Below, piece after piece: positions 1 through 64,000 of a stretch of DNA of 64,000 nt. The notes below the pieces were generated by a model. The model did not search any database and was not told the DNA's origin. It saw only the letters and a list, made by a program, of their open reading frames with translations. Every line of letters begins with the position of its first letter. The first letter of the stretch is position 1. Source of the DNA: Fluviicola sp. Lineage in GTDB: Bacteria > Bacteroidota > Bacteroidia > Flavobacteriales_D > Crocinitomicaceae. The DNA is taken from positions 62,001-126,000 of the forward strand of contig NZ_JBCNJT010000001.1 in assembly GCF_039596395.1 (NCBI RefSeq). The letters are read 5' to 3'. The position numbers and the translations under genes were made by a program.

Positions 1-1
1 T

Positions 2-481
2 GCAATCGGTGGATTGTCGGTGGGTGAACCGGATGAAGACATGTATAGCATGACGGATTTGGTTTGTTCCATTCTTCCGGCTGATAAACCGCGCTATCTG
101 ATGGGAGTAGGAACGCCGGTCAATATTCTGGAATCCATCGCTATGGGAGTCGATATGTTTGATTGTGTGATGCCTTCCCGCAACGCACGCCACGGAATGT
201 TGTTTACTTCCGAGGGAACGATCAATATCAAAAACCACAAATGGAGAATGGATTATTCTCCGTTGGACCCGAACGGAACGGCTTACGTAGACCAGGTTTA
301 CACGAAAGCATATTTGCATCATTTGATCAAAGCAAAGGAAAATTTGGCAATTCAAATTGCGACAATTCACAATTTAGCCTTTTATTTGGCGTTGGTTAAA
401 GAAGCCCGCCGACGAATTCTGGACGGAACTTTCAGAACCTGGAAAGATGAACAAGTAAAAAAACTGGGAAGAAGGATTTAA
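2..481 (+). CDS. tgt: Queuine tRNA-ribosyltransferase, C-terminal part (cut by window edge)
   Basis: Exchanges guanine-34 for a queuosine precursor in tRNAs with GUN anticodons. The reading frame is open to the left edge, so the N-terminal half is missing. Visible hallmarks are GGLSVGE near the edge and FDCVMPSRNARHG, whose Asp matches the catalytic nucleophile, followed by the TIHNLAFY helix. The family's zinc site (CxCxxC plus His, normally just after the PLDP motif) is altered: the segment reads PLDPNGTAYVDQVYTKAY, with Gly, Ala and Asp where the three cysteines stand in the E. coli enzyme. From memory I think Bacteroidota relatives share this loss, but cannot check. The next gene's ATG follows the stop codon with no gap, suggesting co-translation with the LptF/G permease. 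Confidence 0.95.
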   Translation, partial: AIGGLSVGEPDEDMYSMTDLVCSILPADKPRYLMGVGTPVNILESIAMGVDMFDCVMPSRNARHGMLFTSEGTINIKNHKWRMDYSPLDPNGTAYVDQVYTKAYLHHLIKAKENLAIQIATIHNLAFYLALVKEARRRILDGTFRTWKDEQVKKLGRRI

Positions 482-1594
482 ATGCTCAAGATCTTAGATC
501 GTTATATCATCCGGAAGTTTCTCACAACATTCTTTTTTATGTTGGGGATTATCATGCTTTTGGCCATGGTATTCGATATTGCTGAGCGTTTATCTGAATT
601 TATCAGCAACCAGGCGCCGTTAAAGGCAATCATTTTTGATTACTATTTCAATTTCCTGCTTTATTACGGGAATACCTTTTCGTCCATGATCGTTTTCATT
701 TCGGTGATCTGGTTTACGGCGAAAATGGCCCAGGAAGCGGAGATTATTCCGATGCTGAACAGCGGAAGGCCTTTTACGCGCATTCTGCGTCCGTATATGA
801 TTGCAGCAACCATCCTGATGCTGATGTCTTTGGTGCTGAACCATTTTGTATTGCCGCGCTCCAACAGGGTTCGCCTGGATTTTGAAGAATCGTTTTACCG
901 TGACCGTTTGCTGGTGGAAAATTATCATGCGGAATTTCCTGGGAATGAATTGGTGCATTATGCAAGCTACAATTCGCATGAGAATATCATCAACGATTTT
1001 GTGATCGAGAAATACGATAATCACAACCGGCTGGTGCACTTTTTAAAAGCCCGTACGGCAACTGTTGCGCATGATTCATCGAATTGGCATTTGGTAGACG
1101 TGTTTGAACGGGTCATTTCCTATGACGATACACTTGAGTTTAAGGAGCAAATGCTCAATCAGAAAATAAAACTGATCGAAAAGCACAACAAAGACACGAT
1201 CCTGCCCTATAAAATAGAAGACATGGCAATCCGGGATAACATTGCCGAGGCGATGACCTATACCGAGTTGAAAGCATTCATTCAAAAAGAAAAACAAAAG
1301 GGAAATGCCAGTACGCCGAGCTTTGAGATTGAATTGTACCAGCGCACCAGTTATCCGTGTGCCACTTATGTCCTTACTTTGATCGGGGTGAGTGTTTCCA
1401 GCAGGAAAAAGCGCGGAGGTATCGGGGTGAATATTGCGATCGGTTTGTTATTCGTGTTTATTTACATCTTCGCGATGAAAGTGACAACCGTTGCGGCGAC
1501 CACGGTTGGATTTCCTCCGGTGGCTGCTGTTTGGCTCCCGAATATCATTTTTGGCGTTCTGGCCATATTCATGTATCGAATTGCGCCTAAATGA
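482..1594 (+). CDS. LptF/LptG-family permease (lipopolysaccharide export)
   Basis: Inner-membrane subunit of the LptBFGC transporter that extracts LPS and passes it to the periplasmic bridge. The 370-residue protein has the family layout: opening LKILDRYIIRKFLTTFFFML, three membrane segments within about residues 15-122, a periplasmic jelly-roll region of roughly 130-280, and three further segments near 289-308, 315-335 and 350-368. Length is typical. The start abuts the tgt stop and the end overlaps the next ATG by four bases (ATGA), so all three genes look like one operon. Pairing with tgt is frequent in Bacteroidota. I cannot tell LptF from LptG by eye, so no symbol is given. Confidence 0.88.
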   Translation: MLKILDRYIIRKFLTTFFFMLGIIMLLAMVFDIAERLSEFISNQAPLKAIIFDYYFNFLLYYGNTFSSMIVFISVIWFTAKMAQEAEIIPMLNSGRPFTRILRPYMIAATILMLMSLVLNHFVLPRSNRVRLDFEESFYRDRLLVENYHAEFPGNELVHYASYNSHENIINDFVIEKYDNHNRLVHFLKARTATVAHDSSNWHLVDVFERVISYDDTLEFKEQMLNQKIKLIEKHNKDTILPYKIEDMAIRDNIAEAMTYTELKAFIQKEKQKGNASTPSFEIELYQRTSYPCATYVLTLIGVSVSSRKKRGGIGVNIAIGLLFVFIYIFAMKVTTVAATTVGFPPVAAVWLPNIIFGVLAIFMYRIAPK

Positions 1595-2352
1595 TGAAAT
1601 GTATCGGGTTGCTTTTCGGAATGCTGTTCACTTTAGGGTTACACGCGCAAATCGTGAATATTGAGAACCGGCGTATTTATGATGATACTTCCGGGTGGAG
1701 CGGTGCATTGGATGCAGGATTTGCCGTCACTCAAAACTCACCGGACATTCTCTATTCTGGAAATTTCAGGCCAAGAGTCCAGTACAAAACGCGCAAGAAC
1801 CATTTCCTCATTATTACTGATCTCAATTACACGGCATCCAATAAAACGACTTATGCGAATTCGGGGATGGCACATTTTCGCTACGCACGACGGATTAAAA
1901 ACAGTCCGTGGAAATGGGAGGCCTATACGCAAATTCAATACAATCAATTGCTGAACCAACGTCTGCGGTATTTGATCGGTACAGGCCCGCGTTGGAAATT
2001 TATTGATACGAACAACGTGCGTTTTTTTGTCGGGACATCCACATTTTGGGAATACGAAGAATTGACCCAGGACGGTGTTATCAACGACAATATGCGCTGG
2101 AGTAATTACCTGAGTTGGTTCATTCGTACAAAAACCGGATTCAGCTTTTCAGCAACCACTTATTACCAGCCAAGGTGGGACCGGTTCAGTGATTTTCGCT
2201 TCTCGGGACAGTATACGGTGGCCCAGGCAATCACCAAAAGATTGGATATGCGGATTGAATTTAACATCTATTATGACAGTGCTCCACCTGTTGATGTGAG
2301 GAAAACAGTTTTTAGTTCAACCGCCGGGATTCACTTGCGGTTAGGGGAATAG
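1591..2352 (+). CDS. DUF481-like outer-membrane beta-barrel protein
   Basis: A 253-residue exported protein: signal peptide about 1-19 ending HAQ, then alternating aromatic/polar beta strands up to a C-terminal strand ending in Arg-Leu-Gly-Glu. The pattern WSGALDAGFAVTQ followed by paired strands and FVGTSTFWEYEE resembles DUF481 ('salt-induced outer membrane protein') barrels. It overlaps the upstream permease gene by four bases and probably ends the tgt-lpt operon, fitting an envelope role. Function is unknown; DUF2490 was considered but its typical C-terminal ending is not visible. Confidence 0.65.
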   Translation: MMKCIGLLFGMLFTLGLHAQIVNIENRRIYDDTSGWSGALDAGFAVTQNSPDILYSGNFRPRVQYKTRKNHFLIITDLNYTASNKTTYANSGMAHFRYARRIKNSPWKWEAYTQIQYNQLLNQRLRYLIGTGPRWKFIDTNNVRFFVGTSTFWEYEELTQDGVINDNMRWSNYLSWFIRTKTGFSFSATTYYQPRWDRFSDFRFSGQYTVAQAITKRLDMRIEFNIYYDSAPPVDVRKTVFSSTAGIHLRLGE

Positions 2353-2481
2353 CGCTGTTTTTGCTCATGTATATTTCCTGTTTTTTGGGACAATACCTCG
2401 CCGTTTTTTAACATACGTTGATTTTTTCATCTTTTTATTCGAGTTATCTTGATTTAGAATTAGAAACTAAAAACAGAAATT

Positions 2482-2697
2482 ATGAAAAAGTTAGTTTTAG
2501 GAGTTTCAGCAATGGCATTGTTGGGCCTGGCATCGTGTAAGAAGGATTATGATTGTGAATGTACTTACCAAAATCAGAGTAGTACAACTGTCACAGAACA
2601 CAAAACCATCAAGAACTCATCTTTGGATGACGCTAAGAAAACCTGTGACGGGTATGAAAGTGATGGTACAATTGTTAAAACATGTACGCTTTTATAA
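2482..2697 (+). CDS. Small lipoprotein (71 aa), function unknown
   Basis: A short exported protein with a clear lipobox, LGLASC, at about residues 15-20; the acylated cysteine is followed by Lys-Lys-Asp. The mature part is only some 50 residues and has four further cysteines (DCECTY, KTCDGY, KTCTLL), enough for two disulfides. It stands alone, with about 130 bases upstream and a strong hairpin terminator downstream, so it is probably monocistronic. Related small Cys-rich lipoproteins are common in Flavobacteriales; I recognise no named family. Confidence 0.75.
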   Translation: MKKLVLGVSAMALLGLASCKKDYDCECTYQNQSSTTVTEHKTIKNSSLDDAKKTCDGYESDGTIVKTCTLL

Positions 2698-2750
2698 GCA
2701 GCTTGTTTACCAGGATTAATTAGAGGTTCTAAAAACCTTTTAGCATAAAT

Positions 2751-2802
2751 GCCATGTCTTGATAATTAGTTGGCACGATTATTCAAGACATGGCTTTATT
2801 TT
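2751..2802 (+). terminator. Rho-independent terminator
   Basis: Perfect 12-bp stem, GCCATGTCTTGA (2751-2762) with TCAAGACATGGC (2783-2794), a 20-base loop, and a T-rich tail. It lies 54 bases after the small lipoprotein stop and points to the right. Confidence 0.85.
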
Positions 2803-2811
2803 TTTAAGCAA

Positions 2812-2851
2812 GTTCAAAAGTTCAAAAGTTCAAAAGTTCAAAAGTTCAAAA
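2812..2851. repeat. Five tandem copies of an 8-nt unit, GTTCAAAA
   Basis: Five exact consecutive copies of GTTCAAAA between the lipoprotein terminator and the end of the convergent transporter gene. Related GTTCAA/TTGAAC units recur at 4182-4246, 6622-6676 and 54412-54456, always between genes. Confidence 0.95.
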
Positions 2852-2904
2852 GTTAAGATTTTATTTAATCATATTTGAACCCATTTAAACTTATTGAACT
2901 TTCC

Positions 2905-4134
2905 TTAAAATTCATCCAAATGCGCGTGTGCCACATCTCTTTTGCGCGTCAACAAGAAGACAATGAGTACCGTTATCGTACTGAAGAAGAAACCGATTCC
3001 CGCAACAATGGTAGTGATCTGATAATTTCCATCGCCGATTCCTTCGTAAATCTTATTTCCGATAAACATGGAAAGGAATCCGAACATGGCCAGGGCCGCT
3101 CCGGAGTATGTTCCCATCAGTTTTTTAGGCGCATGCTGAAGAATGAGGCTCAGGAATATGGGAACGATCAAAATTTCACCGATAAAATTCAGACACAAGA
3201 AGGCGGTCATGAATTTCGGATCGTCTGTTTGACTGTTCGACATGGTGATAATAGCGGCAAGAATTGAAATGGAAGCAGCCCCGAACCCGATAATAATTTT
3301 CAGAAGCGGATGGAATTTGAACCGGTTCCATAAGATTCCGAATACGATGTAGCCGATCAAAGGAATCAAGGCCGGGATCATATTCACAAGCAGGCTGTTG
3401 TCGGAAGACCGGAATCCGCTGTAGTTGAAGTTTTCCATCGTACGGTTCAGCAATGTTTCGAAGAGCCAGTAAACGAATAAACCTAAAATCGAAAGGAAAA
3501 TGACCTCGTTCACACGGTTTCCGAATTCGGATGTGGTTTGGATTTCTTCCGCCGGCTCCTGAGGTTTTTTAATCAGGAAACAAAGTCCGATGATAAGGAT
3601 GAAACAAACGATACAGGAAGTAAAGCCGTTTTTGAATGTATCGGCTAATTCCAGGTAGCGGAATGCCCGCGGTGCCAGAAAAGATCCCAGGTTTATGGCG
3701 AAAATACTTAAAGTCATTGCGCCGTCCATTTTTTGTTTCCGTCCGGAATAAGCCAGTCCGATGGATTTGAGGATGGCCGGTGAGAACATACATTGCCCCA
3801 GGATAAACACAAACATTCCCAGGTAAAACATTCCCAGCGATTCCTTCATGAATAACAGGATCCCGAAAATCTGAAGTGCCGAACTGACGATAATAGCGAC
3901 TTTTGGCCCGAGTAAAAAATCAACGATCAGTCCGCCGAAAATACGTGCAAACAACAGGGCAGACGCAAAGGTCAGCAAAAGTTCATTGGCGTCATCGCCG
4001 TATAGGTTCATGGCTTCACTGATGAGATAACTGTAGGCAAAAGTCTGTAATCCGTAGAAAGCAAATCGCTCCAGGAAAAGCAAACTGTTCAGAAGGCTTG
4101 ATTGTCCTAAGTAGTAATAGTTATTAGCTGGCAT
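2905..4134 (-). CDS. MFS/POT-like membrane transporter
   Basis: A 409-residue polytopic protein with about 12 hydrophobic segments. The opening LFLERFAFYGLQ resembles the ExxERFxYYG signature of proton-dependent oligopeptide transporters (POT/PTR2), and the following helices GGLIVDFLLGPK and YLGMFVFILGQCMFSP fit the major facilitator fold. At 409 residues it is shorter than usual POT proteins (about 450-600), so it is either a compact member or another branch of the superfamily. Substrate cannot be told. It starts at a clean ATG (4134) and is a single gene, bordered on both sides by GTTCAA-type tandem repeats. Confidence 0.75.
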   Translation of the reverse strand: MPANNYYYLGQSSLLNSLLFLERFAFYGLQTFAYSYLISEAMNLYGDDANELLLTFASALLFARIFGGLIVDFLLGPKVAIIVSSALQIFGILLFMKESLGMFYLGMFVFILGQCMFSPAILKSIGLAYSGRKQKMDGAMTLSIFAINLGSFLAPRAFRYLELADTFKNGFTSCIVCFILIIGLCFLIKKPQEPAEEIQTTSEFGNRVNEVIFLSILGLFVYWLFETLLNRTMENFNYSGFRSSDNSLLVNMIPALIPLIGYIVFGILWNRFKFHPLLKIIIGFGAASISILAAIITMSNSQTDDPKFMTAFLCLNFIGEILIVPIFLSLILQHAPKKLMGTYSGAALAMFGFLSMFIGNKIYEGIGDGNYQITTIVAGIGFFFSTITVLIVFLLTRKRDVAHAHLDEF

Positions 4135-4181
4135 AGTTGTTATTTTATTTTATAAGTTCAAAGAGTTTCAGCCACGGCTGA

Positions 4182-4246
4182 TTCAATAGTTCAATAGTTC
4201 AATAGTTCCAAAGGTTAAACTTTTGAACCCTTTGAACCCTTTGAAC
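4182..4246. repeat. Mixed short tandem repeats: TTCAATAG x3, then CTTTGAACC-type units
   Basis: Three exact copies of TTCAATAG at 4182-4205, followed by about three 9-base units of the form CTTTGAACC on the same strand up to 4246. The second block is the complement of the first block's GTTCAA core, so the two could pair. Located between the transporter start and the mutS2 stop. Confidence 0.85.
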
Positions 4247-4256
4247 TTGTTTAATC

Positions 4257-6392
4257 TTACTTAATCCACATTAATTTTTCCCGTTCTACTTTTAAGCGCA
4301 TAAATCCGAAAGCAACCGTCAGGATATGGCCTTTGATTTCTTCCACGGTTCCGCTTTGTTTGGTTTCGATCATTTTCACGATGGAACCCACTACAATTTT
4401 ATCCCGCTGATACACATCTTCTTCCGGTTTTTGCGTTTTGCGCTTTTTCGCAACCGGTTTCTGAGGTTTGTTTTGTGCTTGTATCAATTCTGTTTTTCGT
4501 TTCGCTTCTTCGATTTTCGATTTTTCGACCATCAGGTACTTGCGCACGTCTTCCATCAGTGGATTGTTAGCGTCTTTTTTGCGTGTCCGGGTTTGATAGC
4601 GGTCAATGAAACTCTTCATCTTTTTCCCCGAATTAATGAACAGATTGTTCTTTTCCGCCAGTTCCTGCTGGTTTCGTAAACGCTCGTCGATCCGTTGTTT
4701 CTTTTCAATGAACTCCATACGGGCATTGTTTGCCAGTTCCTGCGCTTCGATGTGCTCTTTGTTCAGGCGCTGAAGATACATTTTTTCCTTGTTCAGTTCA
4801 TTCAGCAAATGATCCATCTTCACACGGTTCTGGTCCAGTTTTCCTTTTGCCTGTTCGATCAGGTCCATCGGAATTCCGTTCATTTGGGCTACTTCAAATG
4901 TGAAGGAACTTCCCGGTTGGCCCATGGAAAAACGGTACAGAGGTTCAAGCGTTTCGGTGTTGAAAAGCATGCATCCGTTTACCGCATTCGGAAGCCGGTC
5001 TGCTTTCAATTTGATATTGGCGTAATGCGTGGTGATTACCCCGTATGATTTTCGTTTGTACAATTCTTCGAAAAAGACTTCTGCCAAAGCACCGCCCAGT
5101 TCCGGATCAGAACCCGTTCCGAATTCGTCCAGCAACAAAAGCGTTCTCCGGTTGGATACTTTCAGGAAGAACTTCATGCGCTTTAATCGGTATGAATAAG
5201 TACTCAATTCGTTTTCGATCGATTGATTGTCCCCGATATCGGTCAATACTTGCTGGAAGAAACAGAATTTACTGTTTTCATGAACCGGGATCAACAAACC
5301 GGCCTGCAACATGATCTGCAATAACCCGATCGTTTTCAGCGTAATCGATTTTCCTCCGGCGTTCGGCCCGGAAATAACTAGCATGCGGCTGTTTGCATCC
5401 AGGATCAAGCTTTGCGGTAAAGTTACTTTTCCTAGTCCTTTATTTGTTTTCCAAAGAATCGGGTGGAAAGCATCGATCAATTCAATGCGTGTGTTGCGCA
5501 CAATTCCCGGTAAATTGGCATTTAAGTCCAGTGCCAGTTTGGTTTTGGCATTGATGAAATCAAATTCGACCAATAATTCCTGGTAAGCTTCAATCAAAGG
5601 CAAATGATGCGCAATTTCACGCGTCAGTTCCTGCAAAATGCGGAAAATCTCTTTGCGTTCGTCGTCCAAAGACATTTCCAGTTCGTTGTTGAGCGGAATA
5701 TTGATTGCCGGTTCAATGAAAGTCAGACTTCCTGTTTTGGAAGACCCGACAACCATTCCGCCGATCTTTCGCTTATGACTGGATTGAACGGTTAAAACCC
5801 GTCGTTCATTGATAAACGCCTCTTTCGTGTCGCCAAGCAAACCTTCCTTCAGGTAGCGGCGCATTTCCTTGTCGAAATTGCGGTTGATCTGGTTGCGCAG
5901 TTTTGCAATTTGCTGACGGATCGCGAACAATTCCGGTGAAGCATCGTCCTTGATTTGTCCCCTGCGGTCGAATACTTTTTCAATGGCTTCGATGAGTTCG
6001 CGGGTGAAATACACGTTTTTCAGCAGGGCGAATAAGTTCGGGAAATCCTGCGAGCGCTTGTCGAAGAAATGCAGCATGTGGTTTACCAGTTCGGAGGCGC
6101 GTGTAATGCGTACAAAACCTTCCTGCTGAAGCACGGCATTGTGAATGGGAAGCAATTTGATTTCAGCGAGTAATTCCTCAAAATCAAGTGCCGGGAAGGA
6201 TTCTCCTTCCACGCGAATGCGTTTGAATTCGTTCAGTCGGAGCAATTCAAATTCGATCGCATCGAAATCGTTGTTCGGCGATAAATTTTCCAATCTCTTT
6301 TGAGCAGTTGCCCCAATACTGAATGCAGCGAGCCATTCCCTGATTTGGTTGAATTCTAAATCGTGAAGTGTTTGCTGATCAAATCCTTTCAT
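4257..6392 (-). CDS. MutS2-like DNA-binding ATPase lacking the Smr nuclease domain
   Basis: A 711-residue MutS-family protein taken from the ATG at 6392; an upstream in-frame start would add 44 residues that do not look like protein. It has the MutS2 core: clamp/lever helices to about residue 330, Walker A SGPNAGGKS near 340, and Walker B with signature LLLLDEFGTGSDPE near 420. A charged coiled-coil segment (about 500-650, rich in Lys, Glu and Gln) follows, and then a small beta domain with VVGSIVKMIETKQSGTVEEI that ends the protein at MWIK. Canonical MutS2 has a C-terminal Smr domain with an HGxG-type motif; none is present. MutS2 proteins act on recombination intermediates or collided ribosomes rather than mismatches. 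Role here is inferred. Confidence 0.88.
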   Translation of the reverse strand: MKGFDQQTLHDLEFNQIREWLAAFSIGATAQKRLENLSPNNDFDAIEFELLRLNEFKRIRVEGESFPALDFEELLAEIKLLPIHNAVLQQEGFVRITRASELVNHMLHFFDKRSQDFPNLFALLKNVYFTRELIEAIEKVFDRRGQIKDDASPELFAIRQQIAKLRNQINRNFDKEMRRYLKEGLLGDTKEAFINERRVLTVQSSHKRKIGGMVVGSSKTGSLTFIEPAINIPLNNELEMSLDDERKEIFRILQELTREIAHHLPLIEAYQELLVEFDFINAKTKLALDLNANLPGIVRNTRIELIDAFHPILWKTNKGLGKVTLPQSLILDANSRMLVISGPNAGGKSITLKTIGLLQIMLQAGLLIPVHENSKFCFFQQVLTDIGDNQSIENELSTYSYRLKRMKFFLKVSNRRTLLLLDEFGTGSDPELGGALAEVFFEELYKRKSYGVITTHYANIKLKADRLPNAVNGCMLFNTETLEPLYRFSMGQPGSSFTFEVAQMNGIPMDLIEQAKGKLDQNRVKMDHLLNELNKEKMYLQRLNKEHIEAQELANNARMEFIEKKQRIDERLRNQQELAEKNNLFINSGKKMKSFIDRYQTRTRKKDANNPLMEDVRKYLMVEKSKIEEAKRKTELIQAQNKPQKPVAKKRKTQKPEEDVYQRDKIVVGSIVKMIETKQSGTVEEIKGHILTVAFGFMRLKVEREKLMWIK

Positions 6393-6621
6393 GATGTAAA
6401 AATAAGGGCAATTTGGAAGTTGGCAATGCGTTGGGGGTAATTCCGCAAAAATTACAATGAAAGGATTAGCCACTGATGCGCAGATGAAAAGCGAGCTTAC
6501 CAGTCTCGCTTCAAATAAGTGCAAGCGCTTCCGTTAAGGCGTAACAAAAACCTACGAATCTGTGGAAAAGAATTAACGGTGTTTTGAGTAGGATCAATCA
6601 ACAAAATTCTATTTTTACGGC

Positions 6622-6656
6622 TTCAAAAGTTCGTTGAGGTAATTGGAACTTTTGAA
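6622..6656. promoter_or_regulatory. Perfect 11-bp inverted repeat upstream of xth
   Basis: TTCAAAAGTTC (6622-6632) and its exact complement GAACTTTTGAA (6646-6656), with a 13-base spacer, end 27 bases before the xth ATG. It is built from the same GTTCAAA core as the tandem repeats nearby. It could form a hairpin in the leader or simply be repeat-derived. Confidence 0.5.
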
Positions 6657-6683
6657 CCTTAAACTCTTTGAACTTTTTTAGTC

Positions 6684-7451
6684 ATGAAATTGCTCTCTTT
6701 TAACGTTAACGGAATTCGCGCCATCGCTGGAAAATCATTTATCACAGATATGCAGCAGGCAGATGTGGATGTGATTTGTTTGCAGGAAACCAAAGCAACT
6801 GTGGAACAGGTACTGGAAACAGTGAAACCTTTGGGGTATTCATTTGTGTATGCCAATGAAGCGGGAAGAAAAGGCTATTCCGGAACGGCAATTATTTCCA
6901 AAACAGAACCGCTTTCGGTGGTTTACGATATGGGAGTTGCGGAGCATGATGACGAAGGCCGCGTAATTTGTGCGGAATACGATCAATTTTATTTGATAAC
7001 GGTTTATGTACCGAATTCCGGAAGTGAATTGCTGCGTTTGTCTTACCGCCAGGCGTGGGATGCAGATTTTCTGAAATACCTGAAAAACCTGGAAGCGAAA
7101 AAACCGGTAATCGTTTGTGGTGATTTCAATGTGGCTCACAAAGCAATTGATCTGGCACGGCCAAAAGCGAACTATAATAAGTCAGCCGGATTCATGCAGG
7201 AAGAAATTGACGGAATGGATGCGTTCATCGGTAGCGGGCTTGTTGATTCCTGGCGTGCATTGAATGGCGACGAAATAAAATATACGTGGTGGAGCTACCG
7301 CGGAGGTGCCAGAGAGAAAAACGTTGGCTGGCGGATTGACTATTTCTTAGTGTCCGAATCTTTCGTTCCAAGCCTGAAAGCAGCAACGATTCATAATGAA
7401 ATTATGGGGTCTGATCATTGTCCGGTTGGATTGGAATTAGCATTGCAATAA
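6684..7451 (+). CDS. xth: Exodeoxyribonuclease III (AP endonuclease family 1)
   Basis: Cuts DNA 5' of abasic sites and removes 3' blocking groups in base excision repair. At 255 residues it is the normal length, with all family motifs in order: FNVNGIRA at the N-terminus (metal-binding Asn), CLQETK (metal Glu), VYVPN, GDFNVAH (catalytic Asp and Asn), DSWR, WRIDYFLVS and the terminal GSDHCPVGLEL with the catalytic His. Single gene preceded by an inverted repeat and followed by a palindromic repeat element. ExoA-type enzymes of this class are cytoplasmic. Confidence 0.96.
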   Translation: MKLLSFNVNGIRAIAGKSFITDMQQADVDVICLQETKATVEQVLETVKPLGYSFVYANEAGRKGYSGTAIISKTEPLSVVYDMGVAEHDDEGRVICAEYDQFYLITVYVPNSGSELLRLSYRQAWDADFLKYLKNLEAKKPVIVCGDFNVAHKAIDLARPKANYNKSAGFMQEEIDGMDAFIGSGLVDSWRALNGDEIKYTWWSYRGGAREKNVGWRIDYFLVSESFVPSLKAATIHNEIMGSDHCPVGLELALQ

Positions 7452-7452
7452 A

Positions 7453-7552
7453 AACCACATAGGTCACATAGAACACCTAGATGTTTTTGAAGTGTCTATC
7501 ATAGTGGGAAATAATCCACTTAAAACTATGTGCACTATGGTTCTATGTGGTT
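7453..7552. repeat. Intergenic imperfect inverted repeat, about 100 bp
   Basis: Outer arms AACCACATAG (7453-7462) and CTATGTGGTT (7543-7552) are exact complements. Inside lie further half-matching CACATAG/CTATGTG blocks, so the whole segment could fold into a long hairpin. No reading frame. The 301-base gap between xth and the next gene otherwise holds only AT-rich leader sequence, including GTTTCAA/TTGAAAC arms that abut the next ATG. Confidence 0.7.
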
Positions 7553-7752
7553 AAAATTCAGATGAGATTTCCAAAATGAAAACCATCTTTTTCAAAATGA
7601 AATGAATTTGCCTTTTGGCACAAATTTGAATTTTTCAATCGCTTTCCTGAATCCCTTTTCCTGTCTGGTGTTTAAGTTTTTTTAAGAACGCAATTCTCCT
7701 TCATGGGCACAGATTTGGCCTTTGGTGTTTCAAACGGATAAAAAATTGAAAC

Positions 7753-8382
7753 ATGAAAAAGGTTACAGCAATGCTCATAGCATGTATTTCAATATTCGGA
7801 ATGAATTTGAATGCGCAGGAAGATTACAGAGGAAATTTGAAATTCGGTTTAAAAGCCGGTGCTAACTACTCCAATGTTTGGGACGAACAGGATAATGATT
7901 TTGAAGCAAACGGGAAGGCAGGTTTTGCAGGAGGTGCTTTCTTACACATTCCGATCGGGAAATTCTTAGGAGTTCAGCCGGAGGTTTTGTTCTCACAAAA
8001 AGGATTCCAGGGTTCCGGTTCGGTTCTTGGCCAGGAATATGCCTTTAAACGAACAACGAATTATCTGGATGTACCGATTCTATTCACCTTTAAGCCGTTT
8101 CCTGCATTTTCAATCGTTGCAGGTCCGCAATACTCTTTTTTAATGAGCCAGGAAGATAATTTCACAACAGGAACTTCTTCCGCTACGGAATTCCGGGACT
8201 TTGACACAGACATACGTCGAAATACCCTTGGAGCAGTAGTAGGCTTTGATGTAAACGTAAACCACTTTGTGGTGTCTCCGAGAGCAGGATGGGATTTTCT
8301 AACGAACCATAGTGATGGTTCCTCATCCGCTCCACGCTATAAAAATCAATGGCTTCAGTTAACACTGGGTTACAGATTCTAA
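7753..8382 (+). CDS. Outer-membrane beta-barrel protein (porin-family, PorT-like)
   Basis: A 209-residue exported protein: signal peptide about 1-21 ending NAQ, then the typical FGLKAGANYSNV first strand, GGAFLHIPIGKFLGVQPEVLFSQKG, and a C-terminal strand ending LQLTLGYRF with the terminal Phe used for outer-membrane assembly. The fold matches 'outer membrane beta-barrel' proteins (OMP_b-brl_2) widespread in Bacteroidota; no specific role can be given. It is followed by a strong terminator and stands alone. Confidence 0.8.
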   Translation: MKKVTAMLIACISIFGMNLNAQEDYRGNLKFGLKAGANYSNVWDEQDNDFEANGKAGFAGGAFLHIPIGKFLGVQPEVLFSQKGFQGSGSVLGQEYAFKRTTNYLDVPILFTFKPFPAFSIVAGPQYSFLMSQEDNFTTGTSSATEFRDFDTDIRRNTLGAVVGFDVNVNHFVVSPRAGWDFLTNHSDGSSSAPRYKNQWLQLTLGYRF

Positions 8383-8405
8383 TCTCGAGCCGGTTATTGG
8401 TTTGG

Positions 8406-8439
8406 AAAGTCTCTGACATTATTGTCGGGGACTTTTTTT
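8406..8439 (+). terminator. Rho-independent terminator
   Basis: Twelve-base stem AAAGTCTCTGAC (8406-8417) pairing with GTCGGGGACTTT (three G-U pairs), a six-base loop, then a T7 run. It ends the porin-family gene at 8382 and overlaps the tail of the convergent DUF1573 pseudogene. Confidence 0.85.
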
Positions 8440-8809
8440 GTTTGTTACTGTTCCTTTGAATTTGAAAACCAGAAAATCGGCATTGCTTAATCGCAAAACA
8501 ACAGACCGTTCGATTTTTCCCTGGTGTTCCCTGGGATCGTACTTTAAATGAATGGTTAATTCAGACTTCGGATCAATGCTGCGTTTATTGAGATCGAATT
8601 GCGTGCAGCCACGGATTTTGAAATGTTCACAATGTTGATTTGGTTCCGGGTGGAATTTATAATTGTCAACGGTATGGATTGAATAATTGTGGGATCAATC
8701 GTGCCCAAATCCATGTTATTTTTTTTCAGGGAAACAGTTCCTGAATCGGATTGTGAACTGCAGGAAGCCAATAGCAAAAGTAAAACAGGAAGGTCAGTTT
8801 ATTTTTCAT
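8419..8809 (-). pseudogene. DUF1573-type lipoprotein gene with two apparent single-base deletions
   Basis: Reading from ATG at 8809 (MKNKLTFLF...) the frame breaks at the T run near 8786. The next frame then gives the lipobox LLLASCSS and a DUF1573-like body with DLGTIDPTIIQSIPLTIIN, until near 8613, where the expected KSCGCT motif is broken into KSVAAR. Past that point the third frame continues sensibly (TQFDLNKRSIDPKSELTIHL, HQGKIERSVVLRLSN) to a stop at 8419. Restoring one T in each place would give one uninterrupted lipoprotein of about 130 residues. The start overlaps the upstream thioredoxin-like gene by 11 bases, as in a coupled operon. Either a young pseudogene or two sequencing deletions. 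Confidence 0.75.
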
Positions 8810-9638
8810 GGAGAAGTTTTTGAATGAGCTCAGAAGTGTTTTTGATATAAGTGCTTTCTGCCTCCTGATTATACCCGTTTAATCTTCTGACAGCCTTTCC
8901 GTTTTTAGAGTAAATGATTTCAGTCGGAGCGCCCTGTATTTTAAGCGTTTTGGCCAGGTGATCCAAAGAATCGTGGTAAGGTTCTGTATAATCGAAATAA
9001 TAATCTTCCCGGAAGATTTCTATCGATTCGTTGAATGAATGTATCTGTATGATTTTGAAAGGGCTGTGCTTGAATTGTTTTGCCAATGCTTTCAATGCGC
9101 TTTTCTTATGCCGGCAGGGCAGACAGTTCCGGAAACTGAAATTGACTAAATAAACCGTATCCGGATTGAAATAAGGATGTTGGCCATGGTGCCCGGTTAA
9201 AAAATCCCGGTTTTCATTCAAAATGGCTAGTTCACTTTTTTCCTGGTATTGATAGTTCAACTGATTGATGTAGCTGATCTTGATAAAGACCAAATAGAGG
9301 AATGAAACAAGAAACAAAGCAGCAGCGGACTTGTAGTGTTTTTTCTTGAAGAGAGCCATTACTACAATGCCAAGCAGGCAGAACGATTCTTGAATGATGT
9401 GAAATAAATTCAGGTTAATATCCGAAGGGAGTACAATAAGAAGAACTGATATGAGAACAAAAAAACCAATAAACGGATATTTTGAAAATCGGGTGGAGAT
9501 CAGGAAAGCAATGAATAAAGCAGGGAAATTAATCATAGAACGCCCTCCTGCAGTGAACCATTGAGCCAATATGAAAGCTACGAATGAAAGCAGGATGGAT
9601 AGTAAAATCCACCCCGCGATAATGATTTTTTCTTTCAT
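8799..9638 (-). CDS. Membrane-anchored thioredoxin-like protein
   Basis: A 279-residue protein with four to five hydrophobic segments in residues 1-130 followed by a periplasmic thioredoxin-like domain. The redox motif is NCLPCRHK (CxPC type, flanked by LVNFSFR), and the cis-proline region appears as QGAPTEIIYS. It resembles TlpA/ResA-like thiol-disulfide proteins. It is followed, overlapping by 11 bases, by the DUF1573 lipoprotein gene, so the two were probably one operon handling extracytoplasmic thiols or a secreted cysteine protein. The substrate is unknown. Confidence 0.72.
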   Translation of the reverse strand: MKEKIIIAGWILLSILLSFVAFILAQWFTAGGRSMINFPALFIAFLISTRFSKYPFIGFFVLISVLLIVLPSDINLNLFHIIQESFCLLGIVVMALFKKKHYKSAAALFLVSFLYLVFIKISYINQLNYQYQEKSELAILNENRDFLTGHHGQHPYFNPDTVYLVNFSFRNCLPCRHKKSALKALAKQFKHSPFKIIQIHSFNESIEIFREDYYFDYTEPYHDSLDHLAKTLKIQGAPTEIIYSKNGKAVRRLNGYNQEAESTYIKNTSELIQKLLHEK

Positions 9639-9793
9639 TTAATAGTGCGAATAAATGATTTGGAAAACATAAATGTGTAAAAAATAATCAATATTCACAC
9701 ATGTGAGTAATTAACAATTGCTGATAAGTATTGTTCATTTCCTTTTAACAACTAATTATTAAGCATTACCCTTTTTGCCTGCTTTCGATTCCG

Positions 9794-9801
9794 TATCTTT
9801 G
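9794..9801 (+). promoter_or_regulatory. Bacteroidota -7 element TATCTTTG before dnaB
   Basis: Exact TAnnTTTG match ending only four bases before the dnaB ATG at 9806, with a T5G block 16 bases upstream as the probable -33. The transcript should start at or very near the ATG, so the mRNA may be leaderless. Confidence 0.65.
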
Positions 9802-9805
9802 CTCA

Positions 9806-11380
9806 ATGGAAGAACAACAGCCGAACAATTCCCGCAGAGTAGGAGCTCGTACCAAGAACACTATTTTACCGCTTGCCAATGAAATGGGGAAAATACCACC
9901 TCAGGCAATTGATGTAGAACAAGCTGTTCTCGGGGCAATGATGCTGGACAAAAACGCTGTAACCGATACCATCGATATGTTGTCGGCAGAAAGTTTTTAC
10001 GATCCCAAACACACATACATTTACGGAGCAATCCGTGAGTTATTCGGAACTTCCAATCCGATTGACTTGTTGACAGTTGCCGATAAATTAAAACAAAACG
10101 GTGAACTGGAAGCAGCAGGTGGGGTGGTTTACCTTTCATCCCTGACACAGCGTGTAGGTTCAGTGGCACACATCGAATACCATGCGCGGATCATTGCCCA
10201 GAAATACATTCAGCGTGAAATTATACGCATGTGTTCCGAAACATTGCGGGATGCATACGACGAAACTACCGATGTTTTTGAATTGCTGACCAAAGCAGAA
10301 GGAGCCTTATTCGGGATTGCCGAAAACAACATGAAAAAGACGGTTGCCACCATGAATATCGTGGTGAGTGAGGCCATCAAGGAAATTGAACAGGCAGCGA
10401 AAAACAGCGACGGACTTTCTGGAGTTCCGACCGGCTTCCGGAAACTGGACGAATTGACTTCCGGGTGGCAGCGTTCGGATATGATCGTAATTGCGGCACG
10501 TCCTGCGATGGGAAAAACAGCATTCGTATTGTCCATGGCTCGAAATACAGCCGTTGATTTCAATATGGGAGTAGCGATCTTCTCCCTGGAGATGTCCTCT
10601 GTGCAGCTGGTAAAACGTTTGATCTCCGCAGAAAGTATGATTTCAGCAGAGAAATTGAGAAAAGGAAAACTGGAAGAATACGAATTCCAGCAGCTATACA
10701 GTCGTGTAACGAAACTGGCGGAAGCGCCGATTTATATTGACGATACGCCCGGTTTGAGCGTCTTCGACCTGCGTGCAAAATGCCGCCGCTTGAAAATGCA
10801 GTACGACATCCAGATGGTGATCATTGATTACTTGCAGCTGATGTCTGCCGGAGGTGGAAAAGGAACCGGTAACCGCGAGCAGGAAATTTCAACGATTTCC
10901 CGTTCCATCAAGGAAATTGCGAAGGAATTGAACGTTCCGGTCATTGCACTTTCCCAGCTTTCCCGTTCGGTGGAAACCCGAGGTGGAGATAAGAAACCGG
11001 TACTTTCCGACTTGCGTGAATCCGGAGCGATCGAGCAGGATGCCGATATCGTAGGATTCCTGTACCGACCGGAATATTACGGAATTACAACCGCTGAAGA
11101 TGGTTCTTCCAACGAAGGAGTAGGTGAGATCATCATTGCGAAACACCGGAACGGTGCCCTGGAAGATGTGCGGATGCGTTTCGTTGGGAAATATGCGCGT
11201 TTCGAAAACATGGAAGATCAGTACAATTCAGGAGGCGGAGATTTCAACCCGACATCCATGAGTGCCGGAATGTCGATGAACCGCGGATTTGATGAAGCGC
11301 CGCGAACAATTACTCTGGGAAGTAATATGAACAATGTTCCGGATGAAGATTTCAACGGGCCGGATGAAACACCGTTTTAA
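9806..11380 (+). CDS. dnaB: Replicative DNA helicase DnaB
   Basis: Hexameric 5'-3' helicase that unwinds DNA at the replication fork. The 524-residue protein has the DnaB N-terminal helical domain (about 30-130, beginning PPQAIDVEQAVLGAMMLD), a linker, and the RecA-like motor with Walker A ARPAMGKT, the Walker B strand MVIIDYLQLMSA, LSQLSRSVETRG and DLRESGAIEQDADIV. No intein interrupts these motifs. The last 50 residues are a Gly/Asn/Met-rich tail, as in other Bacteroidota DnaB proteins. ATG start lies directly behind a -7 box. Confidence 0.97.
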   Translation: MEEQQPNNSRRVGARTKNTILPLANEMGKIPPQAIDVEQAVLGAMMLDKNAVTDTIDMLSAESFYDPKHTYIYGAIRELFGTSNPIDLLTVADKLKQNGELEAAGGVVYLSSLTQRVGSVAHIEYHARIIAQKYIQREIIRMCSETLRDAYDETTDVFELLTKAEGALFGIAENNMKKTVATMNIVVSEAIKEIEQAAKNSDGLSGVPTGFRKLDELTSGWQRSDMIVIAARPAMGKTAFVLSMARNTAVDFNMGVAIFSLEMSSVQLVKRLISAESMISAEKLRKGKLEEYEFQQLYSRVTKLAEAPIYIDDTPGLSVFDLRAKCRRLKMQYDIQMVIIDYLQLMSAGGGKGTGNREQEISTISRSIKEIAKELNVPVIALSQLSRSVETRGGDKKPVLSDLRESGAIEQDADIVGFLYRPEYYGITTAEDGSSNEGVGEIIIAKHRNGALEDVRMRFVGKYARFENMEDQYNSGGGDFNPTSMSAGMSMNRGFDEAPRTITLGSNMNNVPDEDFNGPDETPF

Positions 11381-11460
11381 CAGATTGATTCACAATTTAT
11401 GTTGGAATTCAGGCGTTATCCCTTTTTTGAATTACATTTAGAGTCTATCACAAGCATACT

Positions 11461-12714
11461 ATGAGATTTTTTCTGGCAATCGCATTTTTGATCGTTGTTA
11501 AATCCGCATCAGCTTCTTCTATCCTCGTTCCAATGGATGATAGACAGGCAAACCATTTGAAGGCTTACGGGGTTTCTTTTTGGGTACTTGAAAACGGCGT
11601 GGTTATGGAATGGCTGCTAAATTACCGCGGCGGATCTTTCCTGTTTCCGCATTTGAAAACCATCGAAGAAGAATTGATCATTCGCGGAGTGAGCTATGAA
11701 ATTGTTGCTGACGGACAGGTAAATGCCATCCGGACGGAGATTTCCAACCCGGAAGTGAATATGGAAGTTGTCCAGTTGGAAAAAGCGCCGAAAATTGCGG
11801 TTTACACACCTAAGAGCGCTTTGCCCTGGGATGATGCCGTAACAATGGTACTTGATTATGCTGAAATTCCTTACGACAAGATTTACGATTCAGCCATTGT
11901 AATGGGAGTTCTCCCGAAATACGACTGGCTGCATTTGCACCACGAAGATTTTACGGGCCAATACGGAAAATTCTATGCTTCCTTTCACCGTGAAGCGTGG
12001 TACATCAACCAGGTGGCAGATGCGGAAAGAGATGCTGCAAACCTCGGATTCTCGAAAGTTTCCCAATTGAAGCTGGCCGTTGCCAATAACCTGCGGAATT
12101 TCGTGATAGGCGGTGGTTTTTTGTTCACCATGTGTAGCGGGACGGATAGTTTCGATATTGCACTTGCCGCACATGAAACGGATATTTGTGAGCGCATGTT
12201 CGACGGAGATCCGCGTGATCCGAATTGCCAGAACGAACTCGATTACAACATGACCTTTGCTTTCAAAGATTTCATTCTGGTGCAGGATCCGATGGTTTAT
12301 GAGTACTCGAATATCGACGGAACCGAATTGCACCGCTTGCCTCCGAACCAGGATAAATTCACTTTGTTTGACTTTTCTGCGAAATGGGACGTGGTTCCTG
12401 CCATGCTGACTCAATGCCATACAGACGTAATTGATGGATTTATGGGACAGACAACCGATTTTCGCCGTGATCTGATCAAGTCGAATGTGTTGGTGATGGG
12501 CGAAAACAAAGCTCTGAATACGGCTCGTTATATTCACGGAGAACTGGGGCAGGGAACCTGGACGTTTTATGGCGGCCACGATCCGGAAGATTTCCAGCAC
12601 AAAGTGGGTGACCCGCCAACTGATTTGAACTTACATCCGAATTCTCCGGGATATCGCTTGATCCTGAATAATATTCTCTTCCCGGCAGCAAAAAAGCAGA
12701 AACGGAAAACATAA
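11461..12714 (+). CDS. Conserved secreted protein, often labelled 'asparagine synthetase B' in Bacteroidota
   Basis: A 417-residue protein with a signal peptide (about 1-18, ending ASA). The remainder is globular with motifs such as PMDDRQANHLKAYGVSFW, GVLPKYDWLHLHHEDFTGQY, GGFLFTMCSGTDSFDIALAA and a C-terminal YIHGELGQGTWTFYGGHDPE. The GGGFLFTMCSG stretch looks like a class I glutamine-amidotransferase/ThuA-type nucleophile elbow (Cys in a G-x-C-x-G turn). I recall relatives being annotated as asparagine synthetase B, but neither an N-terminal Cys amidotransferase nor an ATP-pyrophosphatase domain is visible, so that name is doubtful. Monocistronic, ended by a palindromic terminator. Confidence 0.6.
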   Translation: MRFFLAIAFLIVVKSASASSILVPMDDRQANHLKAYGVSFWVLENGVVMEWLLNYRGGSFLFPHLKTIEEELIIRGVSYEIVADGQVNAIRTEISNPEVNMEVVQLEKAPKIAVYTPKSALPWDDAVTMVLDYAEIPYDKIYDSAIVMGVLPKYDWLHLHHEDFTGQYGKFYASFHREAWYINQVADAERDAANLGFSKVSQLKLAVANNLRNFVIGGGFLFTMCSGTDSFDIALAAHETDICERMFDGDPRDPNCQNELDYNMTFAFKDFILVQDPMVYEYSNIDGTELHRLPPNQDKFTLFDFSAKWDVVPAMLTQCHTDVIDGFMGQTTDFRRDLIKSNVLVMGENKALNTARYIHGELGQGTWTFYGGHDPEDFQHKVGDPPTDLNLHPNSPGYRLILNNILFPAAKKQKRKT

Positions 12715-12720
12715 AATTAA

Positions 12721-12755
12721 ACATGTAGGGGCGAAAATTTTTCGCCCCTACATGT
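12721..12755 (+). terminator. Long palindromic terminator of the GTAGG...CCTAC family
   Basis: Arms ACATGTAGGGGCGAAAA (12721-12737) and their exact complement (12739-12755) are followed by T6. The GTAGG...CCTAC core recurs in the hairpins at 14991 and 28308. Confidence 0.85.
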
Positions 12756-12974
12756 TTTTTATTTCCCCGAAATCCAAAAATCCTTTTCATACGTATGTCT
12801 GTTATCTGTAGCGTGGTAACTGCAGATGTGTGTTTTAGGTACGGCCTTTTCCAGGGCCAGATAAATTTAGGGGTTAGGTTTATAATTGAAATCCTGGTTT
12901 GCTTCGGCAGATCAGGATTTCGTGTTTTTGAAAAAAGTTTGAAGTCTTACTATCCCGAAGTCCCAAGATCTTAA

Positions 12975-12982
12975 TATCTTTG
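12975..12982 (+). promoter_or_regulatory. Bacteroidota -7 element TATCTTTG before trhO
   Basis: Exact TAnnTTTG match, 28 bases before the trhO ATG. No well-spaced -33 TTG is evident. The rest of the 296-base gap holds only the palindromic terminator. Confidence 0.5.
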
Positions 12983-13010
12983 CAGGACTTTTTACAAAAA
13001 CAAACATAGC

Positions 13011-14054
13011 ATGCAACTGTGGAACACATTTAGTAAAGAGGAATTAGAGCAAAAATTGCGCGAGGCCGGTCACGAGTTTGTGACGATCTCTTTCTACAAA
13101 TACGCAAAAATTGCCAATCCTCAAATTTTCAGAGATTACTTATACCAATTATTGGACAACTGCCAGGTATTGGGCCGTATTTACGTAGCTCACGAAGGAA
13201 TCAATGCCCAGATTTCGGTGCCGACGAACCGGTTGAATGATTTCCGTTCGGAATTATACTCGATCGATTTTCTGGATGGCGTAAGATTAAACATCGCGGT
13301 AGAAGAAGAAGGAGCAGAATTCCCTTTCCTGAAACTGAAAGTAAAAGTGCGCAATAAGATCCTGGCGGATGGTTTGAGTGACGAATCCTTCGATGTGACC
13401 GATATCGGGAAGCATTTGAAAGCGGAAGAATTCAATGAACTGACGAAAGATCCGAATACGATCCTGATTGATTTCCGGAATCATTACGAACATGAAGTAG
13501 GCCATTTCAAAGGAGCAATTCTTCCGGATGTGGATACTTTTCGTGAATCACTGCCGATTATTGAAGATGCTTACCTGAAAGGGAATGAAGATAAAAATAT
13601 CGTGATGTATTGTACCGGTGGAATCCGCTGTGAGAAAGCTTCTGCCTGGTTTAAGCACCGCGGATTCAAGAATGTGCACCAGCTGGAAGGCGGAATTATC
13701 AAGTACGCGAACGAATGCAGGGAAAAAGGCCTTGAAAACCGTTTTATCGGGAAGAACTTCGTGTTTGATGAACGCCGCGGAGAACGCATTACGGATGATA
13801 TTGTTTCAAACTGTCACCAGTGCGGTAAGCCGGCAGATGTACACGTAAACTGCGCAAACGAAGCCTGTCATTTGTTGTTCATCCAATGCGAGGAATGCAA
13901 CGCGAAATACGAAAGCTGTTGTACGCCGGAATGCCAGGACATCATTCACCTTCCTTTCGAAGAGCAAAAAGCCTTGAGAAAAGGACAGGATAACAGCAAC
14001 AAAATATTCAAAAAAGGACGGGCGGAGCACTTATTGCAGAAATTGAATCAATAA
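13011..14054 (+). CDS. trhO: tRNA uridine(34) hydroxylase (rhodanese-family)
   Basis: Makes 5-hydroxyuridine at wobble position 34 of tRNAs using molecular oxygen. The 347-residue protein has the UPF0176/YceA layout: N-terminal acylphosphatase-like domain (about 20-110, with RIYVAHEGINAQIS), then a rhodanese domain with MYCTGGIRCEKAS, where Cys201 is the conserved catalytic cysteine, and a C-terminal Cys-rich segment (SNCHQCGKPADVHVNC, QCEECNAKYESCCTPEC) that may bind metal. The length is typical of the long form. A GTG-started lgt gene follows 32 bases downstream. Confidence 0.93.
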   Translation: MQLWNTFSKEELEQKLREAGHEFVTISFYKYAKIANPQIFRDYLYQLLDNCQVLGRIYVAHEGINAQISVPTNRLNDFRSELYSIDFLDGVRLNIAVEEEGAEFPFLKLKVKVRNKILADGLSDESFDVTDIGKHLKAEEFNELTKDPNTILIDFRNHYEHEVGHFKGAILPDVDTFRESLPIIEDAYLKGNEDKNIVMYCTGGIRCEKASAWFKHRGFKNVHQLEGGIIKYANECREKGLENRFIGKNFVFDERRGERITDDIVSNCHQCGKPADVHVNCANEACHLLFIQCEECNAKYESCCTPECQDIIHLPFEEQKALRKGQDNSNKIFKKGRAEHLLQKLNQ

Positions 14055-14086
14055 AACAGCTAACTTAGGCCAACAAAATCAAACAC

Positions 14087-14971
14087 GTGGAATTAGCAAT
14101 TGACTGGAAAGTAGAATCACAACTTATTGACGGATGGTCTACTCCTAACTTATACGGATTGTTGTTCGTAGGAGGAATGATCCTGGGATATTACATCATC
14201 AAGAGAATGTTTAAATCCGAAGGGATTTCTGAAAAATACCTGGATCGTTTGCTGTTATATGTCGTTCCGGCAACAGTTATCGGTGCGCGATTGGGACACG
14301 TGTTGTTTTATGGGCCATACTGGGATACCTTTGATGCGAATGGAAGATTGATCGAAGAAGGATATTTTTCCCATCCGATGTCTATCCTGAGAATCTGGGA
14401 AGGCGGTTTGGCCAGTCATGGCGCGGCAATTATGATCTTGATCATGTTGTATGTGTATTCCCGCACAGTTGTTCACCGCCCGATGTTGTGGATTTTGGAC
14501 CGCATCGTAGCACCGATCGCAATAGCAGGATGTATGATCCGCTTGGGGAACCTGGTAAACCATGAGATAATCGGTACGCCGACAGATTTGCCCTGGGGAT
14601 TCAAGTTTTACCATGCACCGGAATATTTTGATGCGAATGGAAATCCGGTTCCGCGTCACCCGGCGCAATTGTATGAGTCCCTGACGTATTTATTCTCTTT
14701 CATCGTACTGATGAGAATGTACTGGAAAACGAATGCGAAAGCAATTCCGGGCAGACTATTCGGAATGTTCATGATCCTGATCTGGACAGCCCGTTTCGTA
14801 ATCGAATTTATCAAGGTCGGGCAAACACAGCGCGATGATGTTTGGGCGTTGAACACCGGCCAGCTTTTAAGTATTCCGTTTATTTTGATCGGATTGTATT
14901 TAACCTTCCGGAAAGTTCCCCAAAAAGAACAAGCCAGATTTGACAAAGCCGTAGCAAAACCGCTTCCGTAA
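14087..14971 (+). CDS. lgt: Prolipoprotein diacylglyceryl transferase
   Basis: Transfers diacylglycerol from phosphatidylglycerol to the lipobox cysteine, the first step of lipoprotein maturation. The 294-residue inner-membrane protein has about seven hydrophobic segments and the family motifs GARLGHVLFYGPYW, EGGLASHGAAI, the signature region MIRLGNLVNHEIIG, and RHPAQLYESLTY. It starts with GTG (14087); no nearer ATG fits. The many lipobox proteins in this window are its expected clients. A long palindromic terminator follows. Confidence 0.95.
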   Translation: MELAIDWKVESQLIDGWSTPNLYGLLFVGGMILGYYIIKRMFKSEGISEKYLDRLLLYVVPATVIGARLGHVLFYGPYWDTFDANGRLIEEGYFSHPMSILRIWEGGLASHGAAIMILIMLYVYSRTVVHRPMLWILDRIVAPIAIAGCMIRLGNLVNHEIIGTPTDLPWGFKFYHAPEYFDANGNPVPRHPAQLYESLTYLFSFIVLMRMYWKTNAKAIPGRLFGMFMILIWTARFVIEFIKVGQTQRDDVWALNTGQLLSIPFILIGLYLTFRKVPQKEQARFDKAVAKPLP

Positions 14972-14990
14972 AAAAAAAATAGATAATTAA

Positions 14991-15030
14991 AAACCTGTAG
15001 GCGCGCGATTGATCACGCGCCTACAGGTTT
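14991..15030 (+). terminator. Long palindromic terminator of the GTAGG...CCTAC family
   Basis: Stem of 19 bp with one G-T mismatch: AAACCTGTAGGCGCG... (14991-15009) against the arm 15012-15030, with a two-base loop and T-rich tail. Same GTAGG/CCTAC core as the hairpins at 12721 and 28308. Confidence 0.8.
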
Positions 15031-15075
15031 TATAGCCTTCCGCAAATTGCATTTTAAATATTGAATTACTAGTCG

Positions 15076-15083
15076 TATCTTTG
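15076..15083 (+). promoter_or_regulatory. Bacteroidota -7 element TATCTTTG before rimO
   Basis: Exact TAnnTTTG match 20 bases before the rimO ATG at 15104. A start at or before TTG 15092 would leave almost no leader, which supports the ATG. Confidence 0.55.
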
Positions 15084-15103
15084 CGCCCCATTTGGTTGAT
15101 TTC

Positions 15104-16417
15104 ATGAAAACAAAAACACTTCGTAAGAATAAAGTAAATGTCGTAACACTTGGCTGTGCAAAGAACACCTTTGACTCCGAGGTTATGATGGCTCAGTTGA
15201 AAGCCAACAAATTTGAAGTGGAACATGAAGCAACCCAGGATGACTCCGAGATTGTGATCATCAACACTTGCGGTTTCATCGACAATGCAAAACAGGAATC
15301 CATTGAAACCATTTTGCGCTATGCAGATGCGAAGAAAGAAGGATTGGTAGACAAAGTATACGTGACCGGTTGTCTTGCTCAGCGCTACAAAGACGATTTG
15401 GAGCAGGAAATTCCTGAAGTGGATGCGTTTTTCGGAACGAGAGAGTTGCCGCGATTACTGAAAACATTAAAAGCAGACTACAAGCATGAATTGGTAGGAG
15501 AACGTTTATTAACGACGCCTTCCCATTATGCTTATTTCAAAATAGCGGAAGGTTGTGACCGTCCGTGTTCATTCTGTGCGATCCCCTTGATGAGAGGGAA
15601 ACACGTTTCCACTCCGATAGACCAGTTGGTAAATTCTGCGAAAAGCCTTGCAGCACAAGGAGTGAAGGAGATCTTACTGATCGCGCAGGATTTGACGTAT
15701 TACGGATTGGATATTTACAAAAAACGCAACCTGGCAGAATTACTGGACCAACTTGCTGCCGTGGAAGGAATTGAGTGGATCCGTTTGCATTATGCTTTCC
15801 CGGCAGGTTTCCCGATGGATGTACTGGATGCGATGGTGAAACATCCGAATGTGTGTTTGTACCTGGATATGCCTTTACAGCACGGATCAACCAAAATCCT
15901 TCAGTCGATGCGCCGCGGAATTACCCGTGAAAAAACGGAAGCGTTGGTGAACACCATCCGTGAGAAAGTTCCGGGAGTTGCCATCCGCACCACATTGATT
16001 GCCGGATATCCCGGAGAAACCGAAGAAGATTTTGAAGAAATGTATGAGTTCGTAGAGCGTATGCGTTTCGACCGGTTGGGAATATTCACTTATTCCCACG
16101 AAGAGAATACCCATGCTTATTCCCTGGAAGACGATGTGCCGGATGAGGTAAAACGTCAGCGGGCAGATGAGATCATGGAATTGCAATCCGGGATCAGCTA
16201 CGAACTGAACCAGGAGAAGATCGGCAAGACCTTTAAAGTATTGTTTGACCGTATCGAAGGAGATTATTTCATCGGCCGCACGGAATTCGATTCCCCGGAA
16301 GTAGATAATGAAGTATTGGTGAAAAAATCCGAAGGTTACGTAAGCATCGGTGATTTTGCAATGGTCGAAATTACTTCTGCAGACCATTACGATTTGTACG
16401 GAAAGTTTGTACTATAA
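15104..16417 (+). CDS. rimO: Ribosomal protein S12 methylthiotransferase
   Basis: Radical-SAM enzyme that adds a methylthio group to the conserved aspartate of ribosomal protein S12. It has the UPF0004 N-terminal domain with VVTLGCAKNTFDSEVM and IINTCGFIDNAKQESIET, and VTGCLAQRY, giving the three auxiliary cluster cysteines. The radical-SAM motif CDRPCSFC has cysteines at about 151, 155 and 158, and a C-terminal TRAM domain begins near residue 375. GCAKN and the GFIDNAK sequence point to RimO rather than MiaB. I chose ATG 15104 (437 aa) over an upstream TTG at 15092. Confidence 0.94.
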   Translation: MKTKTLRKNKVNVVTLGCAKNTFDSEVMMAQLKANKFEVEHEATQDDSEIVIINTCGFIDNAKQESIETILRYADAKKEGLVDKVYVTGCLAQRYKDDLEQEIPEVDAFFGTRELPRLLKTLKADYKHELVGERLLTTPSHYAYFKIAEGCDRPCSFCAIPLMRGKHVSTPIDQLVNSAKSLAAQGVKEILLIAQDLTYYGLDIYKKRNLAELLDQLAAVEGIEWIRLHYAFPAGFPMDVLDAMVKHPNVCLYLDMPLQHGSTKILQSMRRGITREKTEALVNTIREKVPGVAIRTTLIAGYPGETEEDFEEMYEFVERMRFDRLGIFTYSHEENTHAYSLEDDVPDEVKRQRADEIMELQSGISYELNQEKIGKTFKVLFDRIEGDYFIGRTEFDSPEVDNEVLVKKSEGYVSIGDFAMVEITSADHYDLYGKFVL

Positions 16418-16510
16418 TTTTAGTACATATTAAGATTGTGTTAAATATAAACTCAGCGACCTATTTCGTTAATTAAGAGGCGTAATACAGTCATTTGTCG
16501 ATAGTGTTTT

Positions 16511-16540
16511 TTGCAACGGTTTGATTTCTTTGTAGTTTTG
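16511..16540 (+). promoter_or_regulatory. Bacteroidota promoter, TTG-N19-TAGTTTTG
   Basis: TTG at 16511-16513 preceded by a T run, a 19-base spacer, and TAGTTTTG at 16533-16540 match the -33/-7 consensus. It should drive the first copy of the duplicated cassette, whose ATG is at 16566. Confidence 0.75.
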
Positions 16541-16565
16541 CCGGAACATACAAATACTATTACTT

Positions 16566-16919
16566 ATGAAAATAAAGTTACTATTCACGGGACTTTGTTT
16601 TTGCTCATTATCTTATATGAGCTACGGACAAACCCAAACTCATGCGTCAAAAGAGCCAACACCACTCGTTGTTTCTTCAAATCCAGGATTAAATGCACAA
16701 CGTTCCAAACTGGATTCCAAACAAGCTGAGATCAATCAGGCTGTTACTTCTTCCAGGACTCAGATGAGTAAATTGAATGACGAATTCCGCATTTTAAAAG
16801 AAGAATATGTGCGATTGCTTCAGGCAGAAATGGATAAAGCCACAGATACGCAATTGAAAGCACAGTTGCAGCAAGAGATTACACGTTATTCCGAAACAAC
16901 GAATTCACAATCCCGCTAA
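16566..16919 (+). CDS. Small secreted helical protein, cassette copy 1
   Basis: A 117-residue protein with a signal peptide (about 1-21, ending SYGQ). A short disordered stretch is followed by one long predicted helix/coiled coil from about residue 50 to 115, rich in Lys, Glu, Gln and Ala (SKLNDEFRILKEEYVRLLQA). It carries no T9SS sorting domain and no lipobox, so it is probably periplasmic. It lies ten bases before a T9SS surface-protein gene, and the same pair recurs 2.9 kb downstream. I know no named family; a chaperone- or periplasmic partner-like role for the adjacent adhesin is only an inference from the conserved pairing. Confidence 0.75.
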   Translation: MKIKLLFTGLCFCSLSYMSYGQTQTHASKEPTPLVVSSNPGLNAQRSKLDSKQAEINQAVTSSRTQMSKLNDEFRILKEEYVRLLQAEMDKATDTQLKAQLQQEITRYSETTNSQSR

Positions 16920-16929
16920 TCACTTATTT

Positions 16930-19215
16930 ATGAAAACACGAATTTTAAAAACAGCTGCTTTGTGCGGCTTATTGGCTTTGGGGTCAGTTTCCAATGCTTA
17001 TTCCCAGGCTTATACGGAAAATTTTGACAATGTGGCCAACCTGACAACAAATGGTTGGTACCAGCAAAATAACAGTACAACCATTGGTACTAACCCGAAC
17101 TGGATTCAGGGTGTTGCAACACCGACCGGGCCTTTTGATGCGTACAACGGTGCCGCAACTGCATACATTTGTGCAAACTATAACAGTACGACCGGTGCAA
17201 ACACAATCAGCAACTGGTTGGTAACTCCAAACAGAACGCTTAGAAACGGAGACGTGTTTACGTTCTATACCAGAAGGCCAACTGCAAACCCAACGGAATA
17301 TCCGGATCGTTTGGAAGTGCGTTTGAGTACCAACGGTGCAAGTACCAATGTTGGAACAGGATCTGCCGGTTTGGGAGATTTTACAACACTTCTATTGAGT
17401 GTGAACCCTTCCCTGGTTACAAACGTTTATCCGGCAGTTTGGACACAATTTACCATTACCATTTCAGGGCTTCCTGCACCGACTTCGGGTCGTATCGCTT
17501 TCCGTTATTACGTAACCAACGGAGGGCCTACAGGTACAAATTCTGATTTTGTAGGTATTGATAACGTGGTGTACACACCATATACTTGTCCGGCATTTAC
17601 AGTTTCCCCGACATCAGTGGCGGGAGGAGTAGCAGGCACGGCTTATTCTCAATCGTTATCTCAGACGGGAGCTTTGGGAACACCGAACTTTGCGGTTACT
17701 GCAGGAGCACTTCCTCCGGGATTAACGTTGTCGGCAAGCGGAACAATTTCCGGAACACCTACAGCAACCGGAACATTCAACTTCACGGTTACCGTTAGTG
17801 ATAACAGCGGATGTTCAGGTTCACAGGCGTATTCCCTTACAACAGTTTGTCCTGCAAATCCGATTACTTTTTCACCGGCCCCGGCCTTGTGTAGTAACAG
17901 TTCTGCTTATACATTGGTAGAAGGTTCGCCGGCCGGAGGATCGTATTCCGGAACCGGGGTTTCGGGAGGGACTTTTAGTCCAGCGTCCGGAACGCAAACC
18001 GTTACTTACGATTTAACAGATGCTTACGGTTGTGCGCACAGTTCGAATTACACCGTTACGGTAAACAATGCTCCGGCAGTTACTCAAAGCGCTATTGCTG
18101 CAGTTTGTGACAACGCGGGAATGGTTGCGTTGACAGGTGGAAGCCCGGCAGGAGGAACATATAGCGGCACCGGAGTAACAGCAGGAAACTTTGATCCGAT
18201 GGCGGGAACTCAAACCGTTACTTATACTTACACAGATGGAAACGGTTGTACAAACAGTGCATCCGCTATGATTACGGTAAATACAGCTCCGGTAGTTTCT
18301 CAAAGTGCAATTTCAGCAGTATGCAGCAATTCCGGGACATTGGCTTTGACAGGCGGAAGCCCGGCGGGAGGAACTTACAGTGGAACAGGAGTTTCCGGAT
18401 CTGATTTCGATCCTTCGGCAGGAACTCAAACGATCACTTACATGTTTATGGATGCAAACGGATGTATGGACAATGCTTCGACAACCATTACCGTAAATGC
18501 AGCTCCAACTGTTACGCAAAGCGCTATTTCGGCGGTGTGCAGCAACGATGGTACAGTCCCATTATCAGGAGGAAGCCCGGCGGGTGGAACTTATAGCGGA
18601 ACAGGGGTTACAGGTACTAATTTTGATCCTGCAGCAGGAACACAAACAATTACCTATACATTCACGGATGGAAACGGATGTACGGACGATGCTTCAACGA
18701 CTATTACAGTAAATACTGCTCCGACAGTCGGATTTACATCCCCGGTTTCGAATATGTGTGTGAACCACGCGCCATTGACACTTTCGGGTGGAACACCGGC
18801 GGGCGGAACGTATTCCGGAACAGCAGTTACCGGAGGAGTTTTCAATCCTGCAACAGCAGGAGCAGGAAATCACGTGATTACTTATACTTTTACAGATGCT
18901 AACGGCTGTGATGGTCAGGCAACTTTTACCATCAATGTAAGCACTTGCCTGGGACTTGCTGAAAACGGGCAGGAATTCGGTTTGGAAGTATATCCGAATC
19001 CGACAACCGGTCTATTTACGGCAAGCGTATCCTCCGGAAAAGAGTTCTCGGTTATCAATGTGGTGAATGTTCAGGGGAAAGAAGTTGTATTCGGAGCTTC
19101 CAAATCTTCCGCTACAACAACAGCAATTGATTTATCCGGCCAGGTTCCGGGACTTTACTTTGTAAACGGAATAGTTGACGGTCAGCGCTTCATTTTCAGA
19201 ATTCAAAAGCAATAG
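16930..19215 (+). CDS. T9SS-exported modular surface protein, cassette copy 1
   Basis: A 761-residue protein: signal peptide (about 1-25, ending YSQ); a choice-of-anchor-J/MAM-like jelly roll (about 28-215, starting YTENFDNVANL); a putative Ig domain (about 219-306, LPPGLTLSASGTISGTPTAT); five repeats of some 70 residues with the core SPAGGTYSGTGV...FDP..GTQTVTY; and a C-terminal type A T9SS sorting domain with LEVYPNPTTGLF ending in FRIQKQ. Cysteines lie at equivalent places in each repeat (about two per repeat). Predicted to be carried across the outer membrane by T9SS and attached or released; adhesion is likely but unproven. Repeats are also found in the M43 protease at 56886. Confidence 0.85.
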   Translation: MKTRILKTAALCGLLALGSVSNAYSQAYTENFDNVANLTTNGWYQQNNSTTIGTNPNWIQGVATPTGPFDAYNGAATAYICANYNSTTGANTISNWLVTPNRTLRNGDVFTFYTRRPTANPTEYPDRLEVRLSTNGASTNVGTGSAGLGDFTTLLLSVNPSLVTNVYPAVWTQFTITISGLPAPTSGRIAFRYYVTNGGPTGTNSDFVGIDNVVYTPYTCPAFTVSPTSVAGGVAGTAYSQSLSQTGALGTPNFAVTAGALPPGLTLSASGTISGTPTATGTFNFTVTVSDNSGCSGSQAYSLTTVCPANPITFSPAPALCSNSSAYTLVEGSPAGGSYSGTGVSGGTFSPASGTQTVTYDLTDAYGCAHSSNYTVTVNNAPAVTQSAIAAVCDNAGMVALTGGSPAGGTYSGTGVTAGNFDPMAGTQTVTYTYTDGNGCTNSASAMITVNTAPVVSQSAISAVCSNSGTLALTGGSPAGGTYSGTGVSGSDFDPSAGTQTITYMFMDANGCMDNASTTITVNAAPTVTQSAISAVCSNDGTVPLSGGSPAGGTYSGTGVTGTNFDPAAGTQTITYTFTDGNGCTDDASTTITVNTAPTVGFTSPVSNMCVNHAPLTLSGGTPAGGTYSGTAVTGGVFNPATAGAGNHVITYTFTDANGCDGQATFTINVSTCLGLAENGQEFGLEVYPNPTTGLFTASVSSGKEFSVINVVNVQGKEVVFGASKSSATTTAIDLSGQVPGLYFVNGIVDGQRFIFRIQKQ

Positions 19216-19239
19216 TTGAGTTACACGACTAAAAACAGG

Positions 19240-19270
19240 AAAAGCCGTTCAGAAATGAGCGGCTTTTTTG
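19240..19270 (+). terminator. Rho-independent terminator
   Basis: AAAAGCCG pairing with CGGCTTTT plus an inner TCA/TGA step around a GAAA loop, then a T run. It separates cassette copy 1 from copy 2. Confidence 0.8.
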
Positions 19271-19437
19271 TTTCCGGGAAATCCCTGGTTCGTCCATCTT
19301 TCATCCGGATTTTAAATCTGTAATCGGGCATTCGTAGTTCGTGATTTGCGTAGCAGGGGGAAACCCCTGAATTGCTCCGGCAGCTTTCACTGCGGAAGAT
19401 AGTTGCCTACTTTTGAGCGAATTAAATACCAAGTACT

Positions 19438-19791
19438 ATGAAAATAAAGTTACTATTCACCGGACTTTGTCTTTGTTCAGCTGTATCATTCAGCTACGGG
19501 CAATCTCAAACTCAAGCGTTAAAGGAGTCAACCCCTATTGTTGTTTCATCACACCCTCAATTAAATGCTCAGCGTGTAAAACTGGATTCAAAACAAACTG
19601 AGATCAATCAGGCTGCTACATCCTCCAGGGCACACATGAACCAATTGAACGAGGAATTCCGTGTGTTGAAAGAAGAATACCTGGGAATGCTTCGCGTAGA
19701 GCTTGAGAAAACTACAGAAACGCAATTGAAAGCTCAGTTGCAGGAAGAAATCACCCGTTACTCACAAGTAGCGAATGCTCAAACACGTTAA
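19438..19791 (+). CDS. Small secreted helical protein, cassette copy 2
   Basis: Paralogue of the gene at 16566, the same length (117 residues) with signal peptide (ending SYGQ) and long C-terminal helix. Most of the differences are conservative and several stretches are shared, such as LDSKQ.EINQA and AQLQ.EITRYS. A -7 box TACTTTTG lies at 19408-19415, so this copy probably has its own promoter. It is followed after 11 bases by the second T9SS gene, keeping the spacing of copy 1. Function is unknown. Confidence 0.75.
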   Translation: MKIKLLFTGLCLCSAVSFSYGQSQTQALKESTPIVVSSHPQLNAQRVKLDSKQTEINQAATSSRAHMNQLNEEFRVLKEEYLGMLRVELEKTTETQLKAQLQEEITRYSQVANAQTR

Positions 19792-19802
19792 TCCCTGAAC
19801 TT

Positions 19803-22082
19803 ATGAAAACACGAATTTTAAAAATAGCTGCATTAAGCGGTTTTCTTACTTTGGGATTGGTTTCGCTATCCCATGCACAATCCTTTTCGGAAAGTTTTAA
19901 TGACATTACGACCCTTGCAGGAAGCGGATGGGCAACAACCAATGCCAGCGTTGCAGTTGGTTCCACAGGTTGGTTCCAGGGTAATGCGACATCTGCCGGC
20001 GGACCGTTTGATTCTTACAACGGTGCTGCAAATGCATACATCGGAGCAAACTATAATAATACAGGGAACGTCGGAACGATCAGCAACTGGTTAATGACTC
20101 CGAACCGTACTTTCAGAAACGGTGACGTTCTTACATTCTATACCCGTAAACCTTCCCCGGATAACTATGCAGATCGTTTGGAAGTACGTTTGAGTACCAA
20201 CGGTGCAAGTACCAGTGTCGGAACAGGATCAGGAGTCGGGGATTACACAACATTATTGTTGAGTATCAATCCGAGCCTTACCCTGGGAGTTTATCCGACA
20301 ACCTGGACGATGTATACGGTCACTATTTCCGGTTTGCCGGCACCAACTTCCGGTCGTATCGCATTCCGTTATTTCGTTACAAGCGCAGGTCTTTCAGGAA
20401 CAAACTCGGATTACATCGGGATTGACCAGGTAGACTATACACCGTATGTTTGTCCGGCATTTACAATGACAGCCGGAGGAGCTTTGACAGGTGGATCGGC
20501 CGGGAATGCTTATACGAACACATTGACGCAAACGGGAGCGCTTGGAGCACCAAACTTTGCAGTTACTTCGGGTGCCCTTCCTCCGGGATTGACATTGGCT
20601 GCAAACGGAACGATTTCCGGAACACCTACGGCAACAGGAACATTTAACTTCACCGCAACAGTAAGTGATGCAAGCGGATGTTCCGGATCACAAGCCTATT
20701 CTTTGACCATTGTTTGTCCTGCCAGCCCGATTTCTTTTTCGCCTGCACCGTCATTATGTACGAACGGATCTGCTTATGTCTTAATGGAAGGAAGTCCTGC
20801 AGGAGGATCGTATTCCGGAACGGGAGTCAGCGGAGGTCAATTTGATCCTGCAGCCGGAACACAAACCATTACCTATGATTTAACGGATGCTTACGGTTGT
20901 GCACACAGTGCAAATTATAACATCACGGTAAATATGGCACCAATCGTTTCCCAGGGACCAATTCCTGCTGCTTGTGATAATGCGGGAATGGTAACCTTGA
21001 TCAATGGAATCCCGGGTGGCGGAGTTTACAGCGGAACAGGAGTTTCAGGAGGTCAGTTCGATCCTGCAGCCGGAACACAAACCGTAACTTATACTTATAC
21101 GGACGCAAATGGTTGTTCGAATACTGCTTCAACAGTGGTTACCGTAAATACATCTCCTGCTGTTACACAAAGTGCGATCGATGCGGTGTGTATCAATTCG
21201 GGAACTTTGGCTCTTACAGGTGGAAGCCCGGCAGGAGGAACTTACAGTGGAACAGGAGTTAACGGAAGTAACTTTGATCCTACAGCTGAAACGCAAACCG
21301 TAACTTATACTTATACAGATGCAAACGGTTGTTCCAACTCTGCGTCCACAACAATCGTTGTCAATGCTGCTCCGATGGTATCTCAAAGCCTTATTTCTCC
21401 GGTATGTGCGAATTCCGGAGCTTTGGCTCTTACAGGAGGAAGTCCGGCAGGAGGAATTTACAGCGGAACAGGAGTTACCGGATCTGATTTCGATCCGACA
21501 GCAGGAACGCAAACAGTAACTTATACTTACACGGACGCGAACGGATGTATGGATGATGCATCAACAACTATTACCGTAAACCCTGAGCCGGTTGTTACAT
21601 TTAATTCCCCGGTTTCAAATCTGTGTTTGAATCATGATCCGTTGACACTTTCAGGAGGAATGCCTGCGGGGGGAACATACAGTGGAGCAGGAGTAAGCGG
21701 TGGAGTAATGGACCCGGTAACTGCCGGAGCCGGAAATCACGTGATTACTTATTCTTTTACAGATGCTAACGGATGCGACGGTGAAGCAACATTTACGATC
21801 AATGTAAGCGGATGTTTGGGACTTGCTGAAAACGGACAGGACTTCGGTTTGAATATCTACCCGAACCCGACAACAGGTAAGTTTACTGCAAGCACAGTTT
21901 CAGGATCTGAATGCTCTATTGTAAGCGTGATGGACGTTCAGGGGAAAGAAATTCCGTTCGGATCCTCTGTGTCTGCAGCTGCTTCAGTAGAAGTAGATCT
22001 TTCCAGCCAGGTACCTGGAATTTACTTCGTTAAAGGATTGGTAAACGGAGAACATTTTATCTTCCGCGTACAGAAACAATAA
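19803..22082 (+). CDS. T9SS-exported modular surface protein, cassette copy 2
   Basis: Paralogue of the gene at 16930 with the same order of parts: signal peptide ending SHAQ; choice-of-anchor-J-like domain; putative Ig domain; five SPAGGTYSGTGV-type repeats (one degenerated to IPGGGVYSGTGV); and a T9SS sorting domain with LNIYPNPTTGKF ending FRVQKQ. At 759 residues it is two shorter. The repeats give the two genes long stretches of near-identical protein, which invites recombination between copies and variation in repeat number. Likely surface exposed; ligand unknown. Confidence 0.85.
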   Translation: MKTRILKIAALSGFLTLGLVSLSHAQSFSESFNDITTLAGSGWATTNASVAVGSTGWFQGNATSAGGPFDSYNGAANAYIGANYNNTGNVGTISNWLMTPNRTFRNGDVLTFYTRKPSPDNYADRLEVRLSTNGASTSVGTGSGVGDYTTLLLSINPSLTLGVYPTTWTMYTVTISGLPAPTSGRIAFRYFVTSAGLSGTNSDYIGIDQVDYTPYVCPAFTMTAGGALTGGSAGNAYTNTLTQTGALGAPNFAVTSGALPPGLTLAANGTISGTPTATGTFNFTATVSDASGCSGSQAYSLTIVCPASPISFSPAPSLCTNGSAYVLMEGSPAGGSYSGTGVSGGQFDPAAGTQTITYDLTDAYGCAHSANYNITVNMAPIVSQGPIPAACDNAGMVTLINGIPGGGVYSGTGVSGGQFDPAAGTQTVTYTYTDANGCSNTASTVVTVNTSPAVTQSAIDAVCINSGTLALTGGSPAGGTYSGTGVNGSNFDPTAETQTVTYTYTDANGCSNSASTTIVVNAAPMVSQSLISPVCANSGALALTGGSPAGGIYSGTGVTGSDFDPTAGTQTVTYTYTDANGCMDDASTTITVNPEPVVTFNSPVSNLCLNHDPLTLSGGMPAGGTYSGAGVSGGVMDPVTAGAGNHVITYSFTDANGCDGEATFTINVSGCLGLAENGQDFGLNIYPNPTTGKFTASTVSGSECSIVSVMDVQGKEIPFGSSVSAAASVEVDLSSQVPGIYFVKGLVNGEHFIFRVQKQ

Positions 22083-22118
22083 GCTGATATATCAATTATT
22101 TAATTATCAGTTATTTAG

Positions 22119-22149
22119 AAAGCTGTCTTGCGATGCAAGGCAGCTTTTT
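22119..22149 (+). terminator. Rho-independent terminator
   Basis: AAAGCTG-CTTGC stem pairing with GCAAG-CAGCTTT around a GAT loop, followed by T5. Ends cassette copy 2. Confidence 0.85.
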
Positions 22150-22271
22150 GTCGATAAATAGGATTGTATTCTCGACGAAATTTGGAGTTTGTTTATTGAA
22201 ATCGGCTAAATACTAATTCATGTGACTAAAAAATTTAGAAGAGGCTAACTTAGCCCTGAAACTTAAACACA

Positions 22272-23576
22272 ATGACATATTCACTACAACTTAAGGCAAT
22301 TAAGGTTGCCTTGCTACTACTTATGGCTAATTCGGCCGCCCTTGCGCAATCGAGTTATAAAATCTTTACGCCATACAGCTATCTGACGAAGAATTATCTG
22401 GCCTCAGCTACCGATAATATCCCGAATCTAGGACAATACGTATTTGATAACCGGTTTGAATTGGTTCTGGAGCAGGAACATGCAGAAAACTACGTGCGGT
22501 CAATCTTTGAATCCGCAGGAATTCCGGTGCTAAATGTTACCGGTTCCAAAATCATGGTCCCGTTCAAAGAGAAGGCAGGAGGAAACAATTGTGAAGCTGC
22601 TGAATTGTTGTGTTCCAATACTTCCCAGACTGCAAACAGCGGTGGTGCGGGAACACAGGAACTGACAGGTAGTAATCAGGGATGTCTGGGAATTGAGCAC
22701 CAGTCTTCGTGGTATTACCTGAATGTCCAAACCGGTGGTACACTAACCATGACCATTGCCCCGACCAATGGAGGCGATGATTATGATTTTGCCATTTGGG
22801 GACCGTTTACAACTGCTACGGCAGGGGCGAATTGTCCACCTGTATCGGCGCCGATCCGCTGCAGTTATTCGTCTGCAACCGGGAATACCGGACTTATGAT
22901 TCCCTACACCGGTCAAAGCAGTTCCTTCGGCTGCGGATTTCTGGGATTATTCGCCTGTACAGGTACCATTACTTCTACAAATAACCCGGTAGATAACAGC
23001 GAAGGTGCAGGCGGAGACAAATGGGTAGGAAATCTCAACACCACCGCGAACCAGATCTACATTCTGCTGGTCGATAACTTCTCCAATTCCGGACAACCTT
23101 ACAACCTGTCTTTCGGTGGTACTTCCGTTTTGGGATGTACACCGGTAGTTTTACCTGCGGGGCTTACGGCTTTCAATGTTCAAAAAACATCGCAGGGGAA
23201 TATCTTAAGCTGGACAACCGAAACAGAAGATCGTTCCAACTTCTTCACGGTAGAATGGACAACCGATCCTGCTTCCGGAAACTGGAAAGAGATCGCGCAG
23301 GTACCCGCACAGGGACAGTCCCAGGAAAGTCATGATTATAGCACCTTGCATGCAATTCCGTCACAAACTGAGGTCAATTATTACCGCCTGAACCTGACAG
23401 ATCTCGATGGTTCCAGGACGACTTATGATGCAAACCTCCTGAGTGCCGATAATGGCGTGGTATCCAAAAAAGTGGAGCGCGTTTTCAATACGATGGGACA
23501 GGAGGTCGATGAAAATTGCAAAGGAGTGGTGATCTATTATTACTCCGACGGAACGACGGAACGGGTTTACAGATAA
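22272..23576 (+). CDS. Exported multidomain protein with an unusual C-terminal tail
   Basis: A 434-residue protein with a signal peptide (about 1-26, ending ALAQ). The middle (about 105-290) holds a Cys-containing beta domain with NNCEAAELLCSNTSQT, YDFAIWGPF and NQIYILLVDNFSNSGQPYNL, resembling domains found in large flavobacterial secreted proteins. From about 297 a fibronectin-like domain starts LTAFNVQKTSQGNILSWTTE. The last 37 residues, KKVERVFNTMGQEVDENCKG and then VVIYYYSDGTTERVYR, occupy the place of a T9SS sorting domain but lack the YPNP motif. I recall similar 'xGQEV..KGVVIxxYxDGxxxK' tails elsewhere in Bacteroidota. Export route is therefore an inference. Confidence 0.7.
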   Translation: MTYSLQLKAIKVALLLLMANSAALAQSSYKIFTPYSYLTKNYLASATDNIPNLGQYVFDNRFELVLEQEHAENYVRSIFESAGIPVLNVTGSKIMVPFKEKAGGNNCEAAELLCSNTSQTANSGGAGTQELTGSNQGCLGIEHQSSWYYLNVQTGGTLTMTIAPTNGGDDYDFAIWGPFTTATAGANCPPVSAPIRCSYSSATGNTGLMIPYTGQSSSFGCGFLGLFACTGTITSTNNPVDNSEGAGGDKWVGNLNTTANQIYILLVDNFSNSGQPYNLSFGGTSVLGCTPVVLPAGLTAFNVQKTSQGNILSWTTETEDRSNFFTVEWTTDPASGNWKEIAQVPAQGQSQESHDYSTLHAIPSQTEVNYYRLNLTDLDGSRTTYDANLLSADNGVVSKKVERVFNTMGQEVDENCKGVVIYYYSDGTTERVYR

Positions 23577-23606
23577 AAGAACGAATTCCGATGAAATAAA
23601 CCGATT

Positions 23607-23640
23607 AAAGTCGTTCAGCAATGGACGACTTTTATTTTTT
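23607..23640 (+). terminator. Rho-independent terminator
   Basis: AAAGTCGT (23607-23614) pairs with ACGACTTT (23625-23632), then a T-rich tail. It lies in the 79-base gap before the HTH regulator. Confidence 0.8.
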
Positions 23641-23655
23641 TCTTATTTTGGCGAC

Positions 23656-24660
23656 ATGGACATTCAAAACCGACTACTTGAACAGCTAAAAGCAAAATTA
23701 CCTCCTGAAACTTCGTTGGGTAAGTTACTGATGGACGATTTGGAATTGTCACGGGATTCTGCCTACCGCAGGGCGCGTGGCGAAACAGCTTTGAAACCGG
23801 AAGAGATTAACTTACTGTGTCAGAAGTACGACCTGTCTATCGATAAAATTATCGGAGTTTCGGGGAAAAGCGTCACTTTTCAGTATAATCCGATCCAGCG
23901 TTCCGAGTTTTCATTTGAGACTTATCTGAACGGAATCATGGACGGTTTTAAACGAATGGTTGCACAACGCACGCAGGAATTGTATATGTCCAATCTCGAC
24001 CTGATCATTTTCCAGTTGTTGAATTCACCGGCTCTTTTGCGCTTTAAACTGCTCTATTTCGGGAAGTGTTACCTGAAGTTGGGGCAATTGGAAAACGTGA
24101 AGTTTCACAAAGGATGGAAAGGAGATATTTCGGATGAACAGTTGCAGCAAATGGCGAATTTCTATATCCGGGTAAAGTCAACGGAAGTCATCGGTTACGA
24201 TGCCGGAAAAGGATTGATCCGGGAAATCGTTTCATTTTATGAACTGGGTTATTTCGAAACACCGGAAGACGCCCTTTTCCTGATCGACGAAGTAGCTGAA
24301 TTGGTGGAGCACATTAAGAAACAGGCAGAAATCGGACGAAAGTTCATCAAAGGACAACCCGTTATTACCGAAGCGGATAATTTCCATTTATACCTGCATC
24401 AAACCTACATCCAGGACAACACCATTATTTCGGAAACGAATGCATACCGCATGTTGTATATCACCCACAACATGCTGAACTATTTGTTCACGATCGACCA
24501 GGATTACGTCAATAAATCATTTGCCGTTTTCCAGTCGATGCTCAAAAGCTGCGTGAAGATCTCCGAAGAAAACCAGCGCCAGCGCAACGCCTACTTTGAA
24601 AGTCTCGGTCAGTTTATCTCAAAAGCTCGCATCCGGATCGAGGGAACAGAATTGTTCTAA
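23656..24660 (+). CDS. Putative HTH transcriptional regulator (BetR/XRE-like)
   Basis: A 334-residue cytoplasmic protein. The N-terminus (about 1-70: LLEQLKAKLPPETSLGKLLM, LSRDSAYRRARGETALKPEE) resembles the helix-turn-helix of BetR-type regulators. The rest, about 75-330, is mainly helical with no recognised domain, and may bind a ligand or partner. Common in Flavobacteriales near surface or regulatory genes. It sits between an exported protein and an ECF sigma factor on the same strand, but 147 bases separate it from the sigma gene, so co-transcription is uncertain. The target is unknown. Confidence 0.65.
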   Translation: MDIQNRLLEQLKAKLPPETSLGKLLMDDLELSRDSAYRRARGETALKPEEINLLCQKYDLSIDKIIGVSGKSVTFQYNPIQRSEFSFETYLNGIMDGFKRMVAQRTQELYMSNLDLIIFQLLNSPALLRFKLLYFGKCYLKLGQLENVKFHKGWKGDISDEQLQQMANFYIRVKSTEVIGYDAGKGLIREIVSFYELGYFETPEDALFLIDEVAELVEHIKKQAEIGRKFIKGQPVITEADNFHLYLHQTYIQDNTIISETNAYRMLYITHNMLNYLFTIDQDYVNKSFAVFQSMLKSCVKISEENQRQRNAYFESLGQFISKARIRIEGTELF

Positions 24661-24807
24661 ATTTTTTTTACGTCCGGGCAACCTTTGATTTCGGAAGGAG
24701 TAACTAAGTCAGAATGATGAAAAATGAAGGGGGAAGTGTTTTCTATTCGTTTGACCAATTGATTTTGTGAAAGTTGAAAGAGGTGAGGATGTGAGAACCG
24801 GTTTGAA

Positions 24808-25347
24808 GTGTTGACTAAAGAAATAGAGGAACAATTTACGAAGGGCAATCGGAAAGCTTTCGATGCCGTTTATGCTGCATTTTCTGCGGCCATGTTCGCG
24901 CTATGTCTGCGGTATACACGCTGCCAGGACGATGCACAGGATGTCTTGCAGGAAGCATTCATCAAGGTGTACAAGAGTTGTGGCCAATATTCAACCGATA
25001 AACCGCTTGCGGCCTGGATCAAAACGATCACTATAAACACGGCTTTATCCTACATCAAAAAGAATTACCGGTTTGAATTGCACGAAGACGATGCGTTTTT
25101 TGACGAACAGCAGGAAATTCAGTTTGATGCGGAAGACCAGGAACACTTAAAGAACAAATTATTACAGATACTCAATGAATTACCAGACGGTTACCGAACG
25201 ATTTTCAATCTTTTTGTAATCGAAAATTTAACGCATAAAGAAATTGCAGAATACCTGTCAATTTCCGAAAGTACCAGTAAAACCCAATACTTCAAAGCTA
25301 AGAAGATGATTCATAGTTTACTTGAAGCTGCAAACCAAAAAGCATGA
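24808..25347 (+). CDS. ECF-type RNA polymerase sigma factor
   Basis: A 179-residue group 4 sigma factor. Region 2 lies at about 25-90 (FALCLRYTRCQDDAQDVLQE, AFIKVYKSCGQY) and region 4 at about 118-175 (LLQILNELPDGYRTIFNLFV, LTHKEIAEYLSISESTSKTQ). The start is either GTG 24808 or TTG 24811; no in-frame ATG fits. It overlaps the next gene by four bases (ATGA), so sigma and the downstream membrane/barrel protein are translationally coupled, the usual arrangement of an ECF sigma with its regulator. Its promoter targets cannot be told from the sequence. Confidence 0.93.
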   Translation: MLTKEIEEQFTKGNRKAFDAVYAAFSAAMFALCLRYTRCQDDAQDVLQEAFIKVYKSCGQYSTDKPLAAWIKTITINTALSYIKKNYRFELHEDDAFFDEQQEIQFDAEDQEHLKNKLLQILNELPDGYRTIFNLFVIENLTHKEIAEYLSISESTSKTQYFKAKKMIHSLLEAANQKA

Positions 25348-26888
25348 CAGAGGACGATAACATAAATAAGTTATTCCGGGATGTCTTTGAGAATCTCGAA
25401 GTGACGCCTCCTGTTTCTGTGAAAATGGGAGTTGACAAAGAGCTTGGACCGAAGGTGAAATTCCGGTCCATCTTTTGGTGGCTTCCTGTTTTGGTTTTAT
25501 TACTGACAGGTGTTGCCTTTGCAGTGGTTCATTACGGATCAGCTGCAAAGCAACCCGTTTCCACCACTTTGCAGGCAAATTCCACTTCTTCGGACGATGA
25601 AGCGTCTCCGGAAAGTAATGCTTCTGAGAAACTAAATAACTCCTCCGGAACCGAAATCGACTCAGCGAATCTAGAACAGGAATTAACTGAAAACCGATTG
25701 GCAAAAAACAGCGGAAAGGTGCAGCCGGATGCAAATCACCGTTCATTGAATGGGGGAAGAAAACAGCAGCACGTTCAATTGAAAAAAGGACGGATGCAGC
25801 ATGAGAATTCGAAGGAGATTTTCAAGCACTCCGGATTAAATGAGAAACGAAATACAGCGATCGGAAAATCCGGTGCGGTTTCAACTCAAAAAACACCGGT
25901 AACTAAACCGAAAATCCGGGCGAAGAGTTCATTCCGGAAAACAAAAAAGAATCCGAAAGAAACCGGAGGGAAATTGGCCACAGCTGCAACCGGTGACGGG
26001 AAAACGGTTTCCGGTACTTTGGGTGATGCGACTTCAAGCGATCGGGGAAAAACAGATCCGGCTGCAGGCGGAAGTGAAAAGGCCGGGCCGGCAACAAGTT
26101 CAAGCCCCAAAGACAAGGAGTTGAAGGAAAAGGAAAAAGTGGATTCCGTGCAGAAAGCGGATTCGTTAGCGACTATTACTCCTGCAGATTCTTTGCCTGA
26201 ACCGGATAAACCCAAAGAGAAACCGTCTAAAGATGATTCGAAGGCTAAAAACTGGATGGTCGAATTGCATGGCGGGCCGCGTTTCGGAAGAAAAACATCG
26301 AAATCCGACTTTGCCCTGAAAGAAGCAACTTCGTATCAGATCGGTTTGGGCTTTTCACGCAGGTTGAATCTGGGCCCGTTGAATTACGTCACTTTAGACG
26401 GTGAATATGGGGCCGGGAAAGAAAGTTACCGTTCGGAAAGTACCACTACTACGGTGAATTTGATTGGAATTGATTCGGTGCCGATTTTGGATTCAACCCA
26501 GACAGATACCATCGGTTACACATACACGAATAGTTACGATACGATAAACTCCACGATTGAAAATAATGTGACATCCGTCATTACGCGTTTTGCATTTGGT
26601 TTAAGAACCGAATTCAACTTCAATTTGGGAGCAGGCTTCGGATTGGCAGTCATTCCGGGATATTATTACTCCATGAGCAAATTCAAATTCTCCGATGGTA
26701 CAACAGGTTCGAGCCGCAATTCGCAACTATTACTTGGTTTGGGTGTTTATTACGATTGGAACCGTTTCCGTTTCCGCGTCGGGCTGGATAGCAGGTATGA
26801 ACTGATGAGTAAAAATCAAAACGCATTCATCGATAAGAGAAAATCGATGCTGTTCTCGCCGCAATTCGGGATTGCAGTGAAGTTTTAA
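25344..26888 (+). CDS. Inner-membrane-anchored protein with C-terminal barrel-like domain, coupled to the sigma factor
   Basis: A 514-residue protein with an unusual layout. Residues 1-42 are a short cytoplasmic segment (NINKLFRDVFENLEVTPPVS), in the position expected of an anti-sigma domain; a single membrane segment covers about 43-64 (FWWLPVLVLLLTGVAFAVVH); residues 65-300 are a disordered Ser/Thr/Lys/Pro-rich linker; and 304-514 is a beta domain that looks like an outer-membrane barrel (WMVELHGGPRFGRKTS to QFGIAVKF, ending in Phe). Translation is coupled to the sigma factor. It could bridge both membranes and release sigma upon an outer-membrane signal. The architecture recurs in Bacteroidota from memory; the mechanism is an inference. 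Confidence 0.75.
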   Translation: MTEDDNINKLFRDVFENLEVTPPVSVKMGVDKELGPKVKFRSIFWWLPVLVLLLTGVAFAVVHYGSAAKQPVSTTLQANSTSSDDEASPESNASEKLNNSSGTEIDSANLEQELTENRLAKNSGKVQPDANHRSLNGGRKQQHVQLKKGRMQHENSKEIFKHSGLNEKRNTAIGKSGAVSTQKTPVTKPKIRAKSSFRKTKKNPKETGGKLATAATGDGKTVSGTLGDATSSDRGKTDPAAGGSEKAGPATSSSPKDKELKEKEKVDSVQKADSLATITPADSLPEPDKPKEKPSKDDSKAKNWMVELHGGPRFGRKTSKSDFALKEATSYQIGLGFSRRLNLGPLNYVTLDGEYGAGKESYRSESTTTTVNLIGIDSVPILDSTQTDTIGYTYTNSYDTINSTIENNVTSVITRFAFGLRTEFNFNLGAGFGLAVIPGYYYSMSKFKFSDGTTGSSRNSQLLLGLGVYYDWNRFRFRVGLDSRYELMSKNQNAFIDKRKSMLFSPQFGIAVKF

Positions 26889-26953
26889 TTAGTGGCGACT
26901 GAATGCTTGCGTTAAAGCTTCAGCAAAGGCGCAGCGGAGTTGGAGTATCGTCT

Positions 26954-27859
26954 TTAGTTAATCGTATTCCTCGGATGATAAGTCAAAATTGCATCCCGCA
27001 GGAATCGCTGGTCCAAATGCGTATAGATTTCTGTCGTCGTTATGTTTTCGTGTCCGAGCATATCCTGCACTGCCCGTAAATTCGCTCCGCCTTCGATCAG
27101 GTGGGTTGCAAACGAATGGCGGAAGGTATGCGGACTAATTGTCTTCTTGATTCCCGCCGCTTCGGCCAATCGCTTGATAATCGTGTAGATCATAATACGA
27201 GTTAGTTGTGCACCGCGCCGGTTCAGGAATACAATCGCTTCACTGCCTTTTTTTGCCGGAACATTCTGCCGGTCGTTTTCAGCATAAAAAGTCACTTCTT
27301 CGATCACGCTCGGACTCACGGGAACCAATCGTTCCTTGTTTCCTTTCCCGATAATGCGGATAAATCCTTCCTCGAAAAAACAATCTTCAAAACGCAGGGA
27401 AACCAATTCGCTCACACGCAATCCGCAGCTGTAAAGTGTTTCCAGGATCGCTTTGTTGCGTTGTCCTTCGTTGGAGCTCATGTCGATAGCCGCAATCATG
27501 GCGTCAATTTCTTCAACAGTCAGCACTTCCGGGAGTTTCCGGCCAATTTTAGGGAGTTCCAGATTTTCGGAAGGATCATCTTTCCGGACGTCTTCCTGGA
27601 GCAGGAAATCAAAAAATTGTTTCCAGCCGCTGATTATCCGGGCCTGGGAACGCGCGCTCAACCCCATATCATACAATTCGGCAATAAATTGTTTCAGGTG
27701 CCCCGTTTGAATGTGCTCGGGGGAAAGTGTGTAAGATTCGCAAAAGTCACGTAACTTAGCAACATCCTGTTGATAGGCGAAAATGGAATTCTCAGCCAGG
27801 CTTCGTTCAATTTTCAGGTAATGAACAAATTGTTTAATATAGCGTTCCCAATCTTTCAA
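26954..27859 (-). CDS. xerD: Tyrosine recombinase XerD
   Basis: Site-specific recombinase that resolves chromosome dimers at dif with XerC. At 301 residues it has the core-binding N-domain (about 1-90, IERSLAENSIFAYQQDVAKL) and catalytic domain. All catalytic residues are visible: Arg in SCGLRVSELVSLR, Lys in GKGNKERLVPV, HTFRHSFATHLIEGGA (His and Arg), LGHENITTTEIYTH (His and Tyr). The best start is a TTG at 27859, whose first base coincides with the first base of the divergent aroQ ATG. I regard it as housekeeping rather than a mobile integrase: no element boundaries flank it. Confidence 0.92.
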   Translation of the reverse strand: MKDWERYIKQFVHYLKIERSLAENSIFAYQQDVAKLRDFCESYTLSPEHIQTGHLKQFIAELYDMGLSARSQARIISGWKQFFDFLLQEDVRKDDPSENLELPKIGRKLPEVLTVEEIDAMIAAIDMSSNEGQRNKAILETLYSCGLRVSELVSLRFEDCFFEEGFIRIIGKGNKERLVPVSPSVIEEVTFYAENDRQNVPAKKGSEAIVFLNRRGAQLTRIMIYTIIKRLAEAAGIKKTISPHTFRHSFATHLIEGGANLRAVQDMLGHENITTTEIYTHLDQRFLRDAILTYHPRNTIN

Positions 27860-28293
27860 TGATGCGTATTCTGATTCTCAATGGCCCGAATTTAAATCTT
27901 TTAGGAACACGTGAGCCTGAAATTTACGGAAATCGTACATTTTTACATGTTTTGGAAGAGCTCAGGAAACATTTCCCGGGAGAGATCGACTACCTGCAAA
28001 GCAATGTTGAAGGTGAATTGATCAATGCACTCCACGAATCCAGCCACGACGGAATTATCCTCAATGCAGGAGGTTACACACATACCAGCGTCGCAATCCG
28101 GGATGCCATTTCCGGGATCCAGGTACCGGTCGTTGAAGTACACATCAGCAACCTTGCACAACGCGAAGAATTCCGCCACAATTCATTCATTACCGCCGTT
28201 TGTGCAGGTTCCATCATGGGCTTCGGAATGGACGGATACCGTTTGGCGTTGGAATGGTTTAAAGGAAATCTGCGGGGTAAAATCGGGTATTGA
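27859..28293 (+). CDS. aroQ: 3-dehydroquinate dehydratase, type II
   Basis: Third step of the shikimate pathway, dehydroquinate to dehydroshikimate. At 144 residues it has the typical length and the motifs ILNGPNLNLLGTREPEIYG, the catalytic Tyr within it, YLQSNVEGELI, ILNAGGYTHTSVAIRDA and VEVHISNLAQREEFRHNS with catalytic His. Two adjacent ATGs are available (27859 and 27862). The gene is divergent from xerD with essentially no intergenic space, so each promoter lies within the other gene. It ends in a long palindromic terminator. Confidence 0.95.
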   Translation: MMRILILNGPNLNLLGTREPEIYGNRTFLHVLEELRKHFPGEIDYLQSNVEGELINALHESSHDGIILNAGGYTHTSVAIRDAISGIQVPVVEVHISNLAQREEFRHNSFITAVCAGSIMGFGMDGYRLALEWFKGNLRGKIGY

Positions 28294-28307
28294 CACAAAA
28301 AAATACA

Positions 28308-28343
28308 GTAGGTACGCGAAGCCTCGCGTACCTACATTTTTGG
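28308..28343. terminator. Palindromic terminator of the GTAGG...CCTAC family, between convergent genes
   Basis: Perfect 12-bp stem GTAGGTACGCGA (28308-28319) with TCGCGTACCTAC (28324-28335) and four-base loop, followed by T-rich sequence. The stop codon of the convergent DUF1304 gene (28332) lies inside the right arm. Confidence 0.8.
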
Positions 28344-29114
28344 TGTCATACCTTTGTTTTCCGTTTCCATGGTGAGCAACCTTCCCAGCCCCAGGGCAAT
28401 AATCCGGTTGATGCTGTCATTGTTGGTGTGCAACACTTCAAAATTCCTCCAGGTTATGGAGTGTTCGTACACTTTACCGATTCCTTCGATATACCCGTAA
28501 TTTTGATCATCATCCACACTTGCATAATGTACATTCGTATAAAGTGCCACGCCGATACCTTTACCATTCACATCATCAACAAAACCGATCCCGATCAGGG
28601 AATCCCGGTCGTTTCGTTTAAGAATCCCGGTTTTTGATACGGTGTCCATTTCTCCTCTTCCGTCATTGGGCATGTAAAAGTAGGTCAGTCGTTCTTTTAG
28701 ATGGTCGCGCTCGTCCTCGTATTCCCGGTGTTTTTTCCCATCGTGCATTCCCTGAGAGAATGCCAATAACGCAATTCCGATCAATGCCGGAAGTGCCTGA
28801 ACAAAAAAGATTTTCTTGTCTGCTGTCAAAGCACCGTATATTCCCGCCACTGCTACACAGATCAGGAAGAATAAGCTCACATTGAACCTCCATTCCGAGT
28901 TGCAGATAAAGAGCGACCAGATCAATCCAGCTGCCAGAAAGCCATTGTACAATCCCTGATTAGCTGCCAGTGATTTTGTTTTCGGGAACAACTCTTTATC
29001 GAAGTTCTTAAAAGTTTTCGGCCCTTTGGTGGTCCAGGCAAACATTTCGAGCCACATCACATATACGTGAAAAAGAGCCACAATTCCGATTACAATTTTA
29101 ATAGCGATTTCCAT
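28332..29114 (-). CDS. DUF1304-family membrane protein with a C-terminal extension
   Basis: Residues 1-118 match DUF1304: four hydrophobic helices with FHVYVMWLEMFAWTTKGPKT, LAANQGLYNGFLAAGLIWS and IYGALTADKKIFFVQALPAL. Standalone DUF1304 proteins stop there; this one continues for about 140 hydrophilic residues (HREYEDERDHLKERLTYFYM, DSLIGIGFVDDVNGKGIGVA) with no recognised domain. The second half may be a fused lineage-specific domain facing the periplasm or cytoplasm. It is the last gene of a minus-strand run with a methyltransferase and a desaturase-type enzyme; function unknown. Confidence 0.72.
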   Translation of the reverse strand: MEIAIKIVIGIVALFHVYVMWLEMFAWTTKGPKTFKNFDKELFPKTKSLAANQGLYNGFLAAGLIWSLFICNSEWRFNVSLFFLICVAVAGIYGALTADKKIFFVQALPALIGIALLAFSQGMHDGKKHREYEDERDHLKERLTYFYMPNDGRGEMDTVSKTGILKRNDRDSLIGIGFVDDVNGKGIGVALYTNVHYASVDDDQNYGYIEGIGKVYEHSITWRNFEVLHTNNDSINRIIALGLGRLLTMETENKGMTPKM

Positions 29115-29126
29115 ATAATTTTCAGT

Positions 29127-29924
29127 TTAAAGTGATTTTTTAATTCCTACTATCGAATACATCATCGGGATGAAATTCCCCAGATGTTTGATGCGGTATT
29201 TTCCCGGTTCGAACTCATCTGTATGCGCAAAGCAATTGTAGTTGGAAAAGTCGTATTCCTGCAAATCCTGCAAGTGGATTCCGTGTTTCAACAAGCTGGT
29301 TATGACTTCGCTCATGGCATGATTCCAGCTCACGGATGTGGTTTTGATCTCAGCGTCCCGGTCGGCATAGGTTCCGCTGGCTGTTTCTACGATCGGTTCG
29401 GACTTGAAATAGCGGTAACCGACTTTCTGAAAATCGTCATCGAACATCCAAACCACCGGATGGAACTCTACAAACACAAATTTTCCGCCCGGTTTCAAAA
29501 AATGAGTGATCACCGAAGCCCATTTGTCCAGGTCGGGAAGCCAGCCAACTGTTCCGTAGGAAGTGAAAACGATGTCGAATTGTCCTTCCAGGTGTTGCGG
29601 AAGATTATACAGATCACAGCACACAAAAGTAGCGTCGGCACCGGTAGAAGCCGCAATTTCCCTTGCTTTGTCAATGGCTTTGTCTGAAATATCCGCGCCG
29701 ACGGTACTCGCGCCCATGCGTGCCAGTGAAATCGTATCTTGCCCGAAATGACATTGCAGGTGTAAAATGCGTTTTCCCCTTACGTCTCCCAGTAAAGCGA
29801 GCTCTGTTTCCTGCAAGGAGTTTTTTCCGGCTAAAAAGGCCGCATGATCATAAAATTCGGACTCCACGTGCGGATCTACCCGCTGGTTCCATTGCTCTTT
29901 ATTTATTTCCTTGTAATTCTCCAT
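29127..29924 (-). CDS. Class I SAM-dependent methyltransferase
   Basis: About 265 residues from ATG 29924 (an upstream in-frame start would add 10). The Rossmann motif I is KRILHLQCHFGQDTISLA, followed by VGADISDKAIDKAREIAA (motif II), DIVFTSYGTVGWLPDLDKW and FLKPGGKFVFVEF. It overlaps the end of the sterol-desaturase-like gene by 26 bases and precedes the DUF1304 gene. The substrate is unknown; a lipid or small molecule is suggested by the neighbouring fatty-acid/sterol hydroxylase, but that is an inference. Confidence 0.82.
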   Translation of the reverse strand: MENYKEINKEQWNQRVDPHVESEFYDHAAFLAGKNSLQETELALLGDVRGKRILHLQCHFGQDTISLARMGASTVGADISDKAIDKAREIAASTGADATFVCCDLYNLPQHLEGQFDIVFTSYGTVGWLPDLDKWASVITHFLKPGGKFVFVEFHPVVWMFDDDFQKVGYRYFKSEPIVETASGTYADRDAEIKTTSVSWNHAMSEVITSLLKHGIHLQDLQEYDFSNYNCFAHTDEFEPGKYRIKHLGNFIPMMYSIVGIKKSL

Positions 29925-30687
29925 GAATGATTGCTTTTCGGTTCTTGACTTCATCGAATGTTTCGTCGTAATCTGCCCGGAGTGTCCCCATCCAGCGGTC
30001 CCAGAACAGAAAGTACAACCCGTAGTTCCCGGTGAAGTGTTTGTGGTGCTGATTGTGTGCTACGGAAGTGTTGACCCATCTTCCGATCCAGGTTTTGTGA
30101 AAACGCGCAGGGAATAATTCGAAGCCCAGATGTCCGTAGACATTGATGATAAATTGCCCGAGTAAGAAGAGCACCAAAGCGCTGGAGTGAACGGGGATCG
30201 TAAACGCAATAATGGGAATGATCATCGCCTCCAGGATGCTTTCCGAAAAATGGAACGAGTAGGCTGCAAGCGGAGTCGGATTCGTGGATTGATGGTGCAC
30301 AAAGTGAATGTGACGAAATAATTTCGGATGATGAATGGCCCGGTGCATCCAGTAAAAATAGGTGTCATGGATGACAAACATCACCGGAATAGTAAAAAGG
30401 TAATAAGCCAACCCATAAGAATCAACATCCTTGTAAAGATTCGTATACGGCCGCAAAACGATCACGACCAGTAAAAAGATAGTAGCAAAAATGATGGTCG
30501 TTTGCATGGAATACAGGACTTCCATCCATACGCGCTTATTCTTCGGAAAAACCAATTGGATCTTTCGCTGGAAAAACTGGTTTCGGAACAACACATAGAA
30601 GAGGAGGTAAGCACCTCCGGCAATGATCAGGTAACGCAACGAAATGTAGTATGCGATTTTCGGCCAAAAGCTGTAAAATGTTTCCAT
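29899..30687 (-). CDS. Sterol desaturase/fatty acid hydroxylase family protein
   Basis: A 262-residue membrane di-iron oxygenase; start ATG 30687 chosen over an upstream TTG. Four or five hydrophobic segments and the three histidine boxes are visible: HDTYFYWMHR, HFVHHQS and HNQHHKH. These enzymes insert oxygen or a double bond into lipids (sterols, carotenoids, fatty acids, sphingolipids). In Bacteroidota many act on membrane lipids, but the substrate cannot be told here. First gene of the three-gene minus-strand operon. Confidence 0.88.
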   Translation of the reverse strand: METFYSFWPKIAYYISLRYLIIAGGAYLLFYVLFRNQFFQRKIQLVFPKNKRVWMEVLYSMQTTIIFATIFLLVVIVLRPYTNLYKDVDSYGLAYYLFTIPVMFVIHDTYFYWMHRAIHHPKLFRHIHFVHHQSTNPTPLAAYSFHFSESILEAMIIPIIAFTIPVHSSALVLFLLGQFIINVYGHLGFELFPARFHKTWIGRWVNTSVAHNQHHKHFTGNYGLYFLFWDRWMGTLRADYDETFDEVKNRKAIIHGELQGNK

Positions 30688-30897
30688 GCTGTTTGAATTC
30701 AATTAAAGTTCGGAATTTTAGTTTGAACTGGCACCCAAGTTCCGGAATTTCTTTTTTTTGGATCAGTTTTTCTCCAAAAAACAACTTTCCGGACAGTAAA
30801 AAATTGATTTTGAAGCAAGTTGTTAAGTAATGATTTATAACTATTTGTGTATCAACTGTCTGCTTGGGCTAAATTTAGCTGTTAATTTATTTTTCAA

Positions 30898-30922
30898 TTG
30901 TTAAAAAACAGAATTTTAACAA
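30898..30922. promoter_or_regulatory. 9-bp inverted repeat in divergent leader
   Basis: TTGTTAAAA (30898-30906) and TTTTAACAA (30914-30922) with a 7-base spacer, in the very AT-rich 299-base gap between the divergent desaturase and metalloprotease genes. Operator-like in size; nothing else in the gap is recognised. Confidence 0.4.
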
Positions 30923-30986
30923 AGCTAATTGTTTTAATTCAAACAATAGTCGTAATATTCTCCCCAGCTAACATTAAAACGCTATT

Positions 30987-33356
30987 ATGAAGAAGATGAA
31001 CTATTTAGTGACGGCCATACTGGTCGTAGGAGGTGCGTTGCGTGCTTATTCACAAGAATTTAAAAAAGTAGCCCTTCCAAAGGGAATCTACTCGGAAGCA
31101 AAATCATTTGAACGGTTAAATCAGAAAAAAGTGAACAATGCGTTCAAGGGAATGAAAGAGGTTTACGCTTTTGATTTCACAGCTTCCAAGGCGAAATCTG
31201 TTTCTCAGCAGATCGAATCTACCGCAAATCTGGCGCTCGAAAAATCCGGGTTTGTGGCGTATTCAAACGCCGTATCCATTTCAAACCTGCTTGCAATCCG
31301 GCCGGAAGTACTTTCCGTGCAATTGCCGTATGAAGACCGTGTTTTAAGCCTGGATCTGGTGCAGGTCGATCTGTTTACTGACGAATTTAAAATCGAAACC
31401 AGTACACCAGGTTTGGAACAAGGTGTGAATCTGGGGTTGTATTACCAGGGAACTGTTCGCGGTGAAGATGCCGTTGTGGGAGTGAGTTTCTTCCGGGATG
31501 AATTTTTTGTGCTGATCAACCGGAATTCTGCGGAGGATGCAACCATTGAGGCAGGTTTGCTTCGCGTTCCGGAAAATACCGATGGCCTTCACGTGATTTA
31601 TTCGGATGACGACCTGAAAGACAAACCGGTTTATTCCTGCAGTGCCGAATCTCTGGAGCAATATCACGAAGCGGTGGAGCGGCTTTCTTCCCAAAAAGAA
31701 GAACTGAACCAGCTGGAAAAAGCGACGTACAAATGTGTGACCTATTTCTGGGAAACGCGCTATAATCTGTACACGGCAAAAGGAAGTACGCAGGCGGTGA
31801 CAAACCACATCACCAACATCTTTAACAATTTCAAATTGATGTATGAAAATGAGCAGATCGGGTCGAAACTGAACCAGCTTTATATCTGGACAACAGCGGA
31901 TACTTACAACGATGACCTGAATACATTTTCTGCCAACCGTTCAAATTTCGGGGCGAATATCGCTACGCTATTCTCGAATACCGGCGGTGGCGGAGTAGCC
32001 TGGCTGGACCAATTGTGCGGAAGCAACGAATATTATAAACACGGATTTTGCGGCGCTGTCGGTGGAACGGTAAATGCGGTTCCTACCTATAGCTGGGCTG
32101 TCAATGTGACAACACATGAGGTTGGGCACAACCTGGGATCACCGCATACACATGCGTGCAGCTGGACGGGAGGAGCCATTGACGGATGTGGCCCGCAAGC
32201 AGGTTATTCCGAGGGTTGTACCGGCCCGATTCCTTCAAATGGTGGAACAATTATGAGTTATTGCCACCTGGTAAGTGTCGGGATGAATTTCACACTTGGT
32301 TTTGGCCCTCAGCCCGGAAATCTTATCAGAAGCCGCGTGAACAGCTGTATCACTTTGACCTGTGATACCGGTGGTGGCGGACAAACCTGTACGAACGCTT
32401 ATGAACCGAATGAAACACAGGCTGCTGCAACTGCTTTAACAAGCGGAACGGCTGCTTCGGCTGCCATTGCAACTGCCGGTGATGTGGATTATTTTAAGAT
32501 CACCACTTCGACAACCACGAACAATGTGTTCAATCTTGCAGGGCCTTCCGGAGTGGATTTCGACCTGGTGATTTACAACAGTGCCGGAACACAAATCGGT
32601 TCGAGCGCAGGAGGTACCGCAACAGAATCCGTTACCTTGAACGGACAAGCTGCCGGAACTTATTATGCAAAGGTTTTCGGTTATAACAACGCGTTCAGTA
32701 CAACTTGTTATACCATGACGGCAACCGCAACGGCAGTAACGAATTGTTCAACGGCTTACGAACCGAATAATTCCTCATCAGCAGCTGCCACGATTCCTTT
32801 GGGAACGACCATTTCCGCGGCAATTTCATCGAACACCGACCAGGATTATTATAAAGTAACCACAACTGCTGCAGGAACACACTTGTTTGCCCTGGCAGGA
32901 CCAAGCGGAGTTGATTTTGACCTGAATGTATACAACAGTTCAGGAACCCTGATCGGATCGGGAACGAGTTCAACAGCAACCGAGAATGTGTCGATCGCAA
33001 ATCTGGCTGTCGGAACTTACACGGTACGTGTTTTCGGATATAACGGAGCAAACAGCCCGACTTGTTATACCTTGAATGTGGCGAGAACATCTGCTTCTTT
33101 CTTCGGGGGAGAAACACCGGAGCCAGGTTATTCGCTTTACCCGAACCCGGTTAAAGACAAATTGTCCGTTGTATCCTCCGACCCGGATGAAGTAATGAAA
33201 GTAGAAGTGATGGATATGAGTGGAAAAGTGCTTTCAGTGACTGAACTAAGAAGCAATGGAACCATTGATGTTTCAGCGATCAGTCCGGGAGTATATTTCA
33301 TAAAGATTACTTCTGCAATTACAGAAGTAGCACCGATCAAGTTTGTGAAAGAGTAA
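30987..33356 (+). CDS. Secreted T9SS zinc metalloprotease (reprolysin-like) with two PPC domains
   Basis: A 789-residue secreted protein: signal peptide to about 22 (YSQ), a propeptide-like region, then a metzincin catalytic domain with HEVGHNLGSPHTHACSW (zinc His377, His381 and His387 spacing HExxHxxGxxH) and the Met-turn GGTIMSYCHL. Two pre-peptidase C-terminal (PPC)-type beta domains follow (CTNAYEPNETQAAATALTSG and CSTAYEPNNSSSAAATIPLG). The C-terminus is a T9SS type A sorting domain (YSLYPNPVKDKL to IKFVKE). It should be secreted to the surface to degrade protein; substrate unknown. A strong terminator follows. Confidence 0.92.
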   Translation: MKKMNYLVTAILVVGGALRAYSQEFKKVALPKGIYSEAKSFERLNQKKVNNAFKGMKEVYAFDFTASKAKSVSQQIESTANLALEKSGFVAYSNAVSISNLLAIRPEVLSVQLPYEDRVLSLDLVQVDLFTDEFKIETSTPGLEQGVNLGLYYQGTVRGEDAVVGVSFFRDEFFVLINRNSAEDATIEAGLLRVPENTDGLHVIYSDDDLKDKPVYSCSAESLEQYHEAVERLSSQKEELNQLEKATYKCVTYFWETRYNLYTAKGSTQAVTNHITNIFNNFKLMYENEQIGSKLNQLYIWTTADTYNDDLNTFSANRSNFGANIATLFSNTGGGGVAWLDQLCGSNEYYKHGFCGAVGGTVNAVPTYSWAVNVTTHEVGHNLGSPHTHACSWTGGAIDGCGPQAGYSEGCTGPIPSNGGTIMSYCHLVSVGMNFTLGFGPQPGNLIRSRVNSCITLTCDTGGGGQTCTNAYEPNETQAAATALTSGTAASAAIATAGDVDYFKITTSTTTNNVFNLAGPSGVDFDLVIYNSAGTQIGSSAGGTATESVTLNGQAAGTYYAKVFGYNNAFSTTCYTMTATATAVTNCSTAYEPNNSSSAAATIPLGTTISAAISSNTDQDYYKVTTTAAGTHLFALAGPSGVDFDLNVYNSSGTLIGSGTSSTATENVSIANLAVGTYTVRVFGYNGANSPTCYTLNVARTSASFFGGETPEPGYSLYPNPVKDKLSVVSSDPDEVMKVEVMDMSGKVLSVTELRSNGTIDVSAISPGVYFIKITSAITEVAPIKFVKE

Positions 33357-33375
33357 CACCTATGATTTGATTTAA

Positions 33376-33411
33376 GGAAGGGAGGCATCCGCGATGGATG
33401 ACCTCCCTTCC
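33376..33411 (+). terminator. Rho-independent terminator
   Basis: GGAAGGGAGG-ATCC stem paired with GGAT-CCTCCCTTCC around a five-base loop. Ends the metalloprotease gene; only a few T's follow. Confidence 0.65.
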
Positions 33412-33536
33412 TTATGTCCTTTAATTTGAAAATTTTCAGAAAACACTCCGAAGGGAATAGCAGTGATATCAATCATTTCAGCACTTTGTATACTCTCTGC
33501 ATGGTATACAGCTCTTTTTTTACACTCAATAAGGTA

Positions 33537-33568
33537 TTGATTCCAGCGTCAAAGGCTGCGTAGTTTTG
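33537..33568 (+). promoter_or_regulatory. Bacteroidota promoter, TTG-N21-TAGTTTTG, before the TonB receptor
   Basis: TTG at 33537-33539, 21-base spacer, TAGTTTTG at 33561-33568, 37 bases before the GTG start at 33606. Two GTATAC palindromes lie just upstream (near 33487 and 33504); whether they are operators is unknown. Confidence 0.65.
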
Positions 33569-33605
33569 CAGAAAAATCCAGGCATCTGGATAAAACAAAC
33601 AGGCT

Positions 33606-35957
33606 GTGAAAAATACCCTTCTTCTTCTTTTCTTAGTGATTTCCAGTCATTTTTTAATGGCACAGCAAGGCGTAATCGGTGGTAAACTCCTGGATGGCGA
33701 TCAGGCTGTTCCGTTCATCACAGTAGGATTGGAAGGTACTTCATTTGTGGTTACCACCGATGAGAACGGAGCGTTCCGCATTCCGAATGTTCCGTATGGA
33801 AAGTATGTCCTGAAAGCTCACAGTTCGGAGCATGAATCCTTTGAGAAACCGGTAAATCTCGATCAGCCTGAATTGGAACTGGGAGCATTGTCCCTGGCTA
33901 AAATTGCGCAAATCGATGAGGTTACCATTCTGGCGAAATCGAAAGTGCAGGAAGTCAAGGAACAACCTTTTGCCGTAGAATCCATCGACATGAAACCTGT
34001 TCAGAACCTGAACCTGAATGTGAACCAGGTCTTGAACCAATCAACTGGGGTGCGCATTCGTGAAAGCGGAGGTTTGGGGTCCGATTTTGTTTTTTCACTG
34101 AGCGGTTTTACCGGCAACCAGGTGCGTTTTTTCGTAGATGGTTTACCGACAGATGTCATGGGAAGATCGTTCAGTATCAATGCCATTCCGGTGAATAATG
34201 TAGAACGGGTGGAAATTTACAAAGGAGTCGTTCCTATCAACCTAGGATCAGACGTATTGGGTGGAGCAGTAAACATTGTAACCAATAACAGCGTCCGGAA
34301 CTTTTTGGATGTTTCCTACGGATACGGTTCGTTCAACACGCACCAGGCGAGTCTGGTAGGAAGATATACTACCAAAAAGGGATTCCTGGTTAGTGCGAGT
34401 GCATTTTACAATTATTCCGATAACGATTTTAAAGTGGATATCAACCTGTTTGACAAGAAAACGGGGAAAATTGATGAAAACACGACCGCTGTCCGCCGCT
34501 TCAACGATGCATTCAAATCAGCAACAGGAATGCTGGAATTCGGTGTTGTCAACAAGAAATGGGCAGATCGTCTGATGGTCGGTTTGATCGCGAATACAGC
34601 TTACAAGGAAATCCAGCAGGGAGCGAACATGACCATTGTTGCGGGAGAAGTCCACCGGACGGAAACCAGCCTCATCCCGACATTGAAATACGAAAAAAAC
34701 AACCTGTTCGTCAAAAATCTGAGCCTCAAAGTATCCGGACTTTACAGTACAATTGAGCAACAGACTGTTGATACGAGTTCGCGTATTTACGATTGGGCTG
34801 GAAATCATACCGATAAATTGCTTTCAAATACTTCGGGTGAATTGAACTGGTACAAAACCCTTTATACATTTAACGATCAGGCAGCTTTGGCTGTTGCAAC
34901 GCTGAATTACAAATTGGGGAAATACCACCAGTTTACGCTCAACAACACCTATTCCCGAATGCGAAGAGTGGGGAGTGATCCGCTGAAAGTAGATCCGCTT
35001 CCGTTTGAAGATCCGAATATCCTGGAGAAGAACTTTACGGGAATTTCCTATCAGTTGAAATTATTCCGTGACCGCTGGACAACGTCCGTTTTCGGGAAGA
35101 TGTTCAACATGAATTCCATTTTGTACAAGTCGGACGATGATACCGGGGATATTCGCAGAATGGATAACCGGTTCCAGCTTCCCGGTTATGGAATTGCGAC
35201 CAGTTTTTTCGTGCTCAATTACCTGCAATTGAAAGCTTCTTATGAAAACACCTATCGTTTACCGGAAGGGTACGAAGTGTTCGGTGACGGATTGCTTCAA
35301 TTGCCGAATCCGGACCTTCAACCGGAAAAAAGCCAGAATTTCAACGCCGGGTTTCTGTTCGGGAAACGCTTCGGAAAGCATTTGGTAAATGTGGATTTCA
35401 ATTACATGTACCGCTTGCCTGAAAACCTGATCCGTTCGGTTGCTCTCGGAATTACTTCCCGCTATGAAAACCTGAGCAAGGCAAAAGTGAATTGCCTCGA
35501 AGGAGCTGTCAGTTATTCCTGGAATGACCTGTTCCGGATTGAATTCAACGCCACTTACCAGAATATTTTGAATGCATCCCTGAAAGATAACGGGGAGCCG
35601 GATGAATTGTACATGGACCGCTTGCCCAATGCTCCCTATTTATTCGGAAATGGTTCATTTACTTTCAATACAAAACAATTCGGTAAGTACAAACAACGGT
35701 TTGGGTTTACCTGGACGACCTCTTACATCGAGGAATTTTATTTGAAGTGGCCGAGTCTGGGATCTTTGAGTTCGAAGTTCATCATTCCGCGCCAGGTTGT
35801 AAGCAATGCTTCCGTGAGTTTCACCAGTCATGCAGGTCGTTATAACATTTCATTTTCCTGCATGAACCTGTTTGATGCCATGTGCTACGATAATTTCCGG
35901 ATACAAAAGCCCGGAAGAAGTTTCAACGTCAAACTTCGCTACTACTTGTCAAAATGA
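33606..35957 (+). CDS. TonB-dependent outer-membrane receptor
   Basis: A 783-residue receptor that brings scarce ligands (often iron complexes) across the outer membrane with TonB energy. It has a GTG start (33606), signal peptide ending MAQ, an N-terminal carboxypeptidase-regulatory-like domain (about 22-95, GVIGGKLLDGDQAVPFITVG), a plug domain with VNQVLNQSTGVRIRESGGLG and VERVEIYKGVVPINLGSDVL, and a 22-strand-type barrel to the end (FNVKLRYYLSK). The next gene is a DUF4374 lipoprotein, so the pair resembles a surface-lipoprotein-assisted iron/siderophore uptake system. It is not SusC-like: the SusC plug signature is absent. Confidence 0.9.
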   Translation: MKNTLLLLFLVISSHFLMAQQGVIGGKLLDGDQAVPFITVGLEGTSFVVTTDENGAFRIPNVPYGKYVLKAHSSEHESFEKPVNLDQPELELGALSLAKIAQIDEVTILAKSKVQEVKEQPFAVESIDMKPVQNLNLNVNQVLNQSTGVRIRESGGLGSDFVFSLSGFTGNQVRFFVDGLPTDVMGRSFSINAIPVNNVERVEIYKGVVPINLGSDVLGGAVNIVTNNSVRNFLDVSYGYGSFNTHQASLVGRYTTKKGFLVSASAFYNYSDNDFKVDINLFDKKTGKIDENTTAVRRFNDAFKSATGMLEFGVVNKKWADRLMVGLIANTAYKEIQQGANMTIVAGEVHRTETSLIPTLKYEKNNLFVKNLSLKVSGLYSTIEQQTVDTSSRIYDWAGNHTDKLLSNTSGELNWYKTLYTFNDQAALAVATLNYKLGKYHQFTLNNTYSRMRRVGSDPLKVDPLPFEDPNILEKNFTGISYQLKLFRDRWTTSVFGKMFNMNSILYKSDDDTGDIRRMDNRFQLPGYGIATSFFVLNYLQLKASYENTYRLPEGYEVFGDGLLQLPNPDLQPEKSQNFNAGFLFGKRFGKHLVNVDFNYMYRLPENLIRSVALGITSRYENLSKAKVNCLEGAVSYSWNDLFRIEFNATYQNILNASLKDNGEPDELYMDRLPNAPYLFGNGSFTFNTKQFGKYKQRFGFTWTTSYIEEFYLKWPSLGSLSSKFIIPRQVVSNASVSFTSHAGRYNISFSCMNLFDAMCYDNFRIQKPGRSFNVKLRYYLSK

Positions 35958-36008
35958 TAAACGATCTGTGTTGGCAGATTACTAATAATTAAAGCAAAAT
36001 AAAGTCGA

Positions 36009-37244
36009 ATGAAAACAAAAAGTACACTTGTAATTGCTGTGATTGCCCTGTTGGGAATGACATCAGTTACTGCTTGTAAGAAGAAAAAAACAACGGAGGA
36101 AGAAGAAACAACTGTTCCTGCTTCAGGATATGTTTTGGGACTGAAAACAACCAGTGCCGGAGCAGATGCCGAGTATTTGGTAATTTCAACGGATTTGATG
36201 TCGGGAACCATTTCTGCTACCGGAAACGGAGTTGAGCAAATGGGATGGATGTATTACCACCGGATCGGGAATAAGTACCTGGCGATGGATTACACGAACA
36301 ACATCTGCACAGGATACCAAATCGCAAACAGTACGTTGTCTACCGCCGGAAGTTTCGTTTTTGACCGTCTGGATGTTTTGACGAACGACCCAAGCGGAAA
36401 TGTATTTGCTGTTAGTGCACCATGGGGTGGCGGATCTTATGATTGCAAGTTCCAGACAGTGAACCCGAACTCCATGTCGATTACCAGTACACAAAGCGTG
36501 CTTTTGAACGTGATGTACAACGATACCATGGCGCAACTGAACATGTGGCCGACAGGAACTTACATCAATAACGGGAAATTGTATGTGGCTTATTACCCAT
36601 TGCACGGTGCTTCCTGGGACACGCCAAAAACAGATACGGCTTACGTAAACGTGTACACATATCCGGGATTGAACTACGTGACTACGTTTAAAGATGCACG
36701 TACCGGGCCGATCGGGTATTACGGAGGCTCACCGGCCATCATTGAAGATGAGAACGGAAATCACTACACGATTTCCACTTGTTCATTGGCAGCAGGATAT
36801 ACACAAGCTACCAAGCCTTCCGGGATTTTGAGAATCAACTCAGGCCAGCAGCAGTTTGATAACAGCTATTTCTTCAACACCGAAGTATTGGGATACAAGA
36901 TCCTGACAGGTGTCTATGTGGGGAACGGGAAAATGGTAGCACGGGTTGTTCCGAATTCGGTGGATTCTCAAACCGGTGGAACCTGGGCGGCTTTCGGTAT
37001 CGATGTCCCGATTCACCAAATCGCTATTTTAGATTTGAACAGCCAAACTTTGCAGATCGTGAATGATGTTCCGGCACACGGCGGACAATATTACACGCCA
37101 TTCTACATCGAGAACGGAAAAGTATTTATTTCTGTGAATACCGGATCCAACGCTTACATCTACCGCGTAGATCCTTCAAACGGAACAGCACAGCAGGGAG
37201 CAACCATCGACGGAAAATCCATTCAGTGCTTCTTTAAATATTAA
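36009..37244 (+). CDS. DUF4374-like surface lipoprotein (TonB-receptor partner)
   Basis: A 411-residue lipoprotein with lipobox SVTAC at about residue 23, followed by KKKKTTEEEE. The charged Glu/Lys stretch right after the lipid-bearing Cys resembles surface-exposure signals of Bacteroidota lipoproteins. The rest repeats beta blades (GYVLGLKTTSAGADAEYLVI, NIVTHV-like strands, YIYRVDPSNGTAQQGATIDG), fitting a beta-propeller; motifs match DUF4374 as I recall it. The Bacteroides XusB siderophore-binding lipoprotein is, to my memory, of this family. Separated by 51 bases from the TonB receptor; likely its ligand-binding partner. Ligand unknown. Confidence 0.7.
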   Translation: MKTKSTLVIAVIALLGMTSVTACKKKKTTEEEETTVPASGYVLGLKTTSAGADAEYLVISTDLMSGTISATGNGVEQMGWMYYHRIGNKYLAMDYTNNICTGYQIANSTLSTAGSFVFDRLDVLTNDPSGNVFAVSAPWGGGSYDCKFQTVNPNSMSITSTQSVLLNVMYNDTMAQLNMWPTGTYINNGKLYVAYYPLHGASWDTPKTDTAYVNVYTYPGLNYVTTFKDARTGPIGYYGGSPAIIEDENGNHYTISTCSLAAGYTQATKPSGILRINSGQQQFDNSYFFNTEVLGYKILTGVYVGNGKMVARVVPNSVDSQTGGTWAAFGIDVPIHQIAILDLNSQTLQIVNDVPAHGGQYYTPFYIENGKVFISVNTGSNAYIYRVDPSNGTAQQGATIDGKSIQCFFKY

Positions 37245-37275
37245 GGATATACCCTATAACCCGATTACTACCACG

Positions 37276-37311
37276 AAAAAGACTGTTGCGGATGGCAGCA
37301 GTCTTTTTTTT
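37276..37311 (+). terminator. Rho-independent terminator
   Basis: AAAAAGACTG (37276-37285) pairs with CAGTCTTTTT (37299-37308), inner TGC/GCA step, then more T's. Ends the TonB/DUF4374 unit. Confidence 0.9.
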
Positions 37312-37430
37312 TGATGGCTTCCAGCCGAGTGTTCAGCCACCGGAATATGTTTTCCAACTTTGGTCACCGAGCGGGGTTGAGATACCAAAGTTTTAACTTT
37401 TTGTGCCGTTCCATGAAAAAAATTCTTTGT

Positions 37431-37438
37431 TAAATTTG
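37431..37438 (+). promoter_or_regulatory. Bacteroidota -7 element TAAATTTG
   Basis: Exact TAnnTTTG match 16 bases before the ATG at 37455. No clear -33 at the usual spacing. Confidence 0.45.
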
Positions 37439-37454
37439 CACCAAACTTAAACGA

Positions 37455-38306
37455 ATGAAATTTCATGTTCTTCTAATAGCCCTGGCTACGGCCATGCCTA
37501 TTGCTATGGCCCAAAATCAAAAGGCCGAGATCTGGAAGCCTAACAAAAAAGGATCTTTTTATCTGTATTGGGGATGGAACAGGGACGCCTATACAAAATC
37601 AGATATTACTTTTTGGGGAAAATCATACGATTTCAAATTAAACAATGTCATTGCAAATGACCGCCAGTCCCTATACCGCTCCAACCTGTATTTGAATCCG
37701 TCAACCATGACGATTCCTCAATACAATCTGAGATTCGGGTATTACTTCAAAGATAAGTACGAAATCTCGATCGGTGCGGATCATATGAAATATGTGATGA
37801 AGGCTTTCCAGACTGTGGATATGAACGGGCATATTGAAAATTCGGGAACTCCTTATGATGGAGAATACCACGATCAGCCAATGGTGATGGATACTTCGTT
37901 TTTGATGTTTGAGCATACGGACGGATTGAATTACCTGAATGCGGAAATCAGAAGGTCGGATGCTTTATGGAATTTGAAATATTTCAACGTAAGTGCCAAC
38001 TATGGAGCCGGAGCCGGAGTGCTGGTTCCAAGAACCAATACCACGCTTTTGGGAAATCCGCGACACGATGAGTTTCACCTGGCTGGTTACGGGTTAGGTT
38101 TGGTCGGAGGACTGAAATTGAGTTTCTTCAAATACTTCTTCATCCAGGGCGAGGCGAAATACGGATTCATCCACATGCCGGATATCCGCACAACGACAAA
38201 TCCTGCTGATAAAGCAAAACAGCACTTTTTCTTCATGCAGTACAATGTGGTCTTCGGAGCGCAGTTCCAGATAGCAAACCGGGAGAAAAAGAAAAAGGCA
38301 GAATAG
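37455..38306 (+). CDS. Outer-membrane barrel-like protein (283 aa)
   Basis: Exported: signal peptide about 1-19 ending AMA. The rest is strand-rich, with KGSFYLYWGWNRDAYTKSDI near the N-terminus, YNLRFGYYFKDKYEISIGAD, and an almost basic C-terminal tail (REKKKKAE) that lacks the usual terminal Phe. It has its own -7 box and is separated from the TonB unit by a terminator, so it is not clearly part of it. Similar proteins with the WGWNR opening are common in Bacteroidota and unnamed; role unknown. Confidence 0.7.
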   Translation: MKFHVLLIALATAMPIAMAQNQKAEIWKPNKKGSFYLYWGWNRDAYTKSDITFWGKSYDFKLNNVIANDRQSLYRSNLYLNPSTMTIPQYNLRFGYYFKDKYEISIGADHMKYVMKAFQTVDMNGHIENSGTPYDGEYHDQPMVMDTSFLMFEHTDGLNYLNAEIRRSDALWNLKYFNVSANYGAGAGVLVPRTNTTLLGNPRHDEFHLAGYGLGLVGGLKLSFFKYFFIQGEAKYGFIHMPDIRTTTNPADKAKQHFFFMQYNVVFGAQFQIANREKKKKAE

Positions 38307-38327
38307 GACAGACTTTTATTTTAACCG

Positions 38328-39209
38328 CTAAGGATGTTTTGATTTGAAAAGCAGGATCTTCGGATCTCCGCTTTGTCCTTCATTCGAAATGTACAAATCT
38401 CCGTTTTGCATGATGACAATTCCTTCTGCTTTGTTGAATTTTTGAGGGTCCAGCACTTCCAGGTGAATGATTTCTCCTTCGTGATTGAACACGAACAGGT
38501 AATAATCCGAAGCGCTTAATACATAAAGCAACTTGCTTTCCGGATGAATATAAAGCCCGGAAATCTGGAATTTCAATGCCGGTTCTTCTTCGTTCGGATT
38601 CTTCTTACTAGGTTTTGTCGGTAATTCGATCTTGTTTCGCGCAGCAAAATCCTTGATGGAGTTAATGTCGTAGCGGTAAAGCGGTTCTTGATCGAGTTTG
38701 TTCTTTTTGAGGTCGAAAGCGTAAACCGTGCGCAGGTTCTTGAATTCCGCGCCTTTTGCAACTTTGCTTTTTGAGCCGATGAGCAAGCGGTTGTTTTTCG
38801 CATCAAAACACAAACCTTCATTGTCTTTGTTGGGAATTCCGGTTGCAATGGAATCCAGCGACCATTTTTCAGATTGGAAGTTGTGAATGTGGAACAAAGT
38901 AGCATCGCTTCGCAATACAAACAGGTCTTTTCCAACGGCAGCTATTCCTTCGTAATCACCCGGCCCTGCAAAATGAATCCGGTGCTTAATGGTTTGATTT
39001 TTCAGGTCGTAAATGAAAACCGTACCTGCCTCGTCCTGGACACATCCCAGCGTTTTAGCATCAATACTCGTGATTCCCGAAACTTCCCGCAATTCAGCAG
39101 GTAAAATGATGCTTTGATCTTCTTGTTTCAGGTTGTAGGGAATTCCCTGCTGGCCAAAGGAAGCGAAGCCGATTGTATGAAAAAATACAAAGAGGAGTTT
39201 GTTGCTCAT
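38328..39209 (-). CDS. SdiA-regulated-like beta-propeller protein
   Basis: A 293-residue exported protein (signal peptide about 1-18, ending SFGQ). Motifs match the SdiA-regulated/phytase-like propeller family: LREVSGITSIDAKTLGCVQDE, GPGDYEGIAAVGKDLFVLRS, NKDNEGLCFDAKNNRLLIGS and a final NKAEGIVIMQNGDLYISNEG. Members may bind metal or phosphoester ligands; activity is not established for the family in Bacteroidota. It is a single gene, convergent with the barrel gene at 37455. Confidence 0.75.
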   Translation of the reverse strand: MSNKLLFVFFHTIGFASFGQQGIPYNLKQEDQSIILPAELREVSGITSIDAKTLGCVQDEAGTVFIYDLKNQTIKHRIHFAGPGDYEGIAAVGKDLFVLRSDATLFHIHNFQSEKWSLDSIATGIPNKDNEGLCFDAKNNRLLIGSKSKVAKGAEFKNLRTVYAFDLKKNKLDQEPLYRYDINSIKDFAARNKIELPTKPSKKNPNEEEPALKFQISGLYIHPESKLLYVLSASDYYLFVFNHEGEIIHLEVLDPQKFNKAEGIVIMQNGDLYISNEGQSGDPKILLFKSKHP

Positions 39210-39269
39210 GGCATAAATGTAGTAAAGGCGTCGGAAAAGAGCTTTTGCTTTTAGGAGGAATTAACGTTT

Positions 39270-39641
39270 TTAAGACCCGGAAGTCATGTCGTGGAACAGT
39301 TTTGCGTGACGGATTATTTCCAGTAATTCGGGCTTTTTAAGCAGTGCCTTGCTCATTTCCACATAACGCGTTTTCTTCCCGTCTCCTTCCAGTAGTTTGT
39401 GCTTTTTGGAAAGTTCCGCACCTTTGCTGAAAGATAATTTCACTCCTTTTTGGGATGGAAACAAGACGCAAATCATTCCTTTGTATCCCGGTCCATAGCT
39501 GAAAGCCAGCATCTTTGCTGGAATATCGAGTTCTTGTTGACTGTTCGGAAGTTCTTTTTCCAGTAAAAACTGCGTTTCCAGGAATAATTCCCTGACTGCC
39601 GGAGGATATCCACCCAAGAAGATTGCGAGAGAAGAACTCAT
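39270..39641 (-). CDS. DUF1801-family protein
   Basis: A 123-residue cytoplasmic protein. Pattern GYPPAVRELFLETQFLLEKE, LAFSYGPGYKGMICVLFPSQ and KLSFSKGAELSKKHKLLEGD fits DUF1801/YdhG-like small proteins of unknown function. Its ATG overlaps the stop codon of the glycosyltransferase gene by one base (TAATG), so it is the last gene of the GWxTD-glycosyltransferase operon. No catalytic site is evident. Confidence 0.75.
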   Translation of the reverse strand: MSSSLAIFLGGYPPAVRELFLETQFLLEKELPNSQQELDIPAKMLAFSYGPGYKGMICVLFPSQKGVKLSFSKGAELSKKHKLLEGDGKKTRYVEMSKALLKKPELLEIIRHAKLFHDMTSGS

Positions 39642-40669
39642 TACAGATCAAATTTTCGTTGGTTCAAATCTTTGAATTTAGTCACTTTTTGGATGTAAAG
39701 CGCCCAAAGAATACTGCCTTTGTAAAAAGTAATGTGCGATCCGGTGTCGAGTTTTTTCCACTTCCTGCGTTCTTTCATGGAAGAGGGAAGGTGTTTGTAG
39801 AACGACATATGCGCCCTGAAAACTGCCCAAAAGTGCGGGAATTGGCCTCTTAACAGGAAAATGAAAGCCGCCAGTCCGTCGAAACACAATCTCCGGAACA
39901 AGACATAAGTCAGCGCAATCCGTTGATTTTTATGGATCATCAAAAGACTGTTCCGGAAGTTCAGGAAAGTCTTTTTCGGGTTCATGTAATTGAGGGTTCC
40001 TCCGCCGACATGGTACACGACACTTTGCGGATTTACCTCAAAATGAAGTCCCATGCGCTGGATGCGCCAGCAAAGGTCAATTTCTTCCATGTGGGCAAAG
40101 AAACGTTCATCCAATCCGCCTGCTTCCCAGTAAGTTTTCGCGCGTATCATCAGACAAGCCCCGGTTGCCCAGAATATCCTGGAAGGATAATCGTATTGGC
40201 CTTCGTCCGTTTCAACATGATCCATAATGCGGCCGCGGCAAAAAGGATAATGGTATTTATCCAGAAAACCTCCCGAAGCTCCTGCATGCTCAAAAGTATC
40301 GCGATTCCTGAAAGCATGAACTTTGGGCTGGCAACCCGCAACCTGCTCGTCTTTCATCGTTTCCACCAAAGGCAAAAGCCAGTTCTCACTGACTTCCACA
40401 TCGCTGTTGAGCAATACATAATAATCTGCCCGGATTTGCTTCAGCGCATCGTTGTATCCTTTGGCAAATCCACCATTGGATGCATTGACCACAATTTCCA
40501 TTTCGGGAAAGTGCTCACGGGTCCATGAAACGGAATTATCGGTCGAGGCATTATCTGCAAGCACCACCCGAAAAGGTTTCGAATGCGCAATGACCTCGGG
40601 TAAAAATTGTTTTAAGAAGTGTAGGCCGTTCCAGTTCAGGATGACAACGGCAATGTCAGGATTTTGCAC
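39641..40669 (-). CDS. Family 2 glycosyltransferase
   Basis: A 342-residue GT-A enzyme that starts with GTG. N-terminal Rossmann-like half with VVILNWNGLHFLKQFLPEVI, LADNASTDNSV (nucleotide-sugar binding), the DxD-equivalent LLNSDVEV, and ATGACLMIRAKTYWEAGGLD, FFAHMEEIDLCWRIQRMGLH typical of rhamnosyltransferase-like GT2 members. The C-terminal third has a hydrophobic helix (FDGLAAFIFLLRGQFPHFWA) that probably touches the membrane. Lies 8 bases after the GWxTD gene. Probably makes a surface glycan or glycoprotein; acceptor unknown. Confidence 0.9.
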   Translation of the reverse strand: MQNPDIAVVILNWNGLHFLKQFLPEVIAHSKPFRVVLADNASTDNSVSWTREHFPEMEIVVNASNGGFAKGYNDALKQIRADYYVLLNSDVEVSENWLLPLVETMKDEQVAGCQPKVHAFRNRDTFEHAGASGGFLDKYHYPFCRGRIMDHVETDEGQYDYPSRIFWATGACLMIRAKTYWEAGGLDERFFAHMEEIDLCWRIQRMGLHFEVNPQSVVYHVGGGTLNYMNPKKTFLNFRNSLLMIHKNQRIALTYVLFRRLCFDGLAAFIFLLRGQFPHFWAVFRAHMSFYKHLPSSMKERRKWKKLDTGSHITFYKGSILWALYIQKVTKFKDLNQRKFDL

Positions 40670-40677
40670 AAATACGT

Positions 40678-42132
40678 TTAATCTTGTTTGTAATAATAGC
40701 CGCTGTTTGTGCCGTATTGATTGTTCCCGCTATTGCTGTCCACATTGGTGCTTCCTGCATTACGTTTCACAAGCATTTCCTGCCATTTGTAGTTTTGTTG
40801 TTCCCCGACCATATCCGAATGCAATAAACGGTATGCGTTGTTTACCAAATCCGGGTTGTAGAATACAAAGCGCTTGTTACTGAATGTTTTGATCTTGTAG
40901 TAATGCCAGATCTCGTAAGGGTATTCAGCAGGTGATGTTTCACGAACAATGATCGTATTCGGCTGGCCGTATTGCAGGTAAACCCTTCCACGGTCCGTTT
41001 CAAAACCATCCTGGAAATTGTTCCCGTAGTTCTTTTCTACCAACTGTACGTTTTTCTTGTAAGTCAGCCATTTGTTGTAAGCTTCCGCTCCGGCAGTTTG
41101 TACCCAGAATTGCTGAATGTGCTTGCGGCAAAGATCCGGGCTTTTTGCTTTCAGGGTTTTCATGATGGATTTCACTTCAGCCGGTCTTGCAATCGGGATT
41201 AAACTTGCCAGGTAATAGTTCAGGGAATCATCCGTTATGGAAGTCTGGAAATTCGGGTCCAGAATGATCTCTTCCACATTTTCAGCCAATTCGATATCAT
41301 TGATACGCTCGAAGAAATAATCTGCTGCCTTACCGATGGTTTTGCTGTTACGGTCAATCACTTCCAGAGTCAAATGATAAGAACCCGAAGGCAATTTCGA
41401 GATGTCGATGTTTCTGAGAATCGGAACTACCGGACTTGGCTTTAGTTTCGTAAAGCGCGAAAAACCGGGCATGATCTGGTTGGTTTGCGTGGACACGATT
41501 TGCTGTCTCAAACCAAAACTGCTGTCCTGGATCTGGTTTGTATTGTAAACCTCCACATAATAAGGAATGTTGGACATCGTCTGACTGTAGAAGTTGGAAA
41601 TTCTCGGGATGATTTCATAACCGCTTTTTTGGAAAGGAGATTCCATATTGTTGCTTGGTGAAGCAACTTCGGCAATTAAGATATCGGAAGTAGAAACTGT
41701 TGTGTACGTATCCGGAATGGAAACTTCCACTTGTCCGTCAAGAGTTTTGTCTTTTCCGTTCAGATCCTGCAAACTCACATGTGCGATGTAATTTCCGGGC
41801 TGTAAAGGAATACGGATGTTGTCGAAGAAATCTTCCACGATGGAATCACGCATTCTAGGACTTTCCAGAGCAAAAGCGTTGGTGTAAACCGTATCTCCGG
41901 CCGGTTCGCTGGTAACAACCGTAGACACGGCAATTTTTGCCTGAAGAACTGAATCTACCGGGGCAAATTTAATGGTATATGCTACAAACTGGAATTGCAG
42001 ATCAATATAAGGTCCTTGTTCAGGCGAATAATAACTTTTATAATCGATGAAAGCTTTCATCTGGTTCTTCTGTCCAAAAGCATTTGAAACCAGAAGCAGT
42101 AAAGTTAAAATCACCAAAAATGGCTTTTTCAT
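40678..42132 (-). CDS. GWxTD domain-containing exported protein
   Basis: A 484-residue protein with a signal peptide (about 1-20, ending AFGQ). The central and C-terminal regions match the GWxTD domain as known from Bacteroidota: NNFQDGFETDRGRVYLQYGQ, PAEYPYEIWHYYKI and NKRFVFYNPDLVNNAYRLLH. The domain's function is unknown; it occurs in periplasmic proteins. First gene of an operon with a GT2 glycosyltransferase and a DUF1801 protein. The protein ends in a low-complexity Asn/Ser/Gly/Tyr tail. Confidence 0.85.
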   Translation of the reverse strand: MKKPFLVILTLLLLVSNAFGQKNQMKAFIDYKSYYSPEQGPYIDLQFQFVAYTIKFAPVDSVLQAKIAVSTVVTSEPAGDTVYTNAFALESPRMRDSIVEDFFDNIRIPLQPGNYIAHVSLQDLNGKDKTLDGQVEVSIPDTYTTVSTSDILIAEVASPSNNMESPFQKSGYEIIPRISNFYSQTMSNIPYYVEVYNTNQIQDSSFGLRQQIVSTQTNQIMPGFSRFTKLKPSPVVPILRNIDISKLPSGSYHLTLEVIDRNSKTIGKAADYFFERINDIELAENVEEIILDPNFQTSITDDSLNYYLASLIPIARPAEVKSIMKTLKAKSPDLCRKHIQQFWVQTAGAEAYNKWLTYKKNVQLVEKNYGNNFQDGFETDRGRVYLQYGQPNTIIVRETSPAEYPYEIWHYYKIKTFSNKRFVFYNPDLVNNAYRLLHSDMVGEQQNYKWQEMLVKRNAGSTNVDSNSGNNQYGTNSGYYYKQD

Positions 42133-42275
42133 AATTCAAAAATAGGTATCGTAAAGTTAATGAATTTGGAGGGATTAACTGAAAAGGATTGCTTAGAAAA
42201 GAAAAATCATTGATTAAACGGTACTGATTCTCAGATAACAAGTAAATAACTTTTGTTTTTTTTTCACTTAACACT

Positions 42276-42304
42276 TGCCAAAAAGGAAAATAGCACTACT
42301 TTTG
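42276..42304 (+). promoter_or_regulatory. Promoter of tRNA-Ser
   Basis: TTG at 42276-42278, 19-base spacer, then TACTTTG at 42298-42304 (one base shorter than TAnnTTTG), four bases before the mature 5' end of the tRNA. Confidence 0.5.
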
Positions 42305-42308
42305 TCGC

Positions 42309-42393
42309 GGAGAGTTGGCAGAGTGGTCGATTGCGGCGGTCTTGAAAACCGTTGTACCGAGAGGTACCGGGGGTTCGAATCCCTCACTCTCCG
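42309..42393 (+). tRNA. tRNA-Ser (anticodon TGA)
   Basis: Acceptor GGAGAGT pairs with ACTCTCC; the anticodon loop CTTGAAA gives TGA (42343-42345), reading UCA codons; a long class II variable arm (GTACC...GGTAC) and the T-arm GGGGGTTCGAATCCCT follow. The discriminator is G and the CCA end is not encoded (CAC follows). A hairpin with T6, CCCATTTCAG...CTGAGATGGG, ends the transcript near 42436. Confidence 0.96.
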
Positions 42394-42451
42394 CACGACA
42401 TTGAGCCCATTTCAGCATTGCTGAGATGGGTTTTTTCGTTTGGTACATTCA
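42378..42451. repeat. Direct repeat of tRNA-Ser 3' end plus terminator, copy 1 (copy 2 at 42543-42617)
   Basis: Seventy-four bases, from AATCCCTCACTCTCCGCACG in the T-arm through the terminator to ACATTCA, recur 165 bases downstream with only two differences: one extra T and one T-to-G change. The rest of the 260-base gap before the AraC gene is the tRNA pseudogene. Confidence 0.95.
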
Positions 42452-42471
42452 GTAAGTTTACTTAACTGAAT

Positions 42472-42558
42472 GGAGTTGCGAAAAAAAGATTTCTCGAAGA
42501 GAAATGGGGTCTTGTCGTAAGCTACCCCCAACCGGGATCTGTAATCCCTCACTCTCCG
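42472..42558 (+). pseudogene. Decayed tandem copy of tRNA-Ser
   Basis: The 3' half keeps GGGGTCTTG (anticodon region), CTACC, ACCGGG and AATCCCTCACTCTCCGCACG, like the intact gene. The 5' half reads GGAGTTGCG and then diverges. Acceptor pairing is broken, the anticodon is replaced (GTCTTGTCG), and the T-loop GTTCGAA is changed to ATCTGTAA. It still runs into a copy of the terminator. Length (87) and offset fit a tandem duplication followed by decay. Confidence 0.65.
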
Positions 42559-42654
42559 CACGACATTGAGCCCATTTCAGCATTGCTGAGATGGGTTTTT
42601 TTCGTTTGGGACATTCAATCTGTTGGGACACGATGTTTCGCATCCCAACTGTCT

Positions 42655-43575
42655 TTAAGAATGAAACGTCCGGCGGAAATCCTGCGGCGAAAGATCTGTT
42701 TTTTGTTTGAAGAATTTGCTGAATGACTGCGGGTGTTCAAATCCCATGGCGTAGGCAATTTCACTGACCGACAAAGCCGTGGTGGATAATTTTTCCTTGG
42801 CCTTTTCAACCAGTTTTTCATGGATATGCTGCTGGGTACTTTGCCCGGTAAGAGCCTTGAGCAAACCGCTCAGGTAATTGGGCGAAATGTTCAGTTTTTC
42901 AGCAATATAGGCTACCGTTGGCAAACCTTTAGAACTTAGATCATCACTGTTGAAATAGTCTGAAAGCAATTGCTCCAGCTGATCCAGGATTTGGTGATTA
43001 CTGGCTTTCCGGGTAAGGAATTGCCGGTGATAAAAACGATCCGTATAGGTCAACAGCAGTTCTATTTGGGCAATGATTACTTCCTGGCTAAAACTGTCTA
43101 CATTGGAACGGCATTCCTGGTCGATCTGTTGCATGATACCGATCAGCGTTTCTTCTTCTTTGGGCGAAAGGAATAAGGCTTCGTTTACCGAATAATCGAA
43201 AAATCCGTACTTTTTGATGGTTTTGGCCAAAGGAGTATTCCATAACAAATCAGGGTGGAATACCAGGTTCCACCCTTTATTTTCTACTTTGTGTGTTTGG
43301 TCGTATTCAATCTTCAATACTTGTCCCGGCGACATGCAAAACAGGACTCCCTCGTCAAAATCGTACTCCTGCTGCCCGTATTTTATTTTCACATTGAAAT
43401 TCCGTTTAACGGCAATGGAATAAAAGTCCATGATCCTGCTCGCTGGCTCAGTGTATTCGCGTTTGCTGTCTTCAAATCTTGCCACGCTTACCAATGGATG
43501 ATCGGGTTTGGGCAATTGCATGAACTGGTGATATTCACTGATCGTCTTAATGCGTATGGGCTGCTGATTCGGCAT
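42655..43575 (-). CDS. AraC-family transcriptional regulator
   Basis: A 306-residue regulator. C-terminal two-HTH domain (about 205-306): FNSDDLSSKGLPTVAYIAEK, LNISPNYLSGLLKALTGQST, TALSVSEIAYAMGFEHPQSF, and SKFFKQKTDLSPQDFRRTFH. The N-terminal half (about 1-180) is a sensory cupin-like domain with GVLFCMSPGQVLKIEYDQTH. The next gene downstream (divergent relative position: same strand, 12 bases upstream at 43588) is an NmrA-like reductase, so the two are probably one transcript and the regulator may control it. Ligand unknown. Confidence 0.9.
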   Translation of the reverse strand: MPNQQPIRIKTISEYHQFMQLPKPDHPLVSVARFEDSKREYTEPASRIMDFYSIAVKRNFNVKIKYGQQEYDFDEGVLFCMSPGQVLKIEYDQTHKVENKGWNLVFHPDLLWNTPLAKTIKKYGFFDYSVNEALFLSPKEEETLIGIMQQIDQECRSNVDSFSQEVIIAQIELLLTYTDRFYHRQFLTRKASNHQILDQLEQLLSDYFNSDDLSSKGLPTVAYIAEKLNISPNYLSGLLKALTGQSTQQHIHEKLVEKAKEKLSTTALSVSEIAYAMGFEHPQSFSKFFKQKTDLSPQDFRRTFHS

Positions 43576-43587
43576 AAGGAAAGATAC

Positions 43588-44472
43588 TTAATTCTGCTGA
43601 TATGTAGCTGCAAATTCCCGGATGAATTCCGGTAATTTCACCTTTCCGGTTGCATGTTCGTTCTTTTCGTAATCGCTGTTGAGCAAGCCGCTGTGGATTC
43701 CCGCTCCCAATTCAACCAGCATGTCCACGGTGCTTTCAGGCATTCCATGTTCCAGCAGGGTGTTTTTTACCTGTTCATCCGTAAAAGTAAGCCACTGCAG
43801 GTCCGGTTTGCCAATAGCTTCTCCGATGAGTTTTGCTACTTCGTTGCAGGTGCGTTCATCGCTGACAACATACCGGATTTTATGAGTGGAATCCAGGTTG
43901 GTGAGTTCTTCGGAAACTGCAGTTGCAATGTCAAGCGGTGAAACCAGTACCAATTTATCCTCCCCGCCATAATTGCTGCCAATGATGCCCTGCGTCTTGA
44001 TCATTCCCATAAAATTGTTCAGGTTGTAGAACAGGTAACCGGCGCGCAGAAAGGTAGTATTCACTCCTTCGAGCTCGCTCAGGATATTTTCCCCGAAATG
44101 AGAGCCAAGAATAATTCCCGAGCCTTTTTCCAAATCAGCGCCATAACTGCTGAGGTATACGAAACGTTTGATACCTGCGCCTTCTATAGCTTCAGCATAA
44201 GCATTTGTGACGTCTTTGTAGTATTCCATCATATCGGCTGCACCGTAGTTGGGAGGTGTCATTCCATAAACTGCATCCGCGCCGGTGAAAACTTTTTCCA
44301 AAAATGCGGCATCCAATACCGATCCGATTGCCGCTTTTGCTCCCAGGGCTTCGATTTCGGCGATCATTGCGTTTTTGCTACTGATAACCGTTACATCATG
44401 GCCTTTTGCGATCAGTTCAACAGCAAGCGGTTTGCTGATGTTTCCCAATGATCCTGTTACTATAATTTTCAT
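43588..44472 (-). CDS. NmrA-like NAD(P)H-binding oxidoreductase
   Basis: A 294-residue short-chain dehydrogenase-like protein. The N-terminal nucleotide-binding turn is MKIIVTGSLGNISKPLAVEL, followed by VTVISSKN, ADAVYGMTPPNYGAADMMEY and IKRFVYLSSYGADLE. The SDR YxxxK catalytic pair is not evident, as in NmrA/QOR2-type atypical SDRs that act as redox sensors or quinone reductases. It lies 12 bases before the AraC regulator gene on the same strand. Substrate unknown. Confidence 0.8.
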   Translation of the reverse strand: MKIIVTGSLGNISKPLAVELIAKGHDVTVISSKNAMIAEIEALGAKAAIGSVLDAAFLEKVFTGADAVYGMTPPNYGAADMMEYYKDVTNAYAEAIEGAGIKRFVYLSSYGADLEKGSGIILGSHFGENILSELEGVNTTFLRAGYLFYNLNNFMGMIKTQGIIGSNYGGEDKLVLVSPLDIATAVSEELTNLDSTHKIRYVVSDERTCNEVAKLIGEAIGKPDLQWLTFTDEQVKNTLLEHGMPESTVDMLVELGAGIHSGLLNSDYEKNEHATGKVKLPEFIREFAATYQQN

Positions 44473-44569
44473 ATACTTGATTTTAATAGTACAAAGGTAT
44501 CGGGAGGAAATCAGGACTTATTAGCCGGATCTACTGTTGTCGTAGCCAAAAAAAATTGGTCTTCCGGTG

Positions 44570-45607
44570 CTACTGTTTGGTGTATTTCCCGTTTGAATCC
44601 ACGAGCATGACAATAGTTCCTGTCCAGCAGGTGCAGTAAACTTCTTTTTTCAGGTCGATGATTGCCGGAGCTACTTCCTGGCTGGGGTATGCGTGCACTT
44701 TGATCGGTTGATTCCGGTTTGCTAAAGAAGCTTGTGTATTCAGTAATTCCAGGGTCGATTTTCTCGGATGTCCATGATCCCAGGCTGAACCGCCGTTCCG
44801 GTTGGTGCTGTCTCCGGCACTGATCAGGGCAATTTTGGGCGTCATGATCTCCAACAATTCTTTCGTTGTACCGTTTTCAGCTCCGTGATGCCCCACGTGG
44901 TAGAAATCCACATCAAATAATGAGAGGTTGTTGTGGTATTTCGCTGTCAGGTATTCGATGCCCTCGTGTTCCAGGTCTCCGGTAAACAACATGGATGTTT
45001 TTCCATAAACCAGTTTGGAAACGATGGAGTTGTTATTCGGGTTCGAAAAGTTGGAAGGAGGGAAGGTATGACCATTTACGGTGTGCTTGACTTTTACAGA
45101 AATTTCACCGGAATAAAGTGTCAGTTTTGGGATGGTGGTACCGGCGGTGACTAAGTTTTTAAGGTCGACCTCATAGCCTTTGAGCATCAAGCTATCCATG
45201 AATCGATAATCCATGAATTCCAGCTGGATCTTTTCGTTTTTTGCAGCTTTCTTCAGTTCTTTGGTAAGCTTGAATTTGGAAGTGATGATCCGTTTGATGG
45301 TGTAATTCTTTGACAGATCAGTGATCAGGCTGATGTGGTCGTAATGGTTGTGAGTAATGATGAGCACATCAATGGTTTTCTTCAGATCGGTTCTTCTTTG
45401 GTAAAATGTTGTGAGGTAATTGCCCAGGGAAGTGCGGCTTGATTTGATGTTATGCAATTCTCCACCGGCATCAATCATCACGGTTCCTTTGCTGAATTCG
45501 AGTAAAGTAGCATCAGCCTGCCCGACGTTGATAAAATGTGCTTTGAAATCATCAGCTTTTACGGAAAAACTGAAAACCACCAGGATAGTGAATAGTATGT
45601 GTTTCAT
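44570..45607 (-). CDS. Exported MBL-fold metallohydrolase (ComEC C-terminal-like)
   Basis: A 345-residue protein with a signal peptide (about 1-18, ending VKA). The metallo-beta-lactamase fold is visible: INVGQADATLLEFSKGTVMI, the metal site THNHYDHISL, TSMLFTGDLEHEG and FYHVGHHGAENGTTKELLEI. The order matches ComEC/Rec2 C-terminal domains, but the DNA-channel membrane region is absent, so it is a free periplasmic or secreted hydrolase, possibly a nuclease or phosphodiesterase. Single gene on the minus strand. Confidence 0.82.
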   Translation of the reverse strand: MKHILFTILVVFSFSVKADDFKAHFINVGQADATLLEFSKGTVMIDAGGELHNIKSSRTSLGNYLTTFYQRRTDLKKTIDVLIITHNHYDHISLITDLSKNYTIKRIITSKFKLTKELKKAAKNEKIQLEFMDYRFMDSLMLKGYEVDLKNLVTAGTTIPKLTLYSGEISVKVKHTVNGHTFPPSNFSNPNNNSIVSKLVYGKTSMLFTGDLEHEGIEYLTAKYHNNLSLFDVDFYHVGHHGAENGTTKELLEIMTPKIALISAGDSTNRNGGSAWDHGHPRKSTLELLNTQASLANRNQPIKVHAYPSQEVAPAIIDLKKEVYCTCWTGTIVMLVDSNGKYTKQ

Positions 45608-45678
45608 GTTGCAGGTTTTAAACCGGCAAAATAGTCATTTGTCCGCGAATAAAACCAGGGAGATCAAAATAACTGCTT

Positions 45679-46416
45679 TCAGGCATATAAAACCTGGCAA
45701 TTGGTACAGAAGAAACTGCGACGTTTTTTAATACCCAGGTGTTGTTTTTTTTCAATGGGCAGATTGCAGCGTAAACACCAGGTTTTGGTATGAGCCAGCC
45801 AATGTTTTTTTAGTTCGAATTGCTTTTTCCACTCCAGGAACTGGAAGCTGTAAATGCGTGCTTCTTTGATCATCTCATCCAGCTTTTTGGCCGGCAGTTT
45901 TCCGACACGTGATTCGGGATGGACTTTAATCCGGTACAGGACTTCGTTCTTAATGATATTACCCACTCCTGCGAAAATATCCTGTTCCAAAAGCGCGTCA
46001 CAAACCAGCATTTCCGGGTGTTCTTTGAGTTTGGCTTTTGCTTTTCCCGGATTCCAGGCGTCATTCATCACATCCACGCTCCAATCGTAGTGAGCATCCA
46101 GATCGCCTTCCAGGAATTTGACCGAACAGGAATAGAAATTCAATTCGCCGTTCTCGAAAGTAAAAGCCAGGCGTGGATTTGCATCCGGTTTTTCTTCATC
46201 AATGCGGTAACTGCCAAACAGCAGGAAATGAATACGCAGGGTGAAACCGGTAAAACAAATCAGGAAATGTTTCCCCCAACTTTGTATTGCTATCACTTTC
46301 TGACCTTCAAGACGTTCCTGGTCAATTTTACTGTTTCCGCTAACGGTCAGGATTTTCTTTCCCGTAAATTTCCAGGCTTCTTCTTTCAGAATAACTATGG
46401 ACGGACCTTCTGGCAT
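45679..46416 (-). CDS. Formamidopyrimidine-DNA glycosylase/endonuclease VIII family protein
   Basis: Base-excision repair glycosylase. From ATG 46416 the protein begins MPEGPSIVILKEEAW, giving the required Pro1 nucleophile and Glu2 after Met removal; an upstream start would add 13 residues and destroy this N-terminus. It has the helix-two-turn-helix region ALLEQDIFAGVGNIIKNEVL and a C-terminal zinc finger TWCLRCNLPI...FFCTNCQVLY with four cysteines. The protein is 245 residues; whether it is Fpg (8-oxoG) or Nei-like cannot be decided by eye. Follows the Mn catalase gene, an oxidative-stress context. Confidence 0.9.
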   Translation of the reverse strand: MPEGPSIVILKEEAWKFTGKKILTVSGNSKIDQERLEGQKVIAIQSWGKHFLICFTGFTLRIHFLLFGSYRIDEEKPDANPRLAFTFENGELNFYSCSVKFLEGDLDAHYDWSVDVMNDAWNPGKAKAKLKEHPEMLVCDALLEQDIFAGVGNIIKNEVLYRIKVHPESRVGKLPAKKLDEMIKEARIYSFQFLEWKKQFELKKHWLAHTKTWCLRCNLPIEKKQHLGIKKRRSFFCTNCQVLYA

Positions 46417-46421
46417 GGCTG

Positions 46422-47453
46422 TTAGAATAAAACGATGCGCCCCGAAAAGACGCATCGTTGCGTTTTTACTATCCTATTTTTTTGACTGGATTTCTTTTCT
46501 TTCGGGCTCTGTACAGGATCATCAGACCAATCGAGTACCCCTTCCGCCGATGGCTGGGCAGCTTTGTTCGCTTCTTCTCTGCGCTCGGCACTCAAAGCTT
46601 TATTGGCTTTTTGAACCGATTTTTCGGTACGGTCCGTTCCTATGATTTCTTCGTTCAGCAAACCATCGGTTTCTCTTACATGCTGCACGGGATCTTCAAC
46701 AACCTGCCATTGTTCTTTCATTTCCGGGCTTAAGCCTTCATTCCATGGGCCTGAGAAATTATTTCCGTCGGACATATTGAAATACTTGTTGCTGAATTTC
46801 GGGTCACTTTGCAGGATGCCCGGAGGAAAGTTCGGCTGAATGCTGTCCAGTGCTGCCTCGAACATTTGCAAGTGAGCCACTTCCCGGGTCATCAGGAAAC
46901 GCAGGGTTTCTTTCACATACGGATCGTCGGTAAATTTCATCAGGTTTTCATAAACGAGTTTGGCTGTTGCTTCCGCGGCGATGTTCTCCCTCATATCCAC
47001 TGTCGGATCACCCATTCCCATAATGTAGGTCGCCGACCAGGGATTTCCGTTGCTGTCCGTTAATGCCGGTGTTCCTCCGCTTACCAGGAAGAAATGCGGA
47101 TCCACCAAAGCATCGTGGATGTAAGTTTCCTTAGCCGCTGTTCCGTCCAGCATCTTGTTGAGATCGGATTCATCTGCGGCATTTTTCAGTTCACCGTTCA
47201 CACCCGTTAGCAGCATCTGGATTGTAGCACCTACAATTTCCAAATGACTGAACTCTTCGGTAGCAATATCCATGAGCATATCGTACTTGTCCGGATACGG
47301 TTTTTTGCATCCGAAAGCCTGCACGAAATATTGCATCGCGGCTTTTAATTCACCGTTCGGCCCTCCGAATTGTTCCAGTAGCAAACGCGCAAAACGCGGA
47401 TCAGGCTTGGAAACCCTGGCCTTAAATTGAAGCTCTTTTACATGATAGAACAT
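46422..47453 (-). CDS. Manganese catalase (non-haem), with odd C-terminus
   Basis: Decomposes hydrogen peroxide with a dinuclear Mn centre. A 343-residue ferritin-like bundle with MFYHVKELQFKARVSKPDPR, ELKAAMQYFVQAFGCKK, DIATEEFSHLEIVGATIQML (metal Glu/His), and REVAHLQMFEAALDSIQPNF. The last 25 residues run on past KKSSQKNRIV through a hairpin (46431-46459) that looks like the gene's terminator. A single extra base in the A7 tract opposite 46477-46483 would give KKK and stop (TAG) just before the hairpin, so the true end is uncertain. Adjacent to the Fpg/Nei gene. Confidence 0.9.
   Translation of the reverse strand: MFYHVKELQFKARVSKPDPRFARLLLEQFGGPNGELKAAMQYFVQAFGCKKPYPDKYDMLMDIATEEFSHLEIVGATIQMLLTGVNGELKNAADESDLNKMLDGTAAKETYIHDALVDPHFFLVSGGTPALTDSNGNPWSATYIMGMGDPTVDMRENIAAEATAKLVYENLMKFTDDPYVKETLRFLMTREVAHLQMFEAALDSIQPNFPPGILQSDPKFSNKYFNMSDGNNFSGPWNEGLSPEMKEQWQVVEDPVQHVRETDGLLNEEIIGTDRTEKSVQKANKALSAERREEANKAAQPSAEGVLDWSDDPVQSPKEKKSSQKNRIVKTQRCVFSGRIVLF
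46431..46459. terminator. Hairpin at the end of the Mn catalase gene
   Basis: AACGATGCG (46431-46439) pairs with CGCATCGTT (46451-46459); an 11-base loop and T-rich flanks on both strands. As the ORF stands, it lies inside the catalase coding region. Confidence 0.65.
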
Positions 47454-47630
47454 ACTCTTTTTTTTTTGTTTGACAATTCAATTACTTTCCGGAAAGGCTA
47501 ATGATCCTACTCAAATGTCAGGACTTCAGGCATGGTTTCTATTGTATGATCGCATTGAAAAGTTGCAGGATTTACAGGTTTGTGCGGACTCATTGAGTCT
47601 TTTCGTATTTTTAATTCAAAAGCATCCAAA

Positions 47631-47990
47631 ATGACACCGAAAGAAGTTTTAGAGAAATGGCTTCAGTATTTCAATGAGGCGGATAGTGAGAATATTGCGG
47701 AATTGTACGCGGAAAATGCGGTGAATCACCAGGTGGCGAACGAACCGGTTATTGGTAAGGAAGCGATTAAAGACATGTTCAAACGCGAGTTTGGCAGTGC
47801 TGAAATGGTGTGCATCCCGGAGAATATTTTTGTGGACGGCGAATGGGCAATCCTGGAATGGAAAGATCCGAAGGAAATGCGCGGTTGCGGGTTCTTTCAC
47901 ATCCAGGACGGTAAAATTGTATTCCAGCGCGGATATTGGGACAAACTTTCCTTTCACCGGTTGTACGATATTCCTTTAAGTATTCATTAA
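47631..47990 (+). CDS. SnoaL-like/NTF2-fold protein
   Basis: About 119 residues from ATG 47631 (MTPKEVLEKWLQYFNEADSE), preferred over an upstream start that would add 17 residues. The cone-shaped NTF2-like fold is suggested by AELYAENAVNHQVANEPVIG, REFGSAEMVCIPENIFVDGE, and GCGFFHIQDGKIVFQRGYWD, as in SnoaL-like polyketide cyclase/isomerase relatives. Reaction unknown. A Crp/Fnr regulator and a DinB-like protein follow on the same strand. Confidence 0.78.
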   Translation: MTPKEVLEKWLQYFNEADSENIAELYAENAVNHQVANEPVIGKEAIKDMFKREFGSAEMVCIPENIFVDGEWAILEWKDPKEMRGCGFFHIQDGKIVFQRGYWDKLSFHRLYDIPLSIH

Positions 47991-48036
47991 GTCCACACTT
48001 TTCCTATCTTTAAAAGATTCGAGAAAAAGTGAGTGA

Positions 48037-48570
48037 ATGAAGACTTCAGATTTGATCGCGTTGATTGAAGAAAACCAATTGGTGGAAAAAACGGTTGCGA
48101 TCGAACGCAATGAATTCCTGAAAACGGAAGGAAGTACCGATACCAATATTTATTTCGTGGAAGAGGGTAGTTTGCGCGTGTATGTGATGGATGAAGACGA
48201 AGAACGCACCATCCGGTTCGGGTATCAGAACAATATCCTGGTTTCACTGGATTCGTTCCTGACTGAAAAGCCCTCGGGATTCGTGATCCAGGCATTGAAA
48301 AAAACACGGGTGAAAGTCATTCCTAAAAAACCGTTCATGGAATTCATTTACCGGGATGAACATACGCTGCGATTGTGGGCGAAAATTCTGGAAGACCTGG
48401 TGATTCAGCAAATTGAGCGGGAAAAAGACTTATTGACCGCATCTCCGAAAGAACGCTATGAACGAGTATTGAAACGAAGTCCGATCCTGTTCCAGGAAAT
48501 TTCAAACCGGCATATTGCAAATTATTTGAGAATGACCCCCGAAACACTTTCACGTTTGAAAAAGTCTTGA
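48037..48570 (+). CDS. Crp/Fnr-family transcriptional regulator
   Basis: A 177-residue regulator with a cyclic-nucleotide-binding-like fold (about 15-115: NEFLKTEGSTDTNIYFVEEG, SLRVYVMDEDEERTIRFGYQ) and a truncated C-terminal HTH (SNRHIANYLRMTPETLSRLKK). No Fnr-type Cys cluster is present, so it is not an iron-sulfur sensor; the effector is unknown. Such short Crp-like regulators are common in Bacteroidota. It precedes a DinB-family protein by about 85 bases. Confidence 0.9.
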   Translation: MKTSDLIALIEENQLVEKTVAIERNEFLKTEGSTDTNIYFVEEGSLRVYVMDEDEERTIRFGYQNNILVSLDSFLTEKPSGFVIQALKKTRVKVIPKKPFMEFIYRDEHTLRLWAKILEDLVIQQIEREKDLLTASPKERYERVLKRSPILFQEISNRHIANYLRMTPETLSRLKKS

Positions 48571-48655
48571 TTTCAATCAATGTTTTTTGGAAGCTGAAGC
48601 CTGACCTTTGTCAAAAATCACCAACGATAAATGTTGGTGTCTAAAGAAAGAAACG

Positions 48656-49219
48656 ATGAAAGTACAGACGGAAGTATTGGTGACCGACCTTCTAAACAGA
48701 ACGAACCAATTGATCAGGGAAGCAGAAGAGCTTAAAACAAAACCGGAAGAAGCGCTGAATTACAAAGAACACGCTGAAAGCTGGAGCGTATTGGAATGCC
48801 TGGAACACCTGAATTTATACGGCCGTTTTTACCTTCCTGAAATAAAGAAACGGATTACTGCTTCATCTTCTGCCTCCGAGCCTGTTTTCAAAAGCGGCTG
48901 GCTGGGAAACTATTTTGCCAACAGCATGCTTCCGAAGGAGAAACTGAACAAGATGAAAACCTTCAAAAACATGAATCCGTTAAACAGCAAACTGGATAAA
49001 AAAGTGATCGATGAATTTATCATTCAGCAACGGGAAATGCTGCAGTTACTGGAGGCTTCGCGGAAAGTCAGCCTGAACAAAACCCGGACAGCGATCAGTA
49101 TTTCGAAGCTGATCAAATTGAAATTGGGAGATACGTTCCGTTTTGTGATCTACCACAATCAACGGCATATGGTGCAGGCACTTCGACTACGCTCAGTGAC
49201 CTTGCTCCAAAACCAATAA
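48656..49219 (+). CDS. DinB/YfiT-like four-helix-bundle protein
   Basis: About 187 residues from ATG 48656, preferred over an upstream start adding 16 residues. The DinB_2 pattern shows in ESWSVLECLEHLNLYGRFYL (metal His on helix 2) and FRFVIYHNQRHMVQALR (His-rich last helix), typical of metal-dependent thiol transferase folds; activity unknown. The last ten residues are encoded by the left arm of a palindromic repeat element (ACTTCGACTACGCTCAGTGACC region), so its natural C-terminus may have been extended or changed by the element. Confidence 0.8.
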   Translation: MKVQTEVLVTDLLNRTNQLIREAEELKTKPEEALNYKEHAESWSVLECLEHLNLYGRFYLPEIKKRITASSSASEPVFKSGWLGNYFANSMLPKEKLNKMKTFKNMNPLNSKLDKKVIDEFIIQQREMLQLLEASRKVSLNKTRTAISISKLIKLKLGDTFRFVIYHNQRHMVQALRLRSVTLLQNQ

Positions 49220-49240
49220 GCGGTGGCTGAGTCGCGAAGT
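49180..49240. repeat. REP-like palindromic element overlapping the dinB-like gene end
   Basis: Imperfect inverted arms: ACTTCG..ACGCTCAGTGACC (49180-49201) and GGTGGCTGAGTCGCGAAGT (49222-49240), with about 20 bases between. The form GGT(C/G)(A/G)CTGAG..CG..CGAAGT resembles REP-type palindromes I recall from many bacterial genomes, often near RAYT transposases. None is present here. Confidence 0.6.
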
Positions 49241-49250
49241 TTCGGAAAAG

Positions 49251-49592
49251 TCACCCGATTCGCGTTCCGTTTTTCACAGGTCGTTCCGGTTGCAGCAAAG
49301 TCACTTCCTTGTTTTCCCCGATTCCGCCCAGTACGAGGCATTCGCTCATCATGTTGGCAATTTGTTTGGGCGGGAAATTAATCACGGCAACCACTTGTTT
49401 CCCGATTAGTTCTTCCGGGGTATACAATGCAGTGACTTGTGCGGAAGTTTTCCGCAGGCCGAATTCCCCGAAATCGATCGTGATCTTGTATGCGGGATTG
49501 CGTACTTCCGCGAATATTTCTGCTGAAACGACCGTTCCGACGCGCATTTCCACGTGCATAAATTCGTCCCAGGTGAGGGTGTTGTTGTTCAT
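49251..49592 (-). CDS. CsaA-like tRNA-binding-domain protein
   Basis: A 113-residue OB-fold protein like CsaA and the EMAP/ARC1 tRNA-binding domain: MHVEMRVGTVVSAEIFAEVR, NPAYKITIDFGEFGLRKTSA, TPEELIGKQVVAVINFPPKQ, and NMMSECLVLGGIGENKEVTL. Length matches CsaA, a proposed secretion chaperone/tRNA-binding protein. Single gene on the minus strand two bases from the lipoprotein gene (49594), so the two are probably co-transcribed. Confidence 0.9.
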   Translation of the reverse strand: MNNNTLTWDEFMHVEMRVGTVVSAEIFAEVRNPAYKITIDFGEFGLRKTSAQVTALYTPEELIGKQVVAVINFPPKQIANMMSECLVLGGIGENKEVTLLQPERPVKNGTRIG

Positions 49593-49593
49593 T

Positions 49594-50004
49594 TCAATTA
49601 ATTCTTACAAATCGGGACCTGCTCGTTCCTAAGTACGTGTGCCCGATAATAAACAGGTTTCCGTATGCCTTGTACTGTGTTTCACTGCAATTGGTTACAG
49701 TGATTACTCCGTTTGCATAGGTTCCTGAGGTTGGATTTCCTATTGAAGTTTCGTCATAGCACAAATCTCCGTTGCTGGTAATGGTTCCGTCGGCTTTGAC
49801 GGTAATTGTTTTTTCACTGGTAACATCCGTAAAGGACGCTTCTCCTGAACCGGTTACGTCGGTGCCATATGCTATTCCGGTTAATTTGTAAGTACCGTGA
49901 AGGATTCCGCTGTTGGGTTTCGGTTGTTGGTCTTTTTTACAGCTGGAAAGAATTCCGATTGCAAGAAGATGCAGGAGTAAAAATATTCTTTTCATAGCAA
50001 TCAT
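49594..50004 (-). CDS. Lipocalin-like lipoprotein (136 aa)
   Basis: Lipobox IGILSSC at about residues 16-22; the acylated Cys is followed by KKDQQPKPNS. The remainder is strand-rich (ILHGTYKLTGIAYGTDVTGS, TITVKADGTITSNGD) and ends in SRFVRIN, in the style of small lipocalin-like lipoproteins of Bacteroidota. Two methionines are possible starts (50004 or 49995). It shares an operon with the CsaA-like gene. Role unknown. Confidence 0.75.
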   Translation of the reverse strand: MIAMKRIFLLLHLLAIGILSSCKKDQQPKPNSGILHGTYKLTGIAYGTDVTGSGEASFTDVTSEKTITVKADGTITSNGDLCYDETSIGNPTSGTYANGVITVTNCSETQYKAYGNLFIIGHTYLGTSRSRFVRIN

Positions 50005-50240
50005 GTGTTGGGCGAATGGTTCGAATATAGGATGTTCAGGACTGCCTCACAAATTCTCCGGAAATAAATCGTGTTGTTTTGTCTGCTTATTGATTGAGTG
50101 GTGTTCCGGGTTGATTGACCTTACCGGCTAATTGTTACTTAATCCTAAATTCGGTCCGGTGCTCGTTAAATTAAGCCAAAAGACTCCGGCAGATTTCTTC
50201 TGAGAGCTTATGTTTGAGACCTGACATTTAAATCATTATT

Positions 50241-50897
50241 ATGAAATCACCTGAATTGTTGCAAATCATCGGCGTGGCCGGTGCTATTTTTCTGACCAGT
50301 TTCGGAACGTCTGCCCAAATTGAAAATCCTCCTCCGGTAAAAGGCAGGTGGGGATTAAGTACGGGAGTGTTTTTTGATAATTATAAGTATGATCCTTTCT
50401 GGCGCCGTGGAATGAAGCCCGGCATCTCACCCATGATTACTTATACCCGCGGGAAAAACCAATTTGAAATAGGACCACAATTTCAATTTGTACGGCAAAG
50501 ATATCTCAATCAATACCTTGGGATTAATTTTAATTATAAAAGGTATTTCAATGGCTTTGGGAATAAGTTTGTTCCCTATCTGTATTCCGGTATCGCTTTC
50601 TCAACATCCTCATCTGAACATGTTTTAATCGGAGGAGGAGGTCTTTACTCGGATCAGCGGGGGTATAAACAGGTAGGAGTGAATTTAAGTATCGGTTATG
50701 GATTGGAGTGGCAGCTGGGAAAACATCTTTATATAGGGTCGGCTGTTGGGTTTAATCCCGGCTTTTACTCGGTTACCAGAACCTACGAGAATTATTCGGG
50801 AGCAGGAATGAATCCTGTTATTGAAAAGTCAACAATGAACCATATCGGGCTGAATTTCAATGTGAATGCGCAGATCGGGTACCGATTTGGGAAATAA
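50241..50897 (+). CDS. Outer-membrane beta-barrel protein (218 aa)
   Basis: Signal peptide (about 1-26, ending TSAQ), then strands such as GRWGLSTGVFFDNYKYDPFW, ITYTRGKNQFEIGPQFQFVR, NFNYKRYFNGFGNKFVPYLY and a C-terminal NVNAQIGYRFGK close to the usual aromatic end. Fits the 8-10-strand porin-like family; no ligand can be named. A terminator palindrome (50914-50952) follows. Confidence 0.75.
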   Translation: MKSPELLQIIGVAGAIFLTSFGTSAQIENPPPVKGRWGLSTGVFFDNYKYDPFWRRGMKPGISPMITYTRGKNQFEIGPQFQFVRQRYLNQYLGINFNYKRYFNGFGNKFVPYLYSGIAFSTSSSEHVLIGGGGLYSDQRGYKQVGVNLSIGYGLEWQLGKHLYIGSAVGFNPGFYSVTRTYENYSGAGMNPVIEKSTMNHIGLNFNVNAQIGYRFGK

Positions 50898-50913
50898 AAT
50901 ATAAGGCATAAAA

Positions 50914-50952
50914 AACGTAAAGCCGGAAAATTTTCCGGCCTTACGTTTTTTG
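50914..50952. terminator. Palindromic terminator between convergent genes
   Basis: AACGTAAAGCCGGAAAA pairs with TTTTCCGGCCTTACGTT (one mismatch), then a T run. Serves the barrel gene and faces the end of the tricorn-like protease gene at 50958. Confidence 0.8.
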
Positions 50953-50957
50953 AATAG

Positions 50958-53900
50958 TTATTTTCCTAATAGTACATCGACCGCCTTTTTCAATTGCGCA
51001 TCTTCGCCTTTCAACATGGTGTTGTAGTCGTTTGCCACTTTGAAATCCGGTTCGCACTGATTGTTTTCGTAGTATTTTCCGTCCATGGTCATGACACCAA
51101 CCTGCGGAATTCCGAATACGAGTGAATTGTCCTGCAGGTTTTCCCACCAAACGGCAGTTCCTGTTCCCGGCACCGGCATTCCGACCAGTTTCCCGATGTT
51201 CAACGTTTTGTAAACAACCGGGAACATGTGCGCATCGGAGTAGTTTCCTTCACCCATGATCACACAGCTTGGTTTAGTCCATTTGGAGCCCGGCTCAATC
51301 CCGATTTTCTGTCCGCGCGGTACAAAATTGATGTATTGTTTCCCGGAAAGGAACGTTGCCAGGTCGTCGTGCAACCAGCCTCCGCCGTTGAAACGTGTGT
51401 CCACGATCAAAGCTTCTTTGTTGATGTATTTCCCCATGACCTGGTTGTAGAACTCGCGGTAGCTGTTGTCGTCCATCCCGCGTACGTGCATATAACCCAG
51501 TTTTCCTCCGGATAATTTTTCAGTCATGGCCTGCATGCGCTTGATCCAGCGCTGGTAAAGCAATTCGTTCTGTGCCCCGGCGGAAATTGGTTTGATGATT
51601 TCTTCCCAGCGTTTTCCACTTGCAGGATCGTAAATAGAAAGAAGAACTGTTTTACCGGATTTGCGGTTCAATAACGGATAGTAATTCAATTCAGGTTTGA
51701 TTTCCACCCCGTCGATTTTCTCGATAATGGCACCTGCTTTTACTTTTGTTTCGGAACTAACCAAAGGCCCTTTATCCAAAACCTCCGCGATTTTCAATCC
51801 TGTTCCGGTGAACGTTTCATCGAAGATTACTCCGAGCTGTGCTGTTTCATCGCCATTTTCTTTCCGGGAATAGAAACGGCAACCTGTGTGGGAAGCGTTC
51901 AATTCGCCCAACAACTCACTGCACATTTCTGCAAAGTCGTAGTTGTTATTGATATGAGGAAGGAATTTCGCATACGTTGTTTTGTAATAGTTCCAGTCTG
52001 TTCCCTGTAAATCGGTTACATAGAATTTCGTTTTTACCTGTCTCCACATGTGCTCAAACAAGTAAGCGCGTTCTGCATAACTGTCCTGTGTGCGTTCCGC
52101 TCTGAACGGAATATCCTTGCGTTCTCCTTTTTCAAGGTCCAGACGGGTCAGTTTTCCTTCGATAACAGCATAAATGTTCTTTCCTTCTTTGTCCATGGAA
52201 GTACTCCACACGCCACCTGCTTTCAAAGGAATCAGTATTTTGGTTTCGTGCTCCTTGAAGTTGCGCACATATAAATTCGTTCCGTCTTCGTTCGGAGTCA
52301 GGTAGTACAGTTTTTCACCTTTCGGGCCAAGGAATGCGTCCTGCAAGAACGAAGAATGCTCTGTCAAACGAACCTGGCGATCCATCAATCCGTTCATGTC
52401 GATTTTTAAAGGTTCGGTTTTCTTCGTCGTATCGGCTTTTTCACCTTTTCCTTTTTTGTCTGCCACGGCAGATTCTTTGGATTTCTCTTTGTCCTTATCG
52501 TTTTTCTCTTTTTGTTCCTTCCAAAGCTCGTAATCTGCCTTTTTCATTTTAAACAGGTCGTAAGCATTCTGGTCCAGGAACAGGGCATAAGCATCCTGTT
52601 GCGAACCATGACTGGCCACATTTTTCATCCCATCTCGGTTAGAGAACCATAGAACAGCTTTTCCATCCATCTGGAATTTCGGTCCGCCATTGGAGAAACC
52701 GTTCTGAGTCAGTTCCAGCATCGGTTTGCTTCCGCTAACATCTACCAACCCGATTTGTTCGTGCCAGTTTCCGTCCTGTAAAAATGAAACCAGGATGTAT
52801 TTGCTGTCCGGAGCCCAGTTGAAAGTCTGGTCGCCGTCGCTGTAAGAATAGTTCTTTGTTTCAGGAAGCACATTGCGGATCTTCTTGCTTGCGATATTGT
52901 AAACGCTGACTCCTGTTCTGTTTTCCAGGAAAGCAATTTCTTTTCCGTCCGGGGAATATTGCGGCTGGAAAGATTCGTTTTCGGTTACTACCAGAGCTTC
53001 TTCTTTCAAAAGGGTAGAAGCATAGAAATAGGAATCTTCTTTGCGTGTCATCGTTGTCTGGTAGATTCCCCAGATCTTATTCCGTTCGGAAGCATACAGG
53101 ATGGCTTTTCCGTCCGGTGAAAAACTGACGTTTCGTTCTTCTTCCGGAGTATTGGTAATTTGCTTCGTAACTCCGTTTTCCAGGGAAACTGCAAAAACAT
53201 CCCCGTGGCTCGTGAATACGACTTCTTTCCCGTTCGATGAAACAGCAATTTCTCCCGCTCCGCCGGTTTCTACTTTGTTCTGAATATCTGCATTGCGGTC
53301 TTCGGTGTTGATCCGGATGTTTACTTTTTCCGGATTCGATCCGTCCTTTTGGGTATAGATTTCTCCGTCATACCCGTAGCAAAGTGTATTGTTTTCCGAA
53401 ATGGAAAGGAAACGCACCGGGTTTTTATCGAATTTGGAAACCTGTGTTGCCGAAGCCGGTGCATTCGGATTCATTTTCCAAACATTGTAAGAACCGCTTT
53501 TTTCACTTAAATAATAAATGCTGCTTTCGTCGTTGCTCCAAACCGGATTGCGGTCTTCACCGGCAAATTCGGTCAGTTTGGTGAATTTGTCACCGCTTTT
53601 TTCATACATCCATATGTCGCGGGTAACAGAAGATTGGTGGTGTTTTCTCCACGCATCTTCGTATCCTTTTTTGTCGTGGAAGATCATTTTCGATCCGTTC
53701 TTATTCCATTTGATATTTTCAGCAGTAATCGAAAGTTCCTGCTTTTCGCGGCCTCCGTCAATTCCAACAGAATAAATCTCGCCCAAAGCTCCGTAAGGGA
53801 ATTGAGACATTGCTGCATTATCTACGCGTGATGCGGTAAAAACGATCCGTTTTCCATCCGGTGAAACACATTGAGGATAATCATTGCTGGAATGGAACGT

Positions 53901-54230
53901 CAGTCTTTTGGTAGATCCGCCGGTCAAAGGGACGGAGAACACATCAAAATTCCCGTAACGGTCGGAAGCGAAATAAATGGTTTTTCCATCCGGCGAAAAA
54001 ACCGGCATAAAGTCGTAAGCCTCGCTTAATGTAACAGGAACAGCTGTTCCACCGGTTGCCGGAACCTGGTAGATATCTCCTTTATAGGTAAATACAATTG
54101 TTTTTCCATCGGGGGAAATAACCGGGTAACGCATCCATAACGGCGTGTCGGAAGTTTGTTCCGGCGGGTTTGGCAAGCGAAGGCTCATAACCATCGCGCC
54201 AATCATGACCCAAGCAAATAGTTTCTTCAT
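50958..54230 (-). CDS. Tricorn-like protease: PD40 propeller plus S41 peptidase
   Basis: A 1090-residue exported protein (signal peptide about 1-20). The first ~620 residues hold WD40-like PD40 blades with repeating 'SPDGK(E/R/T)I.F' motifs (VISPDGKTIVFTYKGDIYQV, VFSPDGKTIYFASD). A charged Lys/Asp/Glu linker lies near 560-610 (KEQKEKNDKDKEKSKESAVA). Then come a tail-specific-protease core, a PDZ domain (LGVIFDETFTGTGLKIAEVL, VKAGAIIEKIDGVEIKPELN) and an S41 peptidase with GNYSDAHMFP, the likely catalytic Ser. Acts on periplasmic peptides from larger proteolysis. Length fits bacterial tricorn homologues. No T9SS domain. Confidence 0.93.
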   Translation of the reverse strand: MKKLFAWVMIGAMVMSLRLPNPPEQTSDTPLWMRYPVISPDGKTIVFTYKGDIYQVPATGGTAVPVTLSEAYDFMPVFSPDGKTIYFASDRYGNFDVFSVPLTGGSTKRLTFHSSNDYPQCVSPDGKRIVFTASRVDNAAMSQFPYGALGEIYSVGIDGGREKQELSITAENIKWNKNGSKMIFHDKKGYEDAWRKHHQSSVTRDIWMYEKSGDKFTKLTEFAGEDRNPVWSNDESSIYYLSEKSGSYNVWKMNPNAPASATQVSKFDKNPVRFLSISENNTLCYGYDGEIYTQKDGSNPEKVNIRINTEDRNADIQNKVETGGAGEIAVSSNGKEVVFTSHGDVFAVSLENGVTKQITNTPEEERNVSFSPDGKAILYASERNKIWGIYQTTMTRKEDSYFYASTLLKEEALVVTENESFQPQYSPDGKEIAFLENRTGVSVYNIASKKIRNVLPETKNYSYSDGDQTFNWAPDSKYILVSFLQDGNWHEQIGLVDVSGSKPMLELTQNGFSNGGPKFQMDGKAVLWFSNRDGMKNVASHGSQQDAYALFLDQNAYDLFKMKKADYELWKEQKEKNDKDKEKSKESAVADKKGKGEKADTTKKTEPLKIDMNGLMDRQVRLTEHSSFLQDAFLGPKGEKLYYLTPNEDGTNLYVRNFKEHETKILIPLKAGGVWSTSMDKEGKNIYAVIEGKLTRLDLEKGERKDIPFRAERTQDSYAERAYLFEHMWRQVKTKFYVTDLQGTDWNYYKTTYAKFLPHINNNYDFAEMCSELLGELNASHTGCRFYSRKENGDETAQLGVIFDETFTGTGLKIAEVLDKGPLVSSETKVKAGAIIEKIDGVEIKPELNYYPLLNRKSGKTVLLSIYDPASGKRWEEIIKPISAGAQNELLYQRWIKRMQAMTEKLSGGKLGYMHVRGMDDNSYREFYNQVMGKYINKEALIVDTRFNGGGWLHDDLATFLSGKQYINFVPRGQKIGIEPGSKWTKPSCVIMGEGNYSDAHMFPVVYKTLNIGKLVGMPVPGTGTAVWWENLQDNSLVFGIPQVGVMTMDGKYYENNQCEPDFKVANDYNTMLKGEDAQLKKAVDVLLGK

Positions 54231-54411
54231 AAATTGATTTTAGAATTTTAAAAATAGAGAAACTTTGGATATGACGGTCGGGACAAATGTGGGACGGATA
54301 AAACTAATTGCGAATGATGAATTGCGAATGCCGAATGGTGAAGAAGGTTTAAAAATGTGCAAGAAGTTCAATATGTTCAAAAAGTGAGCAATTCTTATTT
54401 GGATTATGTTT

Positions 54412-54456
54412 GAACCATTTGAACCATTTGAACCATTTGAACCATTTGAACCATTT
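54412..54456. repeat. Five tandem copies of a 9-nt unit, GAACCATTT
   Basis: Five exact copies in the 397-base gap between the tricorn protease and the cupredoxin gene. The gap also holds degenerate GTTCAA pieces (54365-54390) and AT-rich promoter sequence before 54628. The complement frame reads Asn-Gly-Ser repeats but is not a gene. Confidence 0.95.
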
Positions 54457-54627
54457 GGATACTTAAACAACGTCGGAATAAAAATGTCTTCGGCGGGTTG
54501 TGATTCGTAATTTGCAATTGTCGATTCGTAATCGGATTCCAACCTTTCTTAACATTGTGCATTATTTCTTCAGAAATAATTAATTAAATAACAAGGTCTT
54601 CGTACCTTTAAGTAAAACAGTAAGCTT

Positions 54628-55212
54628 ATGAAGAAATTTACGCAAGTGATGATGATGTGTGTGGCGCCGGTAGCATTCGGGCAAACAAATTACACGATTA
54701 ATGCACAGTCAATGTCCTGGTCGCCAAATGACCTGACAATTGACATGGGGGATTCTGTTACATGGGTCAACAATGGATCGGGTTCACACAACCTGAACGG
54801 AACTACTGCGACATATCCTGCAAATCCGGAATCTTTCGGAATGCCTACAGTTGGAACAACCTGGACATTCGGAAAGCGTTTCAATGTGCCGGGAATCTAC
54901 ATGTACCGTTGTGATCCGCATTCTTCGGTAATGACAGGAAAAGTAACAGTAGTTGATCCGAGTTTGGGATTAGGTGAAAACACTGCTTCTGCAATCAGTT
55001 TCGGGCCTAACCCTGCAGGAGAAACGATTACTATTCAAACGAAAGCAACGGATTTCAACGTGGTGATCTATGATATGGCTGGTCACCAGGTGTTGTCGGA
55101 AAATTTGAAAAACAAGCATGAAGTGAATGTTTCTTCGCTGAAACAAGGGACTTATGTGATTGAGATCCGTGCGGAAGGAATGATTGTTCAGGATAAGTTT
55201 ATCAAGAACTAA
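54628..55212 (+). CDS. T9SS-exported cupredoxin (plastocyanin-like)
   Basis: A 194-residue secreted copper protein: signal peptide (about 1-18, ending FGQ), a blue-copper domain with DSVTWVNNGSGSHNLNG, and YMYRCDPHSSVMTGKVTV. Type 1 copper ligands are His54, Cys95, His98 and probably Met102. The last 75 residues are a T9SS sorting domain (SFGPNPAGETITIQ to QDKFIKN), whose 'GPNPAGE' replaces the usual YPNP. Surface electron transfer or copper handling is the likely role; partner unknown. Confidence 0.9.
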   Translation: MKKFTQVMMMCVAPVAFGQTNYTINAQSMSWSPNDLTIDMGDSVTWVNNGSGSHNLNGTTATYPANPESFGMPTVGTTWTFGKRFNVPGIYMYRCDPHSSVMTGKVTVVDPSLGLGENTASAISFGPNPAGETITIQTKATDFNVVIYDMAGHQVLSENLKNKHEVNVSSLKQGTYVIEIRAEGMIVQDKFIKN

Positions 55213-55233
55213 TCGATATTTCAGTAATGAAGG

Positions 55234-55266
55234 AAAACCCGGGGCATGCGTGTTCCGGGTTTTTGT
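55234..55266 (+). terminator. Rho-independent terminator
   Basis: AAAACCCGG (55234-55242) pairs with CCGGGTTTT (55255-55263), 12-base loop, T-rich tail. Ends the cupredoxin gene. Confidence 0.85.
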
Positions 55267-55315
55267 TTTTAAATGAATTTTAAAGTTTCATTTCCGGATT
55301 GCTAATATTTGTGTA

Positions 55316-55323
55316 TATTTTTG
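55316..55323 (+). promoter_or_regulatory. Bacteroidota -7 element TATTTTTG
   Basis: TAnnTTTG match 21 bases before the aminotransferase ATG. Confidence 0.5.
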
Positions 55324-55344
55324 CAACACTAATTTAAAGTAGTC

Positions 55345-56631
55345 ATGGATACAAAAAATGAACTATCAACTCCCCGCGTATCTAAATTGGCGGAACACAT
55401 CATTGGTTCCGAGATCATCAAATTGGCCGCAGAGGTCAATGAGAAGATCAAGCAGGGAGAGAAGGTGTACAATTTAACGATCGGGGATTTCAATCCGAAA
55501 GTTTTTCCAATCCCTGCAGAGTTAAAGCAATTGATACAGGAAGCTTATGCTGACGATCAGACCAATTATCCGGCTGCTGACGGAATGCTGGAATTACGCC
55601 AGGCTGTTTCTCAATTGTTGAGCAAGCGCGGTGATTTGGAATACGCAACCGATGAAATTGTCATTACAGGCGGTGCGCGCCCTGCAATTTATGCCATTTT
55701 CAAAGCTGTTGTCGATCCGGGAGATGCCGTTATTTTCCCTGTTCCGTCGTGGAATAACAACCATTATACCTATTTGAACAATGCACGTCCGATCCTGATC
55801 GAGACGAGTCCGGAAAACAATTTCATGCCACGTGCAGAAGAGATTGCTCCGTTCCTTGCTGAAGCAAGTTTGCTGGCTTTGTGTTCCCCGTTAAATCCCA
55901 CCGGGACTGTATTTTCCAAAGAAGACCTGGAACAGATCTGTGATTTGGTATTGGCTGAAAATAAAAAACGCGAATTATCCGGTGTAAAACCTTTGTACGT
56001 GATGTATGACCAGATTTACTGGCCTTTGACACATGGTTCTATCGAACATTACAACCCGGTTTCTCTTCGACCTGAAATGCGTGAATATACTTTGTTCGTT
56101 GACGGAATCTCCAAATCATTGGCGGCCACGGGGGTTCGTGTCGGCTGGACAATGGGGCCGAAGTTCCTGATCAATAAAATCAAATCGATCTTAACACACG
56201 TGGGTGCCTGGGCTCCGAAAGCTGAACAAGTTGCAACAGCCGCTTATTTGAACGAATTGAGCCAGTACGATGCATATCTGAACCACATCAAGTCGGAAAT
56301 CAATGCGCGTCTGGTTGGGTTTTACAACGGAATTCAATCTTTGAAATCTGCCGGACACCGTGTAGATGCAATAGCTCCGGAAGCTGCGATTTACTTAACG
56401 GTGCAGTTTGCATTGCACGGGTTGAAAACGGAATCGGGAAAGGTTTTGGAAACAACCCAGGACGTTACGAAATACATATTGGATGAAGCTAAAGTGGCGA
56501 TTGTGCCGTTTTATGCTTTCGGTTCTTCTACCGATTCCAACTGGTACCGCCTTTCGGTAGGTACTTGTAAGCTGGAAGATGTAGACGGGGTGATTTCGAA
56601 CCTGAAAACTGCTTTGGAAAAATTGAGTTAA
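55345..56631 (+). CDS. Aminotransferase class I/II (aspartate/aromatic-type)
   Basis: A 428-residue PLP enzyme that moves amino groups between an amino acid and a 2-oxo acid. Motifs: YNLTIGDFNPKVFPIPAELK at the N-terminus, DQTNYPAADGMLELRQAVSQ, EIVITGGARPAIYAIFKAVV, LCSPLNPTGTVFSKEDLEQI, MYDQIYWP, and the PLP-lysine site DGISKSLAATGVRVGW (Lys257). Family fold type I, subgroup Ialpha. Exact substrate (Asp or aromatic) is not decidable from sequence. Single gene. Confidence 0.9.
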   Translation: MDTKNELSTPRVSKLAEHIIGSEIIKLAAEVNEKIKQGEKVYNLTIGDFNPKVFPIPAELKQLIQEAYADDQTNYPAADGMLELRQAVSQLLSKRGDLEYATDEIVITGGARPAIYAIFKAVVDPGDAVIFPVPSWNNNHYTYLNNARPILIETSPENNFMPRAEEIAPFLAEASLLALCSPLNPTGTVFSKEDLEQICDLVLAENKKRELSGVKPLYVMYDQIYWPLTHGSIEHYNPVSLRPEMREYTLFVDGISKSLAATGVRVGWTMGPKFLINKIKSILTHVGAWAPKAEQVATAAYLNELSQYDAYLNHIKSEINARLVGFYNGIQSLKSAGHRVDAIAPEAAIYLTVQFALHGLKTESGKVLETTQDVTKYILDEAKVAIVPFYAFGSSTDSNWYRLSVGTCKLEDVDGVISNLKTALEKLS

Positions 56632-56885
56632 GAGCGAGTTTCGGCTTAAAATAATTTTGATGATGAATCCGGATTGCAACCAGTTTGCGGTCCGGGTTTT
56701 GTTTTTTCATACCGTTTCATTTTTGGGTTTTCGAGTCGTTTTTTGTGAAATAATTGGTGCGTCAATCCTTGAAAAGATATTCACAATTTCAGTTATTGAG
56801 ATGAGGATGAGGTTTCTGAAACGATTTTTTTCATTAAATTTCACACACAGAACTATAAAACTATATTCTAAATTAAACTACGCTT

Positions 56886-59756
56886 ATGAGAAAACTCGTC
56901 TTTTCTGTAGCCGTGCTATGTGGATTTACGTCCTTTTCGCAGGTTACCCAATTGAACAATCAGCAGCTTGCCTCTCCCCAAGAAGTTGAAAAATGCAGCC
57001 AGCATCACCGCATGCAGGAAATGTTACTGAAAGATCCGGCGCGTTATGCAACGGTATTCAGAGAAACCATCGACCCGAAACCAAAAGGTCAGTCTACTTC
57101 AACCGTTAAATCTACCGGGTTAATTTATACCATTCCTGTCGTTTTTCACATTCTCCATAACGGCGGAACAGAGAATATTTCCGATGCCCAGGTAGCAGAT
57201 GCTTTATCAATTCTAAATCGCGATTACCGCCGATTAAATTCAGATGCCAATACGGTTCAAACACCATTCCAGGGAATGCCTACCGATGCGGAGATTAACT
57301 TCGTTTTCGCTACGGTTGCTCCGAACGGGAACTGTTTTTCCGGGATTACACGTACTCAAAATGCATTGACTAATGACGGTTCCGACGGACAGGCACAGGT
57401 AAATGCGATCATTGCAGGAAATAACGTGTACAATGGAGTATGGGCGCATAATAAGTACCTGAACATCTATGTGTGTAAGGATATCGGAGGCGCGGCAGGT
57501 TATACCTTCAACCCGAACGGTAACTCTACTGCGAATGCAACAAATATGTATTACAACGGTATTTTCATTTTGGATGATTACTGTGGTTCTATCGGAACGG
57601 GTTCAACAACTACAAGCCGTGCTTTGACACATGAGGTCGGTCACTGGTTAAACCTTTCCCATACCTGGGGAGACAATAACAATCCCGGGAATGCTTCAAG
57701 CTGCAGTCAGGATGATCACGTACAGGATACTCCGATGTGTATCGGGGTTACAAACTGTAATAACGTAAGCACCATCAACACTTGTGACGATACGAATGAC
57801 CCGAATAACTTCAGTTCCTGGACAACCAACGTAATCGACAACATTGAGAACTACATGGATTATTCCTACTGCTCCAAAATGTTTACACAAGGCCAGGTTA
57901 CCCGTATGAGAAATTCCCTGACAAGCAGTGTCGGCGGAAGAAGTAATATCTGGACAACTGCGAATTTGAACGCAGTAGGTGGCGGACCGGGAACATCTCT
58001 TTGTGCCCTGGATTTCAGTGCGAACCAAACAACCATGTGTACAGGAACAACAGTTACTTATACTCCAAGTCAAACTACAGGTATTGCAACTTATTCGTGG
58101 TCTTTCCCGGGTGGAACTCCAAGTACTTCTACAGCTGCAAGTCCAACGGTTACTTACCCGACAATCGGAACTTACAACGCGAGTTTGAGTGTGACTGCTA
58201 CATCGAATGGGGCTACTTATTCGAAATCAAAGACAAATTACATTACGGTGACTACGGCAACAACAGTAAGCTTACCAATCAGTGAAGGATTTGTTTCAAC
58301 GACTTTCCCTCCAGCAGGTTGGACCATACTTGATAATGGAGCTACAGGTACCTGGACGAGATCTTCTACGGTAGGTCGTGCACCAACAGCCGGAAACTCT
58401 TTGAAATTCGACAATTACAACATTACATCTGGTAATGATGAAATGCGCTTGCCGAAAGCAGATATTGCAGCTTATTCAAGTGCTCAATTAGTGTTTGACG
58501 TAGCTTATGCTCCATACAGTGCTGCTTATTATGACGGATTGGAAGTATTGGTTTCCACAGATTGCGGAAATACCTTTACGACGGTTTATTCCAAATCCTA
58601 TACAACACTGGCAACGGCAAATGCTACCCAAAGTTCCTTTTCTCCATCAACTTCCCAGTGGAGATCTGAAACAGTTGATCTGACTCCATATGTTGGAAAC
58701 AGCTCTGTTTGGATTTCATTTAGAAATATCGGAGGAAACGGAAATAACCTGTACATTGATAATATCAATATTACAGGAGTTAGCGGTACTCCTACAACAC
58801 CGGTTGCTTCATTCAGTTCAACCAGCCAGTCTATTTGTGCCGGACAATCGGTTACTTACACAAGTACTTCTACGAATAACCCGACTTCATACAGCTGGTC
58901 ATTCCCTGGAGGAACACCTTCAAGTTCTACTTCTGCAAGCCAGGTGGTGACATATGCAACTGCGGGAACTTACAACGTTTCATTGACTGCTACCAATGCC
59001 GGTGGATCGAATTCATCCAATCAGACCAGTTACATTACCGTGAATGCTGCACCGGCTGCACCGACAATCAGCGCAGGAGGAACAACAACATTCTGTCAGG
59101 GTGGTTCCGTAACATTGACTTCTTCTACAGGATCGGCTACAACCTGGTCGAATTCTGCAAGCGGTTCTTCCATTACGGTAAATGCAGCAGGAACTTATAC
59201 GGCAACAACAACCGTTGCTTCTTGTCCTTCGGTTGCATCAAACAGCATTGTTGTAACAGTTAACCCGAATCCAAATGTAAGCTTCGGTTCCGTTCCGATG
59301 TTGTGTGTGAATGACGGAATTTACACCCTGACACAGGGAAGTCCTGCGGGAGGAACTTACTCCGGAACAGCTGTAACAGGAAACCAGTTTAACCCGGCAA
59401 CGGCAGGAGTTGGTTCTACGACAGTAACTTATAACTATACGAATGGAAACGGATGTTCCGGATCTGCTCAGACTACAGTTACCGTTGACGGTTGTGCATC
59501 CATTTCTGAGAATGAACTGAACTTCATCACGGTTTACCCGAACCCTTCATCCGGGGCATTTACCATTTCTTCCGGTGAAGTGAATATGAATTCGGTGAAA
59601 GTATACAATGCACTGGGTCAGGTTGTTTATGAAGTTTCTGATTTGCAGACTTCCAAACAAGACGTTGATCTGAAGAATATGGCAAAAGGTGTTTACACGC
59701 TTCGTATTTTAACGGATGTGGGAACACAGCATATTCCGATCGTATTGGAGAAATAA
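56886..59756 (+). CDS. Secreted M43-type zinc metalloprotease with PKD domains and T9SS tail
   Basis: A 956-residue secreted protein: signal peptide to about 19, a zinc peptidase of the pappalysin/cytophagalysin (M43) type with PVVFHILHNGGTENIS near 80 and HEVGHWLNLSHTWG (His249, His253, His259) plus the Met-turn ENYMDYSYCSKMFT. After it come a PKD domain (about 380-450, TYSWSFPGGTPSTSTAA), a jelly-roll (about 470-635), a second PKD domain, an Ig-like segment, one SPAGGTYSGTAV repeat shared with the 16930/19803 proteins, and a T9SS domain (ITVYPNPSSGAF to IPIVLEK). Likely degrades external protein. Confidence 0.93.
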   Translation: MRKLVFSVAVLCGFTSFSQVTQLNNQQLASPQEVEKCSQHHRMQEMLLKDPARYATVFRETIDPKPKGQSTSTVKSTGLIYTIPVVFHILHNGGTENISDAQVADALSILNRDYRRLNSDANTVQTPFQGMPTDAEINFVFATVAPNGNCFSGITRTQNALTNDGSDGQAQVNAIIAGNNVYNGVWAHNKYLNIYVCKDIGGAAGYTFNPNGNSTANATNMYYNGIFILDDYCGSIGTGSTTTSRALTHEVGHWLNLSHTWGDNNNPGNASSCSQDDHVQDTPMCIGVTNCNNVSTINTCDDTNDPNNFSSWTTNVIDNIENYMDYSYCSKMFTQGQVTRMRNSLTSSVGGRSNIWTTANLNAVGGGPGTSLCALDFSANQTTMCTGTTVTYTPSQTTGIATYSWSFPGGTPSTSTAASPTVTYPTIGTYNASLSVTATSNGATYSKSKTNYITVTTATTVSLPISEGFVSTTFPPAGWTILDNGATGTWTRSSTVGRAPTAGNSLKFDNYNITSGNDEMRLPKADIAAYSSAQLVFDVAYAPYSAAYYDGLEVLVSTDCGNTFTTVYSKSYTTLATANATQSSFSPSTSQWRSETVDLTPYVGNSSVWISFRNIGGNGNNLYIDNINITGVSGTPTTPVASFSSTSQSICAGQSVTYTSTSTNNPTSYSWSFPGGTPSSSTSASQVVTYATAGTYNVSLTATNAGGSNSSNQTSYITVNAAPAAPTISAGGTTTFCQGGSVTLTSSTGSATTWSNSASGSSITVNAAGTYTATTTVASCPSVASNSIVVTVNPNPNVSFGSVPMLCVNDGIYTLTQGSPAGGTYSGTAVTGNQFNPATAGVGSTTVTYNYTNGNGCSGSAQTTVTVDGCASISENELNFITVYPNPSSGAFTISSGEVNMNSVKVYNALGQVVYEVSDLQTSKQDVDLKNMAKGVYTLRILTDVGTQHIPIVLEK

Positions 59757-59775
59757 TAAAATCCGATTAATCAGG

Positions 59776-59806
59776 AAGGCCGTTACAATTTGTAGCGGCC
59801 TTTTTT
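59776..59806 (+). terminator. Rho-independent terminator
   Basis: AAGGCCG (59776-59782) with CGGCCTT (59796-59802), inner TAC/GTA step, then T6. Ends the M43 protease. Confidence 0.85.
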
Positions 59807-60014
59807 GTTGAGTACATCTGGCGCAACTTGGCATGTTTGCCAAATGGCAAACCGTAAAACGGTGCGTTATTTTTTGCACAAAAAATACTGACTACTGTTT
59901 TATTTAAAAATGCTGTACGGAAAATCGCAACTGTCAACAACTAACATGCGGAATTCCGTTTTCTAATCCTATGCATACCTAGCAAATTTGTCCCGAAACT
60001 TAAAATTAAAAACC

Positions 60015-61127
60015 ATGAAAAAATTAATTCTAATGTGCCTGGGATTATATACATACGAATCTTTTGCACAAACTACTCAATTGCCATCCATGGTCATTGC
60101 CGGAATTGAAGTCCGGAATATTCCTTCCAATGAAGATATTCTTCGCTCTGTCATCTATAAAAGCCTTGTGAACTCCAAGAAGTACGTTGTAAATGACCGG
60201 TATGATGTAGCGGAGAAGTTGGGCGACAATAAAATGAAGGAATGTATGGGAAAGGATTGCCTGGGAAAAGTAGGTAACCAGTTGAGTGCTGATTTTGCGA
60301 TGAGTGCCAGCTACGAAGGTTTGGGTGACAGGATCCTTATTTCCATGAAGATTGTGAACGTAAAAACCGGTGAGATCGATCGAAATGAAATTGAACAGTT
60401 CGAAAATCAGCCGCGCGAATTAAACCGTATGACGGATATTATGATCTACAAATTGCTCAAAATGGATGTGGACCTGTCTGTTTACAAAGCTTTGTTCTTC
60501 AAAGACGGACCAACGGCAAGTACCGGCCTGGGGAAAATGAACAATTCAGGGCCACGGATCGGTTTCGCAGTGGCAACAGGTGAAAACGGCGAATTCTTTA
60601 CCCGGAATGAACGTGACGGAGGCGTTGGAACGTTACCCGTACTGTTCAATATCGGCTACCAGTTGGAAGTACAATATGCCGGTAGTGAGAAGTTTAGCGG
60701 CTTGTTTGAGTTTTTGGGAAATGTTGCAGGAATGGAACACGGTACTCCGATACCTTCACTGGCTATTATGCATGGTGTCCGCTTTGGTAAAGGTGCCTGG
60801 GAAATTGCCATGGGACCGTCGTTCACCATGAAGCGCCTGGTTTCCGGAACAACGGATTATGACGGGAATTTCCACACGTTCCAGGAATTGTCGGATATGG
60901 GCGTAGGAACTTCCGCAACTCACATGGCTTATTTCAAGCGGCCGGATACACGCGGGGCTACTTATTTTTCCACCAACTTCCTGTTTGCGGTAGGAAAAAC
61001 CTTCCGTCCGGGAGCTTTGAACGTACCCTTGAATTTTTATGCCAGCATGAATAAATACGGAACTACATATGGGGTTTCGCTAGGAATCAACATCACCCGG
61101 TCACGTAAATACACCTACACCAAATAA
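60015..61127 (+). CDS. CsgG-like N-terminal domain fused to a C-terminal barrel
   Basis: A 370-residue exported protein from ATG 60015 (an upstream TTG-type start would add nine residues). Signal peptide ends SFAQ. Residues ~25-150 resemble CsgG/TolB-N-like domains: PSMVIAGIEVRNIPSNEDIL, KMKECMGKDCLGKVGNQLSA, DFAMSASYEGLGDRILISMK and VNVKTGEIDRNEIEQFENQP. Residues ~180-370 are strand-rich and end HITRSRKYTYTK-like, as an outer-membrane barrel would. The arrangement suggests a periplasmic lipid- or peptide-binding/regulatory domain attached to the outer membrane. Function unknown. Confidence 0.7.
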   Translation: MKKLILMCLGLYTYESFAQTTQLPSMVIAGIEVRNIPSNEDILRSVIYKSLVNSKKYVVNDRYDVAEKLGDNKMKECMGKDCLGKVGNQLSADFAMSASYEGLGDRILISMKIVNVKTGEIDRNEIEQFENQPRELNRMTDIMIYKLLKMDVDLSVYKALFFKDGPTASTGLGKMNNSGPRIGFAVATGENGEFFTRNERDGGVGTLPVLFNIGYQLEVQYAGSEKFSGLFEFLGNVAGMEHGTPIPSLAIMHGVRFGKGAWEIAMGPSFTMKRLVSGTTDYDGNFHTFQELSDMGVGTSATHMAYFKRPDTRGATYFSTNFLFAVGKTFRPGALNVPLNFYASMNKYGTTYGVSLGINITRSRKYTYTK

Positions 61128-61157
61128 ATCAAGAGGATTAAATGTGGAGGAGAGAAG

Positions 61158-61192
61158 TCCCCGGTTATCGCATAGCGAAGCCGGGGATTTTT
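61158..61192. terminator. Terminator between convergent genes
   Basis: TCCCCGG (61158-61164) and CCGGGGA (61181-61187), with T5 after. Lies between the CsgG-like gene and the end of creD. Confidence 0.8.
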
Positions 61193-61197
61193 GTAAC

Positions 61198-62484
61198 TCA
61201 AACTTTCAATCGTCTGGTAAAGCTCATGATCGCAGCAAGCACCACAAATAATCCCAAACTTCCTACAATTAAAGCGTAGGTTTCCAGGTTTACAATGACA
61301 TAAAGGAAACTGTACAGAATGAAGATGGCTGCAAAAATGGTGAGCGAAAACTTCAGGGATCGAAGAACCGAATAAGCATACCAGCTTAAAAGTGCCAAAA
61401 TTCCACAGCCTGCTGCCACGTAAGACCGGGCAAATCCGAACTGCTCTGAGAAAGATAGCAGGATGACATAAAATAAAATGAGGGAAAGTCCGACCATCAG
61501 GTAGTGGATAGGATGGATAATCCTTTTTCCGATCAATTCGATGAGGTAAAAAACCGTGAATGTTAAAAGAATGACCAGGATGGCATATTTTACGGTCCGT
61601 TCGTTTAATTGATACTGATCAATGGTTTCCAGGAAATCAACCGATGCTTCGGATAGTTTTCCGTAAGGTTTGGAATGGTCGATCCCAAGCTTCGTATTCT
61701 GGGCAATATTCATCATGCTCCAGGAACTTTTGAAACCTTTTGTTGCCTCGAAAGCATCCGGGTTTGGCAGAGAAGTCCCGGAAAAAGATGGATTTTCCCA
61801 GTTGGAGGTCATGTTGTAGGTACTTTTCTTCGCAAAGCCTTTCAGGATAATTTTCCCGGATCCGTTGATTGTGTAGCTCGTTTTGACGTTGATTTGGGTG
61901 GTTGATTTGTCAATAGCGAATGGAGCTGTAGCGTAAAATAATTTGTCGGGGCTGGTTTCTGCCATGGTTTCCTGCTCGATTTGCAGTCCTTTCCCGTTGA
62001 CTTCTATGTTCCCCATGTTTGAAATCCGGGTTTCAGCCAGGGCCAGAAGTCCGATTTGCGCTTTTGAAAGATCGAGATTCGGATTGCTGAGGTTCGGCAT
62101 GAATTCCGCATCGGTATAGTTGGCCGATTGAAAGACCGGGAAGTGGTAAATTCCTCGCTTTTTAGTACTGGCATTTACGTTGAGAGTGGTTTTTTCCGTT
62201 TCGGGAAAGAAGAAGTAATACTTTTTACCGGCATTATTGCCTTTTAGAGGAATGCGAAGTACCAATCCTTTATACAGGAAATCACTTCCCCATTCGGAGC
62301 GAATTTCTTCTTTGATCGTATCAGCACGGTCTTTGCGCTCCTGGATCAGGAAGATGACCCGCGCCAGCGGAGCGAGCAGAATAATGGTGATGGTTCCGAT
62401 GAGAATGAAACGACCGAACGGGGCGTTTAAAAACTTCATGAACTCACTGGTTTCCGGTTTGTTTGTTTCCGATTGATTTTCCAT
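61198..62484 (-). CDS. creD: CreD-family inner-membrane protein
   Basis: A 428-residue membrane protein from ATG 62484; an upstream TTG would place coding sequence over the operator. An N-terminal membrane segment (about 24-44, FILIGTITIILLAPLARVIF), a long periplasmic region (about 50-310; DFLYKGLVLRIPLKG, NVKTSYTINGSGKIILKGFA) and six or so C-terminal helices from about 300. Matches CreD ('cell envelope integrity'/colicin tolerance). In proteobacteria CreD responds to CreBC; here it follows a winged-helix regulator gene and carries the same palindrome upstream, so control differs. Function is not well established. Confidence 0.85.
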   Translation of the reverse strand: MENQSETNKPETSEFMKFLNAPFGRFILIGTITIILLAPLARVIFLIQERKDRADTIKEEIRSEWGSDFLYKGLVLRIPLKGNNAGKKYYFFFPETEKTTLNVNASTKKRGIYHFPVFQSANYTDAEFMPNLSNPNLDLSKAQIGLLALAETRISNMGNIEVNGKGLQIEQETMAETSPDKLFYATAPFAIDKSTTQINVKTSYTINGSGKIILKGFAKKSTYNMTSNWENPSFSGTSLPNPDAFEATKGFKSSWSMMNIAQNTKLGIDHSKPYGKLSEASVDFLETIDQYQLNERTVKYAILVILLTFTVFYLIELIGKRIIHPIHYLMVGLSLILFYVILLSFSEQFGFARSYVAAGCGILALLSWYAYSVLRSLKFSLTIFAAIFILYSFLYVIVNLETYALIVGSLGLFVVLAAIMSFTRRLKV

Positions 62485-62503
62485 TTTTAAATTAGTTAAA
62501 AGA

Positions 62504-62520
62504 ACTTTGAATTTCAAAGT
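62504..62520. promoter_or_regulatory. Perfect 17-nt palindromic operator upstream of creD
   Basis: ACTTTGAATTTCAAAGT: 8-base arms perfectly complementary about a central T. Ends 19 bases before the creD ATG and shares flanks AAAGA/AAA with the copy at 63453. Probably bound by the winged-helix regulator encoded next to it. Confidence 0.75.
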
Positions 62521-62538
62521 AAATAGATAAAAAAATAG

Positions 62539-62838
62539 TTATTTGCTGGTTTTAATCAATTGCTCAAGCGCGGCCAAATGCCTGGCAAATGTTTGTTTTC
62601 CAAGTAGAGTTGCTTCATAGGTGGTATTGGGTTTTTTACCGATAAATTGTTTGCGGATAAGGATGTATTCAGACGTTTCAAGTGCCTTGATATGCGATGC
62701 CAGGTTTCCATCGGTTACTTCCAGCAGTTCTTTGAGCCGGTTAAAGTCCACGGAGTCATTCACCATCAGCACAGACATGATTCCCAGCCTGATCCGGTGG
62801 TCGAATGTTTTATTGATATCTGATATGATACTTGTCAT
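62539..62838 (-). CDS. Small winged-helix transcriptional regulator
   Basis: A 99-residue regulator; ATG 62838 is chosen over a start 25 residues upstream, since that one would run through the preceding gene's coding region. Single winged-helix DNA-binding domain: FDHRIRLGIMSVLMVNDSVD, FNRLKELLEVTDGNLASHIK (recognition helix) and LIRKQFIGKKPNTTYEATLL (wing). Matches the HTH_34/MarR-ArsR style with no ligand domain visible. Its ATG shares one base with the stop of the membrane-protein gene (TAATG). Likely binds the palindromes at 62504 and 63453; creD follows on the same strand. Confidence 0.88.
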   Translation of the reverse strand: MTSIISDINKTFDHRIRLGIMSVLMVNDSVDFNRLKELLEVTDGNLASHIKALETSEYILIRKQFIGKKPNTTYEATLLGKQTFARHLAALEQLIKTSK

Positions 62839-63446
62839 TATTTCTTGTAATCGTATTTCAGGTACATGTAAGCACCATAAAAAATGTGGCAAACTCCGAA
62901 ACCGAACATCCAAAAGTACAAACCATAACCAATATAAAGGCTATTTAATAAGCCAAGAATGATAAAGATGAACCCTAAATTTCTCAGGGTTTCGTATGAA
63001 TACCTGCTTGCGCTGACCAATGCGAGGCCGTAAAACAATAAAGTAACCGGTGCAACAAGTCCAACGGCGCCTTTTGTAATCAGTATGACAGCAAATAGTC
63101 CTCCGGTAATTAGCGGGACCATAAAGCTCATAATAAACTGTCTGGATACCTGGTTCCAGATCACTTCCTGTTTTTTGCGCGCTTTGCGAACAGAGAAAAT
63201 AATCCCGGTTCCCAGTGAAAGTACCATTACGAGTATGGCGGTAGTTACGATGGTAATGAATTCAGCGGAATCAAAAGGAATGGAGGAAGTCAATCGCTCT
63301 CTCATGGAATAAACGATTCCGGCACCGATCAACGCATAGGTTCCGGCCAGGATTCCGGAAATACCGGATAAAGACAAAAACTTCGAAGATTTTTGCATCA
63401 TGGACTGGATCTCCTGAAGCTGTGCTAAATATTTTTCATTTTCCAT
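62838..63446 (-). CDS. Multispanning membrane protein of the CreD locus
   Basis: A 202-residue protein from ATG 63446; an upstream in-frame start would place the palindrome inside the coding region. After a short N-terminal helix (MENEKYLAQLQEIQSMMQKS) six hydrophobic segments are visible (LSGISGILAGTYALIGAGIV, FITIVTTAILVMVLSLGTGI, SFMVPLITGGLFAVILITKG, and three more). No named family is recognised with certainty. First gene of the locus, 7 bases behind the operator. Coupled translationally to the regulator gene. Confidence 0.82.
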   Translation of the reverse strand: MENEKYLAQLQEIQSMMQKSSKFLSLSGISGILAGTYALIGAGIVYSMRERLTSSIPFDSAEFITIVTTAILVMVLSLGTGIIFSVRKARKKQEVIWNQVSRQFIMSFMVPLITGGLFAVILITKGAVGLVAPVTLLFYGLALVSASRYSYETLRNLGFIFIILGLLNSLYIGYGLYFWMFGFGVCHIFYGAYMYLKYDYKK

Positions 63447-63452
63447 AAAAGA

Positions 63453-63469
63453 ACTTTGAAATCCAAAGT
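63453..63469. promoter_or_regulatory. 17-nt palindromic operator upstream of the membrane-protein gene
   Basis: ACTTTGAAATCCAAAGT: same sequence family as 62504-62520 with one mismatch between arms and matching flanks. Only six bases separate it from ATG 63446, so a bound protein would block both transcription and access to the start. Confidence 0.75.
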
Positions 63470-63553
63470 AAAAGAAAATAAATGAATCGGTCAACTAATT
63501 TTGAGATTTTTTTGAATAATTCGGATTAAGTTGCTGATTCTCAATTGAGGTCT

Positions 63554-63582
63554 TTTGTTGTTTCGGATTTATTTTATCTTTG
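63554..63582 (+). promoter_or_regulatory. Bacteroidota promoter, TTTG-N17-TATCTTTG
   Basis: TTTG at 63554-63557, 17-base spacer, TATCTTTG at 63575-63582. Drives the gene at 63679 with a leader of about 90 bases. Confidence 0.7.
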
Positions 63583-63678
63583 GAATCAGTTCCTGGCAAT
63601 TAAGCAATATTCCCTTGTTTAGGATTGAGTCTCAAACTTGTAGTCAGGAGATTTTTAATATCACTTAAATTATTTTCA

Positions 63679-64000
63679 ATGAATAAAACGTTACTTTTTT
63701 TATCAGGACTTTTACTTACATGTACTGTTTCTGCACAACCTTTTGTTCCGCAAAACAGCGGATTAAGCAGTAGCAGTGTCCTTTCTTCAATCGATTTTGT
63801 GAATGATGATATCGGAATGGCCGTATCTTATGACGGAGAAATTGTGAAAACCATTAATGGCGGAACAAACTGGGTTTCTCAGAATTCGGGAACAAGTACT
63901 GCGCTGAGAGATGTGGTCATGATTGATGCCCAGACTGCGGTTGCTGTAGGATACAACGGATTAATTATAAGAACTTCTAACGGCGGATCTGCCTGGACAC
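63679..64000 (+). CDS. Ycf48-like/beta-propeller secreted protein (cut by window edge)
   Basis: N-terminal fragment, 107 residues visible. Signal peptide ends at about 20 (VSAQ). Then repeating 'GG(T/S)NW' blades: IVKTINGGTNWVSQNSGTST and LIIRTSNGGSAWT, as in Ycf48/photosynthesis-system-stability-like or BNR-type propellers that in Bacteroidota are usually T9SS-exported. The C-terminus and any sorting domain lie outside the window. Confidence 0.8.
   Translation, partial: MNKTLLFLSGLLLTCTVSAQPFVPQNSGLSSSSVLSSIDFVNDDIGMAVSYDGEIVKTINGGTNWVSQNSGTSTALRDVVMIDAQTAVAVGYNGLIIRTSNGGSAWT

Follow-up and report, generated by a model that had tools for sequence, protein, structure and literature searches.

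The window, by which we mean the whole 64,000-nucleotide stretch of Fluviicola sp. DNA that was analysed, carries three genes running in one direction on the minus strand, placed as the initial annotation had placed them. The first (62838-63446) encodes an inner-membrane protein of 202 residues with six transmembrane helices (the 6-TM protein), the proposed sensor and partner of a regulator encoded by the second (62539-62838); a TAATG overlap joins the two genes. The regulator is a winged-helix protein of 99 residues and belongs to the HTH_34 family (PF13601, E = 6e-29, 100 bits against a cut-off of 27). The third gene (61198-62484) is creD, a putative target, and its product is the inner-membrane protein CreD (PF06123, E = 1e-96, 325 bits over residues 24-426; NF008712, 332 bits against a cut-off of 275).

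The 6-TM protein matches no family. No convincing relative was found in Pfam, NCBIfam or the PDB, and a fold search of the PDB gave no match at E ≤ 0.001. The AlphaFold2 model (pLDDT 86) places helices at residues 2-20, 28-47, 61-91, 99-124, 128-149, 152-170 and 175-199. A conserved N-terminal helix, predicted to be cytosolic by the positive-inside rule, precedes the six transmembrane helices, and in the N-terminal region of this conserved family (A1) I13, M17, S20, S25, S27 and G28 are invariant. The AlphaFold2 model of the regulator (pLDDT 94) has its recognition helix at residues 43-55, with DGNLASH invariant, and the nearest structures are 1ub9 (TM 0.86) and the PadR protein Rv3488. At the level of sequence HTH_34 is the best Pfam family; similarity to PadR is weak (11 of 33 members of the regulator family match weakly, the best at 1.4e-4) and the score against HTH_5 is below the cut-off.

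Two palindromes lie where the initial annotation had noted them. The one before the 6-TM gene, ACTTTGAAATCCAAAGT (63453-63469), ends six bases from the ATG; the one before creD, ACTTTGAATTTCAAAGT (62504-62520), has perfect 8-bp arms. Odd palindromes whose arms reach eight bases or more number three in the window where 1.1 are expected, so a single perfect 17-mer palindrome could arise by chance. The two sites, however, are identical at 25 of 28 positions, and their conservation settles the matter. Alignment of related loci further reveals that the conserved unit is 22 nucleotides and not the 17 first proposed: it reads ACTTTG-N5-CAAAGT-NCTTT, with a third half-site, (A/T)CTTT, immediately after the palindrome. 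The third half-site is kept at both positions despite their differing distances from the start codon and therefore belongs to the operator. In these terms operator 1, ACTTTGGATTTCAAAGTTCTTT, occupies 63448-63469 of the minus strand before the 6-TM gene, and operator 2, ACTTTGAAATTCAAAGTTCTTT, occupies 62499-62520 of the same strand before creD. Elsewhere in the window, at 12726-12750, there is a perfect palindrome with 12-bp arms, TAGGGGCGAAAATTTTTCGCCCCTA, possibly a terminator.

Conservation was assessed in two samples of loci. The first, selected by the regulator, comprises 80 loci from one scan of genome contigs, 764 kb in all. Of these, 79 contain the 6-TM gene; it nearly always precedes the regulator gene, either immediately or with one or two small genes in between. 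Counts of strict palindromes are 79 ahead of the 6-TM gene (operator 1 recurs in 79 of the 80 loci), 85 beyond the regulator gene, spread over 78 loci, and just three at other places; the prediction that the palindrome would be found upstream of orthologous loci is thus borne out. The second sample is unbiased with respect to the regulator, its loci having been selected by the 6-TM profile alone. That profile matches 81 of 248 Bacteroidota genomes, with one copy in each, and all 70 loci that were read have the regulator gene downstream in the same orientation. An operator with at most one mismatch stands within 130 bp upstream of the 6-TM gene in 64 of these 70 loci, compared with 2 of approximately 2,379 control chunks. 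Conservation and these statistics establish the gene pair and the operator. Judged by gene order, the invariant partner of the regulator is the 6-TM protein, not CreD.

Operator and regulator also occur together genome by genome. The exact operator is found in 72 of the 81 genomes with the 6-TM gene as against 21 of the 167 without it (Fisher 7e-33, an indicative value since related genomes are not independent); near matches are present in most of those genomes read among the nine that have the 6-TM gene and no exact operator. Of the 21 operator-bearing genomes that lack the 6-TM gene, 20 have another HTH_34 relative. Over all 248 genomes, which again are not independent where related, the exact operator is carried by 92 of the 146 that have an HTH_34 relative and by only 1 of the 102 that have none. 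A divergent HTH_34 subfamily (loci L241-L248) adjoins a protein with four or five transmembrane helices, probably homologous to the 6-TM protein (hhalign 82%, E 1e-5), and has the same palindrome with other targets, which suggests that the pairing of regulator and membrane protein is older than the choice of targets. Neighbours of this second subfamily include, for example, carboxypeptidase-like and TonB-type receptor genes. In loci L291-L297, from genomes of family f17, there are sites of the form ACTTTGnnTTGTAAAGTTCTTT together with distant HTH_34 relatives, and the 6-TM gene is absent; these may be a related regulon or chance. One locus (L020), on a chromosome titled Glaciecola amylolytica (CP034120.1), is Fluviicola-like with a regulator 92% identical, and the record is probably misnamed.

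Searches of the organism's own genome with the 17-mer and mismatches gave 11 matches as against 12-13 in a control, counts that are not distinguishable, and only matches to the exact or 22-nucleotide operator are informative there. There are exactly four perfect operators, two inside the window and two outside. One of the outside sites is 26 nucleotides before the gene of a 94-residue membrane protein (L004:1549-1833), the other 38 nucleotides before a gene for a BchE-like B12/radical-SAM enzyme (L131:2924-4384; own genome C1:1191923-1193383), which scores 501 bits against TIGR02026 with a cut-off of 481. Related species retain each of these two sites ahead of the corresponding gene: six Fluviicola-group genomes do so for the 94-residue family and four for the BchE-like gene. 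We observe in passing that a BchE-like anaerobic cyclase sits behind the operator in a Fluviicola-group genome.

Across the 80 loci, creD follows the second operator in 61. In the others its place is taken by genes for COQ4-like (PF05019), DUF4153 (PF13687), MpaB (PF09995) or small membrane proteins, by the 94-residue family or by exosortase targets. Genes for DUF2809 and DUF1361 proteins often come next; DUF2809 occurs in 24 of the 80 loci and is absent beside the 6-TM/regulator pair within the window. Trans sites in other families precede genes of the 94-residue family, COQ4, MpaB, DUF4153-type, YiiX and XrtN VIT-domain genes, the last at L272:162-2502. Genes for exosortase K and an MSEP-CTERM protein follow the second operator in one genome (L135:4255-4963), and the distribution of sites suggests that the orphan sorting systems exosortase K/MSEP-CTERM and XrtN may be under the HTH_34 regulator. 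Conservation likewise establishes the target set. The creD genes remote from the pair, which might have been expected to carry the operator, lack it in 28 of 29 cases, making CreD an optional rather than an obligatory target. The locus had been described as a CreD locus with a regulon consisting of its own operon and creD. Both sites are indeed conserved, that at creD included, but what stays constant is the pair of 6-TM protein and regulator, CreD is exchangeable and the regulon reaches further, so the label is probably wrong.

We infer that the HTH_34 protein, whose recognition helix is as invariant as the operator, binds that operator. The reading we favour, and hold to be reasonably probable, is that it does so as a local repressor controlled by the co-encoded 6-TM protein. 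Its targets would be its own operon, creD and the two distant genes, for the 94-residue membrane protein and the BchE-like enzyme. The 6-TM protein would sense a membrane condition and control the repressor. In the simplest case its conserved N-terminal cytosolic helix would tether the repressor to the membrane, and with the repressor thus removed genes for membrane upkeep would be switched on. Autoregulation with control of the downstream gene, proposed at the outset, remains the best reading; regulator and palindromes belong together, and both sites are conserved. A one-component switch, as the system had been called, is probably a misnomer given that the 6-TM protein never leaves the regulator in the unbiased sample; gene content makes an envelope-stress switch plausible.

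The 6-TM protein could instead simply be a regulated product. The system would then be an autorepressor only, with the HTH_34 protein sensing a cytosolic small molecule and the 6-TM protein as another membrane-maintenance target. Some winged-helix proteins of the ArsR and PadR families bind ligands directly, and the operator stands on the 6-TM gene just as it does on other targets. However, that gene accompanies the regulator in every one of the 70 loci, whereas the remaining targets are freely swapped, and the second subfamily retains the coupling with targets that differ. Moreover cysteine is absent from 75 of 76 regulator sequences and there is no ligand domain, which favours the partner as the sensor; the regulator probably does not sense by itself. 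We consider the autorepressor explanation unlikely.

The position of the operator bears on the sign of regulation. Flavobacterial sigma-A promoters have a box, TAnnTTTG, at -12 to -5 (PMC9723704). Such a -7 box, TTACTTTG, lies at 63464-63471 on the minus strand, mostly within operator 1, and a TTG at 63492-63494 on the same strand, 20 nucleotides before the box, provides the -33 element. Among 79 loci, 70% have a TTG 17-23 nucleotides upstream of the -7 box, mostly at 19-20, as opposed to 11% of shuffles. At the 6-TM promoter both the -7 box and the probable start site fall under operator 1. The overlap with the box is established by conservation, and it is where a classical repressor would sit. 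Repression is therefore likely at the 6-TM gene, and the direct repression suggested there by the initial annotation is favoured. The site on the creD side lacks a -33 TTG and has a poor match to the -7 box, which leaves the promoter and the sign of regulation less clear there. A T7 tract (62529-62535, minus strand) lies before operator 2. Of 75 loci, 68 have a run of six or more T ahead of the second operator, compared with 6 of 79 at the first. We considered whether the tract is a terminator and rejected this: there is no hairpin ahead of it (mean z +0.4) and similar tracts precede the trans sites at YiiX genes. The T7-8 tracts are approximately 8 nucleotides before the second operator and also before the YiiX trans sites (L271, L273-L276), again with no preceding hairpin; they may be a promoter element.

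It is this T-tract in place of the -33 TTG at the second operator that might speak for the HTH_34 protein as an activator of these promoters and not a repressor, since some activator-dependent promoters have no -33 element. Activators usually bind upstream, however, and operator 1 overlaps the -7 box and probable start site of a promoter that has a good -33 element; we judge activation improbable. Finally, some other, global factor might bind the palindrome, or the palindrome might be an RNA hairpin or terminator, and its link to HTH_34 would then be indirect. We judge this very improbable. Folded singly as RNA, operator sequences do give a weak hairpin (-3 to -6 kcal/mol), but the operator follows HTH_34 from genome to genome. 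One family has AAAAG for CAAAG in the right arm with no compensating change in the left, which favours recognition of DNA rather than of an RNA stem, and the trans sites stand just before the start codons of recurring genes.

The CreB-type tag is TTCAC-N6-TTCAC, and no match to it with up to two mismatches occurs in the region upstream of creD. There is no kinase/response-regulator pair among the neighbouring ORFs of the window, nor among the conserved neighbours across the 80 related loci. The earlier statement that CreBC is absent here therefore holds as far as this locus is concerned. In proteobacteria CreD is tied to CreBC, and in Stenotrophomonas it helps to keep the envelope intact (PMC4689548); the likeness lies in CreD as target, and the difference is that the regulator proposed here is an unrelated one.

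Models for a repressor under the control of a membrane protein, as we favour here, come from two other systems. In Bacillus subtilis SdpI sequesters the repressor SdpR after sensing the SdpC toxin (PMC1626106). There too a small autorepressor is co-encoded with a polytopic membrane protein, but our regulator is of HTH_34 and not ArsR type, the 6-TM protein has no match to the SdpI family, the targets are wider, the gene order is opposite and no toxin operon is seen. The dyads of HAAS and PadR-like winged-helix proteins (mSystems 2024, PMC11237479) likewise pair a membrane protein with a stand-alone winged helix, use no kinase and are linked to envelope functions. None of 73 6-TM proteins matches DUF1700, DUF1129 or DUF1048 at E ≤ 0.01, however. 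The stand-alone partner here is an HTH_34 protein with a fold near PadR Rv3488 and weak matches to PadR profiles. SdpI/SdpR works, and HAAS-PadR works or is proposed to work, by membrane-protein control of a repressor (PMC1626106, PMC11237479), and we propose by analogy a two-part switch like one or the other.

A DUF2809 (lipocone)-6TM-wHTH neighbourhood is noted in one sentence of a 2025 eLife paper (PMC12419801), which places a 6-TM protein and a wHTH protein in an operon with DUF2809 and membrane/isoprenoid genes. It is probably the neighbourhood described here. That sentence leaves the 6TM and wHTH families unnamed and includes no operator, regulon or CreD. Literature searches for Bacteroidota that covered the motif, HTH_34 and CreD gave nothing relevant, and neither the operator nor the regulon nor the link to CreD was found described. 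The initial annotation had put the system forward as undescribed; that stands for operator, regulon and CreD link within the literature searched, with the neighbourhood itself probably already mentioned. Its main point was right, its parts and scope too narrow.

On the comparative evidence this is a real regulatory system, conserved phylum-wide, and its kind would be that of membrane-protein-controlled repressors. More tentatively, it may represent a family of kinase-less membrane-sensing switches in Bacteroidota, each with a polytopic sensor and an HTH_34 repressor acting at ACTTTG-N5-CAAAGT-NCTTT on membrane-maintenance targets (CreD, isoprenoid-type enzymes such as COQ4, MpaB and DUF2809, and the exosortase K and XrtN targets); at least one sister subfamily would serve other targets. 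CreD, COQ4-like, DUF4153, DUF2809, DUF1361, YiiX and XrtN/MSEP-CTERM are proteins of poorly known or unknown function, and for such membrane proteins operator, regulator and targets are now concrete in about a third of the sampled Bacteroidota. The shared operator suggests one membrane response common to them, and an unstudied mechanism of membrane sensing becomes open to test.
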